From: Dehalococcoidia bacterium
GTDB taxonomy: Bacteria; Chloroflexota; Dehalococcoidia; GIF9; AB-539-J10
Direction of reading: 5' to 3'
Length of the DNA: 52,238 nucleotides
NCBI GenBank assembly: GCA_003552125.1
Contig: PUON01000009.1
Coordinates: 1-52,238 of the forward strand
Every line of letters begins with the position of its first letter. The first letter of the stretch is position 1. Below the pieces are notes generated by a model. It was not told the origin of the DNA and searched no databases. It saw only the letters and a program-made list of their open reading frames with translations. Positions 1 to 52,238 of the stretch are shown piece by piece. Made by a program: the position numbers and the translations under genes.

Positions 1-804
1 CACGGGATCCTTCGTCGGTACGATAGGGGGGGATTCCGTGAAGTTCTGCGGCATGTAGGACAGCAATTCGCGTGCTGTGGCGATCGCCTCGTCGTCATCG
101 GCGGCCAGGAAGTGCGCTACCCCGCTGCGCTGATTGTGTATCAACCCGCCGCCCAGTTGTTCGTGTGTTACCTCTTCCGACAGTACATCCTTGACGACTG
201 CGGGGCCGGTTATGTACATCGTGCTCGTCTTGCGCGTCATGATGACGAAATCTGTGATTGCCGGCGAGTAGACAGCACCTCCAGCGGTCGGGCCCAGGAT
301 CAGCGAAATCTGGGGTATGGTTCCGGACGAGCGTGAATTTCGAAAGAATATGCGTGCGTAGCCATCCAGAGAATCGATTCCCTCCTGTATGCGGGCACCA
401 CCCGAGTCGAGCATGGCGATACACGGTATCCGCTCCTGCAGTGCGAAATCCTGAATCTTGACGATCTTCAGTGCGTGGGCCTCCCCCAGTGATCCTCCAA
501 GTATGGTGAAATCCTGTGCGTAGACTGCCACTTTGCGTCCGTTGACGGTGCCGACGCCTGTTACCACTCCATCGGTGGGCAGGTCCATCTTGTCGAGGCC
601 GTAGTACGTGGATCGCGTCTTGACAAAAGCTCCGTACTCAATGAAAGAACCCTTGTCCAGCAGAAGATCGATACGCTCACGCGCTGTCCTCTTGTTCTTG
701 GCGTGCTGAGCCTCGACCTTATCGTCGCCACCATGGCTAAGAATGGTTGCACGCCGATCATGCAACTCCTTCAGTTTCTTCTGGGCTCCGGTGGATTCTT
801 CCAT
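1..804 (-). CDS. Acyl-CoA carboxylase/decarboxylase carboxyltransferase subunit (propionyl/methylmalonyl-CoA type), truncated by the window edge
   Basis: Manual minus-strand translation from ATG at 804: MEESTGAQKKLKELHDRRATILSHGGDDKVEAQHAKNKRTARERIDLLLDKGSFIEYGAFV...GVVTGVGTVNGRKVAVYAQDFTILGGSLGEAHALKI...CIAMLDSGGARIQEG...LILGPTAGGAVYSPAITDFVIM; open to the window start. Carboxyltransferase motifs recognised. Confidence 0.93.
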   Translation of the reverse strand, partial: MEESTGAQKKLKELHDRRATILSHGGDDKVEAQHAKNKRTARERIDLLLDKGSFIEYGAFVKTRSTYYGLDKMDLPTDGVVTGVGTVNGRKVAVYAQDFTILGGSLGEAHALKIVKIQDFALQERIPCIAMLDSGGARIQEGIDSLDGYARIFFRNSRSSGTIPQISLILGPTAGGAVYSPAITDFVIMTRKTSTMYITGPAVVKDVLSEEVTHEQLGGGLIHNQRSGVAHFLAADDDEAIATARELLSYMPQNFTESPPIVPTKDPV

Positions 805-864
805 GTCAGTTACCCCCTGTAATTGTGTGTCGGAAACAACCGGACTATCCCGGCTCATGTCTGG

Positions 865-2226
865 TCAAGCCATGATGCCAAGGAAAACACCGCCAGCGAT
901 AGCTGCCCCTATGGCTCCGGCGACGTTTGGCCCCATCGCGTGCATCAAAAGGAAGTTGTTCGGATTTTCCTTCTGCCCAAGTAGCTGGACGACCCGGGCC
1001 GACATCGGGACCGCCGCCACTCCTGCCGCGCCTATCATGGGATTGATCTTCTCCCGGGACACGAGGTTCATAATCTTTGCCAGTAGCACACCTGCGGCTG
1101 CGGCACTTGCGAACGCTACGATACCCAGCAGGAGGATGAGGAGAGTTCGGGGTTGAAGGAAGCTCTCGGCTGGCATGCTGGCCCCGATGGCAAGTGCGAG
1201 AAGGATGGTCAATGTGTCCACGAGGGATGTCTGCGCAGTATGACTCAGTCGCTCGACCACCCCACATTCCCTGAAGAGGTTGCCAACCATGAACGAACCC
1301 ATCAGGGGTGCGGCAGATGGCACGAAGAGAATGACTACTATGGCCGCAATGATGGGGAACAGAGTCTTCTCCGTGCGTCTAACCGGCCGCATCTGCGGCT
1401 TCATATAGATCTTCCGCTCTTCCTTCGTGGTCATCAGGCGGATGACGGGTGGAAGTATCACGGGAACCAGTGCCATATACGAGTAGCAGGCGACGGCCGT
1501 CGCTCCGATTATCTGCGGGGCAAGCACTGCAGTTACATAGATTGTGGTGGGACCCGCTGCCCCTCCTATAGTGCCGATAGATGCTGCTTCAGGCATGCCA
1601 AAACCAACCAGCAGCGCCAGGAAGAACGCGAAGTACACACCGAACTGGGTGGCAGCACCGAGCAGCAGCGTCTTCGGGTTTGAGAGCATCGGTCCGAAGT
1701 CGGTCAGTGCTCCGAGGCACAGAAACATGAGTGGTGGTAGTATCTGCCACATCACTCCATACTTGAATACCCGTGAGAGAAGACCTATTGGCTCGGTGGG
1801 ATACTCGGCCTGGTCGGTCTGCTGTTGCGTGATAAGTCTGGCGATTACATCGCCTTCTTCAACTCTGTCGCCTGCTGCCACCGTGTAGCTGTCCACCCGG
1901 CCGAAAACCGGGCTTGTGATTGGACCGGAGTCGAGTTGCACCAGAACCGAGTCCTCGCTGAAGTGCGCGCCCTTGGCGGTTTCAATGCTGAGGATGGTTC
2001 CGGGCAGTGGGGACTCCAGCTTCATTTCGTAGTCCATCAGTCCACTGAGAGGCAGGTTAACAAGTATGATGCCGAAACCGATGGGCACCAGGAGAAGCGG
2101 TTCCATCTTCTTGCTGATTGCGAGGTAGATGAGTAATCCACCTACAAGGAGCATCAGTGCATGACCCCAGTGGAAGTGCGTGAAACCGCTCTCTAGTAAG
2201 CCGAACAAGACGTGTACTCCATCCAA
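865..2226 (-). CDS. Sodium ion-translocating decarboxylase beta subunit (OadB/MmdB/GcdB family) with an inserted lipoyl/biotinyl-like domain
   Basis: GGLLIYLAISKKMEPLLLVPIGFGIILVNLPLSG... LPPLMFLCLGALTDFGPMLSNPKTLLLGAATQFGVY ... GAAGPTTIYVTAVLAPQIIGATAVACYSYMALVPVI ... MIGAAGVAAVPMSARVVQ; TTG start inferred. Confidence 0.93.
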   Translation of the reverse strand: MDGVHVLFGLLESGFTHFHWGHALMLLVGGLLIYLAISKKMEPLLLVPIGFGIILVNLPLSGLMDYEMKLESPLPGTILSIETAKGAHFSEDSVLVQLDSGPITSPVFGRVDSYTVAAGDRVEEGDVIARLITQQQTDQAEYPTEPIGLLSRVFKYGVMWQILPPLMFLCLGALTDFGPMLSNPKTLLLGAATQFGVYFAFFLALLVGFGMPEAASIGTIGGAAGPTTIYVTAVLAPQIIGATAVACYSYMALVPVILPPVIRLMTTKEERKIYMKPQMRPVRRTEKTLFPIIAAIVVILFVPSAAPLMGSFMVGNLFRECGVVERLSHTAQTSLVDTLTILLALAIGASMPAESFLQPRTLLILLLGIVAFASAAAAGVLLAKIMNLVSREKINPMIGAAGVAAVPMSARVVQLLGQKENPNNFLLMHAMGPNVAGAIGAAIAGGVFLGIMA

Positions 2227-2260
2227 GCTTCAGTGTGCAGCAAGGCTGCCAGACGATATT

Positions 2261-2401
2261 CTAGGAATCGCTCTTTCCCCGGGTGAAGTGAATGATGATG
2301 CGCGGCGTGGCCCAGACGATTATGGCGAGTACGGCAAGGAGTATGAATACGGTTCCGAAGCCGCCACCCGCAATGGACAGGGCGTGTCCCCAGTCGATCA
2401 T
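2261..2401 (-). CDS. Small membrane protein, probable OadG-like gamma subunit of the Na+-pump decarboxylase (46 aa)
   Basis: Manual translation MIDWGHALSIAGGGFGTVFILLAVLAIIVWATPRIIIHFTRGKSDS*; one TM helix; GAAGGAG Shine-Dalgarno upstream of the ATG; immediately upstream of the beta subunit. Not in the supplied ORF list (too short). Confidence 0.72.
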   Translation of the reverse strand: MIDWGHALSIAGGGFGTVFILLAVLAIIVWATPRIIIHFTRGKSDS

Positions 2402-2526
2402 GCTCGTTGCTCCTTCAGGTTCAGTCGTGACCTTCCCTGGAATATGGTGCAGACGTCGGATATCTTCAGAGGAGCCGGCGATTGCGGTGCACTAGTGTAG
2501 CACGTCGGCTCGAGCCGGCTACGAGG

Positions 2527-3021
2527 TCAGGTTTCGCTCTCTTCATCTCCGAACAGGCTTGCGAGCGTTCGCGTGACCGTGGATCGCGAGAACCCCCGTC
2601 CTTGCAGATATGTGGCCAGTCGGCGGGTTCGGGTCTTCCGATCGAGGTTTTCGAGACGTGTGATGCGTCGTCTCGCCAGTGACAGGGCCGTCTGGTCATC
2701 ATCGATATCTTCGGTTGCCTCGGCGATCTCCTCCTGCGACACTCCCTTCTGGCTTAACTCACGCTGGATCAGGCGCTTGCTTCGCGGGTGAAACCGCACG
2801 CGGTTCTGCGTCCAGTTCACGGCGAAGGACCGGTCATCAAGGAGAGCCTGATCTTTGAGACGGCAGACGACTTCCTCGGCGACGCCTTCTTCGAATCCCC
2901 TCCGCTTGAGGGATTGCCGTATCTCCCGTTCACTGCGTGGACGGATGGCGAGCGCTCTATAGGCGTGTGCCAGGGCCTTCTCACGGCCAGCCGCCGATTC
3001 CATACGTCGATTAGTCGGCAT
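2527..3021 (-). CDS. recX: Regulatory protein RecX
   Basis: [44 protein letters not shown]; overlaps the recA 3' end. Confidence 0.93.
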
Positions 3022-4039
3022 CCACTACTGCATGATCACTTCTTCGATCATGTGCCGGCTGGTGTGCGGCACGAATGGCATTCTCCAGCTCGGCGGCGAT
3101 CCCGTGGTTCTGCCGGAGGAATTCTCGTGCGTTCTCCCGGCCCTGTCCCAGTTTGTGCTCACCGTAGGTAAGAAACGCTCCGGCCTTCTTGATCAGACCA
3201 GAATTGACACCGATGTCGATAAGGTCACCTTCCTTGCTGATACCCTGGCTGAAGAGGATGTCGAATTCTGCCGTGCGGAAAGGTGGCGCAACCTTGTTTT
3301 TGACGATACGGGCCTTAACCCGTGTGCCGATCACGTCAGAACCGCGCTTGAGGGAGTCTGAACGTCTGAGGTCGATCCGAACCGAGCTGTAGAACTTCAG
3401 CGCGCGGCCGCCGGGCGTGACCTCAGGGTTCCCGAACACGATGCCAACCTTCTCTCGAAGCTGGTTGATGAATACGACCGATGTTCGGGAGCGGTTGATG
3501 GCTGACGTCAGCTTGCGAAGCGCCTGTGACATGAGTCGAGCCTGGAGTCCAACGTGTGAGTCTCCCATGTCGCCTTCGAGTTCCGCCTTGGGGACGAGCG
3601 CCGCGACGCTGTCGACAACAATGATATCGACTCCCATACTCCTGACGAGGCGTTCCGCGATCTCCAGCGCTTGCTCGCCGGTGTCAGGCTGCGAGACATG
3701 GAGCGAATCGATGTCGACACCGCATGATGCGGCGTATGCGGGATCTAATGCGTTCTCGGCATCGATGTAGACGACGGTTCCGCCCAGTTTCTGGGCCTCG
3801 GCTATGATGTGCTGTGCTAACGTGGTCTTGCCTGAGGATTCCGAACCGAAGATCTCGGTGACGCGGCCCCTTGGGATGCCTCCGACACCGAGCGCAAGAT
3901 CAAGCGAGAGCGAGCCGGTCGGTATAACCTCGACTTTCTGTCTGGCCGATTCTCCCAGGCGCATCAGCGATCCCCGGCCAAACTCGCGCTCGATCTGCTC
4001 GATTGCCAGCTCTACGGCTTTCTGCTTGTCTGTTGACAT
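3011..4039 (-). CDS. recA: Recombinase RecA
   Basis: [30 protein letters not shown]...[22 protein letters not shown]...[20 protein letters not shown]; start moved to the internal Met at 4039. Confidence 0.98.
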
Positions 4040-4096
4040 TATTCCCTTCCTCTCGTGAGTGCCATCCACTGCAATCCGTAACGGTGTGATCGGACT

Positions 4097-5041
4097 CTAA
4101 CGGCGGCGAATCTCCTTGCCGACTCTCCAGACATGCTCCTCTTCGGGTGCGTGTACGTCTCCACGAACGCTGCCGCCCTTGCGACCCTGCCAGACCGGTT
4201 TGCGTTTTTCCAGGAACGCGTTCTGCCCTTCGCTGCCATCGCGCGTAAGAGACTGCATCGTGATGAGGTCTGTACCATAACGAAACGCCTGGCGTTGTTC
4301 CATTTCCTGAATGTGATAGAAGAACTGCTTCGACCACCGTACGACGAGGGGAGCGTTCGACGAGATGACCTTCGCCATCTGCCACGCCTCTCCATCAAGA
4401 TCGGCATCCGGATAGACGTAGTTGACCAGTCCTGATTCCAAAGCCCATTCCGCTGAATGCGGCCTGGCTGTCAACATCAACTCCATCAGTCGCTTGCGGT
4501 GCACCGATTTGTACGCACCGGCGGTTGGAGTGAAGCATCCGAACCCGACGGTTCCCCCAGGGAGAAAGAAGCTGCCTGTTTCAGAGGAAAGCACTATATC
4601 GCATCCGCCTGCGACGGCAACTCCAAGAGCACAACAGTTGCCTCGTACTGCTCCAATCACGGGCACCGTTGAGTTCATCATCACCTGTATCATCTTCGGC
4701 GTCAGTTCGAAATACCACCTCTGTGTGAGCATGTCCTTGTTCGCGAACGAATGGAAGTCGCCGCCGGAGCAGAAGTGTTCGCTTGAAGACCGCAGGATAA
4801 TGCAACTCATACCATCGTTGTCCTCGACCAGTCGCATCGCGTCGATGATCTCCTCCACCATCGTGGGGCTTAGTGCATTCTGGATCTCCGGACGGTGCAT
4901 CGTTATAACTGCGATATGGCTGGCAATGTCCCACTCGAGGTAGATATCGTTATACTCACGAGGAACGTTGAGGCTGGGAATATACGGCGGATACGTGCCG
5001 GACGACTGCTGTTTCACGATAGTTGGCTTGAAGTCAGTCAT
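4097..5041 (-). CDS. Enoyl-CoA hydratase/isomerase (crotonase) family protein
   Basis: ITMHRPEIQNALSPTMVEEIIDAM...FCSGGDFHSF...VPVIGAVRGNCCALGVAVAGGCDIVLSSETGSFFLPGGTVGFG. Confidence 0.9.
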   Translation of the reverse strand: MTDFKPTIVKQQSSGTYPPYIPSLNVPREYNDIYLEWDIASHIAVITMHRPEIQNALSPTMVEEIIDAMRLVEDNDGMSCIILRSSSEHFCSGGDFHSFANKDMLTQRWYFELTPKMIQVMMNSTVPVIGAVRGNCCALGVAVAGGCDIVLSSETGSFFLPGGTVGFGCFTPTAGAYKSVHRKRLMELMLTARPHSAEWALESGLVNYVYPDADLDGEAWQMAKVISSNAPLVVRWSKQFFYHIQEMEQRQAFRYGTDLITMQSLTRDGSEGQNAFLEKRKPVWQGRKGGSVRGDVHAPEEEHVWRVGKEIRRR

Positions 5042-5082
5042 GCAACCTCCCGGTAGTCAGGGTTCCCAATGGCCATTATACA

Positions 5083-5799
5083 TCACAGGTTCCGGCGGTG
5101 GTCCCTCCGTATAGATGCGTGCGACAGTGTGAAGATCGCCCCTGCCATAACCCCTACTGCGGCACCTGCCAGAATCATCATGTCCTGCCAGAATCCCAGC
5201 GGGAACAGCATCACGAGGTAGTCGGTATAGGGGTTGAGCTGCCAGAAGGGGTTATCGAAGGCCACCAAATGAAAGCCTACGAACATCCAGTCGAAGTCCG
5301 CTAAGAACGCGGTCGATGTCAGCAAAAGTAGAGTTAGTGCTGCGAGGGAGCCGTTCCGCATCGCAGTCAGGATTTCCATCCTGTAGCCGAGGGTGACCCC
5401 CGCGATGGCAAACCCTGCGACAATCAGCAGCGTTAGGGACTGAATTATGGAGTTAATGTCAAACAAGTCCCGGACATCTTCAAGGTGGATTATCTCGTAG
5501 TCATGGTACAGATTGAACTGCCTTCCCGTGTTGTCGACCACGGTCATCTGCGGGCTCGGCTCCAAATGATTGAAGTACCGGATAAGCTGCTCGGCTGCAT
5601 CGTGTAGTTGCGTCTCTGACAGCAGGGTGGTCTCCGCAACCGAATAGGTATCGAATCCCCGGATGTACAGTCCGAGGCTGTTCATCTCGATACGCAGTGC
5701 TGTGGTGAGGAAGAGCAGAGGTAGCGAGAGCACGATAAGCGGTCCGGCTATCCGCAGCAGGAGTCGAGCACTGCGGGGGCGTTCTTGCTCAAGAGACAA
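5083..5799 (-). CDS. TIGR01906/DUF1461-like integral membrane protein
   Basis: Several hydrophobic helices; ...EIIHLEDVRDLFDINSIIQSLTLLIVAGFAI...AFLADFDWMFVGFHLVAFDNPFWQLNPYTDYLVMLFPLGFWQDM pattern. Confidence 0.75.
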   Translation of the reverse strand: MSLEQERPRSARLLLRIAGPLIVLSLPLLFLTTALRIEMNSLGLYIRGFDTYSVAETTLLSETQLHDAAEQLIRYFNHLEPSPQMTVVDNTGRQFNLYHDYEIIHLEDVRDLFDINSIIQSLTLLIVAGFAIAGVTLGYRMEILTAMRNGSLAALTLLLLTSTAFLADFDWMFVGFHLVAFDNPFWQLNPYTDYLVMLFPLGFWQDMMILAGAAVGVMAGAIFTLSHASIRRDHRRNL

Positions 5800-5827
5800 G
5801 CAGCCACCTCATGCTATAATCGTTTCG

Positions 5828-8800
5828 ATGGCTTCGGCCTTCGTTCATCTTCACGTTCACACTGAATACAGCCTCCTCGACGGGATGTGTCGCATTCCGC
5901 AGCTCATTACCCGTGCGAAGGAACTCGGCATGTCCGCTGTTGCCATCACCGACCATGGCAGCATGTATGGTGCCATAGATTTCTACTCTGCAGCGCGGAC
6001 CGCCGGTGTAAAGCCCATACTCGGTTGCGAAGTGTACGTTGCCGAGACACATCGCGCCGCCCGGGATGCCTCAAACCGCAATCCTTATCACCTGACTCTG
6101 TTGGCCAGGAACAGCAAAGGTTACCACAACCTCATGCAACTGGTCACGAAGGCACACACAGAGGGATTCTACTATAAGCCACGCGTAGACCGGGAACTCC
6201 TGGAACGTTTCCACGATGGTCTCATCGCACTGTCGGGGTGTGCGAGCGGAGAACTCGTGAGACTCATACTGGAAGGCCGCACACCAGAGGCAGAGGCGGC
6301 TGCGACATGGTACAGGGATCTGTTCGGAGATTACTATATCGAACTGCAGCGCCATCCGATCCCGGAACTCGAGAGGGCGAATCCGGAATTGGAGGCACTG
6401 GCGCAACGGCTTGATATACCAGTCGTCGCTGCATTTGATGTGCACTATGTTGACCGCAATGATGCAGAGGCGCATGACCTCTTGTTATGCGTACAGACGA
6501 ATGCCGTCGTACAGGATGAGAAGCGTCTACGGATGGCAGGGGATTTCTTCTATCTGCGCAGTCCGGAAGAGGCTGAAGCCTTGTTTAGTGACCTGCCGGA
6601 AGCGATTGCGAACAGTTCGAGGATCGCCGAGCGATGCGAGCTGGAACTTGATTTTCAGCAGTTGCACCTTCCCGAGGTTTCGTTACCCGAAGGACGTACT
6701 GCCGAAGAGCACCTCGCAGCTCTTTGCTGGGATGGGCTTCACAGAAGGTTCCCCGAACCTTCTGCGGATCTTATGGAAGGGCTGACACATGAACTCCAGG
6801 TGATAAACCGCACGCAGTTCGCCGACTATTTTCTCGTCGTCTGGGATATCGTCTCCTATGCAAAACAGAACGGCATTTACTATGGTGTGCGGGGCAGCGC
6901 GGCTGCAAGCCTTGTCCTGTATTGTCTTTACATAACCGATATCAACCCGATCGATTACGGGCTCGTCTTCGAACGCTTTCTCAACATCGAACGGAGCGAG
7001 ATGCCGGATATCGATCTGGATTTCCAGGATGACCGACGCGATGACATGCTGGCCTACGTGAATGCACGCTACGGCACCGATCATGTTGCCCAGATAATCA
7101 CGTTCGGAACGATGGGTGCGCGCGGAGCGATTCGTGATGCTGGTCGTGCGCTCGGGATGCCGTACAACCGCGTGGATGGTGTGGCGCGCCTTATTCCTCA
7201 GGAGCTGACGATCACACTCGATCGAGCCGTTGTGGAAAGCGCGGAGTTACATGAGATGTACGAGGGCGACGATGATGTGCGCCGCCTCATTGACTCCGCC
7301 CGCAAGATCGAGGGGCTGGTGCGACACGCGAGCACGCACGCCGCAGGCGTCGTCATCGCCCGTGACCCTCTTGTGCAGTATGCCCCGCTGCAACCACTTG
7401 GCAAGTCAGGACAGCAGGGCCTGATGACACAGTACCACATGTGGAATATCGCGAAATTAGGTCTGCTCAAGATGGATTTCCTGGGATTGTCAAATCTGAC
7501 AATCCTTGCCAAGACGCAGGAGCTTGTTGCCAGTCGCCATGGCGTCCAGATCGACTTCGCGTCACTTCCTCTCGATGATCGGAAGACTTTCGAGCTGCTG
7601 GCATCGGGTGAGACTCGTGACATCTTCCAGCTGGAGAGCAAGGGAATGCGGCGATATCTTCAGGAACTGAGGCCGTCGGTGTTCGCGGACATTTCTGCGA
7701 TGGTAGCTCTATACAGGCCCGGCCCCATGGAACAAATAGACACGTTCATCCGTGCAAAGCAGGGTGTAGTTCAGGTGAGGTATCCCCATCCTGCGCTGGA
7801 ACGAATACTCCAGGAGACGTACGGAGTTATCGTGTACCAGGAGCAGGTGATGTTTATCGCCCGTACTCTGGCTGGCTATTCCATGGGACAGGCCGACATC
7901 TTTCGTAAGGCGATGGGCAAGAAGATACCGGAGGTCATGAGGCAGCAAGAGGAGACGTTTGTAGCTGGTGCGGTATCGAACGGCATTGATGAGCAGCTTG
8001 CGCGCGAAGTCTTCAGATTGATCGAGCCCTTCGCCGGCTATGCTTTCAACAAAGCACATAGCGTCAGCTATGCACTGGTGGCCTATCGCGGAGCGTATCT
8101 CAAAGCTAATTATCCGGTGGAGTATATCTCCTCGTTTATGAACACGTACCTGGATAACACGGACAAGATCTGCCTGGCCGTAGATGAGTGCAGGAAGATG
8201 AAGATCGGCATCCTGCCTCCTGATATCAATCGGAGCGACGCAGGCTGCACCATCGAGGATACTGGATCAGGCCAGGCAATACGGTTTGGTCTGGGTTCCG
8301 TGAAGAATGTGGGATCTGGACCCATAGACGCAATTCTGTCCGCCCGGCGTAATGGAGGGGAGTTCACATCCATCGGGGAGTTTTGCCGCAGGGTCGGTTC
8401 CAGGGGCATCAACAAGAAGGTCATGGAAAGCCTTGTACGAGTGGGAGCTTTCGACTGTTTGAGTATACGTCCTGCGTTACTGGCGGCGCTTGATCGCATG
8501 TTAGCCATCGTACAGGCCGAACAACGCTCTAGAGATTCAGGCCAGACGTCCCTGTTTGACGTAATGACAGAAGAACCGGAGGGGCTGGACTTGAACCTTG
8601 GATGCGATATTCCTGATGTATCGGCCAGAGACAAGATGGCCTGGGAACGAGAGTTGACCGGAGTGTACTTCTCTCCCCATCCTATGGAGGCAATTCGTGA
8701 TGAGCTTGAGAGCATCGTCACTGCACCCTGCGGACTGTTGGGAAGCGAGCATCTGGAGCATGAAGTCGTAGTAGCGGGCATGGTGGCTGCGGTGCGCCAG

Positions 8801-9277
8801 TCTGCCACCAGGGAGGGACGACCGTTCGTTGTTGCGCAACTCGAGGATACGTCCGGTGGCATCGAGGTTACCGTATGGCCGAAACTGCACCAGAACACGA
8901 AAGGTCTCTGGAGTGAGGGGGCGATGCTGCTCGTGAAGGGGCAGTTACGTGGCCGTGAAGGTCAGTATCAGGTAAGCTGCCAGCACGCCCAGCGCTATAT
9001 GCCGGGACAGAATTCTTCACGTCGACGCATCAGCACGCGCGAACTCACTCTTGTATTTGCGGAGACAGGAGACAATGATGGTGATGCCGAGGTCTTGAGT
9101 AGGGCAGTCGATGTAGTGAGAGCTTATCCGGGAGACGCTCTGGTGTCACTGGTCATAGACACTCTGGCCGGCGAAAGGATTGAGCTTGACCTGCCCGTGT
9201 TGAAGGTCTCCTTGTGTCCTGAATTGGAGCGTGATCTGTCCGGGGTGCTGGTCAACGCCTCATACCGTATCACCTGA
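5828..9277 (+). CDS. dnaE: DNA polymerase III subunit alpha
   Basis: MASAFVHLHVHTEYSLLDGMCRI PHP domain; YYGVRGSAAASLVLYCLYITDINPIDYGLVFERFLNIERSEMPDIDLDFQDDRRD; start trimmed to ATG 5828. Confidence 0.97.
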   Translation: MASAFVHLHVHTEYSLLDGMCRIPQLITRAKELGMSAVAITDHGSMYGAIDFYSAARTAGVKPILGCEVYVAETHRAARDASNRNPYHLTLLARNSKGYHNLMQLVTKAHTEGFYYKPRVDRELLERFHDGLIALSGCASGELVRLILEGRTPEAEAAATWYRDLFGDYYIELQRHPIPELERANPELEALAQRLDIPVVAAFDVHYVDRNDAEAHDLLLCVQTNAVVQDEKRLRMAGDFFYLRSPEEAEALFSDLPEAIANSSRIAERCELELDFQQLHLPEVSLPEGRTAEEHLAALCWDGLHRRFPEPSADLMEGLTHELQVINRTQFADYFLVVWDIVSYAKQNGIYYGVRGSAAASLVLYCLYITDINPIDYGLVFERFLNIERSEMPDIDLDFQDDRRDDMLAYVNARYGTDHVAQIITFGTMGARGAIRDAGRALGMPYNRVDGVARLIPQELTITLDRAVVESAELHEMYEGDDDVRRLIDSARKIEGLVRHASTHAAGVVIARDPLVQYAPLQPLGKSGQQGLMTQYHMWNIAKLGLLKMDFLGLSNLTILAKTQELVASRHGVQIDFASLPLDDRKTFELLASGETRDIFQLESKGMRRYLQELRPSVFADISAMVALYRPGPMEQIDTFIRAKQGVVQVRYPHPALERILQETYGVIVYQEQVMFIARTLAGYSMGQADIFRKAMGKKIPEVMRQQEETFVAGAVSNGIDEQLAREVFRLIEPFAGYAFNKAHSVSYALVAYRGAYLKANYPVEYISSFMNTYLDNTDKICLAVDECRKMKIGILPPDINRSDAGCTIEDTGSGQAIRFGLGSVKNVGSGPIDAILSARRNGGEFTSIGEFCRRVGSRGINKKVMESLVRVGAFDCLSIRPALLAALDRMLAIVQAEQRSRDSGQTSLFDVMTEEPEGLDLNLGCDIPDVSARDKMAWERELTGVYFSPHPMEAIRDELESIVTAPCGLLGSEHLEHEVVVAGMVAAVRQSATREGRPFVVAQLEDTSGGIEVTVWPKLHQNTKGLWSEGAMLLVKGQLRGREGQYQVSCQHAQRYMPGQNSSRRRISTRELTLVFAETGDNDGDAEVLSRAVDVVRAYPGDALVSLVIDTLAGERIELDLPVLKVSLCPELERDLSGVLVNASYRIT

Positions 9278-9283
9278 CGCATC

Positions 9284-9790
9284 TTACTTCCGCGCCTCCA
9301 GCGCCAGCAGGCGTGATTTCAGTTCAAGTCCGCTTCCAAAGCCCCGCAGGCTGCCGTCCGAGCCGATGACCCGGTGACACGGGACGATTATCGGCACCGG
9401 ATTACAGTGAAGTGCCTGTCCGACTGCCCGGCAGGCGCGTGGCTGCCCCACCGCTGATGCGACCCATGCGTAGCTCCTCGTTTCTCCGTGATTGATCTGT
9501 CTCGTGGCTTCCCATACGCGGCTCTGGAAATCGCTCCAGCCACTTCTGTCTACCGGGTCGCAGAAGACTGTCGAGTGGCCGGACATGTATGCGGTGAGTC
9601 GGCCAGGCAGCGTGCCGAAGAACGAAGGATCCCGGTGCCGGAGATCACGGATTGCACTTCCGGTCTGTAGGGATAACCGCGCCAAAGCACCGCTCTCGTC
9701 TGGTGCAGGCAATATGATTCGTGTGATGCCGCGGTCGGAGCCCGCGACAAGCATCCAACCGAGAGACGTTGGAAATACGGCGTAATCCAT
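9284..9790 (-). CDS. ogt: Methylated-DNA--[protein]-cysteine S-methyltransferase
   Basis: Active-site motif NPVPIIVPCHRVIGSDGSLRGFGSGLELKSRLLALE. Confidence 0.93.
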   Translation of the reverse strand: MDYAVFPTSLGWMLVAGSDRGITRIILPAPDESGALARLSLQTGSAIRDLRHRDPSFFGTLPGRLTAYMSGHSTVFCDPVDRSGWSDFQSRVWEATRQINHGETRSYAWVASAVGQPRACRAVGQALHCNPVPIIVPCHRVIGSDGSLRGFGSGLELKSRLLALEARK

Positions 9791-9802
9791 GACACCGTGA
9801 CC

Positions 9803-10354
9803 TTATATTGATGGTTCTATGAGTCCGTAATTGCCGTCCTTTCTACGATAGAGAACGTTTGCCTGCTCGCTTTCCGCGTTGACGAACAAAAAGAAGTCAT
9901 GTCCCAGTAGCTCCATCTGCTCCGCAGCCTCATCAATGGGCATGGGTTTCACGTGGAACTGTTTGGTCTTGACGATTCGGGGAGTATTGTCAGTCTCCTG
10001 TGATTCAACACTTGAGAGGGCTGGCTCCATCTTGCGGAGCGTCTCTGCGCCCTTATCGACGCGTCTGCCCTTGTACCTTAGAATCCGATTCGTGAGAGCA
10101 TCAGTCACGCGGTCGATTGCTGTCCGCACATCTTCCGCGCGTTCCTGTGCCCTGATCGTAACCGAGTTGGCCACGAGGGTTACCTGGACTACGAAGCGCT
10201 GATCCGCTTGTTTGGTCCCTTCTTCCGAAATCTCTACCGTACCGCTGTCGATATCCGAGAGATAGCGGTTCATCTTGCCTATTCGTTGAGTTGCGTATTC
10301 CTCCATTGTGGGAGATAACGACAAGTCGTTCTTAGGCTGTATTCGCAAATCCAT
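9803..10354 (-). CDS. hpf: Long-form ribosome hibernation promoting factor
   Basis: MDLRIQPKNDLSLSPTMEEYATQRIGKMNRYLSD... plus C-terminal IVKTKQFHVKPMPIDEAAEQMELLGHDFFLFVNAESEQANVLYRRKDGNYGLIEPSI; start trimmed to 10354. Confidence 0.94.
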   Translation of the reverse strand: MDLRIQPKNDLSLSPTMEEYATQRIGKMNRYLSDIDSGTVEISEEGTKQADQRFVVQVTLVANSVTIRAQERAEDVRTAIDRVTDALTNRILRYKGRRVDKGAETLRKMEPALSSVESQETDNTPRIVKTKQFHVKPMPIDEAAEQMELLGHDFFLFVNAESEQANVLYRRKDGNYGLIEPSI

Positions 10355-10368
10355 CTGAACCTCCCTGA

Positions 10369-11112
10369 CTACACTTCTCGTGCAACTGTAAGCGCGACGA
10401 CTCGAGTCGCACCTGCCTCCCTGATCGCACTGGCACATGCGTCCAGCGTGGCTCCCGTTGTGCATACGTCGTCGATCAGCATGACTGTGGAGCCCAGCAG
10501 CGGACTGTCCGCCCACCGGAACGCCCCCCGTACGTTTCGACGTCGTTCCTCAACATTCTTCGTCCGTACCTGGCTGGTGCTGGTTCCTGCTCTCCGTAGA
10601 GAACGTGGCAACACCCTCATGTTATGAAGCTTACCAACTTCGCGCGCCAGGATCGCGGCCTGATTGTACCCACGAAGCCTTTCGTGCGACGGGTGCAGGG
10701 GTACCGGTACCATAACATCAGCCGTCATGCCGGCCTCAGTCATGCAGGTAGCGATGTAGCTGGCCAGCGTAGGCGCAATCGCTCGAAGATTGTGGTACTT
10801 GAGCTCGTGAACTGCGCGACGTGCGGTGCCTTCGAATCGGAAGACTGAACGAATCGCCTCAATGGAACCTGGATGTACTGCACACGACGCGCAGAGGATG
10901 CCACTGATCTGTGGTTGTCCACATCTGGGGCACAGAGGACCCACGAGAAACGGCAGGTCAGCCTCACAACATGAACACATATAGCTGCCAATTCTTCCAC
11001 ATCCCACGCAGGCGCGGGGGAAGAAGCAGTCCAACGCCAGATCAACTACGTCCCTGACGCGAATCACGACCGCGAAAGTCCGCGCCCTAGTGGCTGCGGG
11101 CGCGGAGTTCAC
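10369..11112 (-). CDS. comF: ComF family amidophosphoribosyltransferase-like protein
   Basis: CVGCGRIGSYMCSCCEADL...LCPRCGQPQ...C..C; LRGYNQAAILAREV; TVMLIDDVCTTGATLDAC. Confidence 0.92.
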   Translation of the reverse strand: MNSAPAATRARTFAVVIRVRDVVDLALDCFFPRACVGCGRIGSYMCSCCEADLPFLVGPLCPRCGQPQISGILCASCAVHPGSIEAIRSVFRFEGTARRAVHELKYHNLRAIAPTLASYIATCMTEAGMTADVMVPVPLHPSHERLRGYNQAAILAREVGKLHNMRVLPRSLRRAGTSTSQVRTKNVEERRRNVRGAFRWADSPLLGSTVMLIDDVCTTGATLDACASAIREAGATRVVALTVAREV

Positions 11113-11368
11113 CGCTCAGAATAGGCTCGTTAAGGTATATCTCTCCGTTCCTGATCTTCAGGTTGAACCCGCAGTCAGGACTCGTACACACCCATGCCTT
11201 GTAGCGAATCGTAGCACCTTGGCTTCCAAAATCAGACAGGGGAACCAGGTCACCCTTGTCGCACTGCAGACATTTTGGAAAAGGAGTGTTCTCCAAGGTA
11301 ATCCACCTCCCAAACCGATACTGCGCACAGTATATATCAGCCCCTTCCTGCCCGCAAACCAAAGGCAA
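11087..11368 (-). CDS. Small zinc-ribbon hypothetical protein
   Basis: CLQCDKGDLVPLSDFG...KAWVCTSPDCGFNLKIRNGEIYLNEPI; two CxxC-like knuckles; sits between comF and thpR on the same strand. Confidence 0.7.
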   Translation of the reverse strand: MPLVCGQEGADIYCAQYRFGRWITLENTPFPKCLQCDKGDLVPLSDFGSQGATIRYKAWVCTSPDCGFNLKIRNGEIYLNEPILSGELRARSH

Positions 11369-11371
11369 AGC

Positions 11372-11998
11372 TCAGCCTGCTCGCAAAGACCGGGTCAATG
11401 GCAGATGGGCTATGCGGGTGTATACTGCGCCCCCTGGTCTCAGTTCGCTTCGCATCAGGCTTACCGCATCCGCGGCGAATGCGATGCGCGTCACCGCTGC
11501 GCACTCGCGTATGGCATTCCCTAGAGCGCTGCGTGTGTCATTCGAAGCTTCCTGTCGTACTCGAGCAAGGGTAAGGTGTGGCGTGAACGGCCGTGTCTCC
11601 AGCGCGAAGCCTAACTCGCCCAGGTTTTCGTCGATGCGGTTCGCCAGTGACGCGAGGGGTGAGGTGTCACCTGATAAGCCGACCCACGCGACACGGGGGG
11701 ATCGCAGCGAGGGGAATCCTCCCAGCGTGTGAGCTTCCAGTTGCATCGGCGGCGTGGCTTCGCAGACGTGCATAAGACGCCTCCGCACCTCATCGGTTTG
11801 TTCCATTCGCACCCGACCGAGGAACTTGAGCGTGAGGTGGATGTTCGCCGAGGGGACCCACTTGATATCAGCGCTTGCGATGGAGCCCCTTAAATGCTCG
11901 ATGGTGGATTCAAGTGTGTTCCTGACATCTTCAGGAAGCTCTATAGCGACAAATGCGCGGATGGTGTGGTCAGTCACGCCGGGTCCTCCCTCGCACAT
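11372..11998 (-). CDS. thpR: RNA 2',3'-cyclic phosphodiesterase (2'-5' RNA ligase family)
   Basis: Two HxTx motifs: HLTLKFLGRV and HLTLARVRQ; RAFVAIELPEDVR N-terminus. Confidence 0.93.
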   Translation of the reverse strand: MCEGGPGVTDHTIRAFVAIELPEDVRNTLESTIEHLRGSIASADIKWVPSANIHLTLKFLGRVRMEQTDEVRRRLMHVCEATPPMQLEAHTLGGFPSLRSPRVAWVGLSGDTSPLASLANRIDENLGELGFALETRPFTPHLTLARVRQEASNDTRSALGNAIRECAAVTRIAFAADAVSLMRSELRPGGAVYTRIAHLPLTRSLRAG

Positions 11999-12845
11999 CT
12001 AGCACGGACACGGCGTTTCGCCACAGCACGGCCTGTTGTGCATCATGGCCCAGGTGTGCCTCCTCCACTTTCTCGAGCGCCAGCCGTTGTCTGATGAGTG
12101 GATAGTCTGAACCAAAGAGGATGCGATCGGTTCCGACAAGGTGAGACACAATCTCGAACACCCCTAGACGATAGAGGTAGTGTGTTGCCGCAGTGTCGAA
12201 ATAGACGTTCGGCATAGCCGCCGCGACCTCCGGCATGAGCGCGTAGAATGGCAACCCCCCTCCCCAGTGCGCACACACGAGAGTCAGTTCGGGAAACGCA
12301 CATGCGAATGCGTAAGGTTGCTCCGGCGTGATCGTTCCCTTACCCGGATAGACGTGTCCCACCGGTTCGGACACGTGGGTAAGCAGAATCAGTTGGTGAT
12401 GGGCCGCAGCAGCCGCGAGAGGCTCCAGCAGCACGGTGTCGGCGAGGGAGTACCCCTGTAAGTCGGGGCGCAGTTCACCAATGCCCACGGCCCCACCTGC
12501 AGCGCATCTCTCCAGTTCACGTAGTGCCAGTTCCGGCAAGGCCGGCTGAAGCATGCAGAATGGGACGATACGGTCCGGCCATTTCGCTGCTGACTCCAGA
12601 ATGTAGTCGTTCGTACGCACGCACAGATCGTGGCTCCGCCATCCAATATTGAGGATGACTGACCGCGCAATCCCGGCTCTGTCCATGCTCACGATCAGGT
12701 CGTCAGCGGTGGTGATCTTCGCGGCTTTCTCTCCGTAGAGCCTTCCAAAGCAGGGATCCTCGTGTGCGAGGGTTTCCCGCTCGTTGATTGCCCACGAGGG
12801 CATAACATGGGTATGGAAGTCGACTATCATATGCGCAATCGCCAC
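11970..12845 (-). CDS. Amidohydrolase family (amidohydrolase_2) metal-dependent hydrolase
   Basis: MIVDFHTHVMPSWAIN...LTHVSEPVGH...LTLVCAHWGGGLPF...ILFGSDYPLI. Confidence 0.9.
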   Translation of the reverse strand: MAIAHMIVDFHTHVMPSWAINERETLAHEDPCFGRLYGEKAAKITTADDLIVSMDRAGIARSVILNIGWRSHDLCVRTNDYILESAAKWPDRIVPFCMLQPALPELALRELERCAAGGAVGIGELRPDLQGYSLADTVLLEPLAAAAAHHQLILLTHVSEPVGHVYPGKGTITPEQPYAFACAFPELTLVCAHWGGGLPFYALMPEVAAAMPNVYFDTAATHYLYRLGVFEIVSHLVGTDRILFGSDYPLIRQRLALEKVEEAHLGHDAQQAVLWRNAVSVLDVRGRTRRD

Positions 12846-12857
12846 CCGGGTTCTGTG

Positions 12858-13343
12858 TCAGCCAGTGTGCAACCTGTCTCTGAGCACCTTCAGATTCAGT
12901 ACGTCTTCTGCATTGTACTGCAGCAGTCTCTTCAGGGCCGCATTGTCCTGATTACGCACGTAACGCCACCAGAGTGCCACTGCTTCCCGTCCGGATATGT
13001 CCAGTATTTCTCGCTTGATGCCGAGACATCGTTCAACCGCCTTGAGCCCGCCGTAAAGTCCGCGGTTCCAGCACGTGTACATGAGATCCTCATGCCTTGT
13101 TGAGACATCGAGTTCTATATTGAGCTGTGAGCGGAGGAAAACCAGGTCGAACCTGGCTCCATTGTAAGTGTAAAGGCACCGCACTCCTCTCAGCAGCTCT
13201 GTTACATCCAGGCGGGTAATCTGCGAACCCACCAATTGGCGAACGGTTGGCGTATTGCCTTCGTCACGGTATATGCCTACAACGGTAATAGCGTCCAATG
13301 ATGGGCTCAGGCCAGTGGTCTCAATGTCCAGATAGGCGTTCAT
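12858..13343 (-). CDS. RNase H-like 3'-5' exonuclease (YprB-type) domain protein
   Basis: MNAYLDIETTGLSPSLDAITVVGIY...LYTYNGARFDLVFLRSQL...GLKAVERCLGI...LLQYNAEDVLNLKVLRDRL (DEDD motifs); start uncertain, the ORF stays open to 13757. Confidence 0.85.
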   Translation of the reverse strand: MNAYLDIETTGLSPSLDAITVVGIYRDEGNTPTVRQLVGSQITRLDVTELLRGVRCLYTYNGARFDLVFLRSQLNIELDVSTRHEDLMYTCWNRGLYGGLKAVERCLGIKREILDISGREAVALWWRYVRNQDNAALKRLLQYNAEDVLNLKVLRDRLHTG

Positions 13344-13590
13344 TTCGGTATCCGCCGCAGGTGCTGCCGAGCCATCCTCAGGGATTACTGCTGTGAGGCA
13401 GTATCGACACCTGGAGACAAAGTACAAGGCTACGGCATGCCCATGCAAAGGATACCATGAGCTTTGATTGTGTCCACAGCGCCAACGGGCAGCGCAATTC
13501 TGTCTGAACATGAACGGGTATGCTATTGCCACACAGTGCAGGCTGCCCAGGTTTGTAGGATGCGAATCAACCACCCGTGATGTCATAGTC

Positions 13591-16168
<2,578 letters not shown>

Positions 16169-16213
16169 CTACCGTGATGTGGCACTGTGCTTCTGGTAGA
16201 ATCGAATACGGAG

Positions 16214-17151
16214 ATGGAACGGCGCTTCTATCTGTTGGACGTCTTCGCTGAGGGGCCATACTCCGGCAATCAGCTTGCAGTCTTTCGTAATGCATCTTCC
16301 CTGATGGAAGACGACATGCTTCGACTCGCGCGGGAGGTCCACTTCTCGGAAACTGCGTTCATCCTGTCCGATGTGCCGCGCGAGGGAGGATACGATGTAA
16401 GGGTGTTCACGCCAGTTCACGAAATCCCGTTCTCCGGACACGCGGTTCTTGGAGCTGCGTGGGTACTGCAGCGCGAGCTTCTGGATGAGTCGCCGGGCTT
16501 CATGAGAGTGAATCTCGGCGTAGGAACTGTGTATATCAGCTTCGACTATCACCACGGTGACCTCGATGCCATATGGATGGCTCACAGATCTGCTGAGTAC
16601 GGACCGTTGATCGACGTTGAGTCAGCAGCGCTTGCGGTCGGGCTGGAGGCTTCGGAAGTGGATAGTCGCTGGCCCATTCAGGAGGTCTCTACCGGGCTGC
16701 CATTCATCATGATTCCCGTGCCCTCGATGGATATCATCCAGCGTGCACGGATCGAGCCTGGTGCCTATGACTGCCTCTCAGCTGCCAGCACTGCGAAAGC
16801 GATTCTCCTCTTTACCCCTGAGACGTACAATCCCGAGAACGACTTCAACATCCGTATGTTTGCCCCAGAGTATGGTGTACGGGAGGACCCTGCCAGTGGT
16901 GCGGGAGCCTGCAGTCTGGCTGCGTACGTCATCAAACATGTCCGCCCCCTGACGCTTGCGACCTTGACCTGCGTATTGAACAGGGTTACGAGATCAGAAG
17001 GCCGTCACTGCTGTTTGCTCGCGTCAGGCGCGAGAAGGACGAGAGACATGTACTGGTGGGTGGGCGAGTGGTGATGGTAGCGCAGGGGCACTTTCATAAC
17101 GTTTACCCTGATCCTCGGGGCTGCGAGGTGTTCAGACTGCCGGCAGTCTGA
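16214..17151 (+). pseudogene. PhzF family isomerase-like protein, frameshifted near its C-terminus in a C5 tract
   Basis: Frame A MERRFYLLDVFAEGPYSGNQLAVFRNA...EDPASGAGACSLAAYVIKHV, then frame B PPDACDLDLRIEQGYEIRRPSLLFARVRREKDERHVLVGGRVVMVAQGHFHNVYPDPRGCEVFRLPAV*; one extra C in 16945-16949 restores a single ORF. Confidence 0.85.
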
Positions 17152-17157
17152 CCGTAT

Positions 17158-18357
17158 TTGGGCGGATGGTATACTTGCTGCGGGGGTATCCTCGAGATCG
17201 GAACTAACTGCCTTGAGATCCAACACCGCTGCCCGGCGTCCGAGGCGAGGGCAGGACTGCTGGAAACAGTCCGTGGAATCATCAGGACTCCAGTATTCAT
17301 GCCGGTTGGCAGCCAGGCGACTGTGAAGTCCCTAACCCCCGATGACCTCTATGGGATCGGGTTCCAGATGCTTCTGGCCAACGCGTACCATCTCTATCTC
17401 CGACCGGGAATCGACGTGATTCATGAGTCAGGTGGCTTGCACCGGTTCATGGCCTGGGATGGCTCCCTCCTCACTGATAGTGGTGGCTTTCAGGTGTTCA
17501 GCCTCGCGGCATTGAGGAGCATTGATAATGACGGTGTCATGTTTCGCTCCCACATCGATGGGAGTGAACACCGCCTCACTCCTGAGAGATCGATTGAGAT
17601 CCAGGAGACACTTGGCGCAGACATAATCATGGTGCTGGACGATGTGCCTGCGGGAGGATCAGACAGTGTCCGTGTACGCCAGTCACTTGACCGCACCCAT
17701 CGCTGGGCGGAGCGCTGTCTGCGCGCGAAGCAGCGACGCGACCAGTCGCTGTTCGCCATCGTACAGGGAGGTGGTGACGTCGGGCTGCGCAAGCGATCGG
17801 CTGCGACGCTCGCATCGCTGGGATTCCCGGGATATGCCATTGGTGGCCTCAGCGTCGGTGAACCTAAGGAGGTCATGTACCGTGTGCTCGAGGCAACTGT
17901 GCCACTACTGCCATCAGACAAGCCACGTTACCTCATGGGCGTTGGTGCCCCCGAGGATATCGTTGAGGCCGTGTGGTACGGGGTCGACATGTTCGATTGT
18001 GTCCTGCCGACACGGGTTGCACGTAACGGCGCACTGTATACCAGGGACGGCAGGCGGAGCGTGAGGCATGCTTCGTTCAAGTCATCGTGGGAGCCAGTGG
18101 ATCCGGACTGCACCTGCTACACCTGTCGCACGTTCTCGGTGGCATACCTGCACCACCTTTTCAAATGCGAAGAGCTGCTTGCCTATCGATTGGCGACAAT
18201 CCACAACCTCAGCTTCTTTCACCGATTGTTGCTGGAGATCCGCGCGGCGATAGAGGAGCAGAGGTTCACCTCTTTTCGAGATGAGTTCCATCAGCGTTAT
18301 CGTCGCACGAATGAAAAAGTGCGCCTTGAACAGAGACGCACGCGTTGCGAAATGTGA
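17158..18357 (+). CDS. tgt: Queuine tRNA-ribosyltransferase
   Basis: TPVFMPVGSQATVKSLTPDDL...LLTDSGGFQVFSL...IMVLDDVPAGG...FAIVQGG...YAIGGLSVGEPKEVM...FDCVLPTRVARNGALYTRDG; true start possibly TTG at 17212. Confidence 0.97.
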   Translation: MGGWYTCCGGILEIGTNCLEIQHRCPASEARAGLLETVRGIIRTPVFMPVGSQATVKSLTPDDLYGIGFQMLLANAYHLYLRPGIDVIHESGGLHRFMAWDGSLLTDSGGFQVFSLAALRSIDNDGVMFRSHIDGSEHRLTPERSIEIQETLGADIIMVLDDVPAGGSDSVRVRQSLDRTHRWAERCLRAKQRRDQSLFAIVQGGGDVGLRKRSAATLASLGFPGYAIGGLSVGEPKEVMYRVLEATVPLLPSDKPRYLMGVGAPEDIVEAVWYGVDMFDCVLPTRVARNGALYTRDGRRSVRHASFKSSWEPVDPDCTCYTCRTFSVAYLHHLFKCEELLAYRLATIHNLSFFHRLLLEIRAAIEEQRFTSFRDEFHQRYRRTNEKVRLEQRRTRCEM

Positions 18358-18399
18358 CCCCCGGGATTGCGGTGCAATACCTGATATCCGGATGCTCAT

Positions 18400-19125
18400 A
18401 TGTGGGACGTGCTACTTAGCTTCAATAATCTCTTATGGCTCGTGTTCGCACTGGTGACCTTGAGCCTGTCAGTTGCGCTATTTCGTGTTTTCGGTCGAAT
18501 AGGGCTTTACGGTCTGGTAGTGGCCGCAGTGATTGTGGCAAACATACAGGTGACCAAGACCGTTCTGCTGTTCGGGCTTACCGCGACCCTCGGGAATGTG
18601 CTCTACGGTACTGTGTTTCTCTCCACCGATGTGCTGAGCGAGTTATACGGCAAGAAAGAGGCTCGTCGCTGTGTCTGGGTGGGCTTCGCCGCTATGGCGC
18701 TCTCGGTGGTGTGGATGCAATTCGCGCTATGGTTTGTGCCCGGCCCTGAAGACTTTGCTCATGATGCTCTGGCCACCATTTTTGGCATCATGCCTCGAAT
18801 TGCCGCGGGGAGTCTGGTTGCGTATCTCGTGTCACAACACCATGACATTGCGGCGTTTCATTTCCTGCGGCGACGAACCGGTGCACGTTACCTGTGGATT
18901 CGCAACTGCGTGTCCACGATGGTATCTCAGGCGATAGACTCGGTGCTGTTCTGCTTCATCGCTTTGTGGGGGGTGTTCGATGCAAGTACCTGGCTGCAGA
19001 TACTGGGTACCACCTACGTGCTTAAATGGCTCCTAGCGTTCCTTGATACGCCATTCATGTACCTCGCTGTGAAGATTGGGTACAGGAGTCCGCTGGTGCA
19101 GGGAGGCGATGATGTGGCAATGTAG
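18400..19125 (+). CDS. yhhQ: Queuosine precursor transporter (YhhQ/VUT family)
   Basis: Polytopic; VIVANIQVTKTVLLFGLTATLGNVLYGTVFLSTDVLSELYGKKEARRCVWVGF... WIRNCVSTMVSQAIDSVLFCFIALWG. Confidence 0.92.
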   Translation: MWDVLLSFNNLLWLVFALVTLSLSVALFRVFGRIGLYGLVVAAVIVANIQVTKTVLLFGLTATLGNVLYGTVFLSTDVLSELYGKKEARRCVWVGFAAMALSVVWMQFALWFVPGPEDFAHDALATIFGIMPRIAAGSLVAYLVSQHHDIAAFHFLRRRTGARYLWIRNCVSTMVSQAIDSVLFCFIALWGVFDASTWLQILGTTYVLKWLLAFLDTPFMYLAVKIGYRSPLVQGGDDVAM

Positions 19126-19247
19126 CCTGGGGTTTGTCTCAGTCTCCTGGTCGAACAGAACACTATGCTGTACTCAAGTAGATTGCGCGATAGGATATCG
19201 CGGGCTATAGTGGCGGCAACAGACTGCACGGAGCGGTGTAACTCGAC

Positions 19248-20840
19248 GTGAGTACGGAGGTTGTGGGAATGAGAATCTCCACGGTAAATGAGATGCGCGA
19301 ATGCGACCGCCGGGCGGTGGAGGAATACGGCCTGTCTGAAGTGGTGCTCATGGAACACGCTGGGCATTCGGTCTACGAGGTACTGAAAACTGAATTCGAT
19401 GTGATGCACCGTCGCTTTCTCGTCCTGTGTGGCAGGGGGAACAATGGTGGTGATGGTATGGTGGTGGCACGCAAGCTGCATTCTCGTGGAGCGGTGGTCC
19501 GGGTGTGTCTTCTTGCAGATGAGTCAGAAGTGCGGGGAACCTCACGTGCCAATTACGATGCGGCAATCGCGGCTGGCATGGAGGTGATCCGTGTTCGCTC
19601 TGCGCACGACTTGCCGGAAGTGAAATCCGGGGATGTCATGGTCGATGCCCTTCTTGGTACAGGACTATCCCGGAGTCCTGAAGGCATCTACGGGGAGGCA
19701 ATTGAATGGATTAATGGCTCCGGATTGCCCGTTGTCGCGGTTGATATACCTTCCGGTGTGAATGGCGACAATGGGCTGGTTCCTGGGGAGGCGGTCACTG
19801 CCTCATGTACGGTTACGTTTGGACTGCCCAAGAGGGGCAACCTGTTACCACCGGGAAGGGAACACTGTGGCAAGCTCATTGTGACACACATATCCTTTCC
19901 GCCGGAGCTGATCAAGGATGTCGGCGGAGTCGAGGTCAGTCGGCCGCTGCCGCTTCCCCCTCGACGGCTGGAGTCGCACAAAGGTGACTACGGCGACGTG
20001 TTATTCGTTGCCGGTGCGAGGTCGTATCTGGGCGCCCCAATGCTTGTAGTGATGTCTTTTCTCAGGGCAGGTGGGGGGTATGGTCGGCTGGCTACCCCCG
20101 CGTCACTCGCTCCACTGGTGGGGAGCCGTGCCAGTGAGGCTGTCATGGTACCTCTGGCGGAAACGTCCGATGGCACGCTGTCGCTGTCCAATCTGGACGT
20201 ACTGTGCCAGATGGGTGATCGAGCGGACATGATGGTGATCGGTCCGGGGGTGTCACTTCACGAGGAGACGCAGGAACTCGTGCGGAGGCTGGCAACTTTG
20301 GTGAAATCTCCTGTCATACTCGATGGAGACGGGTTGAGCGCACTAGCCTCAGATCCATCCTGTATTCGTGGGCGTGAATCAGCTTCCACTGTACTGACGC
20401 CTCATGTCGGGGAGATGGCGAGACTGCTGGGCTGCACGATCGAGCAGATCGAGGCGGACCGGGTGACAGCCGTGATCGAGGCAGTACATAGGTTTGGAGC
20501 TGTCGTGGTGCTGAAGGGGTCGAGCACCCTCATTGGTGGTCCGACAGGGCTGGTGTCGCTTAACCTCACCGGCAACCCGGGAATGGCGACGGCCGGTTCT
20601 GGTGATGTACTTGCCGGCACCATCGCCGCAGTATATGGCATGGGCCTCGAATTGAGGCCCGCTGCTGAAACGGGTGTATTCATACACGGTTTGGCGGGAG
20701 ATCTGGCTGCGGAGGAGATAGGAGAGGACGGACTTGTTGCCAGTGAGATCATGACGCATCTCCCTGTCGCGGTTAGACTCTACCGACAGTCTTTTTCGCA
20801 GTTGACCGACAACTGTTGCGGGCGATTGAACGTTATATAA
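19248..20840 (+). CDS. nnrDE: Bifunctional NAD(P)H-hydrate epimerase / ADP-dependent (S)-NAD(P)H-hydrate dehydratase
   Basis: VLCGRGNNGGDGMVVARKL (epimerase); LTPHVGEMARLLG, VLKGSSTLIG, NPGMATAGSGDVLAGTIAA (dehydratase). Confidence 0.95.
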   Translation: MSTEVVGMRISTVNEMRECDRRAVEEYGLSEVVLMEHAGHSVYEVLKTEFDVMHRRFLVLCGRGNNGGDGMVVARKLHSRGAVVRVCLLADESEVRGTSRANYDAAIAAGMEVIRVRSAHDLPEVKSGDVMVDALLGTGLSRSPEGIYGEAIEWINGSGLPVVAVDIPSGVNGDNGLVPGEAVTASCTVTFGLPKRGNLLPPGREHCGKLIVTHISFPPELIKDVGGVEVSRPLPLPPRRLESHKGDYGDVLFVAGARSYLGAPMLVVMSFLRAGGGYGRLATPASLAPLVGSRASEAVMVPLAETSDGTLSLSNLDVLCQMGDRADMMVIGPGVSLHEETQELVRRLATLVKSPVILDGDGLSALASDPSCIRGRESASTVLTPHVGEMARLLGCTIEQIEADRVTAVIEAVHRFGAVVVLKGSSTLIGGPTGLVSLNLTGNPGMATAGSGDVLAGTIAAVYGMGLELRPAAETGVFIHGLAGDLAAEEIGEDGLVASEIMTHLPVAVRLYRQSFSQLTDNCCGRLNVI

Positions 20841-20853
20841 CAAAGACCTGGCT

Positions 20854-20994
20854 ATGACCGTAACCGATACTGCTCTGGAGGTGCTGGTGTACCGGGTGGA
20901 AGATGGGGGTCCGGCATCAGTTGAGCCTGCGGGGAACTGGTTGGTGGACGAGCAGGGCAATGATGCACCAGTCCTATTTGGTTACGTGCGTTGA
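20854..20994 (+). CDS. Small hypothetical protein (46 aa) directly upstream of the tubulin-like gene
   Basis: Manual translation MTVTDTALEVLVYRVEDGGPASVEPAGNWLVDEQGNDAPVLFGYVR*; co-directional, fits the gap between nnrDE and the tubulin-like gene. Confidence 0.5.
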   Translation: MTVTDTALEVLVYRVEDGGPASVEPAGNWLVDEQGNDAPVLFGYVR

Positions 20995-21025
20995 CATTAG
21001 TGAAGGAGGGCATTAGAATAGCGAC

Positions 21026-22198
21026 ATGAAGCTGCTGGTTATCGGACTGGGACAATGCGGCGGACGTATCGCTGATAGGTTCGCCCGTCTGAATAAGAGA
21101 GGTCATGCACTTCGCGGGATGGATACGCTCGCCGGAGTGTTCGCGGTCAATACCGATGTTACGGACTTGAGTGGTTTGCGGACCATTAAGCCGGACTACA
21201 AGCATAGAATATTGATCGGCGCGCAGCGAACGAATGGACACGGAGTCGGCAAGATCAGCGAGCTCGGTGCTGAGATCGCGAACGAGGATGTCGACAAGAT
21301 CATCGATGCGATTCGTACGGCGTCAGGCTTCTACGAGACTGACGCGTTCCTGTTGTGCGCTGGCGCTGCCGGGGGCACTGGCTCAGGTGCCATCGCCGTG
21401 CTTACCAAGCATTTGAAGGAGCGGTACATAGGCAAGCCTGTCTACAATGTGGTGGTATTGCCGTTCCGGCAGGAGGAGAATACCGAAACCAGGACCATCT
21501 ACAACACCGCTACGTGTCTGAAGTCAACGTACCTGGTGGCGGACGCGGTCTTCCTGATCGACAATCAACGGTATGTGAAGAAGGATGCGCCAGCTGAGAA
21601 CAACCTGAACTCCATCAACGCCCGGGTGGTAGAGCCATTCTATAACGTACTGTGTGCGGGCGAGGAAACCAACAGGCGCTACGTCGGTTCCAAGACGCTT
21701 GATGCGGGTGACATCATTCAGACGCTTACGGGTTGGACGGTCATCGGTGGTGGCAGTGCGAAGCTTGATCGGCGTTTCTCATTGTTTGGCGCCAAGCGGG
21801 ACTTCCGCGAGAAGATGACCGATACCAGTCGGAGCACCCATGCTATGGACCAGGCCATCAGCGAGCTGTCAATGACGATTGATCCCAGTGATGTGGGTCG
21901 GGCGCTCTATCTGCTCACTGCTCCTTCAAAGGAGATGAGCATGGATGTGATGAAGCAATTGGGTGATAATCTGAGAAATCTCGCGCCGAACGCATTAATA
22001 CGAAGTGGCGACTACCCGCGCGATAGCAAGCAGATTGACGTCAGCGTGGTGATGTCCGAGATTCAGAACGTGCGTAAGATCACAGAGTACTTCACGAAAG
22101 CCATCGACCTCATATCGGTGATGAAAGCGAAGAAGGGTCTTGGGTATCAGACGAGACGGCTTGAAGAGTCATTCGACGATATCCCGGTACTGCTCTAG
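21026..22198 (+). CDS. Non-canonical tubulin/FtsZ-superfamily GTPase, CetZ-like
   Basis: MKLLVIGLGQCGGRIADRFARLN N-terminus; FAVNTDVTDL; tubulin signature LLCAGAAGGTGSGAIAVL; possible T7 loop TLDAGDIIQTLTG; GAAGGAGG upstream. Confidence 0.88.
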   Translation: MKLLVIGLGQCGGRIADRFARLNKRGHALRGMDTLAGVFAVNTDVTDLSGLRTIKPDYKHRILIGAQRTNGHGVGKISELGAEIANEDVDKIIDAIRTASGFYETDAFLLCAGAAGGTGSGAIAVLTKHLKERYIGKPVYNVVVLPFRQEENTETRTIYNTATCLKSTYLVADAVFLIDNQRYVKKDAPAENNLNSINARVVEPFYNVLCAGEETNRRYVGSKTLDAGDIIQTLTGWTVIGGGSAKLDRRFSLFGAKRDFREKMTDTSRSTHAMDQAISELSMTIDPSDVGRALYLLTAPSKEMSMDVMKQLGDNLRNLAPNALIRSGDYPRDSKQIDVSVVMSEIQNVRKITEYFTKAIDLISVMKAKKGLGYQTRRLEESFDDIPVLL

Positions 22199-22232
22199 CG
22201 AAACGCACACAACGATCGTATACGGGTAACAG

Positions 22233-22264
22233 AAAGGCCCTCCGGCAACAGCCGGAGGGCCTTT
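22233..22264. terminator. Bidirectional intrinsic terminator between convergent tubulin-like and coiled-coil genes
   Basis: Perfect hairpin AAAGGCCCTCCGGC-AACA-GCCGGAGGGCCTTT with A/T tails on both sides. Confidence 0.9.
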
Positions 22265-22307
22265 GCTTGTCATGAGCTATTCTCGATCACTCAGATGGCT
22301 CCTAATC

Positions 22308-22835
22308 CTAGCGGCGAGCCTTGGCGAACACGTTCCACGTCCGTTCCATCGCCTCGGCGCGTTCCTGCCGAGCCTTGGTCTCTACCTCATCACGTTTCTT
22401 CATCGCGTCAGTAACGACATCCTCATACTGTTTCTTGGATTGCGCCACCATATCTTCGTACGACTTTCGAGCCTGCGCGGAATTCTCTTCAAACGCATGC
22501 CTGGCCTTCGCAAGGCTGTCCTCCATTGTCTTCGTGGCCTGCGTAAGAGAGGCATCATGCGACTTCTTAGCGCTGCCAATAGCGTCAAGACTCTCCTTAC
22601 GGGCCTGTTCCAGTGCAGCGGCATAGTTCTTCTCCGCCTTCGCCTCCTGCTCCTTGTAGGCTCGCTCAAGTTGGCGTTGCGCCTCGATGTAGGCGACATA
22701 CGCCGCTGCCGCTCTTTGCTGAGTTTCGTCGAGCAGGTCTATAGTGGGCTCCGCAGCCTTTGCAGGCTTCTGCTCCTCCTCTACCGGCGTTTCGGGGGCT
22801 GCACTCTTCTGTTTGGTTTCCTCTTCGTTTGGCAT
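22308..22835 (-). CDS. Hendecad-repeat coiled-coil/amphipathic-helix protein (175 aa)
   Basis: Eleven in-register 11-mers, e.g. TMEDSLAKARH AFEENSAQARK SYEDMVAQSKK QYEDVVTDAMK KRDEVETKARQ. Confidence 0.85.
   Translation of the reverse strand: MPNEEETKQKSAAPETPVEEEQKPAKAAEPTIDLLDETQQRAAAAYVAYIEAQRQLERAYKEQEAKAEKNYAAALEQARKESLDAIGSAKKSHDASLTQATKTMEDSLAKARHAFEENSAQARKSYEDMVAQSKKQYEDVVTDAMKKRDEVETKARQERAEAMERTWNVFAKARR
22332..22694 (-). repeat. Eleven tandem 11-residue (33-bp) protein repeats
   Basis: Residues 48-168 of the 175-aa protein split without gaps into 11-mers AYIEAQRQLER/AYKEQEAKAEK/NYAAALEQARK/ESLDAIGSAKK/SHDASLTQATK/TMEDSLAKARH/AFEENSAQARK/SYEDMVAQSKK/QYEDVVTDAMK/KRDEVETKARQ/ERAEAMERTWN. 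Confidence 0.85.
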
Positions 22836-22919
22836 CCGTGTTCTCCTTCCGCTTCAAATCCTGACGTTGCTTGCACTGCCTATGGATAGGATGGTCTGTT
22901 CTCTCCAGAGATCTCTCCG

Positions 22920-24503
22920 TTATTCTTCTTTGTCTAGTTCATCCGGCTTGCTGAAAGGCTGCTCTTTGTCGGTTGCGTACATCTTAGCGAGGAATTGCAG
23001 TCTTGAATGAATGTCGGGACGGCTGTCACGCGGCTGCGGCTTGGAGGGCTTCGATTCTTCTGTGTCGAGGCGACTCATCGCCTCGATAAGCTGCTTTCTT
23101 GGAGGTTCAGGTTCATCCTCTCCGTGGGTTCGACGGGTCTGCTCTGCGCTGGCAGCAGTATCTTCGAACAATTTCACAGTTGCCCTTGCTACTTTGCGGG
23201 CTGCCTTTGTCGTCTCCTCGGCTTTGTCGATAGCTTCCTCCAGGATTCTGGATGACGACATCACGTTGTCACGCGCTGCCTTCACTGAGGCCTCGGTGGC
23301 TTCCCGGACAACTCGTTTGGATTCTTCAGCTGCATGTAGCGCTTCCGCGCTTGTCTCCTCGGCGCGCCTGGTGGCATCCGCGGCGAGTCGTCTCGCTTCC
23401 TCTGCTGCCTCTGCCGAGAGCCTTCCAAGCTCTTCAGCTCGATCGGACGCCTGTCCTGCCACCTTCAAGGCTTCATCCGCCAGCCTCGTTGCGGCTGCCG
23501 TCACCTCCTCGGTTCGTCTCACTGCCTCGCGTGCAGCGCGCTCAGCTTCCTCAGCGCGGCCCATTGCCTCCTGCGAGGCTCGTGTGGCGGATTCAACTGC
23601 CTCCCTGCTGGCACGTACCGATGCTTCGATTCTCGTCACTGCCTCCTGCGAGGCCTTGATCTGGCGCTCGGCTTCTCGCTGACTCAATTTGCCCGCTTCT
23701 TCGGCACGGCGGATCGCTGCCTCGAATGCGTGGCTCGACTGCTCAGTTGACGTGTTTGCAGCTGCAACTGCTTCTTCGGCGCGAGTTCTTGCTTCCTCGA
23801 ACGCCGATGATGAGAGAGCCGCGGAGTCGCTTGCGGCCTTGAAGACCTTTTCTGCCCTGGTGATAGCTCTTTCGGATGCCTTTTCGGCATCCTTGGAGGC
23901 CTTCTCCGACATCTTCGCGACGCGTTCGGCAGTGCTCTGAGCCTCGCGTGATACGCGAACTGATTCCTCAGACGCCTTGGCGGCCTGCCGCTCCTGTTCC
24001 TCGGCTGCAGCCATAGCTTCGTGCGCGGCACGGCGTGCTTCATCCGCTCGCTGTTGCGTCGAAACGGACATCTTCTCAACGCCGCTGAGAGTATTCTGAG
24101 ATGAGGCAAGAGTCTCTTGAACCGATGCAATGGCCTCATTCACAAGCCGCTCAAGGCGTTTCACGGCCTCGTCAAATGCGCGCGCACTTGATTCTGCGAC
24201 ATCGGTAGATGAGGCGAACACGCTTTCCGCCGTAGTAATTGCCTGATGCGCGCGTTCGATGGCCTCCCGGGATGCCCTGGAAGCCGCCTCACTGATGGAC
24301 TCGGCCTTCTTCGCAGCCTCCTCGGCATTACGACTCGCCTCTTCAGCCTCCTTGTGCGCTTCTCTCCCGATCTTCTCAACCCGGGAGTACGCTTGCTCGG
24401 ATGCCTTGCGCGACTGGTCGGCGGCCTGACGCGCGGCAAGATTCATCTGTTCGGCCCGCGCGACGGCCTCTTCAAAAGACGGATAGTCTTGTTCCATAGT
24501 CAT
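22920..24503 (-). CDS. Long Ala/Glu/Arg-rich helical coiled-coil protein (527 aa)
   Basis: Near-continuous A/E/R/S-rich helix with recurring motifs ASREAVESATR, ASQEAMGRAEEAERAAREAVRR, AFDEAVKRLE/AFEEARTRAEE/AFEAAIRRAEE; no TM segment seen. Confidence 0.85.
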   Translation of the reverse strand: MTMEQDYPSFEEAVARAEQMNLAARQAADQSRKASEQAYSRVEKIGREAHKEAEEASRNAEEAAKKAESISEAASRASREAIERAHQAITTAESVFASSTDVAESSARAFDEAVKRLERLVNEAIASVQETLASSQNTLSGVEKMSVSTQQRADEARRAAHEAMAAAEEQERQAAKASEESVRVSREAQSTAERVAKMSEKASKDAEKASERAITRAEKVFKAASDSAALSSSAFEEARTRAEEAVAAANTSTEQSSHAFEAAIRRAEEAGKLSQREAERQIKASQEAVTRIEASVRASREAVESATRASQEAMGRAEEAERAAREAVRRTEEVTAAATRLADEALKVAGQASDRAEELGRLSAEAAEEARRLAADATRRAEETSAEALHAAEESKRVVREATEASVKAARDNVMSSSRILEEAIDKAEETTKAARKVARATVKLFEDTAASAEQTRRTHGEDEPEPPRKQLIEAMSRLDTEESKPSKPQPRDSRPDIHSRLQFLAKMYATDKEQPFSKPDELDKEE

Positions 24504-24583
24504 CCTTCGACGTTGGGCTATGCAGCGCCCGATTGCCGTTAGGCACCCAACTCTCCAAATTGTAGTGACCGTTTCACTCTATT

Positions 24584-25411
24584 TCAACGAATCAGCGGGA
24601 GCTTTCGATTATGCAAAGCCGGCAAATGCTGCCGTATCTTCGCCATTTCCCCGAAATCAAGCGTTGCCGATATAACCTCTTCCCCGTCGCCGGAAGCCCG
24701 TGCCAGCACCCGCCCCCACGGATCGATAATAATGCTGTTTCCGTATGTGGGTATTTCACCCGCACCTATGCCGGCCTGGCCGGGAGCCACGATAAAGCAC
24801 TGGTTCTCGATGGCTCGGGCGCGAAGCAGAACCTCCCAGTGCGCCTCGCCTGTTGGAGCCGTGAAGGATGAAGGCACAAACACGAGATCGGCTCCCGCAT
24901 CTGCAAGAGCCCTGTAGAGCTCAGGGAATCTCATGTCATAGCATATCGTCAGTCCTGCCGTGAGCCCGTCCACGCATGCGGCAACAATGTCCTTCCCTGC
25001 CTGGAATTTCGCAGATTCGGTGACTGACCTGTCTCCTATGGCGATGTCGAACAGGTGAATCTTCCGGTAGCGGGCAACTAACTTGCCGTCCGGGCTGATG
25101 AGCGTGGACGTGTTGTAGGGCATCCCGCCGTCAGGATCGGCTTCATGAACACTGCCAGCCAGTATCCACACACCTCGATCAGCGGCAAGAGACATCAGTG
25201 AAACCAATGCGCTGCCGGGTAGGGGCTGTGCGATCCTGCTGAGGTCGGTTTCGCTTCCCCGGTAGTCAAATGTCTCGGGTAGTGCGATCAGCCTGGCTCC
25301 GGTATCTACAGCCTGGGTGGCCAGGGTCAGTGCCCGTTCGATATTGACGGTTTGGTTCGGCCCGCTTGCGGTCTGTGCTATTGCAACTGTAATTGGGCTG
25401 GAGTGTGTCAT
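24584..25411 (-). CDS. Carbon-nitrogen hydrolase (nitrilase superfamily, Nit1/Nit2-like)
   Basis: Catalytic E-K-C: ALPETFDYRG, ARYRKIHLFDI, GLTICYDMRFPELYRAL. Confidence 0.92.
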   Translation of the reverse strand: MTHSSPITVAIAQTASGPNQTVNIERALTLATQAVDTGARLIALPETFDYRGSETDLSRIAQPLPGSALVSLMSLAADRGVWILAGSVHEADPDGGMPYNTSTLISPDGKLVARYRKIHLFDIAIGDRSVTESAKFQAGKDIVAACVDGLTAGLTICYDMRFPELYRALADAGADLVFVPSSFTAPTGEAHWEVLLRARAIENQCFIVAPGQAGIGAGEIPTYGNSIIIDPWGRVLARASGDGEEVISATLDFGEMAKIRQHLPALHNRKLPLIR

Positions 25412-25746
25412 ATCGAATAGTCTCCTCAGAGAATACCGCCGGGGCCCCGAACAGGCACACGCAAGCCTCAGGGAGCGTCCCCCGATTCGACAATCATATC
25501 ACGGGTGGGTTGCGGTAGACCCGGATTCAGGGAGAGTGCAGGGTGACGACCTGTCAGGCCTTATTGCATACAACTGCAGATTCTATTCGGGGAACTATGC
25601 GGCCGCGAGATGGGGGCAATAGCGCGAGTCCCCACGGATCAGGGGGACTTAGAACAGGCTAACCAGAGGCATCAGGACTGGAACGCTGCCCCGGATCGAC
25701 GTCAGATAACAAAATGCTGCGCTCGCCACTGGTTGGATTGTCTTTC

Positions 25747-26664
25747 TCATCCAGGCTGGTGTGCCGTGCGTATCCTGTTCACGAGCTGTCCCCATTCACG
25801 TCGTTCCCAGGTGACCAGCAATGGGCCGGCTATGAACAATGAACTGTAAGTGCCGATCAGCAGTCCCACGAACAGAACGAGGATGAAGTAGTGTATTGTC
25901 GCTCCACCGAAGAGCAGCAGCGCAAGGATGACGCATAGCGTTGTCAATGAGGTATTCACTGAACGTACGAGAGTCTCGACCAGACTGCAATTCACGGTGA
26001 TGCCGAGATCGGGGCTCACGCCCTTTGCCCTGTTCTCGCGGATACGATCGAAGACCACCACTGTATTGTTGATGGTGTATCCAACGATGGTGAGAAGTCC
26101 GGTGATGAACAGTGCGTCGATTTCCACTCCGCGGAATTGGCCAAGAAGGGCGAACAGGCCAGCCACGATAAGAATATTGTGCCCGAGTCCGACGATGGCG
26201 CACGTGCCCCACTTGAATGGGCTGGGCATTCTCCGGAATGACCAGGCAATATACAGCAGCATTGCGACCGAGGCGAATAGCAGAGCAAGACCGGCCTGGC
26301 GTGCGGTCTCGGTTGCGATGGCGGGAGACACCGTACTGTAGTCGAGCACAGTCAATTCCGAGCCAAGCTCTGCCTCAAGCGAAGCCATTAGAGCTTCTCG
26401 CTCCTCGACGGAAAGTGACTGCATGCGGACTATGTAGTCATCACCACTGCTCTGTATTATCGTGTCGGCGGCTCCATACTGCATTACCACGTCGCGGAGC
26501 GCAGACTGCTCGACCTGCGGCTGGAAGCGGAGCGTCATGGCCGTGCCACCCGTGAAGTCGATTCCGGGACGCAGTCCGAATGCGACTAGGGCGAACACAG
26601 CAACGACCAGTGCGATAAGCGAACCAAGGAAGAACCAGTGTCGTTGCCCTACGAAATCTATCAT
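25747..26664 (-). CDS. secF: Protein translocase subunit SecF
   Basis: GLRPGIDFTGGTAMTLRF; GLLTIVGYTINNTVVVFDRIREN; start trimmed to MIDFVGQRHW at 26664, overlapping secD. Confidence 0.95.
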   Translation of the reverse strand: MIDFVGQRHWFFLGSLIALVVAVFALVAFGLRPGIDFTGGTAMTLRFQPQVEQSALRDVVMQYGAADTIIQSSGDDYIVRMQSLSVEEREALMASLEAELGSELTVLDYSTVSPAIATETARQAGLALLFASVAMLLYIAWSFRRMPSPFKWGTCAIVGLGHNILIVAGLFALLGQFRGVEIDALFITGLLTIVGYTINNTVVVFDRIRENRAKGVSPDLGITVNCSLVETLVRSVNTSLTTLCVILALLLFGGATIHYFILVLFVGLLIGTYSSLFIAGPLLVTWERREWGQLVNRIRTAHQPG

Positions 26665-27995
26665 GACCTCACTCCATATGCGCGTAGGCTCGTAACCACT
26701 CTCGATGCAACGGCAATGCGCAGGAACGTTCTGGTCGCCACTATTGCCGTGAACATGCTGACTCCCACGCCGATAGCCAGTGTCAGCGCGAAGCCGCGAA
26801 CCATGAAAGCACCAAAGGTGCCGCCAAGCCAGAACAGTATCAGGCAGGCGATTAGCGTAGTGATATTGCTGTCCCTGATGGCGGACCACGCCCGAGTGAA
26901 ACCGATCTCCACCGCGGCCTGCAGCGCTCTGCCCGCTCGCAACTCCTCTTTCACGCGCTCAAATATCAGTACATTGGCATCGACAGCCATTCCCAAAGAC
27001 AGGATGAACGCTGCAATGCCCGGGAGTGTCAGCGTGAGATACGATGAAAACGTATTGAATATGGCGAGCAGTATCGCGCCGTAAATACCAAGGCTGAGAC
27101 AGGCGATTGCGCCCGGAAATCGGTAGTAGACCAGCATGAACGTCAGTAGGAGGAACAACCCCACGCCCGCGGCGATGAGGCTCTGGCGAATCGAATCCGC
27201 CCCAAGCGTCGCGTCCACATCTCTCTCGTCTATCAGTTCGAGTGGGACATCCAGTGCGCCTGAGTTCAATTGGGTAGACAGATCCCGCACTTCTTCGATG
27301 CTGAAGTTGCCCTGTATCTGTCCTCGGGTTGAGATGACCGCTTCAACGACAGGTGTGGAGATTATCTGTTCGTCGATTGCGATGGCGAGCGGTCTCTGCA
27401 GATTCCGCCTCGTTATCTGTTCGAAGAGATGTGCGCCCTCGCTGTTCCACTCGAACGCCACTACCGGTCTTCCAAACTGATCGAAGTCCGGCGATGCCCG
27501 ATTAAGGTATTGGCCTGTCAGTTCGCGCTCCCGTTCGTCCGTACCTGTTGCGGCTGCCGGCTCCTCCTTGAAGATGTAGTTGCCCTGATCATCGAAGACC
27601 GGGTTGCCGGCGGCGTCCAACTCTATCTCGCGGAAGTAGAGCAGGCCGGTATCTCCAATAAGACTGATCGCTCGTGTGATGTCGTCTACGCCGGGCAACT
27701 GGACCAGAATGCGGTCCGTTCCCTGCTTCTGGATGGTGGGCTCGGCAGCACCGAACTCATCTATCCGGCGCCGGATCTTCTCGATCGCTGACGCCATCGC
27801 CTGATCGTCAGTAACCTCGGGATCCTTCCTGGTCAAGTCGGCCCGATACAGGAGCTGGCTTCCTCCCCTTAGATCCAGTCCCAGCGTCAATCCATCAGGG
27901 CCGAGCAGGTTGCTTCCGATCGGGAATACCGCTGCAAGCGACAGCCCCAGAAGCACAATGACCAGTATGAGGAGCACGGAATCTCTTCTTTTCAC
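26661..27995 (-). CDS. secD: Protein translocase subunit SecD
   Basis: GLDLRGGSQLLYRADL; AAEPTIQKQGTDRILVQLPGVDD; SLGMAVDANVLIFERVKEELRAGR. Confidence 0.96.
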   Translation of the reverse strand: MKRRDSVLLILVIVLLGLSLAAVFPIGSNLLGPDGLTLGLDLRGGSQLLYRADLTRKDPEVTDDQAMASAIEKIRRRIDEFGAAEPTIQKQGTDRILVQLPGVDDITRAISLIGDTGLLYFREIELDAAGNPVFDDQGNYIFKEEPAAATGTDERERELTGQYLNRASPDFDQFGRPVVAFEWNSEGAHLFEQITRRNLQRPLAIAIDEQIISTPVVEAVISTRGQIQGNFSIEEVRDLSTQLNSGALDVPLELIDERDVDATLGADSIRQSLIAAGVGLFLLLTFMLVYYRFPGAIACLSLGIYGAILLAIFNTFSSYLTLTLPGIAAFILSLGMAVDANVLIFERVKEELRAGRALQAAVEIGFTRAWSAIRDSNITTLIACLILFWLGGTFGAFMVRGFALTLAIGVGVSMFTAIVATRTFLRIAVASRVVTSLRAYGVRS

Positions 27996-29554
27996 GTTGA
28001 CGTCCTTGTAGATAAGTGTTCGCCGCGGATCACATCGCGGGCGAGCCGCAAAGCTTCATCCTTCGTCGTGACCTGGCCCGCGGCTTGAGCCTCTATGATC
28101 ATCTCGAGCAGTCTGCCCACAGTAGGGCTGGACTCGAGATTGAGCTCATGCATGAGTTCACGCCCGTCGAGGAGCCTGCGGGGAGTAATGGCAGCACGCT
28201 GTCTCTGGTGCTCCTGCAGGATGAACGTCACAAGATCACACACACTGCACCACTCACTCATGGTAAACAGAGGTCCCCTGCAGGCAAGGTAGTCTGCCAT
28301 GGCGACGTAGAGAACTCCGGCCCCGGCGTTCCCGGTGTCGCGGAAGAATCGATAGACGGCCCGCGCGGTGGGAGGTCCCTCCGTGGACATCTGTGCAGGG
28401 CGCAGGTGATTGTAGATCAGGGTCTCCACGTAGGCTGTCTCATTCGTGCTGAATCTCAGACGCTGCAGGATATCTTTGGCGGTGGCAGCCCCGTCTTTGG
28501 CGTGTCCGAGAAAACGGGCACGGCCTGTATCGTCCAGTTCCCTTGTCTGTGGCTTCGCGATATCGTGCAGCAGACAGCCGAGCTTGATGAGGGCTGCCCG
28601 TGTGGCTCCTGCTGATACCTCCTCAGCCAGATATGCGTGGAACGCCGTCTCTGCAGGCATGTAATCCAGCATCTCATCGTTACCAAATCGCCAGTCAGCC
28701 TGTCCGCTGATGAACTCAAAGGTACTCATGGTTTGTATGGAGTGTTCGAGCACATCCCAGAAGTGGGAGGTCGGCTGCGCCACGTCCCGACAATGCTCGA
28801 GCTCCGGAATCACGTGTGTGAGGAGTCCAACGCGGTCAAGATAGCGCACGCTGTCTCCCGAACACGGCAAATCCATCAGCTTGAGGAGTTCCTCGCGAGT
28901 GCGCTCGGCTGCCACGGTCGCTACCAGAGGTGCATCCCGAGCTATTAGTGACTCGGTGTCAGGTGCGATCGTTAGCGCAAACTCCTGTGCCAGTCGGACC
29001 GCTCGCAGGAGACGGCCGGGATCCTCGCGGAATGCCTCCGAGCCACAGTGCCTGAGAATGCGGTCCGACAGGTCTCGAAGTCCACCGTGCGGGTCGATTG
29101 CATTATTGAGAATCGTTGCTGGAGGACACCGACCATCATTGCTGATGTGCGCCGCGATGACGCTGACGGGTACCGCAATCGCGTCCAGTGTGAAATCTCT
29201 CCGTGCGAGATCGTCCTCGATAGGCCCCTGACAATGAGCCACGTCTATGACGGATCTTTCGGCGTCGGATTGCTGCGCATTGTGTGCGCTGTCTGTCATC
29301 TGAGGCAGCACGATGCGTGCAATGCCGTGTTCGTCGTCGAGCGACACAAAGGAGCCGTTCAACGTAGTGGCCAGACGCTGCGCAATCTGGAAAGGGTCTT
29401 CGAACACCACGATGTCGATATCCCGCGAAGGCCTGTCAATCAGGCAATCTCGAACAAATCCTCCTACCACGTAGCTGGAAGGAGCCAGTGACTCGATTGC
29501 GGGGAAGACCCGGTTTATGGACGCACAAGCGCGGGTGCATTCAGATAGGGGCAT
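27992..29554 (-). CDS. CCA tRNA nucleotidyltransferase / poly(A) polymerase family with HD domain
   Basis: SYVVGGFVRDCLIDRPSRDIDIVVFED; DLARRDFTLDAIAV; LGCLLHDIAKPQTRELDDTGRARFLGHAKDGA. Confidence 0.93.
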   Translation of the reverse strand: MPLSECTRACASINRVFPAIESLAPSSYVVGGFVRDCLIDRPSRDIDIVVFEDPFQIAQRLATTLNGSFVSLDDEHGIARIVLPQMTDSAHNAQQSDAERSVIDVAHCQGPIEDDLARRDFTLDAIAVPVSVIAAHISNDGRCPPATILNNAIDPHGGLRDLSDRILRHCGSEAFREDPGRLLRAVRLAQEFALTIAPDTESLIARDAPLVATVAAERTREELLKLMDLPCSGDSVRYLDRVGLLTHVIPELEHCRDVAQPTSHFWDVLEHSIQTMSTFEFISGQADWRFGNDEMLDYMPAETAFHAYLAEEVSAGATRAALIKLGCLLHDIAKPQTRELDDTGRARFLGHAKDGAATAKDILQRLRFSTNETAYVETLIYNHLRPAQMSTEGPPTARAVYRFFRDTGNAGAGVLYVAMADYLACRGPLFTMSEWCSVCDLVTFILQEHQRQRAAITPRRLLDGRELMHELNLESSPTVGRLLEMIIEAQAAGQVTTKDEALRLARDVIRGEHLSTRTST

Positions 29555-29607
29555 ACGTTCGAATTATAGCCTCGCAAACCGGGGGTTGTAAAGAAATCAT
29601 CGCCTGG

Positions 29608-31032
29608 TCAGGATCGGCGTTGTGTCACAAGCGCGATCGCCCGTGCCGCTCGCGCCATCGTCGGGAAGACCGGGATACCAGCATCCAGCAGCTGTTCTTC
29701 GGCCTCCACGCGGTGATGTTCCGTCGAACCTCCCGGTAGTACGATTACGAGAGGCTTCCCGATATGCCGTGGCAGCTCCCTCAGAAACGCGTTCACGTCA
29801 CGTGTTTCGGGCACGCCCAGGAAAGAATGCATAATATCCACGTCTTCCTGAATAATCAGAAGATCGGAAGAGGGGTCTGACGCCACGATGCGGATGGCTT
29901 CGTACAGGGTTTCCAGACCTCTGAACTGTGCGGGGCTGACATCTACGGGATTCCGCAGGATGCTGCCGACCTCTCCTATGAGTTCGACGAGCTTCTGCCT
30001 TGTCTCGGGATGGAGTAGCGGCACAGGAATTCCGTTGTCAGCGCAGGCGTCGCTCCCGGACACCGATATTCCGCCGCCCCCATCGGCAAGTCCGCCAACT
30101 ATACTGACTCCCCGGCTTCGAATCGGCCCGAGCTGCTGTAGCAACAGTAGACAATCGCTGAGTTCCTCCAGGTTTGATGCCTCGATGGCGCCAGCCTGGC
30201 GTAGCATGGCCGACCATATGGGGGCGGAGCTTGCCAGAGAGCCCGTATGAGAGCGGGCCGCCTCGGCTCCTGCCTCGGTGCGTCCTCCCTTCCATATCAC
30301 GGTTGGCTTGACAGCAGTTGCCTCACATAGCGCCGTGAATAACCTGCTGCCATTTCTCGTGCCCTCCAGGTAGGCTCCAATCACGTGTGTATCGTCGTCA
30401 TTGGCGTAGTACCTCAGGAAGTCGCTCGCATCCAGATCGATACTGTTGCCAACACTCACTCCCTTGGCGAATCGCATATTGCGGGCGATACCGTATTCGA
30501 CCAGTTTCGCCGCGATGCCACCGCTTTGGGAAACGAAGCTGACATGGCCCGGACTACCGGTCTTGCCGAGGGGGGAGGGTCCGAGCGAAATGCCGGACTT
30601 GGGGCAGAAACTGCCGATGCAGTTTGGGCCGATTATGCGCAACCCTGCGCTGCGAGCCCGTTCAATCATAGCTCGTTCAAGTGCGTCACCATCCGCTGAA
30701 CGTGTCTCACTGAATCCGGCCGTGAAGAACTGCACCACCCGGACTCCCTTGGCAATGCACTCGTCGACGAGTTTGAGTGCGGAGCGGGCCGGAATAGAGG
30801 CTATCACGCATTCGACATCACCTGGGATGGCCGAGAGGCTGGTGAAAACTTCCATTCCCCCAATGCTGCCCCCGCCGGAACTCACCGGGTACAGTATCCC
30901 TCTGTAGCCTGCAGCCTTCAATCCGAGCACCCACTTGGCTCCGGACTTCCGCTTATCCGAAGAGGCGCCTACGACCGCGATTGACCGGGGGTGGAAGACC
31001 CCATCCAGCTCATGTCTTGCGTCGCTCAGCAT
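29608..31032 (-). CDS. CoA-binding, NDP-forming acyl-CoA ligase alpha-type protein
   Basis: VFHPRSIAVVGASSDKRKSGAKW; RIIGPNCIGSFCP; VSFVSQSGGIAAKL; AARSHTGSLA (phospho-His motif); no ATP-grasp domain. Confidence 0.87.
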   Translation of the reverse strand: MLSDARHELDGVFHPRSIAVVGASSDKRKSGAKWVLGLKAAGYRGILYPVSSGGGSIGGMEVFTSLSAIPGDVECVIASIPARSALKLVDECIAKGVRVVQFFTAGFSETRSADGDALERAMIERARSAGLRIIGPNCIGSFCPKSGISLGPSPLGKTGSPGHVSFVSQSGGIAAKLVEYGIARNMRFAKGVSVGNSIDLDASDFLRYYANDDDTHVIGAYLEGTRNGSRLFTALCEATAVKPTVIWKGGRTEAGAEAARSHTGSLASSAPIWSAMLRQAGAIEASNLEELSDCLLLLQQLGPIRSRGVSIVGGLADGGGGISVSGSDACADNGIPVPLLHPETRQKLVELIGEVGSILRNPVDVSPAQFRGLETLYEAIRIVASDPSSDLLIIQEDVDIMHSFLGVPETRDVNAFLRELPRHIGKPLVIVLPGGSTEHHRVEAEEQLLDAGIPVFPTMARAARAIALVTQRRS

Positions 31033-31175
31033 GTGTCCTTTTTCCTATGGGCCGTATCCGGACGTGCGCAAGTCTACCAGAACTGTGTCGGCCGATGCCT
31101 TGTTCTCCTCGAATTGACACAAACCCTCTTGTCAGAGAATATGTTCGTGCGCATCAGGTGCGACAGGAGGAATGA

Positions 31176-32591
31176 ATGGCGACGATCGCTCAGCAGATGA
31201 AACTCTTCATGGAGCCACAATCCATAACCGCAATAGGAATCTCACGTCAGACGGGTGCCAATGCCTACAACCTGCTGGAGAACCTTCTGGCGTACGGGTA
31301 TCCCGGCCGGTTGTATCCCGTGAATCCGAACGCGACCGATATACTTGGCGTGAGGACTTACGCGAGTGTAGCCGATGTTCCTGAGGTTTCAGATCTCGGA
31401 GTTATCAGCCTGCCTCGTCATCTGGTGCTTCCTGTGGTGGCTGATTGTATAAGCAAGGGCATCCAAGCGCTTGTGATCGTGACACAGGGATTTGCCGATG
31501 CCGATGATGTTGAGGGTCACCGGCTTCAGCGCGAGCTTGTCGAAATGGCACAGGGGACGGGTACGCGCATACTGGGACCGAATACGTTTGGCGTGGCCAA
31601 TGCCGGTCTGCACATGAGCACGTCCTACATTCGCATACCGATGGAGGCCAATGGCGTCGGCACTATATCTCAGACCGGTGGGACGTTTGTTGGCCTGACC
31701 GATGTCAGGCTCGCAGGGAAGGTCATCGACATCGGCGACGCATGTGACGTGGATGTCGTGGACTGCCTGCACTACTTTGAACAGGACGACGACACACGGG
31801 TAGTTGTGCTGCACATCGAGGGTATGCCTCATGCGAGGGAGTTTCTGAAGGTAGCGCACCGTGTGGTGATGAACAAGCCCGTTCTCGCCCTGAAGGTTGG
31901 CCGCACCGAGCAGACAGCGCGAGCCGTCCAGTCACACACGGGGGCGATGGCAGGCAGCGATCTGTTGTGGGACGTCGCGCTTCGGGACGCGGGAGTAATC
32001 CGGGTTGATGACGTGGAGGAGCTTTCCGATGCAATCCGGGCGTTTCTGACGCTACCGCCGCCCAAAGGTCCAGGCATAGGCATCACCACGTATACTGGCG
32101 GCTTCGGCATTATCGCTGCGGATGCGTGTGCTCGAAATGGGATGGACCTGGTGCAGTTCATGGGGCCCACGATGGAGGGACTGAGGGCACTCTCTCCCAA
32201 ATGGCTTGGTGTTGGCAACCCGGTAGACATATGGCCTGGCGTATCGATAATGGGGCACCCACGGCGTGAGATGGAGACCGCGGCGTTGCGGCTGGTTCTC
32301 TCTGACCCGGGTGTGCACGCTGCTATGGCGGTCATAAGCGCATATCAGCCTCACCTTGGCGAGGAGCACTTACCGATGATTCAGGAAGTGGCTCGCGATT
32401 TCCCGGACAAGCCCTTTGTGTATTTCATGTACGGACTGCACTTCGATGAAGTGCGCCGCTCACTTGAGAGTAGCGGTACAACGCTCGCCTTTCCCAGCCC
32501 TGAGCGGGCGGCACGTGCGTTGATGCACCTGAAACGCCGCGCACACTACCTGGCGCGCCAGTTAGAAATCAAGCGATCAGGATCCGCGTGA
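31176..32591 (+). CDS. Second CoA-binding, NDP-forming acyl-CoA ligase alpha-type protein (paralogue of 29608..31032)
   Basis: FMEPQSITAIGISRQTGANAYNLLENLLAYGYPGRLYPVNPNA; RILGPNTFGVAN; GTISQTGGTFV; AVQSHTGAMAGSD; AGGAGG Shine-Dalgarno. Confidence 0.87.
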   Translation: MATIAQQMKLFMEPQSITAIGISRQTGANAYNLLENLLAYGYPGRLYPVNPNATDILGVRTYASVADVPEVSDLGVISLPRHLVLPVVADCISKGIQALVIVTQGFADADDVEGHRLQRELVEMAQGTGTRILGPNTFGVANAGLHMSTSYIRIPMEANGVGTISQTGGTFVGLTDVRLAGKVIDIGDACDVDVVDCLHYFEQDDDTRVVVLHIEGMPHAREFLKVAHRVVMNKPVLALKVGRTEQTARAVQSHTGAMAGSDLLWDVALRDAGVIRVDDVEELSDAIRAFLTLPPPKGPGIGITTYTGGFGIIAADACARNGMDLVQFMGPTMEGLRALSPKWLGVGNPVDIWPGVSIMGHPRREMETAALRLVLSDPGVHAAMAVISAYQPHLGEEHLPMIQEVARDFPDKPFVYFMYGLHFDEVRRSLESSGTTLAFPSPERAARALMHLKRRAHYLARQLEIKRSGSA

Positions 32592-33593
32592 CTGTCGCAC
32601 GGTACGAGCCATCGTCGCCGCAAGCTTGATGGCTTCTATCATGCTTGTCGGGTCGGCTGTGCCCTTGCCGGCCTTCCCGAAAACTGTACCGTGGTCGACG
32701 GACGTCCTGATGATGGGCAGTCCCAGCGAGACGTTGACGCCTTTCTCGAAGCCGACCATCTTAATCGGGATGTGTCCCTGGTCATGGTACATCGCGATTG
32801 CAAGATCGAACTCGCCGCGGAAGGCCCTCAGGAATGCCGTATCAGGAGGCAGTGGACCTCTCACGTTGTAGCCCTGTGCCTGTGCCTCTTCGATTGCGGG
32901 GATGATGTGGGTGACTTCCTCATCCCCGAACAATCCGCCCTCGCCCGAATGTGGATTCAGACCGGGGATAACGACACGGGGGTGCTCAACCCCCATTGAC
33001 TTCGTTGCATCCACACCAAGCCGCAAAACCTCGAGAATACGTTCCTTGTTCACCAGGTCGCATGACTCGCGCAGAGAAACATGTGTGGACACGTGGGCGA
33101 TGCGCAGGTTATCCGCAGCCAGCATCATTACCGCGTCGCTGACACCACAGAGATGGGCGAGTATCTGCGTGTGACCCGGAAAGTGGTATCCGGCCTGGTT
33201 GAGTGCGTCCTTGTTGAGTGGTGCGGTCACAATCGCATCGGTCTTTCCCTCAATAGTCAGGGCTGTACCACGCTCAACAGCATCGTAGGCGGCTTTGCCT
33301 GCAGTAGCCGCGACCTGACCACGAACCAGCGTTGAAAGGTCAACATCTTTCAGGTCGATGACGTTCATTACGTTTACGTCTTCGCGCATATCGTCAGGGT
33401 TGGAGATGGCGTTGATCTCCATGGGTATTCCGACGATCTCTACCGCAGCGCGCATGACGCCGGCGTCGCCGATGACGAGGCCGCGGCAGATAGGACGTAC
33501 CTCGGAGTCGTTCAGGGCCTTAACGACTATCTCCGGTCCAGCTCCGGCGGGATCTCCCATCGTGAGTGCAAGCAGGGGTACGTAGTTGTCCAT
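32577..33593 (-). CDS. pdxA: 4-hydroxythreonine-4-phosphate dehydrogenase-like (PdxA/PdxA2)
   Basis: LALTMGDPAGAGPEIVVKAL; GHTQILAHLCG; VVIPGLNPHSGEGGLFGDEE; AMYHDQGHIPIKMVGFEKGVNVSLGLPIIRTSVDHGT. Confidence 0.94.
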   Translation of the reverse strand: MDNYVPLLALTMGDPAGAGPEIVVKALNDSEVRPICRGLVIGDAGVMRAAVEIVGIPMEINAISNPDDMREDVNVMNVIDLKDVDLSTLVRGQVAATAGKAAYDAVERGTALTIEGKTDAIVTAPLNKDALNQAGYHFPGHTQILAHLCGVSDAVMMLAADNLRIAHVSTHVSLRESCDLVNKERILEVLRLGVDATKSMGVEHPRVVIPGLNPHSGEGGLFGDEEVTHIIPAIEEAQAQGYNVRGPLPPDTAFLRAFRGEFDLAIAMYHDQGHIPIKMVGFEKGVNVSLGLPIIRTSVDHGTVFGKAGKGTADPTSMIEAIKLAATMARTVRQSRGS

Positions 33594-34837
33594 TAGTGAT
33601 CTCCTTGACTTAGGTGATGGAGTGCCTGAACCATGGCATCCTCATTTCCGAATCCTCCGGCCTTCGTGACGACGCGCAGTCCCTGGTGATTCGCTCCGAT
33701 GACTTCGCCGACGATGACTCCCGGCTGAAGGTCACCCAGTATTCGCAGTCCCTGCAGGCCATCGTCTCCACAGACCGCGCGTGCGACGTCTCCTCCGGTA
33801 AGAAACAAACCAGCAAGCCTCCCCTTGTTCAGTACTCGCAGTACGATCGCACCGAGGATGGGGGCCATCGTACGGCGCAATTGGATTGCGTAATCGCTCA
33901 GGCTTGAAGTCACCACTGCGGCGGAATGCGTCTCAAGGAGACGGAGTAGCTCGCCCGAGATCTGGTTTATTCGGGGTTCTCTGCCCGCTCTTGTCCTGAA
34001 TTCACGCGGCTCAATCCTAACCAGTGGGGGGCCGACATGGTCGATCACTCTTTGCAATTGTCTGACACTTACGTCGTTGCGGCTGCCTACCGCGAGCAAC
34101 GAGGGCCCAACCGGAGCCGATGGTATTTTGCGGCCCTGGTACGAGTAACCGAATGCAAGCGGTATTTGTGCTCCGAGCCCTCCAGATCCACAGGGCAGGC
34201 AGCTGCTGCCCAGGAGTGCGAGAGCATCTGCAATGCAGCGCAGATGGCTATCTTCTGTGGCATCCACGACGACTGCGCGACTCTCACACCCGCGTATGCG
34301 GGAGGCAAGATACGCCGGTCCACGCTGCACCTCGTCCAGCCTTAGCTTCTGCGAAGTTATTCCGGATCCAGCACGTAGCAGATCGGCGATATCGGAGTGT
34401 TTGACGGGGCTGACCGGGTCTTGCGACAGGCCTGTCTGATGCACCGGTACGCCGTCCACCAGCAGTTGGCCGTCAACAATCGTTCGCTTGCTGGCCGGAA
34501 ATGCCGGACAGACTACGGCATGATCCGCGTGCGTTACGTCGAGCAGTGCCTGCAGTTCGGCTGCTACGTTGCCACGTAGTGTGGAGTCGATCTTCTTGTA
34601 GATGTAGTAAGAGCGGAAGCGCTCGGCGACCAGCTTAACCCGCCGGTAGGCGACCCGCGACGATTCCGCGCGGCTATCGGTCGTGGCAACCATTGCGTCC
34701 GAGGAGACCTTCGCCTGGCTTGAGAACGTGATTATCGCAGATAACCCGGCCTGTGTGAGTCCAACGCCAGTGTCCATGGCACCGGTCAGGTCGTCGGCGA
34801 TTACACAAAATTGCATTCGTCGACTTGCGTTATCCAT
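33593..34837 (-). CDS. Four-carbon acid sugar kinase (DUF1537/OtnK-DtnK family)
   Basis: CVIADDLTGAMDTGVGLTQAG; YIYKKIDSTLRGNVAAEL; FLTGGDVARAVC; GAVVLRVL-type C-terminus. Confidence 0.9.
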   Translation of the reverse strand: MDNASRRMQFCVIADDLTGAMDTGVGLTQAGLSAIITFSSQAKVSSDAMVATTDSRAESSRVAYRRVKLVAERFRSYYIYKKIDSTLRGNVAAELQALLDVTHADHAVVCPAFPASKRTIVDGQLLVDGVPVHQTGLSQDPVSPVKHSDIADLLRAGSGITSQKLRLDEVQRGPAYLASRIRGCESRAVVVDATEDSHLRCIADALALLGSSCLPCGSGGLGAQIPLAFGYSYQGRKIPSAPVGPSLLAVGSRNDVSVRQLQRVIDHVGPPLVRIEPREFRTRAGREPRINQISGELLRLLETHSAAVVTSSLSDYAIQLRRTMAPILGAIVLRVLNKGRLAGLFLTGGDVARAVCGDDGLQGLRILGDLQPGVIVGEVIGANHQGLRVVTKAGGFGNEDAMVQALHHLSQGDH

Positions 34838-34961
34838 TTGTGCCCACTACTGTAGACGGCGCTAGCCACGCTGTCAATGTCACAATTGTATGGCGTATAC
34901 TCAATAGTGAGGGCCTTGAGGTCCTCTCATCCGATTACTTTCGATCAAGGAGGACGCACGT

Positions 34962-36104
34962 ATGATGGATGTACTGCTTACTGAGCAGGAGAAGATGTTT
35001 CAGCGCCAGATGAGGGATTTCGTCGAGAATGAGATCACCCCGTGCGCAGACGAATGGGATCGACGCAATGAACTGGCGTACGAAGCATTCCTGAAGATGA
35101 AAGATGTGGGGCTTACCGGACTGACCATCCCGGAGAAATATGATGGGCAGGGTGGGTCCTTCATGGACGCATTTCTGGCCTCTGTTGAACTGGCACGGGC
35201 AAGCATCTCGGTCGCCTCCATATTCGGGACCCACGTTGGTTTGGCGCTGAGCGGTCTCTATCACTTTGGAAATGAGGAACAGCGGCAGCGGTTCGTGGTG
35301 CCGGCGGCAAGAGGTGAGAAGCTTTGCGCCTATGGGCTCACCGAGCGTGAGGCGAGCAGCGATATCTCGCGCATGAGCACGGTGGCCCGCCGCGAAGGGG
35401 ATGAGTGGGTCATAAATGGTGCGAAGTGTTTCATCTCCAACGGCGACAAGGCGGATATCGTGCTGACGTTTGCGACCGTAGACAGAGACCTTGGCAGCAA
35501 GGGAATCACTGCGTTCGTCATCGAGAAGGGGATGCCCGGCTTCTCAATTGGCAAAGTTGAGGACAAACTCGGCATCAGGGCTGAGAGCGTGGCTGAACTC
35601 ATATTCGACGAAGTGCGCATACCGGTGGCAAACCAGATTGGTGAGGTGGGCAAAGGTATGCGAATCGCACTCTCCATTCTGGATGAAGGCAGGCTTGATG
35701 TATCCGGTCAGGGGGTTGGCGTTGCCTCCGCGGCACTGGATGCCGCTATCGAGTACTCGAAACAGCGGCAGCAGTTCGGTCAGCCCATCAGCCAGTTCCA
35801 GGGAATACAGTGGATGCTTGTCGACATGGCCAATGAGGTCGACGCCGCGTGGCTGATGGCCTATCGGGCGGCACGCCTCGCGGACAGCGGGGAGCGTTTC
35901 ACCAAAGAAGTCGCTCAGGCGAAGTTGTTTGCTGCGAACGCAGCCATGGATGTGACGCGCAAGTCGCTGCAGATCCACGGGGGCTACGGCTTCATGAAGG
36001 ATCTCCCCATCGAGAGGTACTACCGCGACGCTAAGATTCTCGAGATTTACGAGGGTACCAGTGAGGTTCAGCGCCTGGTCATCTCCCGGGCACTTCTCTC
36101 TTAA
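34962..36104 (+). CDS. Acyl-CoA dehydrogenase
   Basis: CAYGLTEREASSDISRMSTVARREGDEWVINGAKCFISNGDKADI; QIHGGYGFMKDLPIERYYRDAKILEIYEGTSEVQRLVISRALL. Confidence 0.96.
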   Translation: MMDVLLTEQEKMFQRQMRDFVENEITPCADEWDRRNELAYEAFLKMKDVGLTGLTIPEKYDGQGGSFMDAFLASVELARASISVASIFGTHVGLALSGLYHFGNEEQRQRFVVPAARGEKLCAYGLTEREASSDISRMSTVARREGDEWVINGAKCFISNGDKADIVLTFATVDRDLGSKGITAFVIEKGMPGFSIGKVEDKLGIRAESVAELIFDEVRIPVANQIGEVGKGMRIALSILDEGRLDVSGQGVGVASAALDAAIEYSKQRQQFGQPISQFQGIQWMLVDMANEVDAAWLMAYRAARLADSGERFTKEVAQAKLFAANAAMDVTRKSLQIHGGYGFMKDLPIERYYRDAKILEIYEGTSEVQRLVISRALLS

Positions 36105-36120
36105 ACGGAGTATCCAGAGG

Positions 36121-37821
36121 CTACGCGACTACCCGGAACTGGTTGACGTCGACGACGCCCAGATCGGTGACGCGTAGCTCCGGAATCACCGGAAGAGCGA
36201 GGAACGAGAGCAACGAAAAGGGTGCTGGAGGCAGCGTGCCGAGGTTGCGCGCTGCTTCCTCCACCCGCCTCTGATTTTCGAGAACCGTTACCAGCGGATC
36301 GGGAGACAGCAGGCCTGCGATTGGCAGCGACAGTGCAGCCTTGACCTCACCGTCCGCAAACACTATTAGCCCTCCCCGGCCGTGGATCAGCGCTTCTATC
36401 GCACCAATGATGTCATCATCCGTCACGCCAACACAGACGATGTTGTGGGAGTCGTGCGCTACCGAACTGGCAAGCGCACCACGCTGAAGCCCGAAGCCAG
36501 TCACGAACCCCTTTCCCACATTACCCGTGGCGTGATGACGCTCGATCACCACAAGCTTCACGATATCGCGTGTGGTGTCTGAGACGAATGAGTTGCCGGA
36601 GATTTCCGGGGTGTCCATACGCGCGCGCGTCACTATCTGGCCGGGCACCAGCTCGATCACCGGGAATCGGTCCGCTGTTCGGGGGATATCCAGCGTTCCA
36701 GCCGTGAGGGGCGCCGCACGCATGGTATCCGTCAATTCAGGCGCCACGGTGGAGAACGAGAACTGCGGTCTTCCGCCCTGTGCAACAAGCCGACCTGCGT
36801 GCATTACGAGGTCGACGTCGAAACGATGCAGGTCATGTACTGTAATGAGATGCGCCGTCATGCCGGGGGCTATGGCTCCCCTGTCGTAGAGGCGGAAGTA
36901 TCGCGCGGGGTTGATCGTGGCCATCTGCAGTGCCCGCACCGGCTCCATTCCCAGTGAGATCGCCTTTCGTACCACGTGGTCCAGGTCCCCCTCGTACGCC
37001 AGGTCTGCCGCGCTTCTGTCGTCGACCACCAGCATGCATCGGTCGAATACATCCTGAGTGACCGCAGGGAGGAGGGCCTCCAGATTCTTCTCCGAGGAGC
37101 CCTCACGGATCATGAGGTACATTCCCTTTTGCAGTTTCTCCTGCGCTTCTTCCAGTGTGGTGCACTCGTGATCCGACATAATGCCCGCAGCAAGGTATGC
37201 CGTAAGGTCCGGTCCGCGCAAACCCGGAGCATGTCCGTCTATCGGCCGACCACTGGCAGCATCCAGCTTGTCGATGACATCGGGCATGCCGCCGAGCACA
37301 CCAGGGTAGTTCATGACCTCTCCGAGACCAATGACGCCGGGTTTTTCCAGCAGCATCCGGATAGCAGCAGCATCCAGCACTGCACCGGAAGATTCCAGTG
37401 GAGAGGAGGGGACGCAGGATGGCGCCATGAATCGCATATCCAGGGGAAGCCTCTGGCTCCAGCGCATGCAGAACTCGATACCGTCGGTTCCGCATACATT
37501 GGCGATTTCGTGCAGATCGGTGATCAAGGTCAGGGTTCCGCGCGGTACCACGGCTTCGGCATAGCGGGCCGGATGCAGCATGGAGCTCTCGATGTGTGTA
37601 TGCCCATCTATAAGTGCCGGCAGGAGAAAGACTCCATCAAGGTCGATGTGCTCGACTGCGTCCCTGTAGCGGCCTATTCCGGCGATGGCGCCGCCATATA
37701 TGGCTACATCACCATGGCGGATCATGCCAGCGAGCGTGTCTACGATCTGGGCGTTGTGCAGGATGAGGTCTGCCGGCCGTGCTCCCCTTGCGACTTGTAT
37801 GCGTTCAGCAGTTGTCGTCAT
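36121..37821 (-). CDS. ade: Adenine deaminase
   Basis: LILHNAQIVDTLAGMIRHGDVAIYGGAIAGIG; LLPALIDGHTHIESSMLHPARYAEAVVPRGT; DGHAPGL; DHECTTLEEA; start trimmed to 37821. Confidence 0.95.
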   Translation of the reverse strand: MTTTAERIQVARGARPADLILHNAQIVDTLAGMIRHGDVAIYGGAIAGIGRYRDAVEHIDLDGVFLLPALIDGHTHIESSMLHPARYAEAVVPRGTLTLITDLHEIANVCGTDGIEFCMRWSQRLPLDMRFMAPSCVPSSPLESSGAVLDAAAIRMLLEKPGVIGLGEVMNYPGVLGGMPDVIDKLDAASGRPIDGHAPGLRGPDLTAYLAAGIMSDHECTTLEEAQEKLQKGMYLMIREGSSEKNLEALLPAVTQDVFDRCMLVVDDRSAADLAYEGDLDHVVRKAISLGMEPVRALQMATINPARYFRLYDRGAIAPGMTAHLITVHDLHRFDVDLVMHAGRLVAQGGRPQFSFSTVAPELTDTMRAAPLTAGTLDIPRTADRFPVIELVPGQIVTRARMDTPEISGNSFVSDTTRDIVKLVVIERHHATGNVGKGFVTGFGLQRGALASSVAHDSHNIVCVGVTDDDIIGAIEALIHGRGGLIVFADGEVKAALSLPIAGLLSPDPLVTVLENQRRVEEAARNLGTLPPAPFSLLSFLALPVIPELRVTDLGVVDVNQFRVVA

Positions 37822-38335
37822 ATTCCTCCAGCGCGTACATGTCGGGCAGGTAGCGGAATCGGTTGTCGTAATCCAATCCGTAACCGACGATGAACCTATC
37901 GGGGACGGTGAACCCGAGGTAGTCGATGGCCACGTTGTGCGTACGTCGCGATGGCTTGTCGGCAAGGGCGCAAAGCCTCACGTTCCGTGCTCCTCTCACC
38001 TTGAGGTGTTCGAGCAGGAAACACAACGTATAACCGGTGTCGACGATATCCTCGATCACAAGTACGTCCTTCCCCTTAAGATCAGTAGTGATGTCCTGAT
38101 GCACTGTTATGGTTCCTGAGCTTTCGGTGCCGTCGTTATAGCTGGAGACGGTGATGAAATTGATCTCAAGGGGCATATTGATCTGTCGCACCAGGTCCGC
38201 CATGAAAATGAATGCGCCCTTCAGCACGCCTACGGCGACGAGGTTCTTGCCCTGGTAGTCATTAGCTATCTCAGCCGCAAGCCGGGAGACTGTTTCTTCA
38301 ATGACCCTTCGGGACACGAGGATCGTCTGAGGCAT
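37805..38335 (-). CDS. hpt: Hypoxanthine(-guanine) phosphoribosyltransferase
   Basis: NLVAVGVLKGAFIFMADLVRQINMPLEINFITVSSY; KDVLVIEDIVDTGYTLCFLLEHL; VDYDN-type C-terminus. Confidence 0.94.
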   Translation of the reverse strand: MPQTILVSRRVIEETVSRLAAEIANDYQGKNLVAVGVLKGAFIFMADLVRQINMPLEINFITVSSYNDGTESSGTITVHQDITTDLKGKDVLVIEDIVDTGYTLCFLLEHLKVRGARNVRLCALADKPSRRTHNVAIDYLGFTVPDRFIVGYGLDYDNRFRYLPDMYALEEYDDNC

Positions 38336-38361
38336 AGTCTCATGCGTGTACCTCAACCGGA

Positions 38362-39783
38362 TTACTCCTGACGCAACACTCCGATGAAGGGCAGGTTGCG
38401 GTACTCTCCCTGGTAGTCAAGGCCATAGCCAACAACGAACTCATCAGGAATCTCGAAGCCGACGTAATCCAGTTGTACATTGGCCAGTCGCCGCTCCTTC
38501 CTGTCGAGAAGTGAGCACACGTGTAGACTCGCCGGTCGGTGCGAGGCAAGGTGAGCCAGCACATAATTGAGGGTCATTCCTGTGTCTACAATATCTTCGA
38601 CCATCAGAACATGCTCATCCGTAATCGAGCAGTCGAGATCCCGGGTTATCTTCACAATATCGCCATGGCCGCCATAGTGCGAAATGTCCATGTAGTCCAC
38701 CTTGACGGGGATGGAAATGTGCTGCATGAGATCAGACAAGAAGCACATCACACCTTTAAGCACTCCGATCATCACAATGCGTTGACCTGCATAATCCTTT
38801 GATACTCGCCTTGCCAAAGAGCGAACCCTGCGCTTAATCTGTGTCTGGCTGTACAGGATACGTCCGACGCCCTCTACCTTGGCATCGCCCAGGGGTCCGT
38901 AGCCGTACTTGGCAAGGAGGCGGGCGAAGTCCTTGCGGGTTACAAGGCGAACGTTGATGTCGGGATACAACTCTCTCAACTTGCGGACCTTTCGATTCTT
39001 TGAAGTGATGAGATCCTGCTTCATTGTGGTGAGCTCGACGTACATGTCCAACTCCGGGAGGTAGAAGTCAGGTGTGAACATCTGGGAAACGCCCTCGCCG
39101 TTCCATGCGAGGGGGAACGAACGTGGTTCGTAAAGCCACTCTATCTGGTAGAAGTCGAGCAGGTTCGCGAATTCCGCTTCGCTCTCGTGCGCGAACTCGA
39201 CGGGCTTGAGAGATGCTGCGGGCATCTCGGTGGGCAATATCTGCTTCGGCGCCGTCGCGCACGTACGTTTCACACGCTCCTTGAACTGCGAGAGTTCAGC
39301 CCGTTCGAGCACAACTGAGCAGACATGCCCGATGGTCCGAAGAAATTCCTCGTCAAGGTCAGAAAGCGAGCGTTCCTGTCTCGAGTACACGCGGACCTGT
39401 CCGATCACATCCTGGCCGCGCATTATAGGGGAGGCTATTATGGTGACAACATGTTGGGACTCGGCGATCTGCGGGTGTTGAACCCGCTCGTCGGAAGGTG
39501 CGTGCGAGACTATGGCAATCTGACCTTCAAGAACCTCCGGAAGGCTCTTGGTCGCCGCGAGTGGGCCCTTACGCAGGTAGAGGTCGCTCAAACCGAATGA
39601 GCCGATCGTCGTGAGGAAGTCGTTCTTGGGGTTAAGAAGGAGCACGCGGCACCCGGTCATGCCCATCGACTTCGCAATCACTTTGGCGATGGCATTGCAA
39701 GTGCGGCGAAGGCTGAGGCTGTCATTGGCGATGGCCGTCGCCTGCTGCAGTCCTGAGTAGTAACGCCCTTTGGACGTTGTCAC
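38362..39783 (-). CDS. Fusion protein: N-terminal GAF-like domain, central restriction-endonuclease-like domain, C-terminal HPRT domain
   Basis: GAF-like residues 1-165; SEAEFANLLDFYQIEWLYEPRSFPLA...MFTPDFYLPELDMYVELTTMKQDLITSKNRKVRKLRELYPDINVRLVTRKDF; HPRT core IVMIGVLKGVMCFLSDLMQHISIPVKVDYM...EHVLMVEDIVDTGMTLNYVL. Confidence 0.85.
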   Translation of the reverse strand: MTTSKGRYYSGLQQATAIANDSLSLRRTCNAIAKVIAKSMGMTGCRVLLLNPKNDFLTTIGSFGLSDLYLRKGPLAATKSLPEVLEGQIAIVSHAPSDERVQHPQIAESQHVVTIIASPIMRGQDVIGQVRVYSRQERSLSDLDEEFLRTIGHVCSVVLERAELSQFKERVKRTCATAPKQILPTEMPAASLKPVEFAHESEAEFANLLDFYQIEWLYEPRSFPLAWNGEGVSQMFTPDFYLPELDMYVELTTMKQDLITSKNRKVRKLRELYPDINVRLVTRKDFARLLAKYGYGPLGDAKVEGVGRILYSQTQIKRRVRSLARRVSKDYAGQRIVMIGVLKGVMCFLSDLMQHISIPVKVDYMDISHYGGHGDIVKITRDLDCSITDEHVLMVEDIVDTGMTLNYVLAHLASHRPASLHVCSLLDRKERRLANVQLDYVGFEIPDEFVVGYGLDYQGEYRNLPFIGVLRQE

Positions 39784-39808
39784 TCCCTTTTTCTCCTTCT
39801 CCTGTCAA

Positions 39809-42298
39809 TCAGGAACACTTGGTGTACCCGCAGGTGATACAGATGCTGCATCCCTCCTGGTGGATAAGTCCTCCGCTGCATTCAGGGCACTGGCTCACGG
39901 GACCAACGTGTTGCATCTCGTGAGTTGAGTCCTCTTCATCGGCAACGTATTTTTCAAGCACTCCTGCTATGGCATCGGCGCACGACATAACAGACTTGCC
40001 CTGCTCCCATGCTATGGAGGGGCATCGAATACCCCGCAGGTTCCTGGCGATGGATCCGAGGTCAAGGCCGCACCTCAGGGCGTTGGAGATTAATCGACTT
40101 GTTGCCTCAAGCTGCGCAGCTGCACAGCCGCCGGCCTTGCCCAGTGTGGCGAATGCTTCACACACTCCCTTATCGTCGAAGTTGATGGTCACATACATGT
40201 TGCCGCAGCCGGTGGGCACCCGCTCGGTGACGCCACGCGTCACTTTCGGTCGAGTGCGGGGTACCAGTGATGGCTTCTCCTCAGGTTTCGTCTTTCCTCC
40301 GGTGCTGAGGACCTGGTCGGTGCGGCTGCCGTCACGGTAGATGGTTATACCCTTCAGCTTCTGTTCAAAGGCCTGCAGATAGACATTTGCCACGTCCTCT
40401 CTCGTCGCACTGCTCGGGAAGTTCACTGTCTTTGAGACCGCGCTGTCCGTGTGTCTTTGGAACGCGGCCTGCATTCTTACGTGCCACTCCGGCGAGATGT
40501 CATATGCGCAGACGAACGTCTGCTTGACGTCATCCGGGATGTCCTCAATTTCGCTGAGAGGCGAACCCTGTGCCAGCGAACGCATCAATTGCTCCGAATA
40601 GAATCCGCGTGCGCGTGCTTCTTCCTCGAAATAGGGGTTGACCTCGAGGAAGTCCTCTCTGTCGAGAATCCTCCTCACATACGTGAGGGCAAATATGGGC
40701 TCGATGCCGCTCGAGCAGTTCGCGAGGATGCTCAGACTGCCTGTCGGCGCAATCGTGGTGCGTGAGGCGTTCCGGTAGGCAGTTCTGCCGTTTGTGTCAT
40801 AGATACTTCCCTCAAATGAAGGAAACGCGCCACGCTTTAGAGCCAGCTCCAGTGATGCTCTGTCGGCTTCGTCTGATATGAACTCCATGACGGCTTCAGC
40901 GGTGCTGATGGCCTCTTCGCTGTTGTAGGGTATGCGCATTTGCAGGAGCATGTCGGCGAAACCCATGACGCCCAGTCCGATCTTCCTGGTTGCCAGCGTC
41001 CTGTCGCGTATCTCCGGAAGGGGGAACTCGTTGACCTCGATTACATCATCCAGAAACCGTACCGCCAGCTGGACGATGTGTCCCAGCCGTTCGTAGTCGA
41101 TGGCGGCTGGTGTGGCGGAACTGTCCACCATGCGGGCAAGGTTGATGGATCCGAGGTTGCATGACTCATAGGGGAGCAGCGGCTGTTCACCGCATGGATT
41201 GGTACTCTCGATCCGTCCCAGTTGCGGAGTGGGGTTGTGCCGGTTGATCTCGTCGAGGAACACAATGCCCGGATCTCCGGTCATCCATGCCATGTCGACT
41301 ATCTGGTCGAACACATCCTTGGCACGTGCGTGATCGACGACCTCGCCGGTTCTTGGGTTCAGCAGACTGTAGTCCGTATCGCCCCGCACCGCCTGCATGA
41401 ATTCATCTGTAACGCCGACCGACAGGTTGAAGTTCGTCAAGACGCCCGGCTCATTCTTGGCGGAGATGAATCTCCTTATGTCGGGATGAGTGACGCTGAG
41501 GATGGCCATGTTGGCACCCCTCCTCATGCCTCCCTGCTTGATGACGTCGGTCGTTTTGTCAAATACCTGCATGAAGGAGAGGGGTCCGCTCGCCACCCCC
41601 CCGGTGCTTCCCACGCGATCCTGCTGTGGACGCAAGCGCGAGAACGAGAAGCCGGTCCCTCCTCCACTCTTATGGATGAGAGCCGTGTGCTTCACCGCGT
41701 CGAATATGGACTCCATAGAGTCCTCGACCGGGATTACAAAGCATGCGGACAGCTGTCCCAGTTCCCTGCCGGCATTCATCAGAGTAGGGGAATTGGGGAG
41801 AAACTCGAGTCGGGCCATCGATTGGTAGAACTGTTCGGCCCATGATTCGGCGTCTGCCGAGGAGTCGAAGATAACCTCTGCGTGAGCCACGGCACGGGCG
41901 ACACGCCGGAGCAGATCTTCCGGAGTCTCCGCGGGCGTTCCGTCGTTACTCTTGGCGAGGTACCTGCGCTCAAGGACAGTCATCGCGTTTCGTGTGAAGG
42001 TAAGGCCCGGAACTGCCGCCGCCGTTGCCTCTGCCGGTACAACGCGCAGTGGTTTTGCCGGCTTGGACTCAACTGGTGTGGCGGGCGAATGCCGCAGCCT
42101 TTGTTCCCGTGCAGGGACCAGTTCCTCCATGCCTGGCAGTGGACGGGCGACACCCAGTCTCTCGCTCACCTTCTCGGTAAGTTGCTCCAGCAGTTTGCGG
42201 TCGGTCATACCGATTGTCTCTGCAGCTGAGAAGACTGCCTGTGCCACGCTGTCGGTTGTGACGTGGGTCCTCTCTTTGCGTGTATTGCGACGTGCCAT
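39809..42298 (-). CDS. nrdJ: Vitamin B12-dependent (class II) ribonucleoside-diphosphate reductase
   Basis: FLPNSPTLMNAGRELGQLSACFVIPVEDSM; SGGGTGFSFSRLRP; ESTNPCGEQPLLPYESCNLGSINL; TIAPTGSLSILANCSSGIEPIFAL; C-terminal CPECSGGLIHQEGCSICITCGYTKC. Confidence 0.97.
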   Translation of the reverse strand: MARRNTRKERTHVTTDSVAQAVFSAAETIGMTDRKLLEQLTEKVSERLGVARPLPGMEELVPAREQRLRHSPATPVESKPAKPLRVVPAEATAAAVPGLTFTRNAMTVLERRYLAKSNDGTPAETPEDLLRRVARAVAHAEVIFDSSADAESWAEQFYQSMARLEFLPNSPTLMNAGRELGQLSACFVIPVEDSMESIFDAVKHTALIHKSGGGTGFSFSRLRPQQDRVGSTGGVASGPLSFMQVFDKTTDVIKQGGMRRGANMAILSVTHPDIRRFISAKNEPGVLTNFNLSVGVTDEFMQAVRGDTDYSLLNPRTGEVVDHARAKDVFDQIVDMAWMTGDPGIVFLDEINRHNPTPQLGRIESTNPCGEQPLLPYESCNLGSINLARMVDSSATPAAIDYERLGHIVQLAVRFLDDVIEVNEFPLPEIRDRTLATRKIGLGVMGFADMLLQMRIPYNSEEAISTAEAVMEFISDEADRASLELALKRGAFPSFEGSIYDTNGRTAYRNASRTTIAPTGSLSILANCSSGIEPIFALTYVRRILDREDFLEVNPYFEEEARARGFYSEQLMRSLAQGSPLSEIEDIPDDVKQTFVCAYDISPEWHVRMQAAFQRHTDSAVSKTVNFPSSATREDVANVYLQAFEQKLKGITIYRDGSRTDQVLSTGGKTKPEEKPSLVPRTRPKVTRGVTERVPTGCGNMYVTINFDDKGVCEAFATLGKAGGCAAAQLEATSRLISNALRCGLDLGSIARNLRGIRCPSIAWEQGKSVMSCADAIAGVLEKYVADEEDSTHEMQHVGPVSQCPECSGGLIHQEGCSICITCGYTKCS

Positions 42299-42313
42299 AT
42301 GGATCTACCTCGA

Positions 42314-42808
42314 TTACTGCGGGATGTCCTTCAACTCGCTGCGCCGCTGCTTTGTGGTAGTCAATCCAGCTGAGAGACTTTCGAGCGCGTCTCGGAGAGC
42401 ACCGATGTCGGTGAAATCTCTGTAGACGCTTGCAAACCTGATGTAGGCGATATGATCAAGTCTCTCAAGTCCTTCCATCACCAGATCGCCCACAATGGTA
42501 CTGGCAATCTCAGCCTTGCCGAGTTCGTGGACCTGTTCCTCGATAGTGGTGATGAGCTTCTCGATCGATCCAATCGGTAGGGGACGTTTCTCGCATGCCT
42601 TGCGGATTCCGGCTGCCAGTTTCTCCCGGTCGTATGCTTCCCGCCTCCCATCCTTCTTCACGATGAACAGGGCGTAATTCTGTACGCGCTCTGACGTGGT
42701 GAAGCGGGCTTCGCACTCTGAGCAGACCCGCCTTCTTCGCACCTCTTCTTCGAGGCCACGAGAATCGATTACACGGGACTCAAGTGCGCCGCAGAATGGA
42801 CATTTCAC
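42314..42808 (-). CDS. nrdR: Transcriptional regulator NrdR
   Basis: MKCPFCGALESRVIDSRGLEEEVRRRRVCSECEARFTTSERV; ATP-cone; AYIRFASVYRDFTDIGALRDAL. Confidence 0.98.
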   Translation of the reverse strand: MKCPFCGALESRVIDSRGLEEEVRRRRVCSECEARFTTSERVQNYALFIVKKDGRREAYDREKLAAGIRKACEKRPLPIGSIEKLITTIEEQVHELGKAEIASTIVGDLVMEGLERLDHIAYIRFASVYRDFTDIGALRDALESLSAGLTTTKQRRSELKDIPQ

Positions 42809-42850
42809 ACGACATCATCCCCACTTCTTGTGGTGCAATACCATTCTAGC

Positions 42851-42862
42851 ACCATATATAGT
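42851..42862. promoter_or_regulatory. Candidate NrdR box upstream of nrdR-nrdJ
   Basis: ACCATATATAGT matches ACWATATATWGT at 11 of 12 positions; about 43-54 nt upstream of the nrdR start. Confidence 0.6.
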
Positions 42863-42898
42863 ATGTCACAACTGCTGTATGCGTGGGTTCAATTGAAG

Positions 42899-42930
42899 AA
42901 CGGGGGGATGGCGTACGCCATCCCCCCGTT
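42899..42930. terminator. Strong hairpin downstream of ftsZ
   Basis: Perfect inverted repeat AACGGGGGGATGGC-GTAC-GCCATCCCCCCGTT starting 11 nt past the ftsZ stop. Confidence 0.75.
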
Positions 42931-42940
42931 ACTTCGAGTT

Positions 42941-44071
42941 CTACTGCCAGGAGAGTCGATTGGCCTGAGGCGCCACCTCGGAGTGGCCGCGGAGAGCGTG
43001 ACTGAGCTGCCCTCCGGAGTGCTTCTGGCTGCGTCGCAGGAACGACGGTACGTCGAGAGAGTCGCCGCCGCCCTTCATCAGCCGCCTGAGCTCCTCGGTA
43101 TCCGGCGAGCCCTTCCCATACTGGCTTGTAAATCCGGTTGCAATAACAGTGATCTTCACCTCGCTGTCGAGCTTAGGATCGAAGACCACGCCAAAGATGA
43201 TATTGGCCCGTGGATCCACCGCTTCGCTGATGACGCTTGCAGCCTCATTGCACTCGAAGAGAGTGAGGCTCGGTCCCCCGGTGATGTTGAAGAGCACACC
43301 CTTGGCGCCGGTTACCTGTGCGTCCAGCAACGGGCTGGCGAGCGCAGCCTTGGCGGCGTCGACAGCGCGATTCTGTCCGGTGCCCCTGCCTACTGACATC
43401 CATGCGGGGCCGGCATCCTTCATGACCGACTTGATGTCCGCGAAGTCAAGGTTGATGAGCCCGGGCACGGTGACGACCTCCGAGATTGCCTGGACGCCAA
43501 GCAGGAGCGCGTCGTCAGCAAGCCGGAAGGCCGCGTCCACCGTCGTTTTGTTATCACAGAGCTGCAGAAGCCTGTCGTTCGGGATGATTATGAGCGTGTC
43601 CACCTTCTCTGTCAGGTGCAGAATTCCCTCTTCGGCAACCTCTGATCGGTGGCCCCCCTCGAACTTGAAGGGCTTGGTGACGACGCCGATGGTGAGCGCG
43701 CCCGATTCCTTGGCGGTCTGTGCTACCACGGGTATTCCGCCGGTGCCGGTGCCTCCGCCCATTCCAGCGGAGACGAAGACCATGTCAGCGCCCTCCACTA
43801 CTTCCTGGATCGTCTGTCTGCTTTCCTCGGCTGCCTTGTGGCCGGTGCGGTGATCTCCTCCGGCACCGAGGCCGCGCGTGAGTTTCTCGCCCAGCTGTAT
43901 CCTGGTCTGGGCTTCCGCCAGCGCGAGGGCCTGTGCATCCGTGTTCATTGCGACGAACTCGACGCCACGGATGCCCTCCCTGATCATGCGATTGATCGCG
44001 TTGGTGCCACCGCCCCCAATGCCGATCGCCTTGATCCTGGCCGGGGCTGGTGTGTAAGTTGTCTTAGCCAT
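42941..44071 (-). CDS. ftsZ: Cell division protein FtsZ (canonical)
   Basis: IKAIGIGGGGTNAINRMI; FVAMNTDAQAL; FVSAGMGGGTGTGGIPVVA; T7 loop NLDFADIKSVM; C-terminal peptide DVPSFLRR. Confidence 0.98.
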   Translation of the reverse strand: MAKTTYTPAPARIKAIGIGGGGTNAINRMIREGIRGVEFVAMNTDAQALALAEAQTRIQLGEKLTRGLGAGGDHRTGHKAAEESRQTIQEVVEGADMVFVSAGMGGGTGTGGIPVVAQTAKESGALTIGVVTKPFKFEGGHRSEVAEEGILHLTEKVDTLIIIPNDRLLQLCDNKTTVDAAFRLADDALLLGVQAISEVVTVPGLINLDFADIKSVMKDAGPAWMSVGRGTGQNRAVDAAKAALASPLLDAQVTGAKGVLFNITGGPSLTLFECNEAASVISEAVDPRANIIFGVVFDPKLDSEVKITVIATGFTSQYGKGSPDTEELRRLMKGGGDSLDVPSFLRRSQKHSGGQLSHALRGHSEVAPQANRLSWQ

Positions 44072-44110
44072 TCTTGCCTCCTCGTTCTCGCAACTTGTTT
44101 TCTGTGAATC

Positions 44111-45331
44111 CTAACCCCGGAAGAGCTTCCGCAGCAGTTTGCCGATGCCTCCAAACATGCCACCTCGCGTAGCCTGCCACGCGGAAGGTTCGCGGCTTCG
44201 TGCCTGCCAGAGCACGAGTCCCAGAGTGGTCGCATAGGCTGAATCCCGAAGAATATCGGTAATTCCGTACACGCCGCTACCGAGCGGAGCACCCCTCCGT
44301 AGTGGCATCTTGAGTTGATCTCTGCCCAGCTCGACCATTCCATTGAGGTTCGCGGTCCCGCCGGTGAGTACGAGGCCGCACGGGGCCAGTCGCTGATAGT
44401 CGGTTGTGGGAAGCTCAAGGAGAATGAGCTCGAACATCTCCTCGAGTCTTGAGCGGACGATCTCGCACAGCTCGCGGTACGATGCCGTATGCCCGTTCTC
44501 AATCCCGGTGAGCTCATGCTCCTTGCCGGCATCGAGGCCGGGGGTCACGTTGCCGTAGGTCTTCTTCATGCGCTCCGCCACGTGGAACGGGAGACCGAGC
44601 CCGATAGCGATGTCGCTTGTTATCTGGTAGCCGGCCACGGGGATGATCGCGGTGTGATAGATGTCGCCATCCTTGAACACGGCGATGTCAGTCGTGCCGC
44701 CGCCGAGATCTGCCATGATGATTCCGCTCTCGCGCTCCTGCGGAGTCAGTACCGCTTCGCCGCTTGCCAGTGGTTCGAGTACGAGATCGTGTACCTGCAC
44801 GCCGATGCTCCTGATAACCTTCACCAGGTTTTGCACGGAGGATACCGATGCGGTGATGATATGCGTCTCGACGTCAAGACGGGTGCCATGCATGCCGACG
44901 GGCTGCTTGACGCGTTCTTCTCCGTCGAGTGTGTAGTACCTGGGGATGGCGTGCAGCAGCTTCTTTCCCTCCGGCACAGCCACGTTCCTCGATGCAGCCA
45001 GAACTCTGTGCAGGTCGTCAGCGCGTACGAGACGGTCGGCTCTGGGGATAGCCACCACTCCCTTGTTGTTGATACTGCTGATATGCCGGCCGGTGACGCC
45101 GACGAGCACAGAGTCGACCCTCATGCCGCTGATCTTCTGTGCCTCCTGGATCGAGGCGGAGATTGCCTCTTTTGCCTCGTCCATATTGACTACGATCCCC
45201 TTGTGCATGCCATGGCTAGGCACGACGCCCACACCGAGGACTTCGATGTCGTCCTGGCTGCGAACGTTCGCCACGATGGTGGCTATCTTCGTGGTGCCTA
45301 TGTCAATTGCGGATACAATCCCTTTGGCCAT
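44111..45331 (-). CDS. ftsA: Cell division protein FtsA
   Basis: VSAIDIGTTKIATIVA; IIMADLGGGTTDIAVFKDG; LVLTGGTANLNGMVEL; C-terminal amphipathic GKLLRKLFRG. Confidence 0.97.
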   Translation of the reverse strand: MAKGIVSAIDIGTTKIATIVANVRSQDDIEVLGVGVVPSHGMHKGIVVNMDEAKEAISASIQEAQKISGMRVDSVLVGVTGRHISSINNKGVVAIPRADRLVRADDLHRVLAASRNVAVPEGKKLLHAIPRYYTLDGEERVKQPVGMHGTRLDVETHIITASVSSVQNLVKVIRSIGVQVHDLVLEPLASGEAVLTPQERESGIIMADLGGGTTDIAVFKDGDIYHTAIIPVAGYQITSDIAIGLGLPFHVAERMKKTYGNVTPGLDAGKEHELTGIENGHTASYRELCEIVRSRLEEMFELILLELPTTDYQRLAPCGLVLTGGTANLNGMVELGRDQLKMPLRRGAPLGSGVYGITDILRDSAYATTLGLVLWQARSREPSAWQATRGGMFGGIGKLLRKLFRG

Positions 45332-45376
45332 TCTTACCTCCTTAGATTGCGCCAGACGCTGAGGCGCAGGCCATGC

Positions 45377-46258
45377 CTACGCAAGACGCTCAGCGACCCT
45401 GAGCCGCGCACTGCGGCTGCGGGGATTGGAGCTACACTCCAATGCGGTAGGTCGTATGACCTTTCGTGTTGTGAGCAGAAAGGCATGTTCGGCTGCCTGC
45501 GCCCGCATGAACTGCTTCACGATGCGATCTTCCAGGGAGTGATAGCTGATCACCACCAGCCTTCCTCCTGCTTTGAGGAGGCTCACCGCCTGGTCCAGTG
45601 CCAGCTTCAGATTGTCGAGCTCCCTGTTGACCGCGATCCGAAGAGCCATGAATGTGCGGGTGGCGGGATGAATCCTGCCACGCCTGCTGCCCAGGACCTG
45701 CTGCACTATGTGCGCAAGTCGTAATGTGGACAGGATCGGCCTCTGTTGCACGATCCTGTGCGCGATTTGGCGGGAGTAACGTTCTTCTCCGAACTCCCAC
45801 AAGATGCGAGCCAACTCCTGCTCGCTGTAGCTGTTTACGATTTCCGCTGCACTCGGCCCTGTGCTGCTGTCGAATCGCATATCGAGCGGGGCCTCCCTCT
45901 GGAAGCTGAATCCCCGCTCGGCGGTGTCCAACTGCATGGAAGATATTCCAAGATCGAACAGCATCCCGTCCGTCTGTTCGAAACCCTGATCCCGGCAGAT
46001 ACGGCCAAGTTCTCCAAAATTGCCTTGTGCGAGCACCACAGATTCGCAGTATGCGGCGAGCGACTGGCGGGCGTTTTCAATTGCTTCGGGATCCGCATCT
46101 ATTGCGAGCAACCGGCCGTTGGGTTGTATCCTCTCCAGCAAAGCCCGAGCATGTCCACCTGCACCAAGCGTGCAGTCAACGTACCAGCCTCCAGGATGAG
46201 CGTTCAGTGCCTCCATAGCCTCAGTCACCATTACCGGGACGTGTGCTGTCGATGGCAT
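45377..46258 (-). CDS. rsmH: 16S rRNA (cytosine1402-N4)-methyltransferase RsmH
   Basis: HVPVMVTEAMEALNAHPGGWYVDCTLGAGGHARALLE; DGMLFDLGISSMQLDTAERGFSFQREAPLDMRFD; VVISYHSLEDRIVKQF; start trimmed to 46258. Confidence 0.97.
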   Translation of the reverse strand: MPSTAHVPVMVTEAMEALNAHPGGWYVDCTLGAGGHARALLERIQPNGRLLAIDADPEAIENARQSLAAYCESVVLAQGNFGELGRICRDQGFEQTDGMLFDLGISSMQLDTAERGFSFQREAPLDMRFDSSTGPSAAEIVNSYSEQELARILWEFGEERYSRQIAHRIVQQRPILSTLRLAHIVQQVLGSRRGRIHPATRTFMALRIAVNRELDNLKLALDQAVSLLKAGGRLVVISYHSLEDRIVKQFMRAQAAEHAFLLTTRKVIRPTALECSSNPRSRSARLRVAERLA

Positions 46259-46269
46259 TGAGTCTTTGC

Positions 46270-46695
46270 TCAACCGCCTCCCATGCTTTCCAGGATTTGT
46301 TCGGCCTGTTCCTCGGATGATGCCTTTTCCGACTTCCACAGATCCTCGTTCCAGAGCTCGATTGACTGGTTGACGCCCACGACCACGACCGACTCTCCGA
46401 TCTCTGCGTGGAGACGGAGAGGATGCGGAATGGCCATACGCCCCTGCTTGTCGAATGTGGCCGAGTAGGCAGCCCCGAATATTGCTCTATTCAGCTTCCG
46501 CTGGCTTGCAGACGTCACCGCTTTCGATGCCAGCTCGTCCGCGAGCCTCTTCCACTCACCCACAGGATAGGCCCGGACACATTTCTCGGATCCCTTCGTG
46601 AGCACGACGGAGTCGCGCAGATCCCTGCGAAACTTGGGGGGTATCGGAACTCTTCCCTTATCGTCTAACTTGTAGACATACTCGCCAAAAAACAT
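46270..46695 (-). CDS. mraZ: Transcriptional regulator MraZ
   Basis: MFFGEYVYKLDDKGRVPIPPKFRRDL; FDKQGRMAIPHPLR. Confidence 0.97.
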   Translation of the reverse strand: MFFGEYVYKLDDKGRVPIPPKFRRDLRDSVVLTKGSEKCVRAYPVGEWKRLADELASKAVTSASQRKLNRAIFGAAYSATFDKQGRMAIPHPLRLHAEIGESVVVVGVNQSIELWNEDLWKSEKASSEEQAEQILESMGGG

Positions 46696-46722
46696 CCTCT
46701 TCCCCCCTTGTGGGGCACTATG

Positions 46723-46747
46723 CCCCCTTGTTCCCCATTTCTCCCCA
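46723..46747 (-). promoter_or_regulatory. MraZ box: three direct repeats at exact 10-bp spacing
   Basis: Minus strand TGGGGAGAAA-TGGGGAACAA-GGGGG (plus-strand CCCCA 46743-46747, CCCCA 46733-46737, CCCCC 46723-46727) just upstream of mraZ. Confidence 0.75.
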
Positions 46748-46896
46748 CACCCCTATTTAAAGCCCTTGAGTCAGGTTTGTCAAGTGTCTGAGGCCAAAAA
46801 CGATAGTCATGGGTCGCGATTTCATTGAGGAGTTCCTTTCCGGTCGTTCCTGTGCTACAATCTTCAACTCAGTGGCAACTGTGTCTCGAGGTCGTG

Positions 46897-47637
46897 ATGC
46901 GTATCGATATCCTGTGTCTTTTCCCCGCGATGTTCGTCTCGCCCTTCAGTCACAGTATTGTGCGGAGGGCTGAGGAACGTGGCCTCGTTGAGGTTGTCAC
47001 TCATGACATCCGCGACTTCGCTCACGATCGTCACGCCACGGTGGATGACTACCCCTATGGTGGTGGCGCAGGAATGGTGCTCAAGCCGGAACCGGTTGTG
47101 GAGGGGGTGGAGCATGTGCGGCAGCTTGTGGGCACAGCGGATTCACCGGTCATCCTGCTGACGCCCGCTGGGCGTCTGTTCACACAGCGCATAGCTGCGG
47201 ATTTGTCCGTACTTTCGCACTTCACTCTGGTCTGTGGCCACTATGAAGGCGTTGATGAGCGTGTGGCGGAGCATGTGGCGACTGATGAGCTGAGTATCGG
47301 TGATTATGTGCTGACCGGTGGCGAGCTGGCGGCGATGGTGATGGTCGATGCTGTGGTGCGTCTCGTCCCGGGCGTACTGGGCTCAGATCAATCGACGGTT
47401 GATGAATCGCACTCGGCAGGGTTGCTGGAGTATCCCCAGTACACCAGACCTGAGGAGTATCGAGGCTGGAGGGTTCCGTCCGTCCTGTTAACGGGAAACC
47501 ATGCCGGGATTGCAGCCTGGAGGCGGAATCAGTCTATTCTAAAGACCGCCTGCAGACGTCCCGAGCTGCTGGATGACATAGCATTGAGTGACAAGGAGCG
47601 AGCATGGATATCAGAGAGCTTGTCGAACCGAAAGTAA
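46897..47637 (+). CDS. trmD: tRNA (guanine37-N1)-methyltransferase
   Basis: MRIDILCLFPAMFVSPFSHSIVRRAEERGLVEV; DDYPYGGGAGMVLKPEPV; LVCGHYEGVDERVAEHVATDELSIGDYVLTGGELAAMVMVDAVVRLVPGVLG. Confidence 0.98.
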   Translation: MRIDILCLFPAMFVSPFSHSIVRRAEERGLVEVVTHDIRDFAHDRHATVDDYPYGGGAGMVLKPEPVVEGVEHVRQLVGTADSPVILLTPAGRLFTQRIAADLSVLSHFTLVCGHYEGVDERVAEHVATDELSIGDYVLTGGELAAMVMVDAVVRLVPGVLGSDQSTVDESHSAGLLEYPQYTRPEEYRGWRVPSVLLTGNHAGIAAWRRNQSILKTACRRPELLDDIALSDKERAWISESLSNRK

Positions 47638-47990
47638 ATGAGAGTATTCCACAGTTTTCGCCAGGCGATACTGTGCGCGTTTCGCTGCGCGTGCGTGAGG
47701 GTGAGCGTGAGAGGCTCCAGCGCTTTCAAGGAATGGTGATTCGTATTCGCCGTGGAGTTGATGGAGGCCGGTTCACCGTGCGGCGCGTCACGTCCGGAGT
47801 AGGTGTTGAGTACACGCTGCCCTTCCAGTCGCCCCTCATCGAAAATGTTGAGGTGCTTCGCAAGGGCAAGGCGAGACGAGCGCGGCTATACTATATGAGA
47901 GGTCTCAGCGCCAAGCGTGCCAGGCTGAAGGAGAAGCGCGGGCCTGCAGCGTCGGCCGGGACCGAATCCACAGAGAAGTCCTCCGAGTAG
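47604..47990 (+). CDS. rplS: 50S ribosomal protein L19
   Basis: IPQFSPGDTVRVSLRVREGERERLQRFQGMVIRIRRG...GVEYTLPFQSPLIENVEVLRKGKARRARLYYMRGLSAKRARLKE. Confidence 0.98.
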   Translation: MDIRELVEPKVNESIPQFSPGDTVRVSLRVREGERERLQRFQGMVIRIRRGVDGGRFTVRRVTSGVGVEYTLPFQSPLIENVEVLRKGKARRARLYYMRGLSAKRARLKEKRGPAASAGTESTEKSSE

Positions 47991-48011
47991 CCAGGTTCTC
48001 GTTCGGGAAAG

Positions 48012-50417
48012 ATGTCATACGCCGAGGTGGCGGTCGACGCACCTGCGGGTCGTCATACCTATTCGTATTCTGTCCCGCACGGGATTGATATCCGCGCGGG
48101 GCAGCTCGTCTGGGTGCCGTTTGGTGCTCGAACCGCCCGAGGCGTCGTCGTCTCGGTTCAGGATTACTCCCCGCACGATAATCCCAAACCGGTCATCTCC
48201 GTATCTACCGAATATGCGCTCTCTCCAGGCCAGCTGGAAGTTGGCAGCTTCATCAGTACCAGGTATCTCAGTCCGCTGTACGCAGCGCTCGCACTTTTTC
48301 TTCCCCCGGGGATTGAGCGAACACCGGCCGTCTTCTACGAGCCTGGCACTGACCCTGAAGGGGCGGATGCCGGTATGGATCGCATGCAGTTCGAGCTGCT
48401 GAGTGCGGCACGCCAGCGAGGCCGTCTGGATGCGCGCACACTGCGTTCGTTTGGGCGAGAGGCGCGGGTGCGTCGTGCGCTCGATGAGCTTGTGGGTGTC
48501 GGATTGCTGGTCCGTCGCGAGATGCCTCGCGAGCGTCGTGTTCCCCCCCGGACAGAATTAGTCGCAACGTTGCGCATGGCGATTGGTGAATCCTCGAGCT
48601 CTGAAAGAGCGCCACGGCGGAGGAAATCCCCTGTGCAGGATCGCATTATCGCGCATCTCGCGTCCGTCGGTGGCGCTGCGTCAGCATCCGAATTGCGGCA
48701 GGCGGTGGGTGCGACGGCAGTTGCCTTACGCGCGCTGGAGACTCGCGGGATGGTCGACCTGCACGAGAGACGGATCTGGCGGGAGACGATTGCGGCACGT
48801 GAATTCGGCCCGTACCCCGTTCCGTTGCTGACCCCTGCACAGTCCGACGCACTTGGGCCTCTGTTGCAGGATATTGCAGGTGGAACGTTCTCTGAGAATC
48901 TGCTCTTTGGCGTGACGGGCAGTGGCAAGACAGAGCTCTATCTGCGTGCGACGCAGATGGCACTTGACCGTGGCCGTCAGGTGGTCTGCCTCGTGCCCGA
49001 GATATCGCTGGCAGCCCAGACCGTTGAAAGGTTTGTCGCACGCTTTGCAGGTCGGGTATCGCTGCTGCATAGCGGCCTGACACCCGGACAGCAACGCGAT
49101 GAATGGGATCGCGTGTTGCGCGGCGATTCTGACGTGGTCATCGGGCCCCGCAGCGCACTGTTCGCACCGGTTGCGCATCTGGGACTGGTGATATTGGATG
49201 AGGAGCATGAGTGGACGTACAAACAGGACGATGTTGTGCCCCGCTATCACGCGCGTGATGTGGCAAGAGAGCTTGCCCGTGTCAATGGTGCGGTGATGGT
49301 CCTGGGAAGTGCCACCCCGGATGTGGACACGTTTCACCGGGCAGAGACCGGTGACGTACGCTTGCTGGAGCTGCCGACACGCATCTCAGGGCGCGCGTGC
49401 CTGCCTTCGGTTGAAGTGGTCAACATGCGGAATGAGTTGCTTCACGGGAACACCAGCCTGTTCAGTCGCGCACTCTCGACGGCTATTGGTGAGACGCTCA
49501 CCTGCGGAGGGCAGGTGCTTCTCTTTTTGAATCGCCGGGGAACAGCGACCCTCGTACAATGCCGCCGGTGTGCCTACGTGTTCCTCTGTCCTCGATGCTC
49601 CGTTGCACTGGCGTACCATGCGGGGAGGTGCAGCCTGCTGTGTCACCGATGTGGCTACTCACTGCGCATTCCTGAACGCTGTCCCCAGTGTCGCAGGTCT
49701 CGACTCCGCTATGTTGGTGTAGGAACCCAGCGCATAGTGGATGAGGTGCATATGCTGCATCCCGATGCCCGGGTGATTCGCTGGGACAGCGATATTTCCG
49801 CGAAGACCAGAGGTGAGTCGGGACTGCAGGATGCGGTGCGCTCCGGACAGGCCGACATCATCGTCGGCACGCAGATGGTCGCCAAGGGTCACGACTTCCC
49901 CGGTGTGACGCTTGTGGGAGTAGTGAGTGCCGATGTCGGGCTCGATGTGCCGGACTATAGGGCCTCCGAGAGAGTCTTCCAGTTGCTTTCTCAGTCAGCC
50001 GGGCGTGCCGGACGCGGCATTGATCCGGGGCACGTAGTCATGCAGACCTACGTGCCGGATAACTACGTAGTCAGAGCGGCTGCCGCCCATGACTACCGTG
50101 TATTCTATGACGCGGAGATACAGTATCGCCGTGATGCGTACTACCCTCCATACTGTACAATAGTGAGGCTACTGTACGCACACGTGCGCGAGGATCAGGC
50201 ACGCAGGGAAGCTGAGAGAGTTCGGCGGGATCTGGACAACAGGATTGCCTCTCCTGACCTGCGCATCACCGGACCTGCTCCCGCGTATGTGTATCGGTTG
50301 CGTGGGCGTTACCGGTGGCAACTGACGGTGCGTGGCTTGCGACCGGTCGAGCTCGTCGAACGTCTCGACCTTCCGCGTGGATGGATCGTGGATGTCGCCC
50401 CTGCAAGCGTTGCGTAG
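48012..50417 (+). CDS. priA: Primosomal protein N' (PriA)
   Basis: FGVTGSGKTELYLRATQ; VIGPRSALFAPVAHLGLVILDEEHEWTYKQDD; zinc-binding CRRCAYVFLCPRCSVALAYHAGRCSLLCHRCGYSLRIPERCPQC. Confidence 0.97.
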   Translation: MSYAEVAVDAPAGRHTYSYSVPHGIDIRAGQLVWVPFGARTARGVVVSVQDYSPHDNPKPVISVSTEYALSPGQLEVGSFISTRYLSPLYAALALFLPPGIERTPAVFYEPGTDPEGADAGMDRMQFELLSAARQRGRLDARTLRSFGREARVRRALDELVGVGLLVRREMPRERRVPPRTELVATLRMAIGESSSSERAPRRRKSPVQDRIIAHLASVGGAASASELRQAVGATAVALRALETRGMVDLHERRIWRETIAAREFGPYPVPLLTPAQSDALGPLLQDIAGGTFSENLLFGVTGSGKTELYLRATQMALDRGRQVVCLVPEISLAAQTVERFVARFAGRVSLLHSGLTPGQQRDEWDRVLRGDSDVVIGPRSALFAPVAHLGLVILDEEHEWTYKQDDVVPRYHARDVARELARVNGAVMVLGSATPDVDTFHRAETGDVRLLELPTRISGRACLPSVEVVNMRNELLHGNTSLFSRALSTAIGETLTCGGQVLLFLNRRGTATLVQCRRCAYVFLCPRCSVALAYHAGRCSLLCHRCGYSLRIPERCPQCRRSRLRYVGVGTQRIVDEVHMLHPDARVIRWDSDISAKTRGESGLQDAVRSGQADIIVGTQMVAKGHDFPGVTLVGVVSADVGLDVPDYRASERVFQLLSQSAGRAGRGIDPGHVVMQTYVPDNYVVRAAAAHDYRVFYDAEIQYRRDAYYPPYCTIVRLLYAHVREDQARREAERVRRDLDNRIASPDLRITGPAPAYVYRLRGRYRWQLTVRGLRPVELVERLDLPRGWIVDVAPASVA

Positions 50418-50456
50418 CAGCAACCCGGGTGCGCCGTTTCCTGAGAGGAGGGACAG

Positions 50457-51020
50457 ATGCATGTAGTAGGCATTATGGGCAGTCCCCGCAGAGACAGCAA
50501 CACCGAATTGCTGCTCAACGCTGTACTGCGCGGCGCCGCCGAGCGTGGAGCGACCATTCAGAAGGCTGTGGTGTGCGAACTCAGAATTGATCCATGCACC
50601 GAATGCTATGCCTGTGCTATCGATGGCAACTGTTATATTCTCGACGACATGACTTCCCTTTACAATGATCTGGTGTCTGCGGACTGCGTTATTCTGGCTT
50701 CGCCGATCTTCTTCTACGGTCTTCCGGCCCAGGCTAAGGCGCTGGTTGACCGCTGTCAGGCACTGTGGGTGCGGCGCTACAAATTGAAATCGTGGCAGCC
50801 CGACGTGCCATCACGACGCGGGGCATTTGTCGGCGTCGGTGCCACAAAGGGGCCCAAGCTCTTCGACGGCGTGCTTCTGACTGCGAAGTACTTCTTTGAC
50901 GGGATTGGCGTGTCGTTCTCCGATCAATTGTTGGTAAGAGGTATGGAAGAAAGGTCTGAGGTGGCGAATCATCCTGAATACCTCTCGAGTGCCGTCGAAT
51001 TGGGAAGACGGCTCATATAG
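50457..51020 (+). CDS. Flavodoxin-fold NAD(P)H-dependent oxidoreductase / iron-sulfur flavoprotein-like
   Basis: MHVVGIMGSPRRDSNTELLLNAVL; CTECYACAIDGNCYILDDM; DCVILASPIFFYGLPAQAKALVDRCQALW. Confidence 0.88.
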   Translation: MHVVGIMGSPRRDSNTELLLNAVLRGAAERGATIQKAVVCELRIDPCTECYACAIDGNCYILDDMTSLYNDLVSADCVILASPIFFYGLPAQAKALVDRCQALWVRRYKLKSWQPDVPSRRGAFVGVGATKGPKLFDGVLLTAKYFFDGIGVSFSDQLLVRGMEERSEVANHPEYLSSAVELGRRLI

Positions 51021-51326
51021 AGACATTAGAGCTGGGTAGCCCGTCAGGGGGGCGGCTACACCCTTTGGAACCGGCCTGGCAGGTACAGGGCTGTGTTTGA
51101 CAGCATCCGAGCACCCAACTAGAATCCGCGGGTACGAAGTGTGGGTTCTCACCTTCGGTACGCAGAGAGGTGAAGGATGGAGGCTCATGTCTCCTCAACG
51201 TGTTCCTCGGAGGACGATTGGTGGCGTGTGATGTGCCAGGGGGTGTTGAAATCCAGGTCGTTCGCGCCTCTCTGCGCCCCACTGCGAAACGGGTATTTGA
51301 CAATGACACCCCGGCACAGACATACT

Positions 51327-51345
51327 AATAACGGTTACCATTATT
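51327..51345. promoter_or_regulatory. Palindromic operator candidate (Fur/PerR/Zur-type) upstream of the Fur-family gene
   Basis: AATAACGGTTACCATTATT; 8 of 9 arm pairs match; ends 8 nt before the ATG at 51354. Confidence 0.55.
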
Positions 51346-51353
51346 GATGTATT

Positions 51354-51770
51354 ATGAGAAGATCCAGACAGCGCGATGCAATACTGAGTGTGGTTAAGAG
51401 CACGGACTGTCACCCTACGGCAGATTGGGTGTACCATGAGGCAAGGAGACGGATTCCAGGTCTGAGTCTTGGAACCGTCTACAGAAACCTTAAGGTGCTG
51501 TGCGAACTCGGATGGGTTCGGTGTTATGAGGGGCCCGGGGGTGTGAGCAGATTTGATGGAGCAGTGGCGACTCACCATCATTTCCGGTGTGACCGCTGTG
51601 GAGAGATGCAGGATGTAGACGCGCCGGTGGATGCGTCGCTGGATCGACAGGTTGCCGATCGCACCGGTCTTGACGTTAGATACCACGTGTTGGAGTTCAG
51701 AGGTCTTTGTGAAGGCTGTCGACTGGAACGCCGTCGCTCAAGCGGAAGTGAAGTCGAAGACCAACACTAG
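51354..51770 (+). CDS. Fur family transcriptional regulator (PerR-like)
   Basis: HPTADWVYHEARRRIPGLSLGTVYRNLKVLCELGWV; HHHFRCDRCGEMQDVD; CEGCR. Confidence 0.92.
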   Translation: MRRSRQRDAILSVVKSTDCHPTADWVYHEARRRIPGLSLGTVYRNLKVLCELGWVRCYEGPGGVSRFDGAVATHHHFRCDRCGEMQDVDAPVDASLDRQVADRTGLDVRYHVLEFRGLCEGCRLERRRSSGSEVEDQH

Positions 51771-51796
51771 CATGGGAATCGAGGGGGTGTGTGTTC

Positions 51797-52238
51797 ATGG
51801 CAGTCTTAACAGCTGGCGAGTTGTATGACATTGCATTGGGCATTGAGAAGAACGGTGTCGCGTACTACGAATCCTTGTCTCAGGCTACTGGCGATGAAAC
51901 ATTAAAGGGCATCTACAGCGGGCTGGCCAGCATGGAGCGCCACCATATCGAGGTATTTCAGGCGTTGCGTGCCGAAGCGGGAAGCGGTCCGGTTGTGCCG
52001 CCCGTAGATGAGGAAGAGTACGGCGCGTATCTCAAGGCGCTCATCGATTCATCGGTGTTCACGGATGATGAGGTGGCCAAGGAAATGGCAAGAAATGCAT
52101 CGGGTCCAGGAGAGGCCTTACAGTTGGCGCTAGGTGCAGAGAAGGATTCGATTCTGTTCTACTCCGGAATGCGTGACCTGGTGCCACAGAAGGAACGAAA
52201 CGCCGTAGAACGGATTATCAACGAGGAGAGGAAGCATA
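51797..52238 (+). CDS. Rubrerythrin/ferritin-like di-iron protein, truncated by the window edge
   Basis: Manual translation MAVLTAGELYDIALGIEKNGVAYYESLSQATGDETLKGIYSGLASMERHHIEVFQALRAEAG...EALQLALGAEKDSILFYSGMRDLVPQKERNAVERIINEERKH. Confidence 0.88.
   Translation, partial: MAVLTAGELYDIALGIEKNGVAYYESLSQATGDETLKGIYSGLASMERHHIEVFQALRAEAGSGPVVPPVDEEEYGAYLKALIDSSVFTDDEVAKEMARNASGPGEALQLALGAEKDSILFYSGMRDLVPQKERNAVERIINEERKH

Follow-up and report, generated by a model that had tools for sequence, protein, structure and literature searches.

A CetZ-type GTPase and its convergent coiled-coil neighbours as a candidate cytoskeletal module in Dehalococcoidia

What could be the role of a second tubulin-superfamily GTPase in a bacterium of the class Dehalococcoidia that also encodes FtsZ, and do the coiled-coil proteins encoded next to it share in this role? 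The question was raised by a contig of 52,238 nucleotides (PUON01000009.1 of assembly GCA_003552125.1), the whole of which is called the window here. An initial annotation had described a tubulin-family reading frame of 390 aa (21026..22198, + strand) with the N-terminus MKLLVIGLGQCGGRIADRF and the signature GAAGGTGSG, a separate canonical ftsZ in the same window, and two convergent genes for almost wholly helical proteins of 175 and 527 aa without transmembrane segments. All of these features were recovered. The ftsZ gene (42941..44071, - strand) lies apart from the cetZ-like gene. The convergent pair consists of F2 (22920..24503, - strand), a large coiled-coil rod rich in alanine and glutamate, and of F4 (22308..22835, - strand), a small helical coiled-coil protein encoded by the second gene of the pair; no transmembrane segments were predicted in either. 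A third tubulin-family gene of this genome, located on another contig, encodes a second CetZ.

The window GTPase is of the CetZ type, both by profile and by fold. It matched the Pfam tubulin/FtsZ GTPase domain (PF00091; 9e-34, 117.8 bits) and exceeded the curated cut-off of the CetZ_C profile (PF21011; 58.5 versus 21.6 bits), which among 14 control genomes found a match in Haloferax only. The best sequence match in the PDB was CetZ1 (4b46; 3.7e-42), and the AF2 model (pLDDT 88.5) was placed by Foldseek nearest to the same Haloferax structure (TMt 0.93), followed by 4b45 and 3zid. The GTP-binding signature GAAGGTGSG (residues 113-121; 21362..21388, +) is conserved in alignment A2 of 53 CetZ sequences, G116 being invariant and G117-G121 conserved in at least 90%. 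The T7-type synergy loop LDAGD (residues 225-229; 21698..21712, +), aligned to VVDSSEI of CetZ1, keeps the acidic residues D226 and D229, which are invariant in alignment A1 and at least 90% conserved in A2. Judging from its sequence, the protein presumably hydrolyses GTP and polymerises. An ordinary FtsZ paralogue, which the initial annotation had named as one outcome that would speak against its reading, was rejected: the protein scored 65.3 bits against the FtsZ equivalog cut-off of 295.2, gave no FtsZ_C match and was nearest to CetZ1 in fold. A phage tubulin (TubZ/PhuZ) was rejected as well; the PhuZ profile reached only E = 0.003, and relatives were not found on phage or viral contigs. 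In the phylogenetic tree, the protein falls outside the branch with archaeal CetZ1/CetZ2, in a region of the tree where long branches join and with a remote outgroup; for this reason it is named CetZ-like.

As for the partners, F2 has a hydrophobic period of 3.56-3.58 (= 25/7) with an autocorrelation peak at lag 25, and a peak at about 3.58 was found in all 61 F2 proteins. Before its acidic tail, F2 carries the C-terminal motif RLQFLAKMY (residues 501-509; 22977..23003, -), in which R501, L505 and M508 are invariant across 20 divergent F2 proteins; the R-L-M motif was detected in 58/61 F2 proteins and never within rod bodies. A low-complexity artefact is disfavoured, since, when the remaining genes of the fetched loci that encode 400 aa or more were compared, just 1 of 234 had such a composition, and the motif lies outside the rod. 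F4 has a hydrophobic period of 3.66 (= 11/3) and was modelled by AlphaFold (AF2) as a single continuous helix of residues 34-174. Its core motif AYVAYIEA (residues 45-52; 22680..22703, -) recurs as AYxAYxxA in 50 of 55 F4 proteins, with A45, Y46 and A52 invariant (alignment A3). Neither F2 nor F4 significantly matched the profiles of known families, including DivIVA, and no solved structures related to F4 were found. Kinship of F4 with DivIVA/Wag31 was rejected (its NCBIfam Wag31 score was 16.4 bits, where the cut-off is 260), and so was a defence system, the 15-bit PADLOC match to ZorA being a generic coiled-coil match.

The initial annotation had held that the link between these genes would fall if their neighbourhood were not conserved in related genomes. 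Conservation was indeed found. F2 and/or F4 lay convergent downstream of cetZ in 35 of the 36 representatives of one CetZ clade (the A clade, to which the window protein belongs; SH-aLRT 100), while the same partnership occurred in 0/57 of the other Dehalococcoidia CetZ entries; at most loci, an F4 homologue was the immediate convergent neighbour of A-clade cetZ. On the CetZ tree, partner presence is explained by two changes. The outer flanks vary between loci, with 17 families among 31 upstream neighbours and 18 among 30 downstream ones. The adjacency of cetZ and F2/F4 is beyond chance, being repeated in several families of the class against differing outer flanks. Among 22 whole genomes, F2 was present in exactly the 11 with A-clade CetZ and absent from all 11 without it. 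Within one genus, four genomes were devoid of both A-clade CetZ and F2 and four other members kept both; joint absence was also observed in three genomes of f1/g4. F2 is thus a near-constant partner of A-clade CetZ and F4 an optional one. Exceptions were represented by two A-clade members, L215 with neither F2 nor F4 and L159 without F2, and in one genus an F4 homologue was retained in another operon. The module occurs in Dehalococcoides- and Dehalogenimonas-like genomes, relatives of which have been cultivated. Four Dehalogenimonas-like genomes contained neither A-clade CetZ nor F2, indicating that some lineages can do without the module. A search of module loci for viral origin gave no viral contig or phage match. 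At 22 of 25 loci, a sister CetZ paralogue (B clade) had as its partner a TIG-domain surface protein with a membrane anchor.

In the window, ftsZ adjoins ftsA (44111-45331), rsmH (45377-46339) and mraZ (46270-46695) in a stripped dcw cluster, where mur, mraY, ftsW and ftsI genes are absent between ftsZ and mraZ. FtsW/RodA (SEDS) was taken as the wall marker, MurG (PF04101) being a weaker one since other glycosyltransferases match PF04101. The marker was found in 1/67 CetZ-positive and 134/227 CetZ-negative genomes, an association that is largely one nested observation, because peptidoglycan was lost in a single ancestral event in Dehalococcoidia (PMC10284905). MreB scored above the cut-off in none of 16 CetZ-positive genomes and in all four wall-bearing relatives. 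Some wall-less genomes contained no CetZ.

We propose that these proteins constitute a conserved bacterial cytoskeletal module, in which a GTP-dependent CetZ filament, cross-linked or anchored by the rods, would help to shape wall-less cells; we put the probability of this reading at roughly 55%. A cytoskeletal tubulin/coiled-coil module had already been suggested by the initial annotation, and adjacency together with co-inheritance supports it, its function being what we infer. According to the model, CetZ would form head-to-tail, GTP-dependent protofilaments. F2, as a long near-straight rod, would bind the flexible DIPxLL tail of CetZ and/or the filament surface, making contact either via its conserved C-terminal RLxxLxxMY helix or via its shaft, while F4, as an optional short rod, could act as a cap or cross-linker. 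In cells without peptidoglycan and MreB, such an assembly would lend support to the membrane and S-layer and in this way set cell shape or surface organisation. Both the direct binding of CetZ to F2/F4 and the role in shape are conjectural. It speaks against the module that the convergent layout of cetZ and F2-F4 is not an operon, so that co-expression is not implied. More tentatively, after the loss of peptidoglycan and MreB, a part of Dehalococcoidia might rely on an undescribed cytoskeleton of CetZ and 25-residue-repeat rods, with sister CetZ paralogues using other partners (for example TIG-domain surface proteins); for this wider scenario, we would give slightly less than even odds.

The alternative that survives best is an accessory division module, in which CetZ would join the FtsZ ring via a peptide read by FtsA, and F2/F4 would act as bundlers or spacers similar to ZapA or EzrA. 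We consider it possible, though rather improbable. It draws on the CetZ tail FDDIPVLL (22172..22195, +), which follows a low-confidence linker and is similar to the C-terminal peptide of FtsZ (LDVPSFLRR is the version of this genome). A tail of the [ILV]PxL type was present in all 65 module-linked CetZ and in 84/88 other Dehalococcoidia CetZ, the background rate of the motif within protein bodies being about 1.5% per sequence window; I386, P387 and L389 are invariant in alignment A1. Moreover, FtsA is encoded in the window and SepF was found in none of the 12 genomes searched, so that one adaptor could serve both FtsZ and CetZ; SepF itself was for this reason rejected as an adaptor. However, the tail, which was compared with the FtsZ pattern D-[IV]-P-x-[FL]-L at the level of sequence only, is similar to it without the basic residues that follow in FtsZ. 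In addition, some 19 kb separate the cetZ gene from ftsA/ftsZ, its contexts elsewhere vary, some relatives keep FtsZ without the module, and paralogous CetZs share the tail but have other partners.

Unlikely, in our estimate, is a system for positioning of cargo or surface structures, where filament and rods would place the chromosome, an S-layer export site or a surface complex rather than determine shape: the B-clade pairing with a TIG-domain protein and the archaeal cetZ neighbourhoods with pili and surface genes (PMC9856176) would agree with it, but no recurring cargo, membrane or DNA-binding protein adjoins the window module. Between the convergent genes, there is a perfect 14-bp palindrome with a 4-nt loop (22233..22264; -33.4 kcal/mol, z -5.7). 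Of the shared bidirectional terminator assumed in the initial annotation, the palindrome itself is present, and its terminator role is likely. That a shared terminator, antisense regulation or gene-order inertia holds the genes together without any interaction seems highly improbable, for although the intergenic gaps are short and sister genomes within the genus share the palindrome, it was missing from the further genera examined, the outer flanks differ, and CetZ and F2 are jointly missing from whole genomes.

CetZ has been called archaea-specific in recent literature (PMC9856176, PMC11621097). The archaeal CetZ1/CetZ2 of Haloferax volcanii (4b46, 4b45, 3zid) are the best match, with the GTPase domain and CetZ_C in common, and likewise occur in cells without peptidoglycan, alongside an ordinary FtsZ. 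In contrast to them, the proteins described here have a bacterial host, form their own groups outside the archaeal CetZ branch, end in a DIPxLL tail instead of the ...ESLF/...ENLF type, and possess a dedicated coiled-coil partner, the described archaeal neighbourhoods being different (PMC9856176). Bacterial FtsZ shares the superfamily and the GTP-binding signature and has, behind a linker, a C-terminal D-[IV]-P-x-[FL]-L peptide that the CetZ tail resembles, whereas the window CetZ stays below the FtsZ cut-off, carries no FtsZ_C and is located outside dcw, with canonical FtsZ encoded separately. TubZ/PhuZ, BtubA/B and OdinTubulin belong to the same superfamily but score weakly in sequence and differ in the C-terminal domain; OdinTubulin also has coiled-coil neighbours (PMC9871819), reported as genome-specific. 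Crescentin, FilP and DivIVA are, like F2, long soluble helical rods in the range of 400-900 aa, yet F2 differs in its uniform 25-residue periodicity, unique C-terminal motif and genetic tie to a tubulin. Sparse CetZ-like sequences of Chloroflexota-Dehalococcoidia matching the CetZ_C model received a one-sentence mention in 2023 (PMC9871819) and represent the same protein class; subclades, partners, tail motif and co-absence are not described in that passage. Our literature search found no report of a CetZ/F2/F4 module. One bacterial class thus has CetZ-type proteins in many of its genomes, where peptidoglycan polymerase and MreB are lacking, and the module offers a direct hypothesis for shape maintenance in wall-less Dehalococcoidia as well as a defined two-protein system testable outside archaea. 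If the wider scenario is true, cultivated organohalide-respiring Dehalococcoides/Dehalogenimonas-like cells would possess this two-part cytoskeleton.

Finally, the 46-aa reading frame ahead of cetZ (20854..20994, +), which had been counted as a part of the module, did not hold up: it is probably not a gene, homologues being absent from sister genomes. The conserved feature at its 3' end is the cetZ promoter instead (TTGACA-N17-TAGAAT; 20991..21019, +; 11/12 consensus match), the position of which is shared by several genera of the family. Since its -10 box ends only 6 nt before the ATG, a near-leaderless cetZ transcript is likely. For the F2-F4 pair, TTGAAA-N17-TACAAT (24559..24587, -) is a candidate promoter that matches the consensus at 10/12 positions.

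The gene at 21026-22198 of the window (forward strand, 390 aa) encodes a protein matching Tubulin PF00091 (117.8 bits) and CetZ_C PF21011 (58.5 bits, cut-off 21.6 bits), while its FtsZ equivalog score, 65 bits, falls far short of the 295-bit cut-off. Among solved structures the closest in sequence is Haloferax volcanii CetZ1 (4b46, 3.7e-42), and the AlphaFold model (pLDDT 88.5) matched CetZ1 (TMt 0.93), CetZ2 and a Methanosaeta CetZ, all ahead of any FtsZ. The CetZ-like identity proposed in the initial annotation is thus upheld. In the phylogeny suggested there, run as a quick tree of 103 rows, Dehalococcoidia CetZs formed their own groups outside the branch holding archaeal CetZ1 and CetZ2; given a distant outgroup and the meeting of long branches in that region, the proteins are best labelled "CetZ-like". 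A few other Dehalococcoidia genomes carry a different CetZ (95-137 bits, with CetZ_C; loci L124-L131 in families f14, f35, f50, f64 and genus f1/g3); in the same tree, these CetZs share the branch with CetZ1/CetZ2, which might indicate a separate transfer from archaea.

Among 53 CetZ sequences, G116 of the GTP-binding signature was invariant and the remainder at least 90% conserved, as were the acidic residues D226 and D229, aligned with the CetZ1 T7 loop. Retention of both features makes head-to-tail polymerisation with GTP hydrolysis plausible for the window CetZ. An [ILV]PxL-type C-terminal tail was found in 65/65 CetZs linked to the module described below and in 84/88 other Dehalococcoidia CetZs; it was absent from all four haloarchaeal plasmid CetZs read, two of which end in ESLF and ENLF. 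The tail is similar to the FtsZ C-terminal peptide (LDVPSFLRR in the window's genome). A search of 12 genomes detected no SepF, and FtsA is encoded in the window, which makes FtsA a candidate reader of the CetZ tail.

Convergent to cetZ, on the reverse strand, lie genes for two helical, TM-free proteins, F4 (22308-22835, 175 aa) and F2 (22920-24503, 527 aa), an arrangement already described in the initial annotation and confirmed here. As for the shared terminator, a palindrome is indeed located between the genes (22233-22264, -33.4 kcal/mol, z -5.7); it recurs in sister genomes of the same genus but was not seen in other genera looked at. The 46-aa ORF reported before cetZ was not conserved and is probably not a gene; its 3' end overlaps a promoter, TTGACA-N17-TAGAAT, which is kept across genera. 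The distance from the end of its -10 box to the ATG is 6 nt, suggesting that the cetZ transcript is probably near-leaderless.

CetZ neighbourhoods were taken across the class, and F2 and F4 were sought by profile search. In the A clade, to which the window cetZ belongs (SH-aLRT 100, 36 representatives, all <82% identity), F2 and/or F4 were directly convergent to cetZ in 34 representatives; at L199, F2 was present behind an inserted gene, and only L215 possessed neither. The neighbourhood is therefore conserved in 35/36 A-clade representatives, compared with 0/57 other CetZ rows scored, and the neighbour label required two changes on the tree. Beyond the module (cetZ with its F2/F4 genes), flanks in a representative subset were varied (the 31 upstream neighbours fell into 17 families and the 30 downstream ones into 18), so its conservation does not reflect general synteny. 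Several loci contained F2 without F4 (L105, L107, L116, L123, L135); hence F2 is the main partner of A-clade CetZ.

When 22 whole genomes were searched with a profile from 20 F2 proteins, strong hits, scoring about 250 bits or higher, appeared in exactly the 11 with an A-clade CetZ, each adjoining cetZ, and none in the 11 lacking one. The clade of G049, G098, G124, G135 and G146 was set by F2 adjacency instead of the tree, so for these five the concordance is partly positional; similarly, G083 and G200 were classed by their CetZ_C match, which was single and divergent or else missing. In f16/g74, A-clade CetZ and F2 were both kept by four genomes (G068, G124, G135, G146) and both missing from four others (G083, G189, G200, G211); genus g4, which belongs to the same family as the window, likewise lacked the two. 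Each of the f16 genomes tested (G013, G049 and G068) had 24-27 matches to reductive dehalogenases, in line with Dehalococcoides/Dehalogenimonas, names that we infer. Although the module's CetZ and F2 are missing, loci L224-L232 of genus g4 keep an F4 homologue; its operon also contains a small HTH (MerR-like) gene and one for a ~355-aa protein with an N-terminus, LGGREFKRVKNGLDEAQV, faintly like DivIVA (12-14 bits, not significant).

The hydrophobic period of F2 was ~3.58 (25/7) in all 61 proteins examined, with an autocorrelation peak at lag 25 in the window protein, and that of F4 was 3.66 (11/3); such values are typical of coiled coils that run nearly straight. For F4, a single 141-residue helix is predicted. 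F2 proteins carry a C-terminal motif, [RK][LM]xxLxxM[YFL], in 58/61 cases and never within rod bodies, with R501, L505 and M508 unchanged across 20 divergent members, while F4 proteins contain AYxAYxxA (50/55) and a C-terminal Wxx[YF] (54/55). F2-like composition is rare: of 234 further genes from these loci that encode 400 aa or more, 1 shows it.

The assembly to which the window belongs, 2.09 Mb in size and 94% complete, encodes ftsZ and two cetZ genes, that of the window and a second one, giving three tubulin-family genes in all; among public records its close relatives are MAGs of Dehalococcoidia. The dcw remnant of the window (mraZ, rsmH, ftsA, ftsZ; 42314-46695, reverse strand) misses all peptidoglycan genes, with no mur, mraY, ftsW or ftsI between these four; nrdR and then ribonucleotide reductase follow. 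FtsW/RodA was detected in 1/67 CetZ-positive versus 134/227 CetZ-negative genomes (Fisher 4e-20), an association that is nested, not independent, because peptidoglycan loss was a single event, placed in the common ancestor of the class's orders 10-25 (PMC10284905). By family, one overlap was observed against 6.8 expected (P 9e-4), and about 90 genomes had neither marker. The single FtsW/RodA of a CetZ-positive genome (G229:C2:402-1445) is possibly binning contamination, as it lies near a contig start and is absent from sister G263. MreB exceeded its cut-off in 0/16 CetZ-positive genomes and in 4/4 wall-bearing relatives. In a phylum-wide sample, CetZ_C was present in 26/400 genomes, all of them Dehalococcoidia.

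We propose, with a probability of roughly 0.55, that rods of F2 (and F4) organise CetZ filaments, and that the resulting assembly would serve these wall-less bacteria as a scaffold for cell shape or for the cortex. The main rival, an accessory role of the module in division, appears rather unlikely to us. No description of the module was found in the open-access literature searched. CetZ has been called archaea-specific (PMC9856176, PMC11621097); in PMC9871819, Chloroflexota-Dehalococcoidia CetZ-like sequences are mentioned in one sentence, and coiled-coil neighbours are noted for archaeal tubulin-like genes in general.

The second CetZ of the window's genome (contig C129, L003:72-1247, reverse strand) belongs to the sister B clade and lies beside a TIG-domain membrane protein. 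A signal-peptide/TIG/TM surface protein was directly upstream in 22/25 B-clade loci (including L079-L103), the three exceptions being at or near contig ends, and another CetZ clade sits between gapdh and dnaX-recR. From these differing neighbours, CetZ paralogues seem wired to different partners. At L079-L092 (for example L088), a lone terminase-large-subunit-like gene (~455 aa) is downstream of and convergent to the B-clade cetZ, in many genomes and without obvious other phage genes. At L119-L122, L161 and L171, the F4-F2 pair is flanked by two CetZ paralogues, several of these loci lying between gapdh and dnaX; this is possibly the ancestral arrangement.
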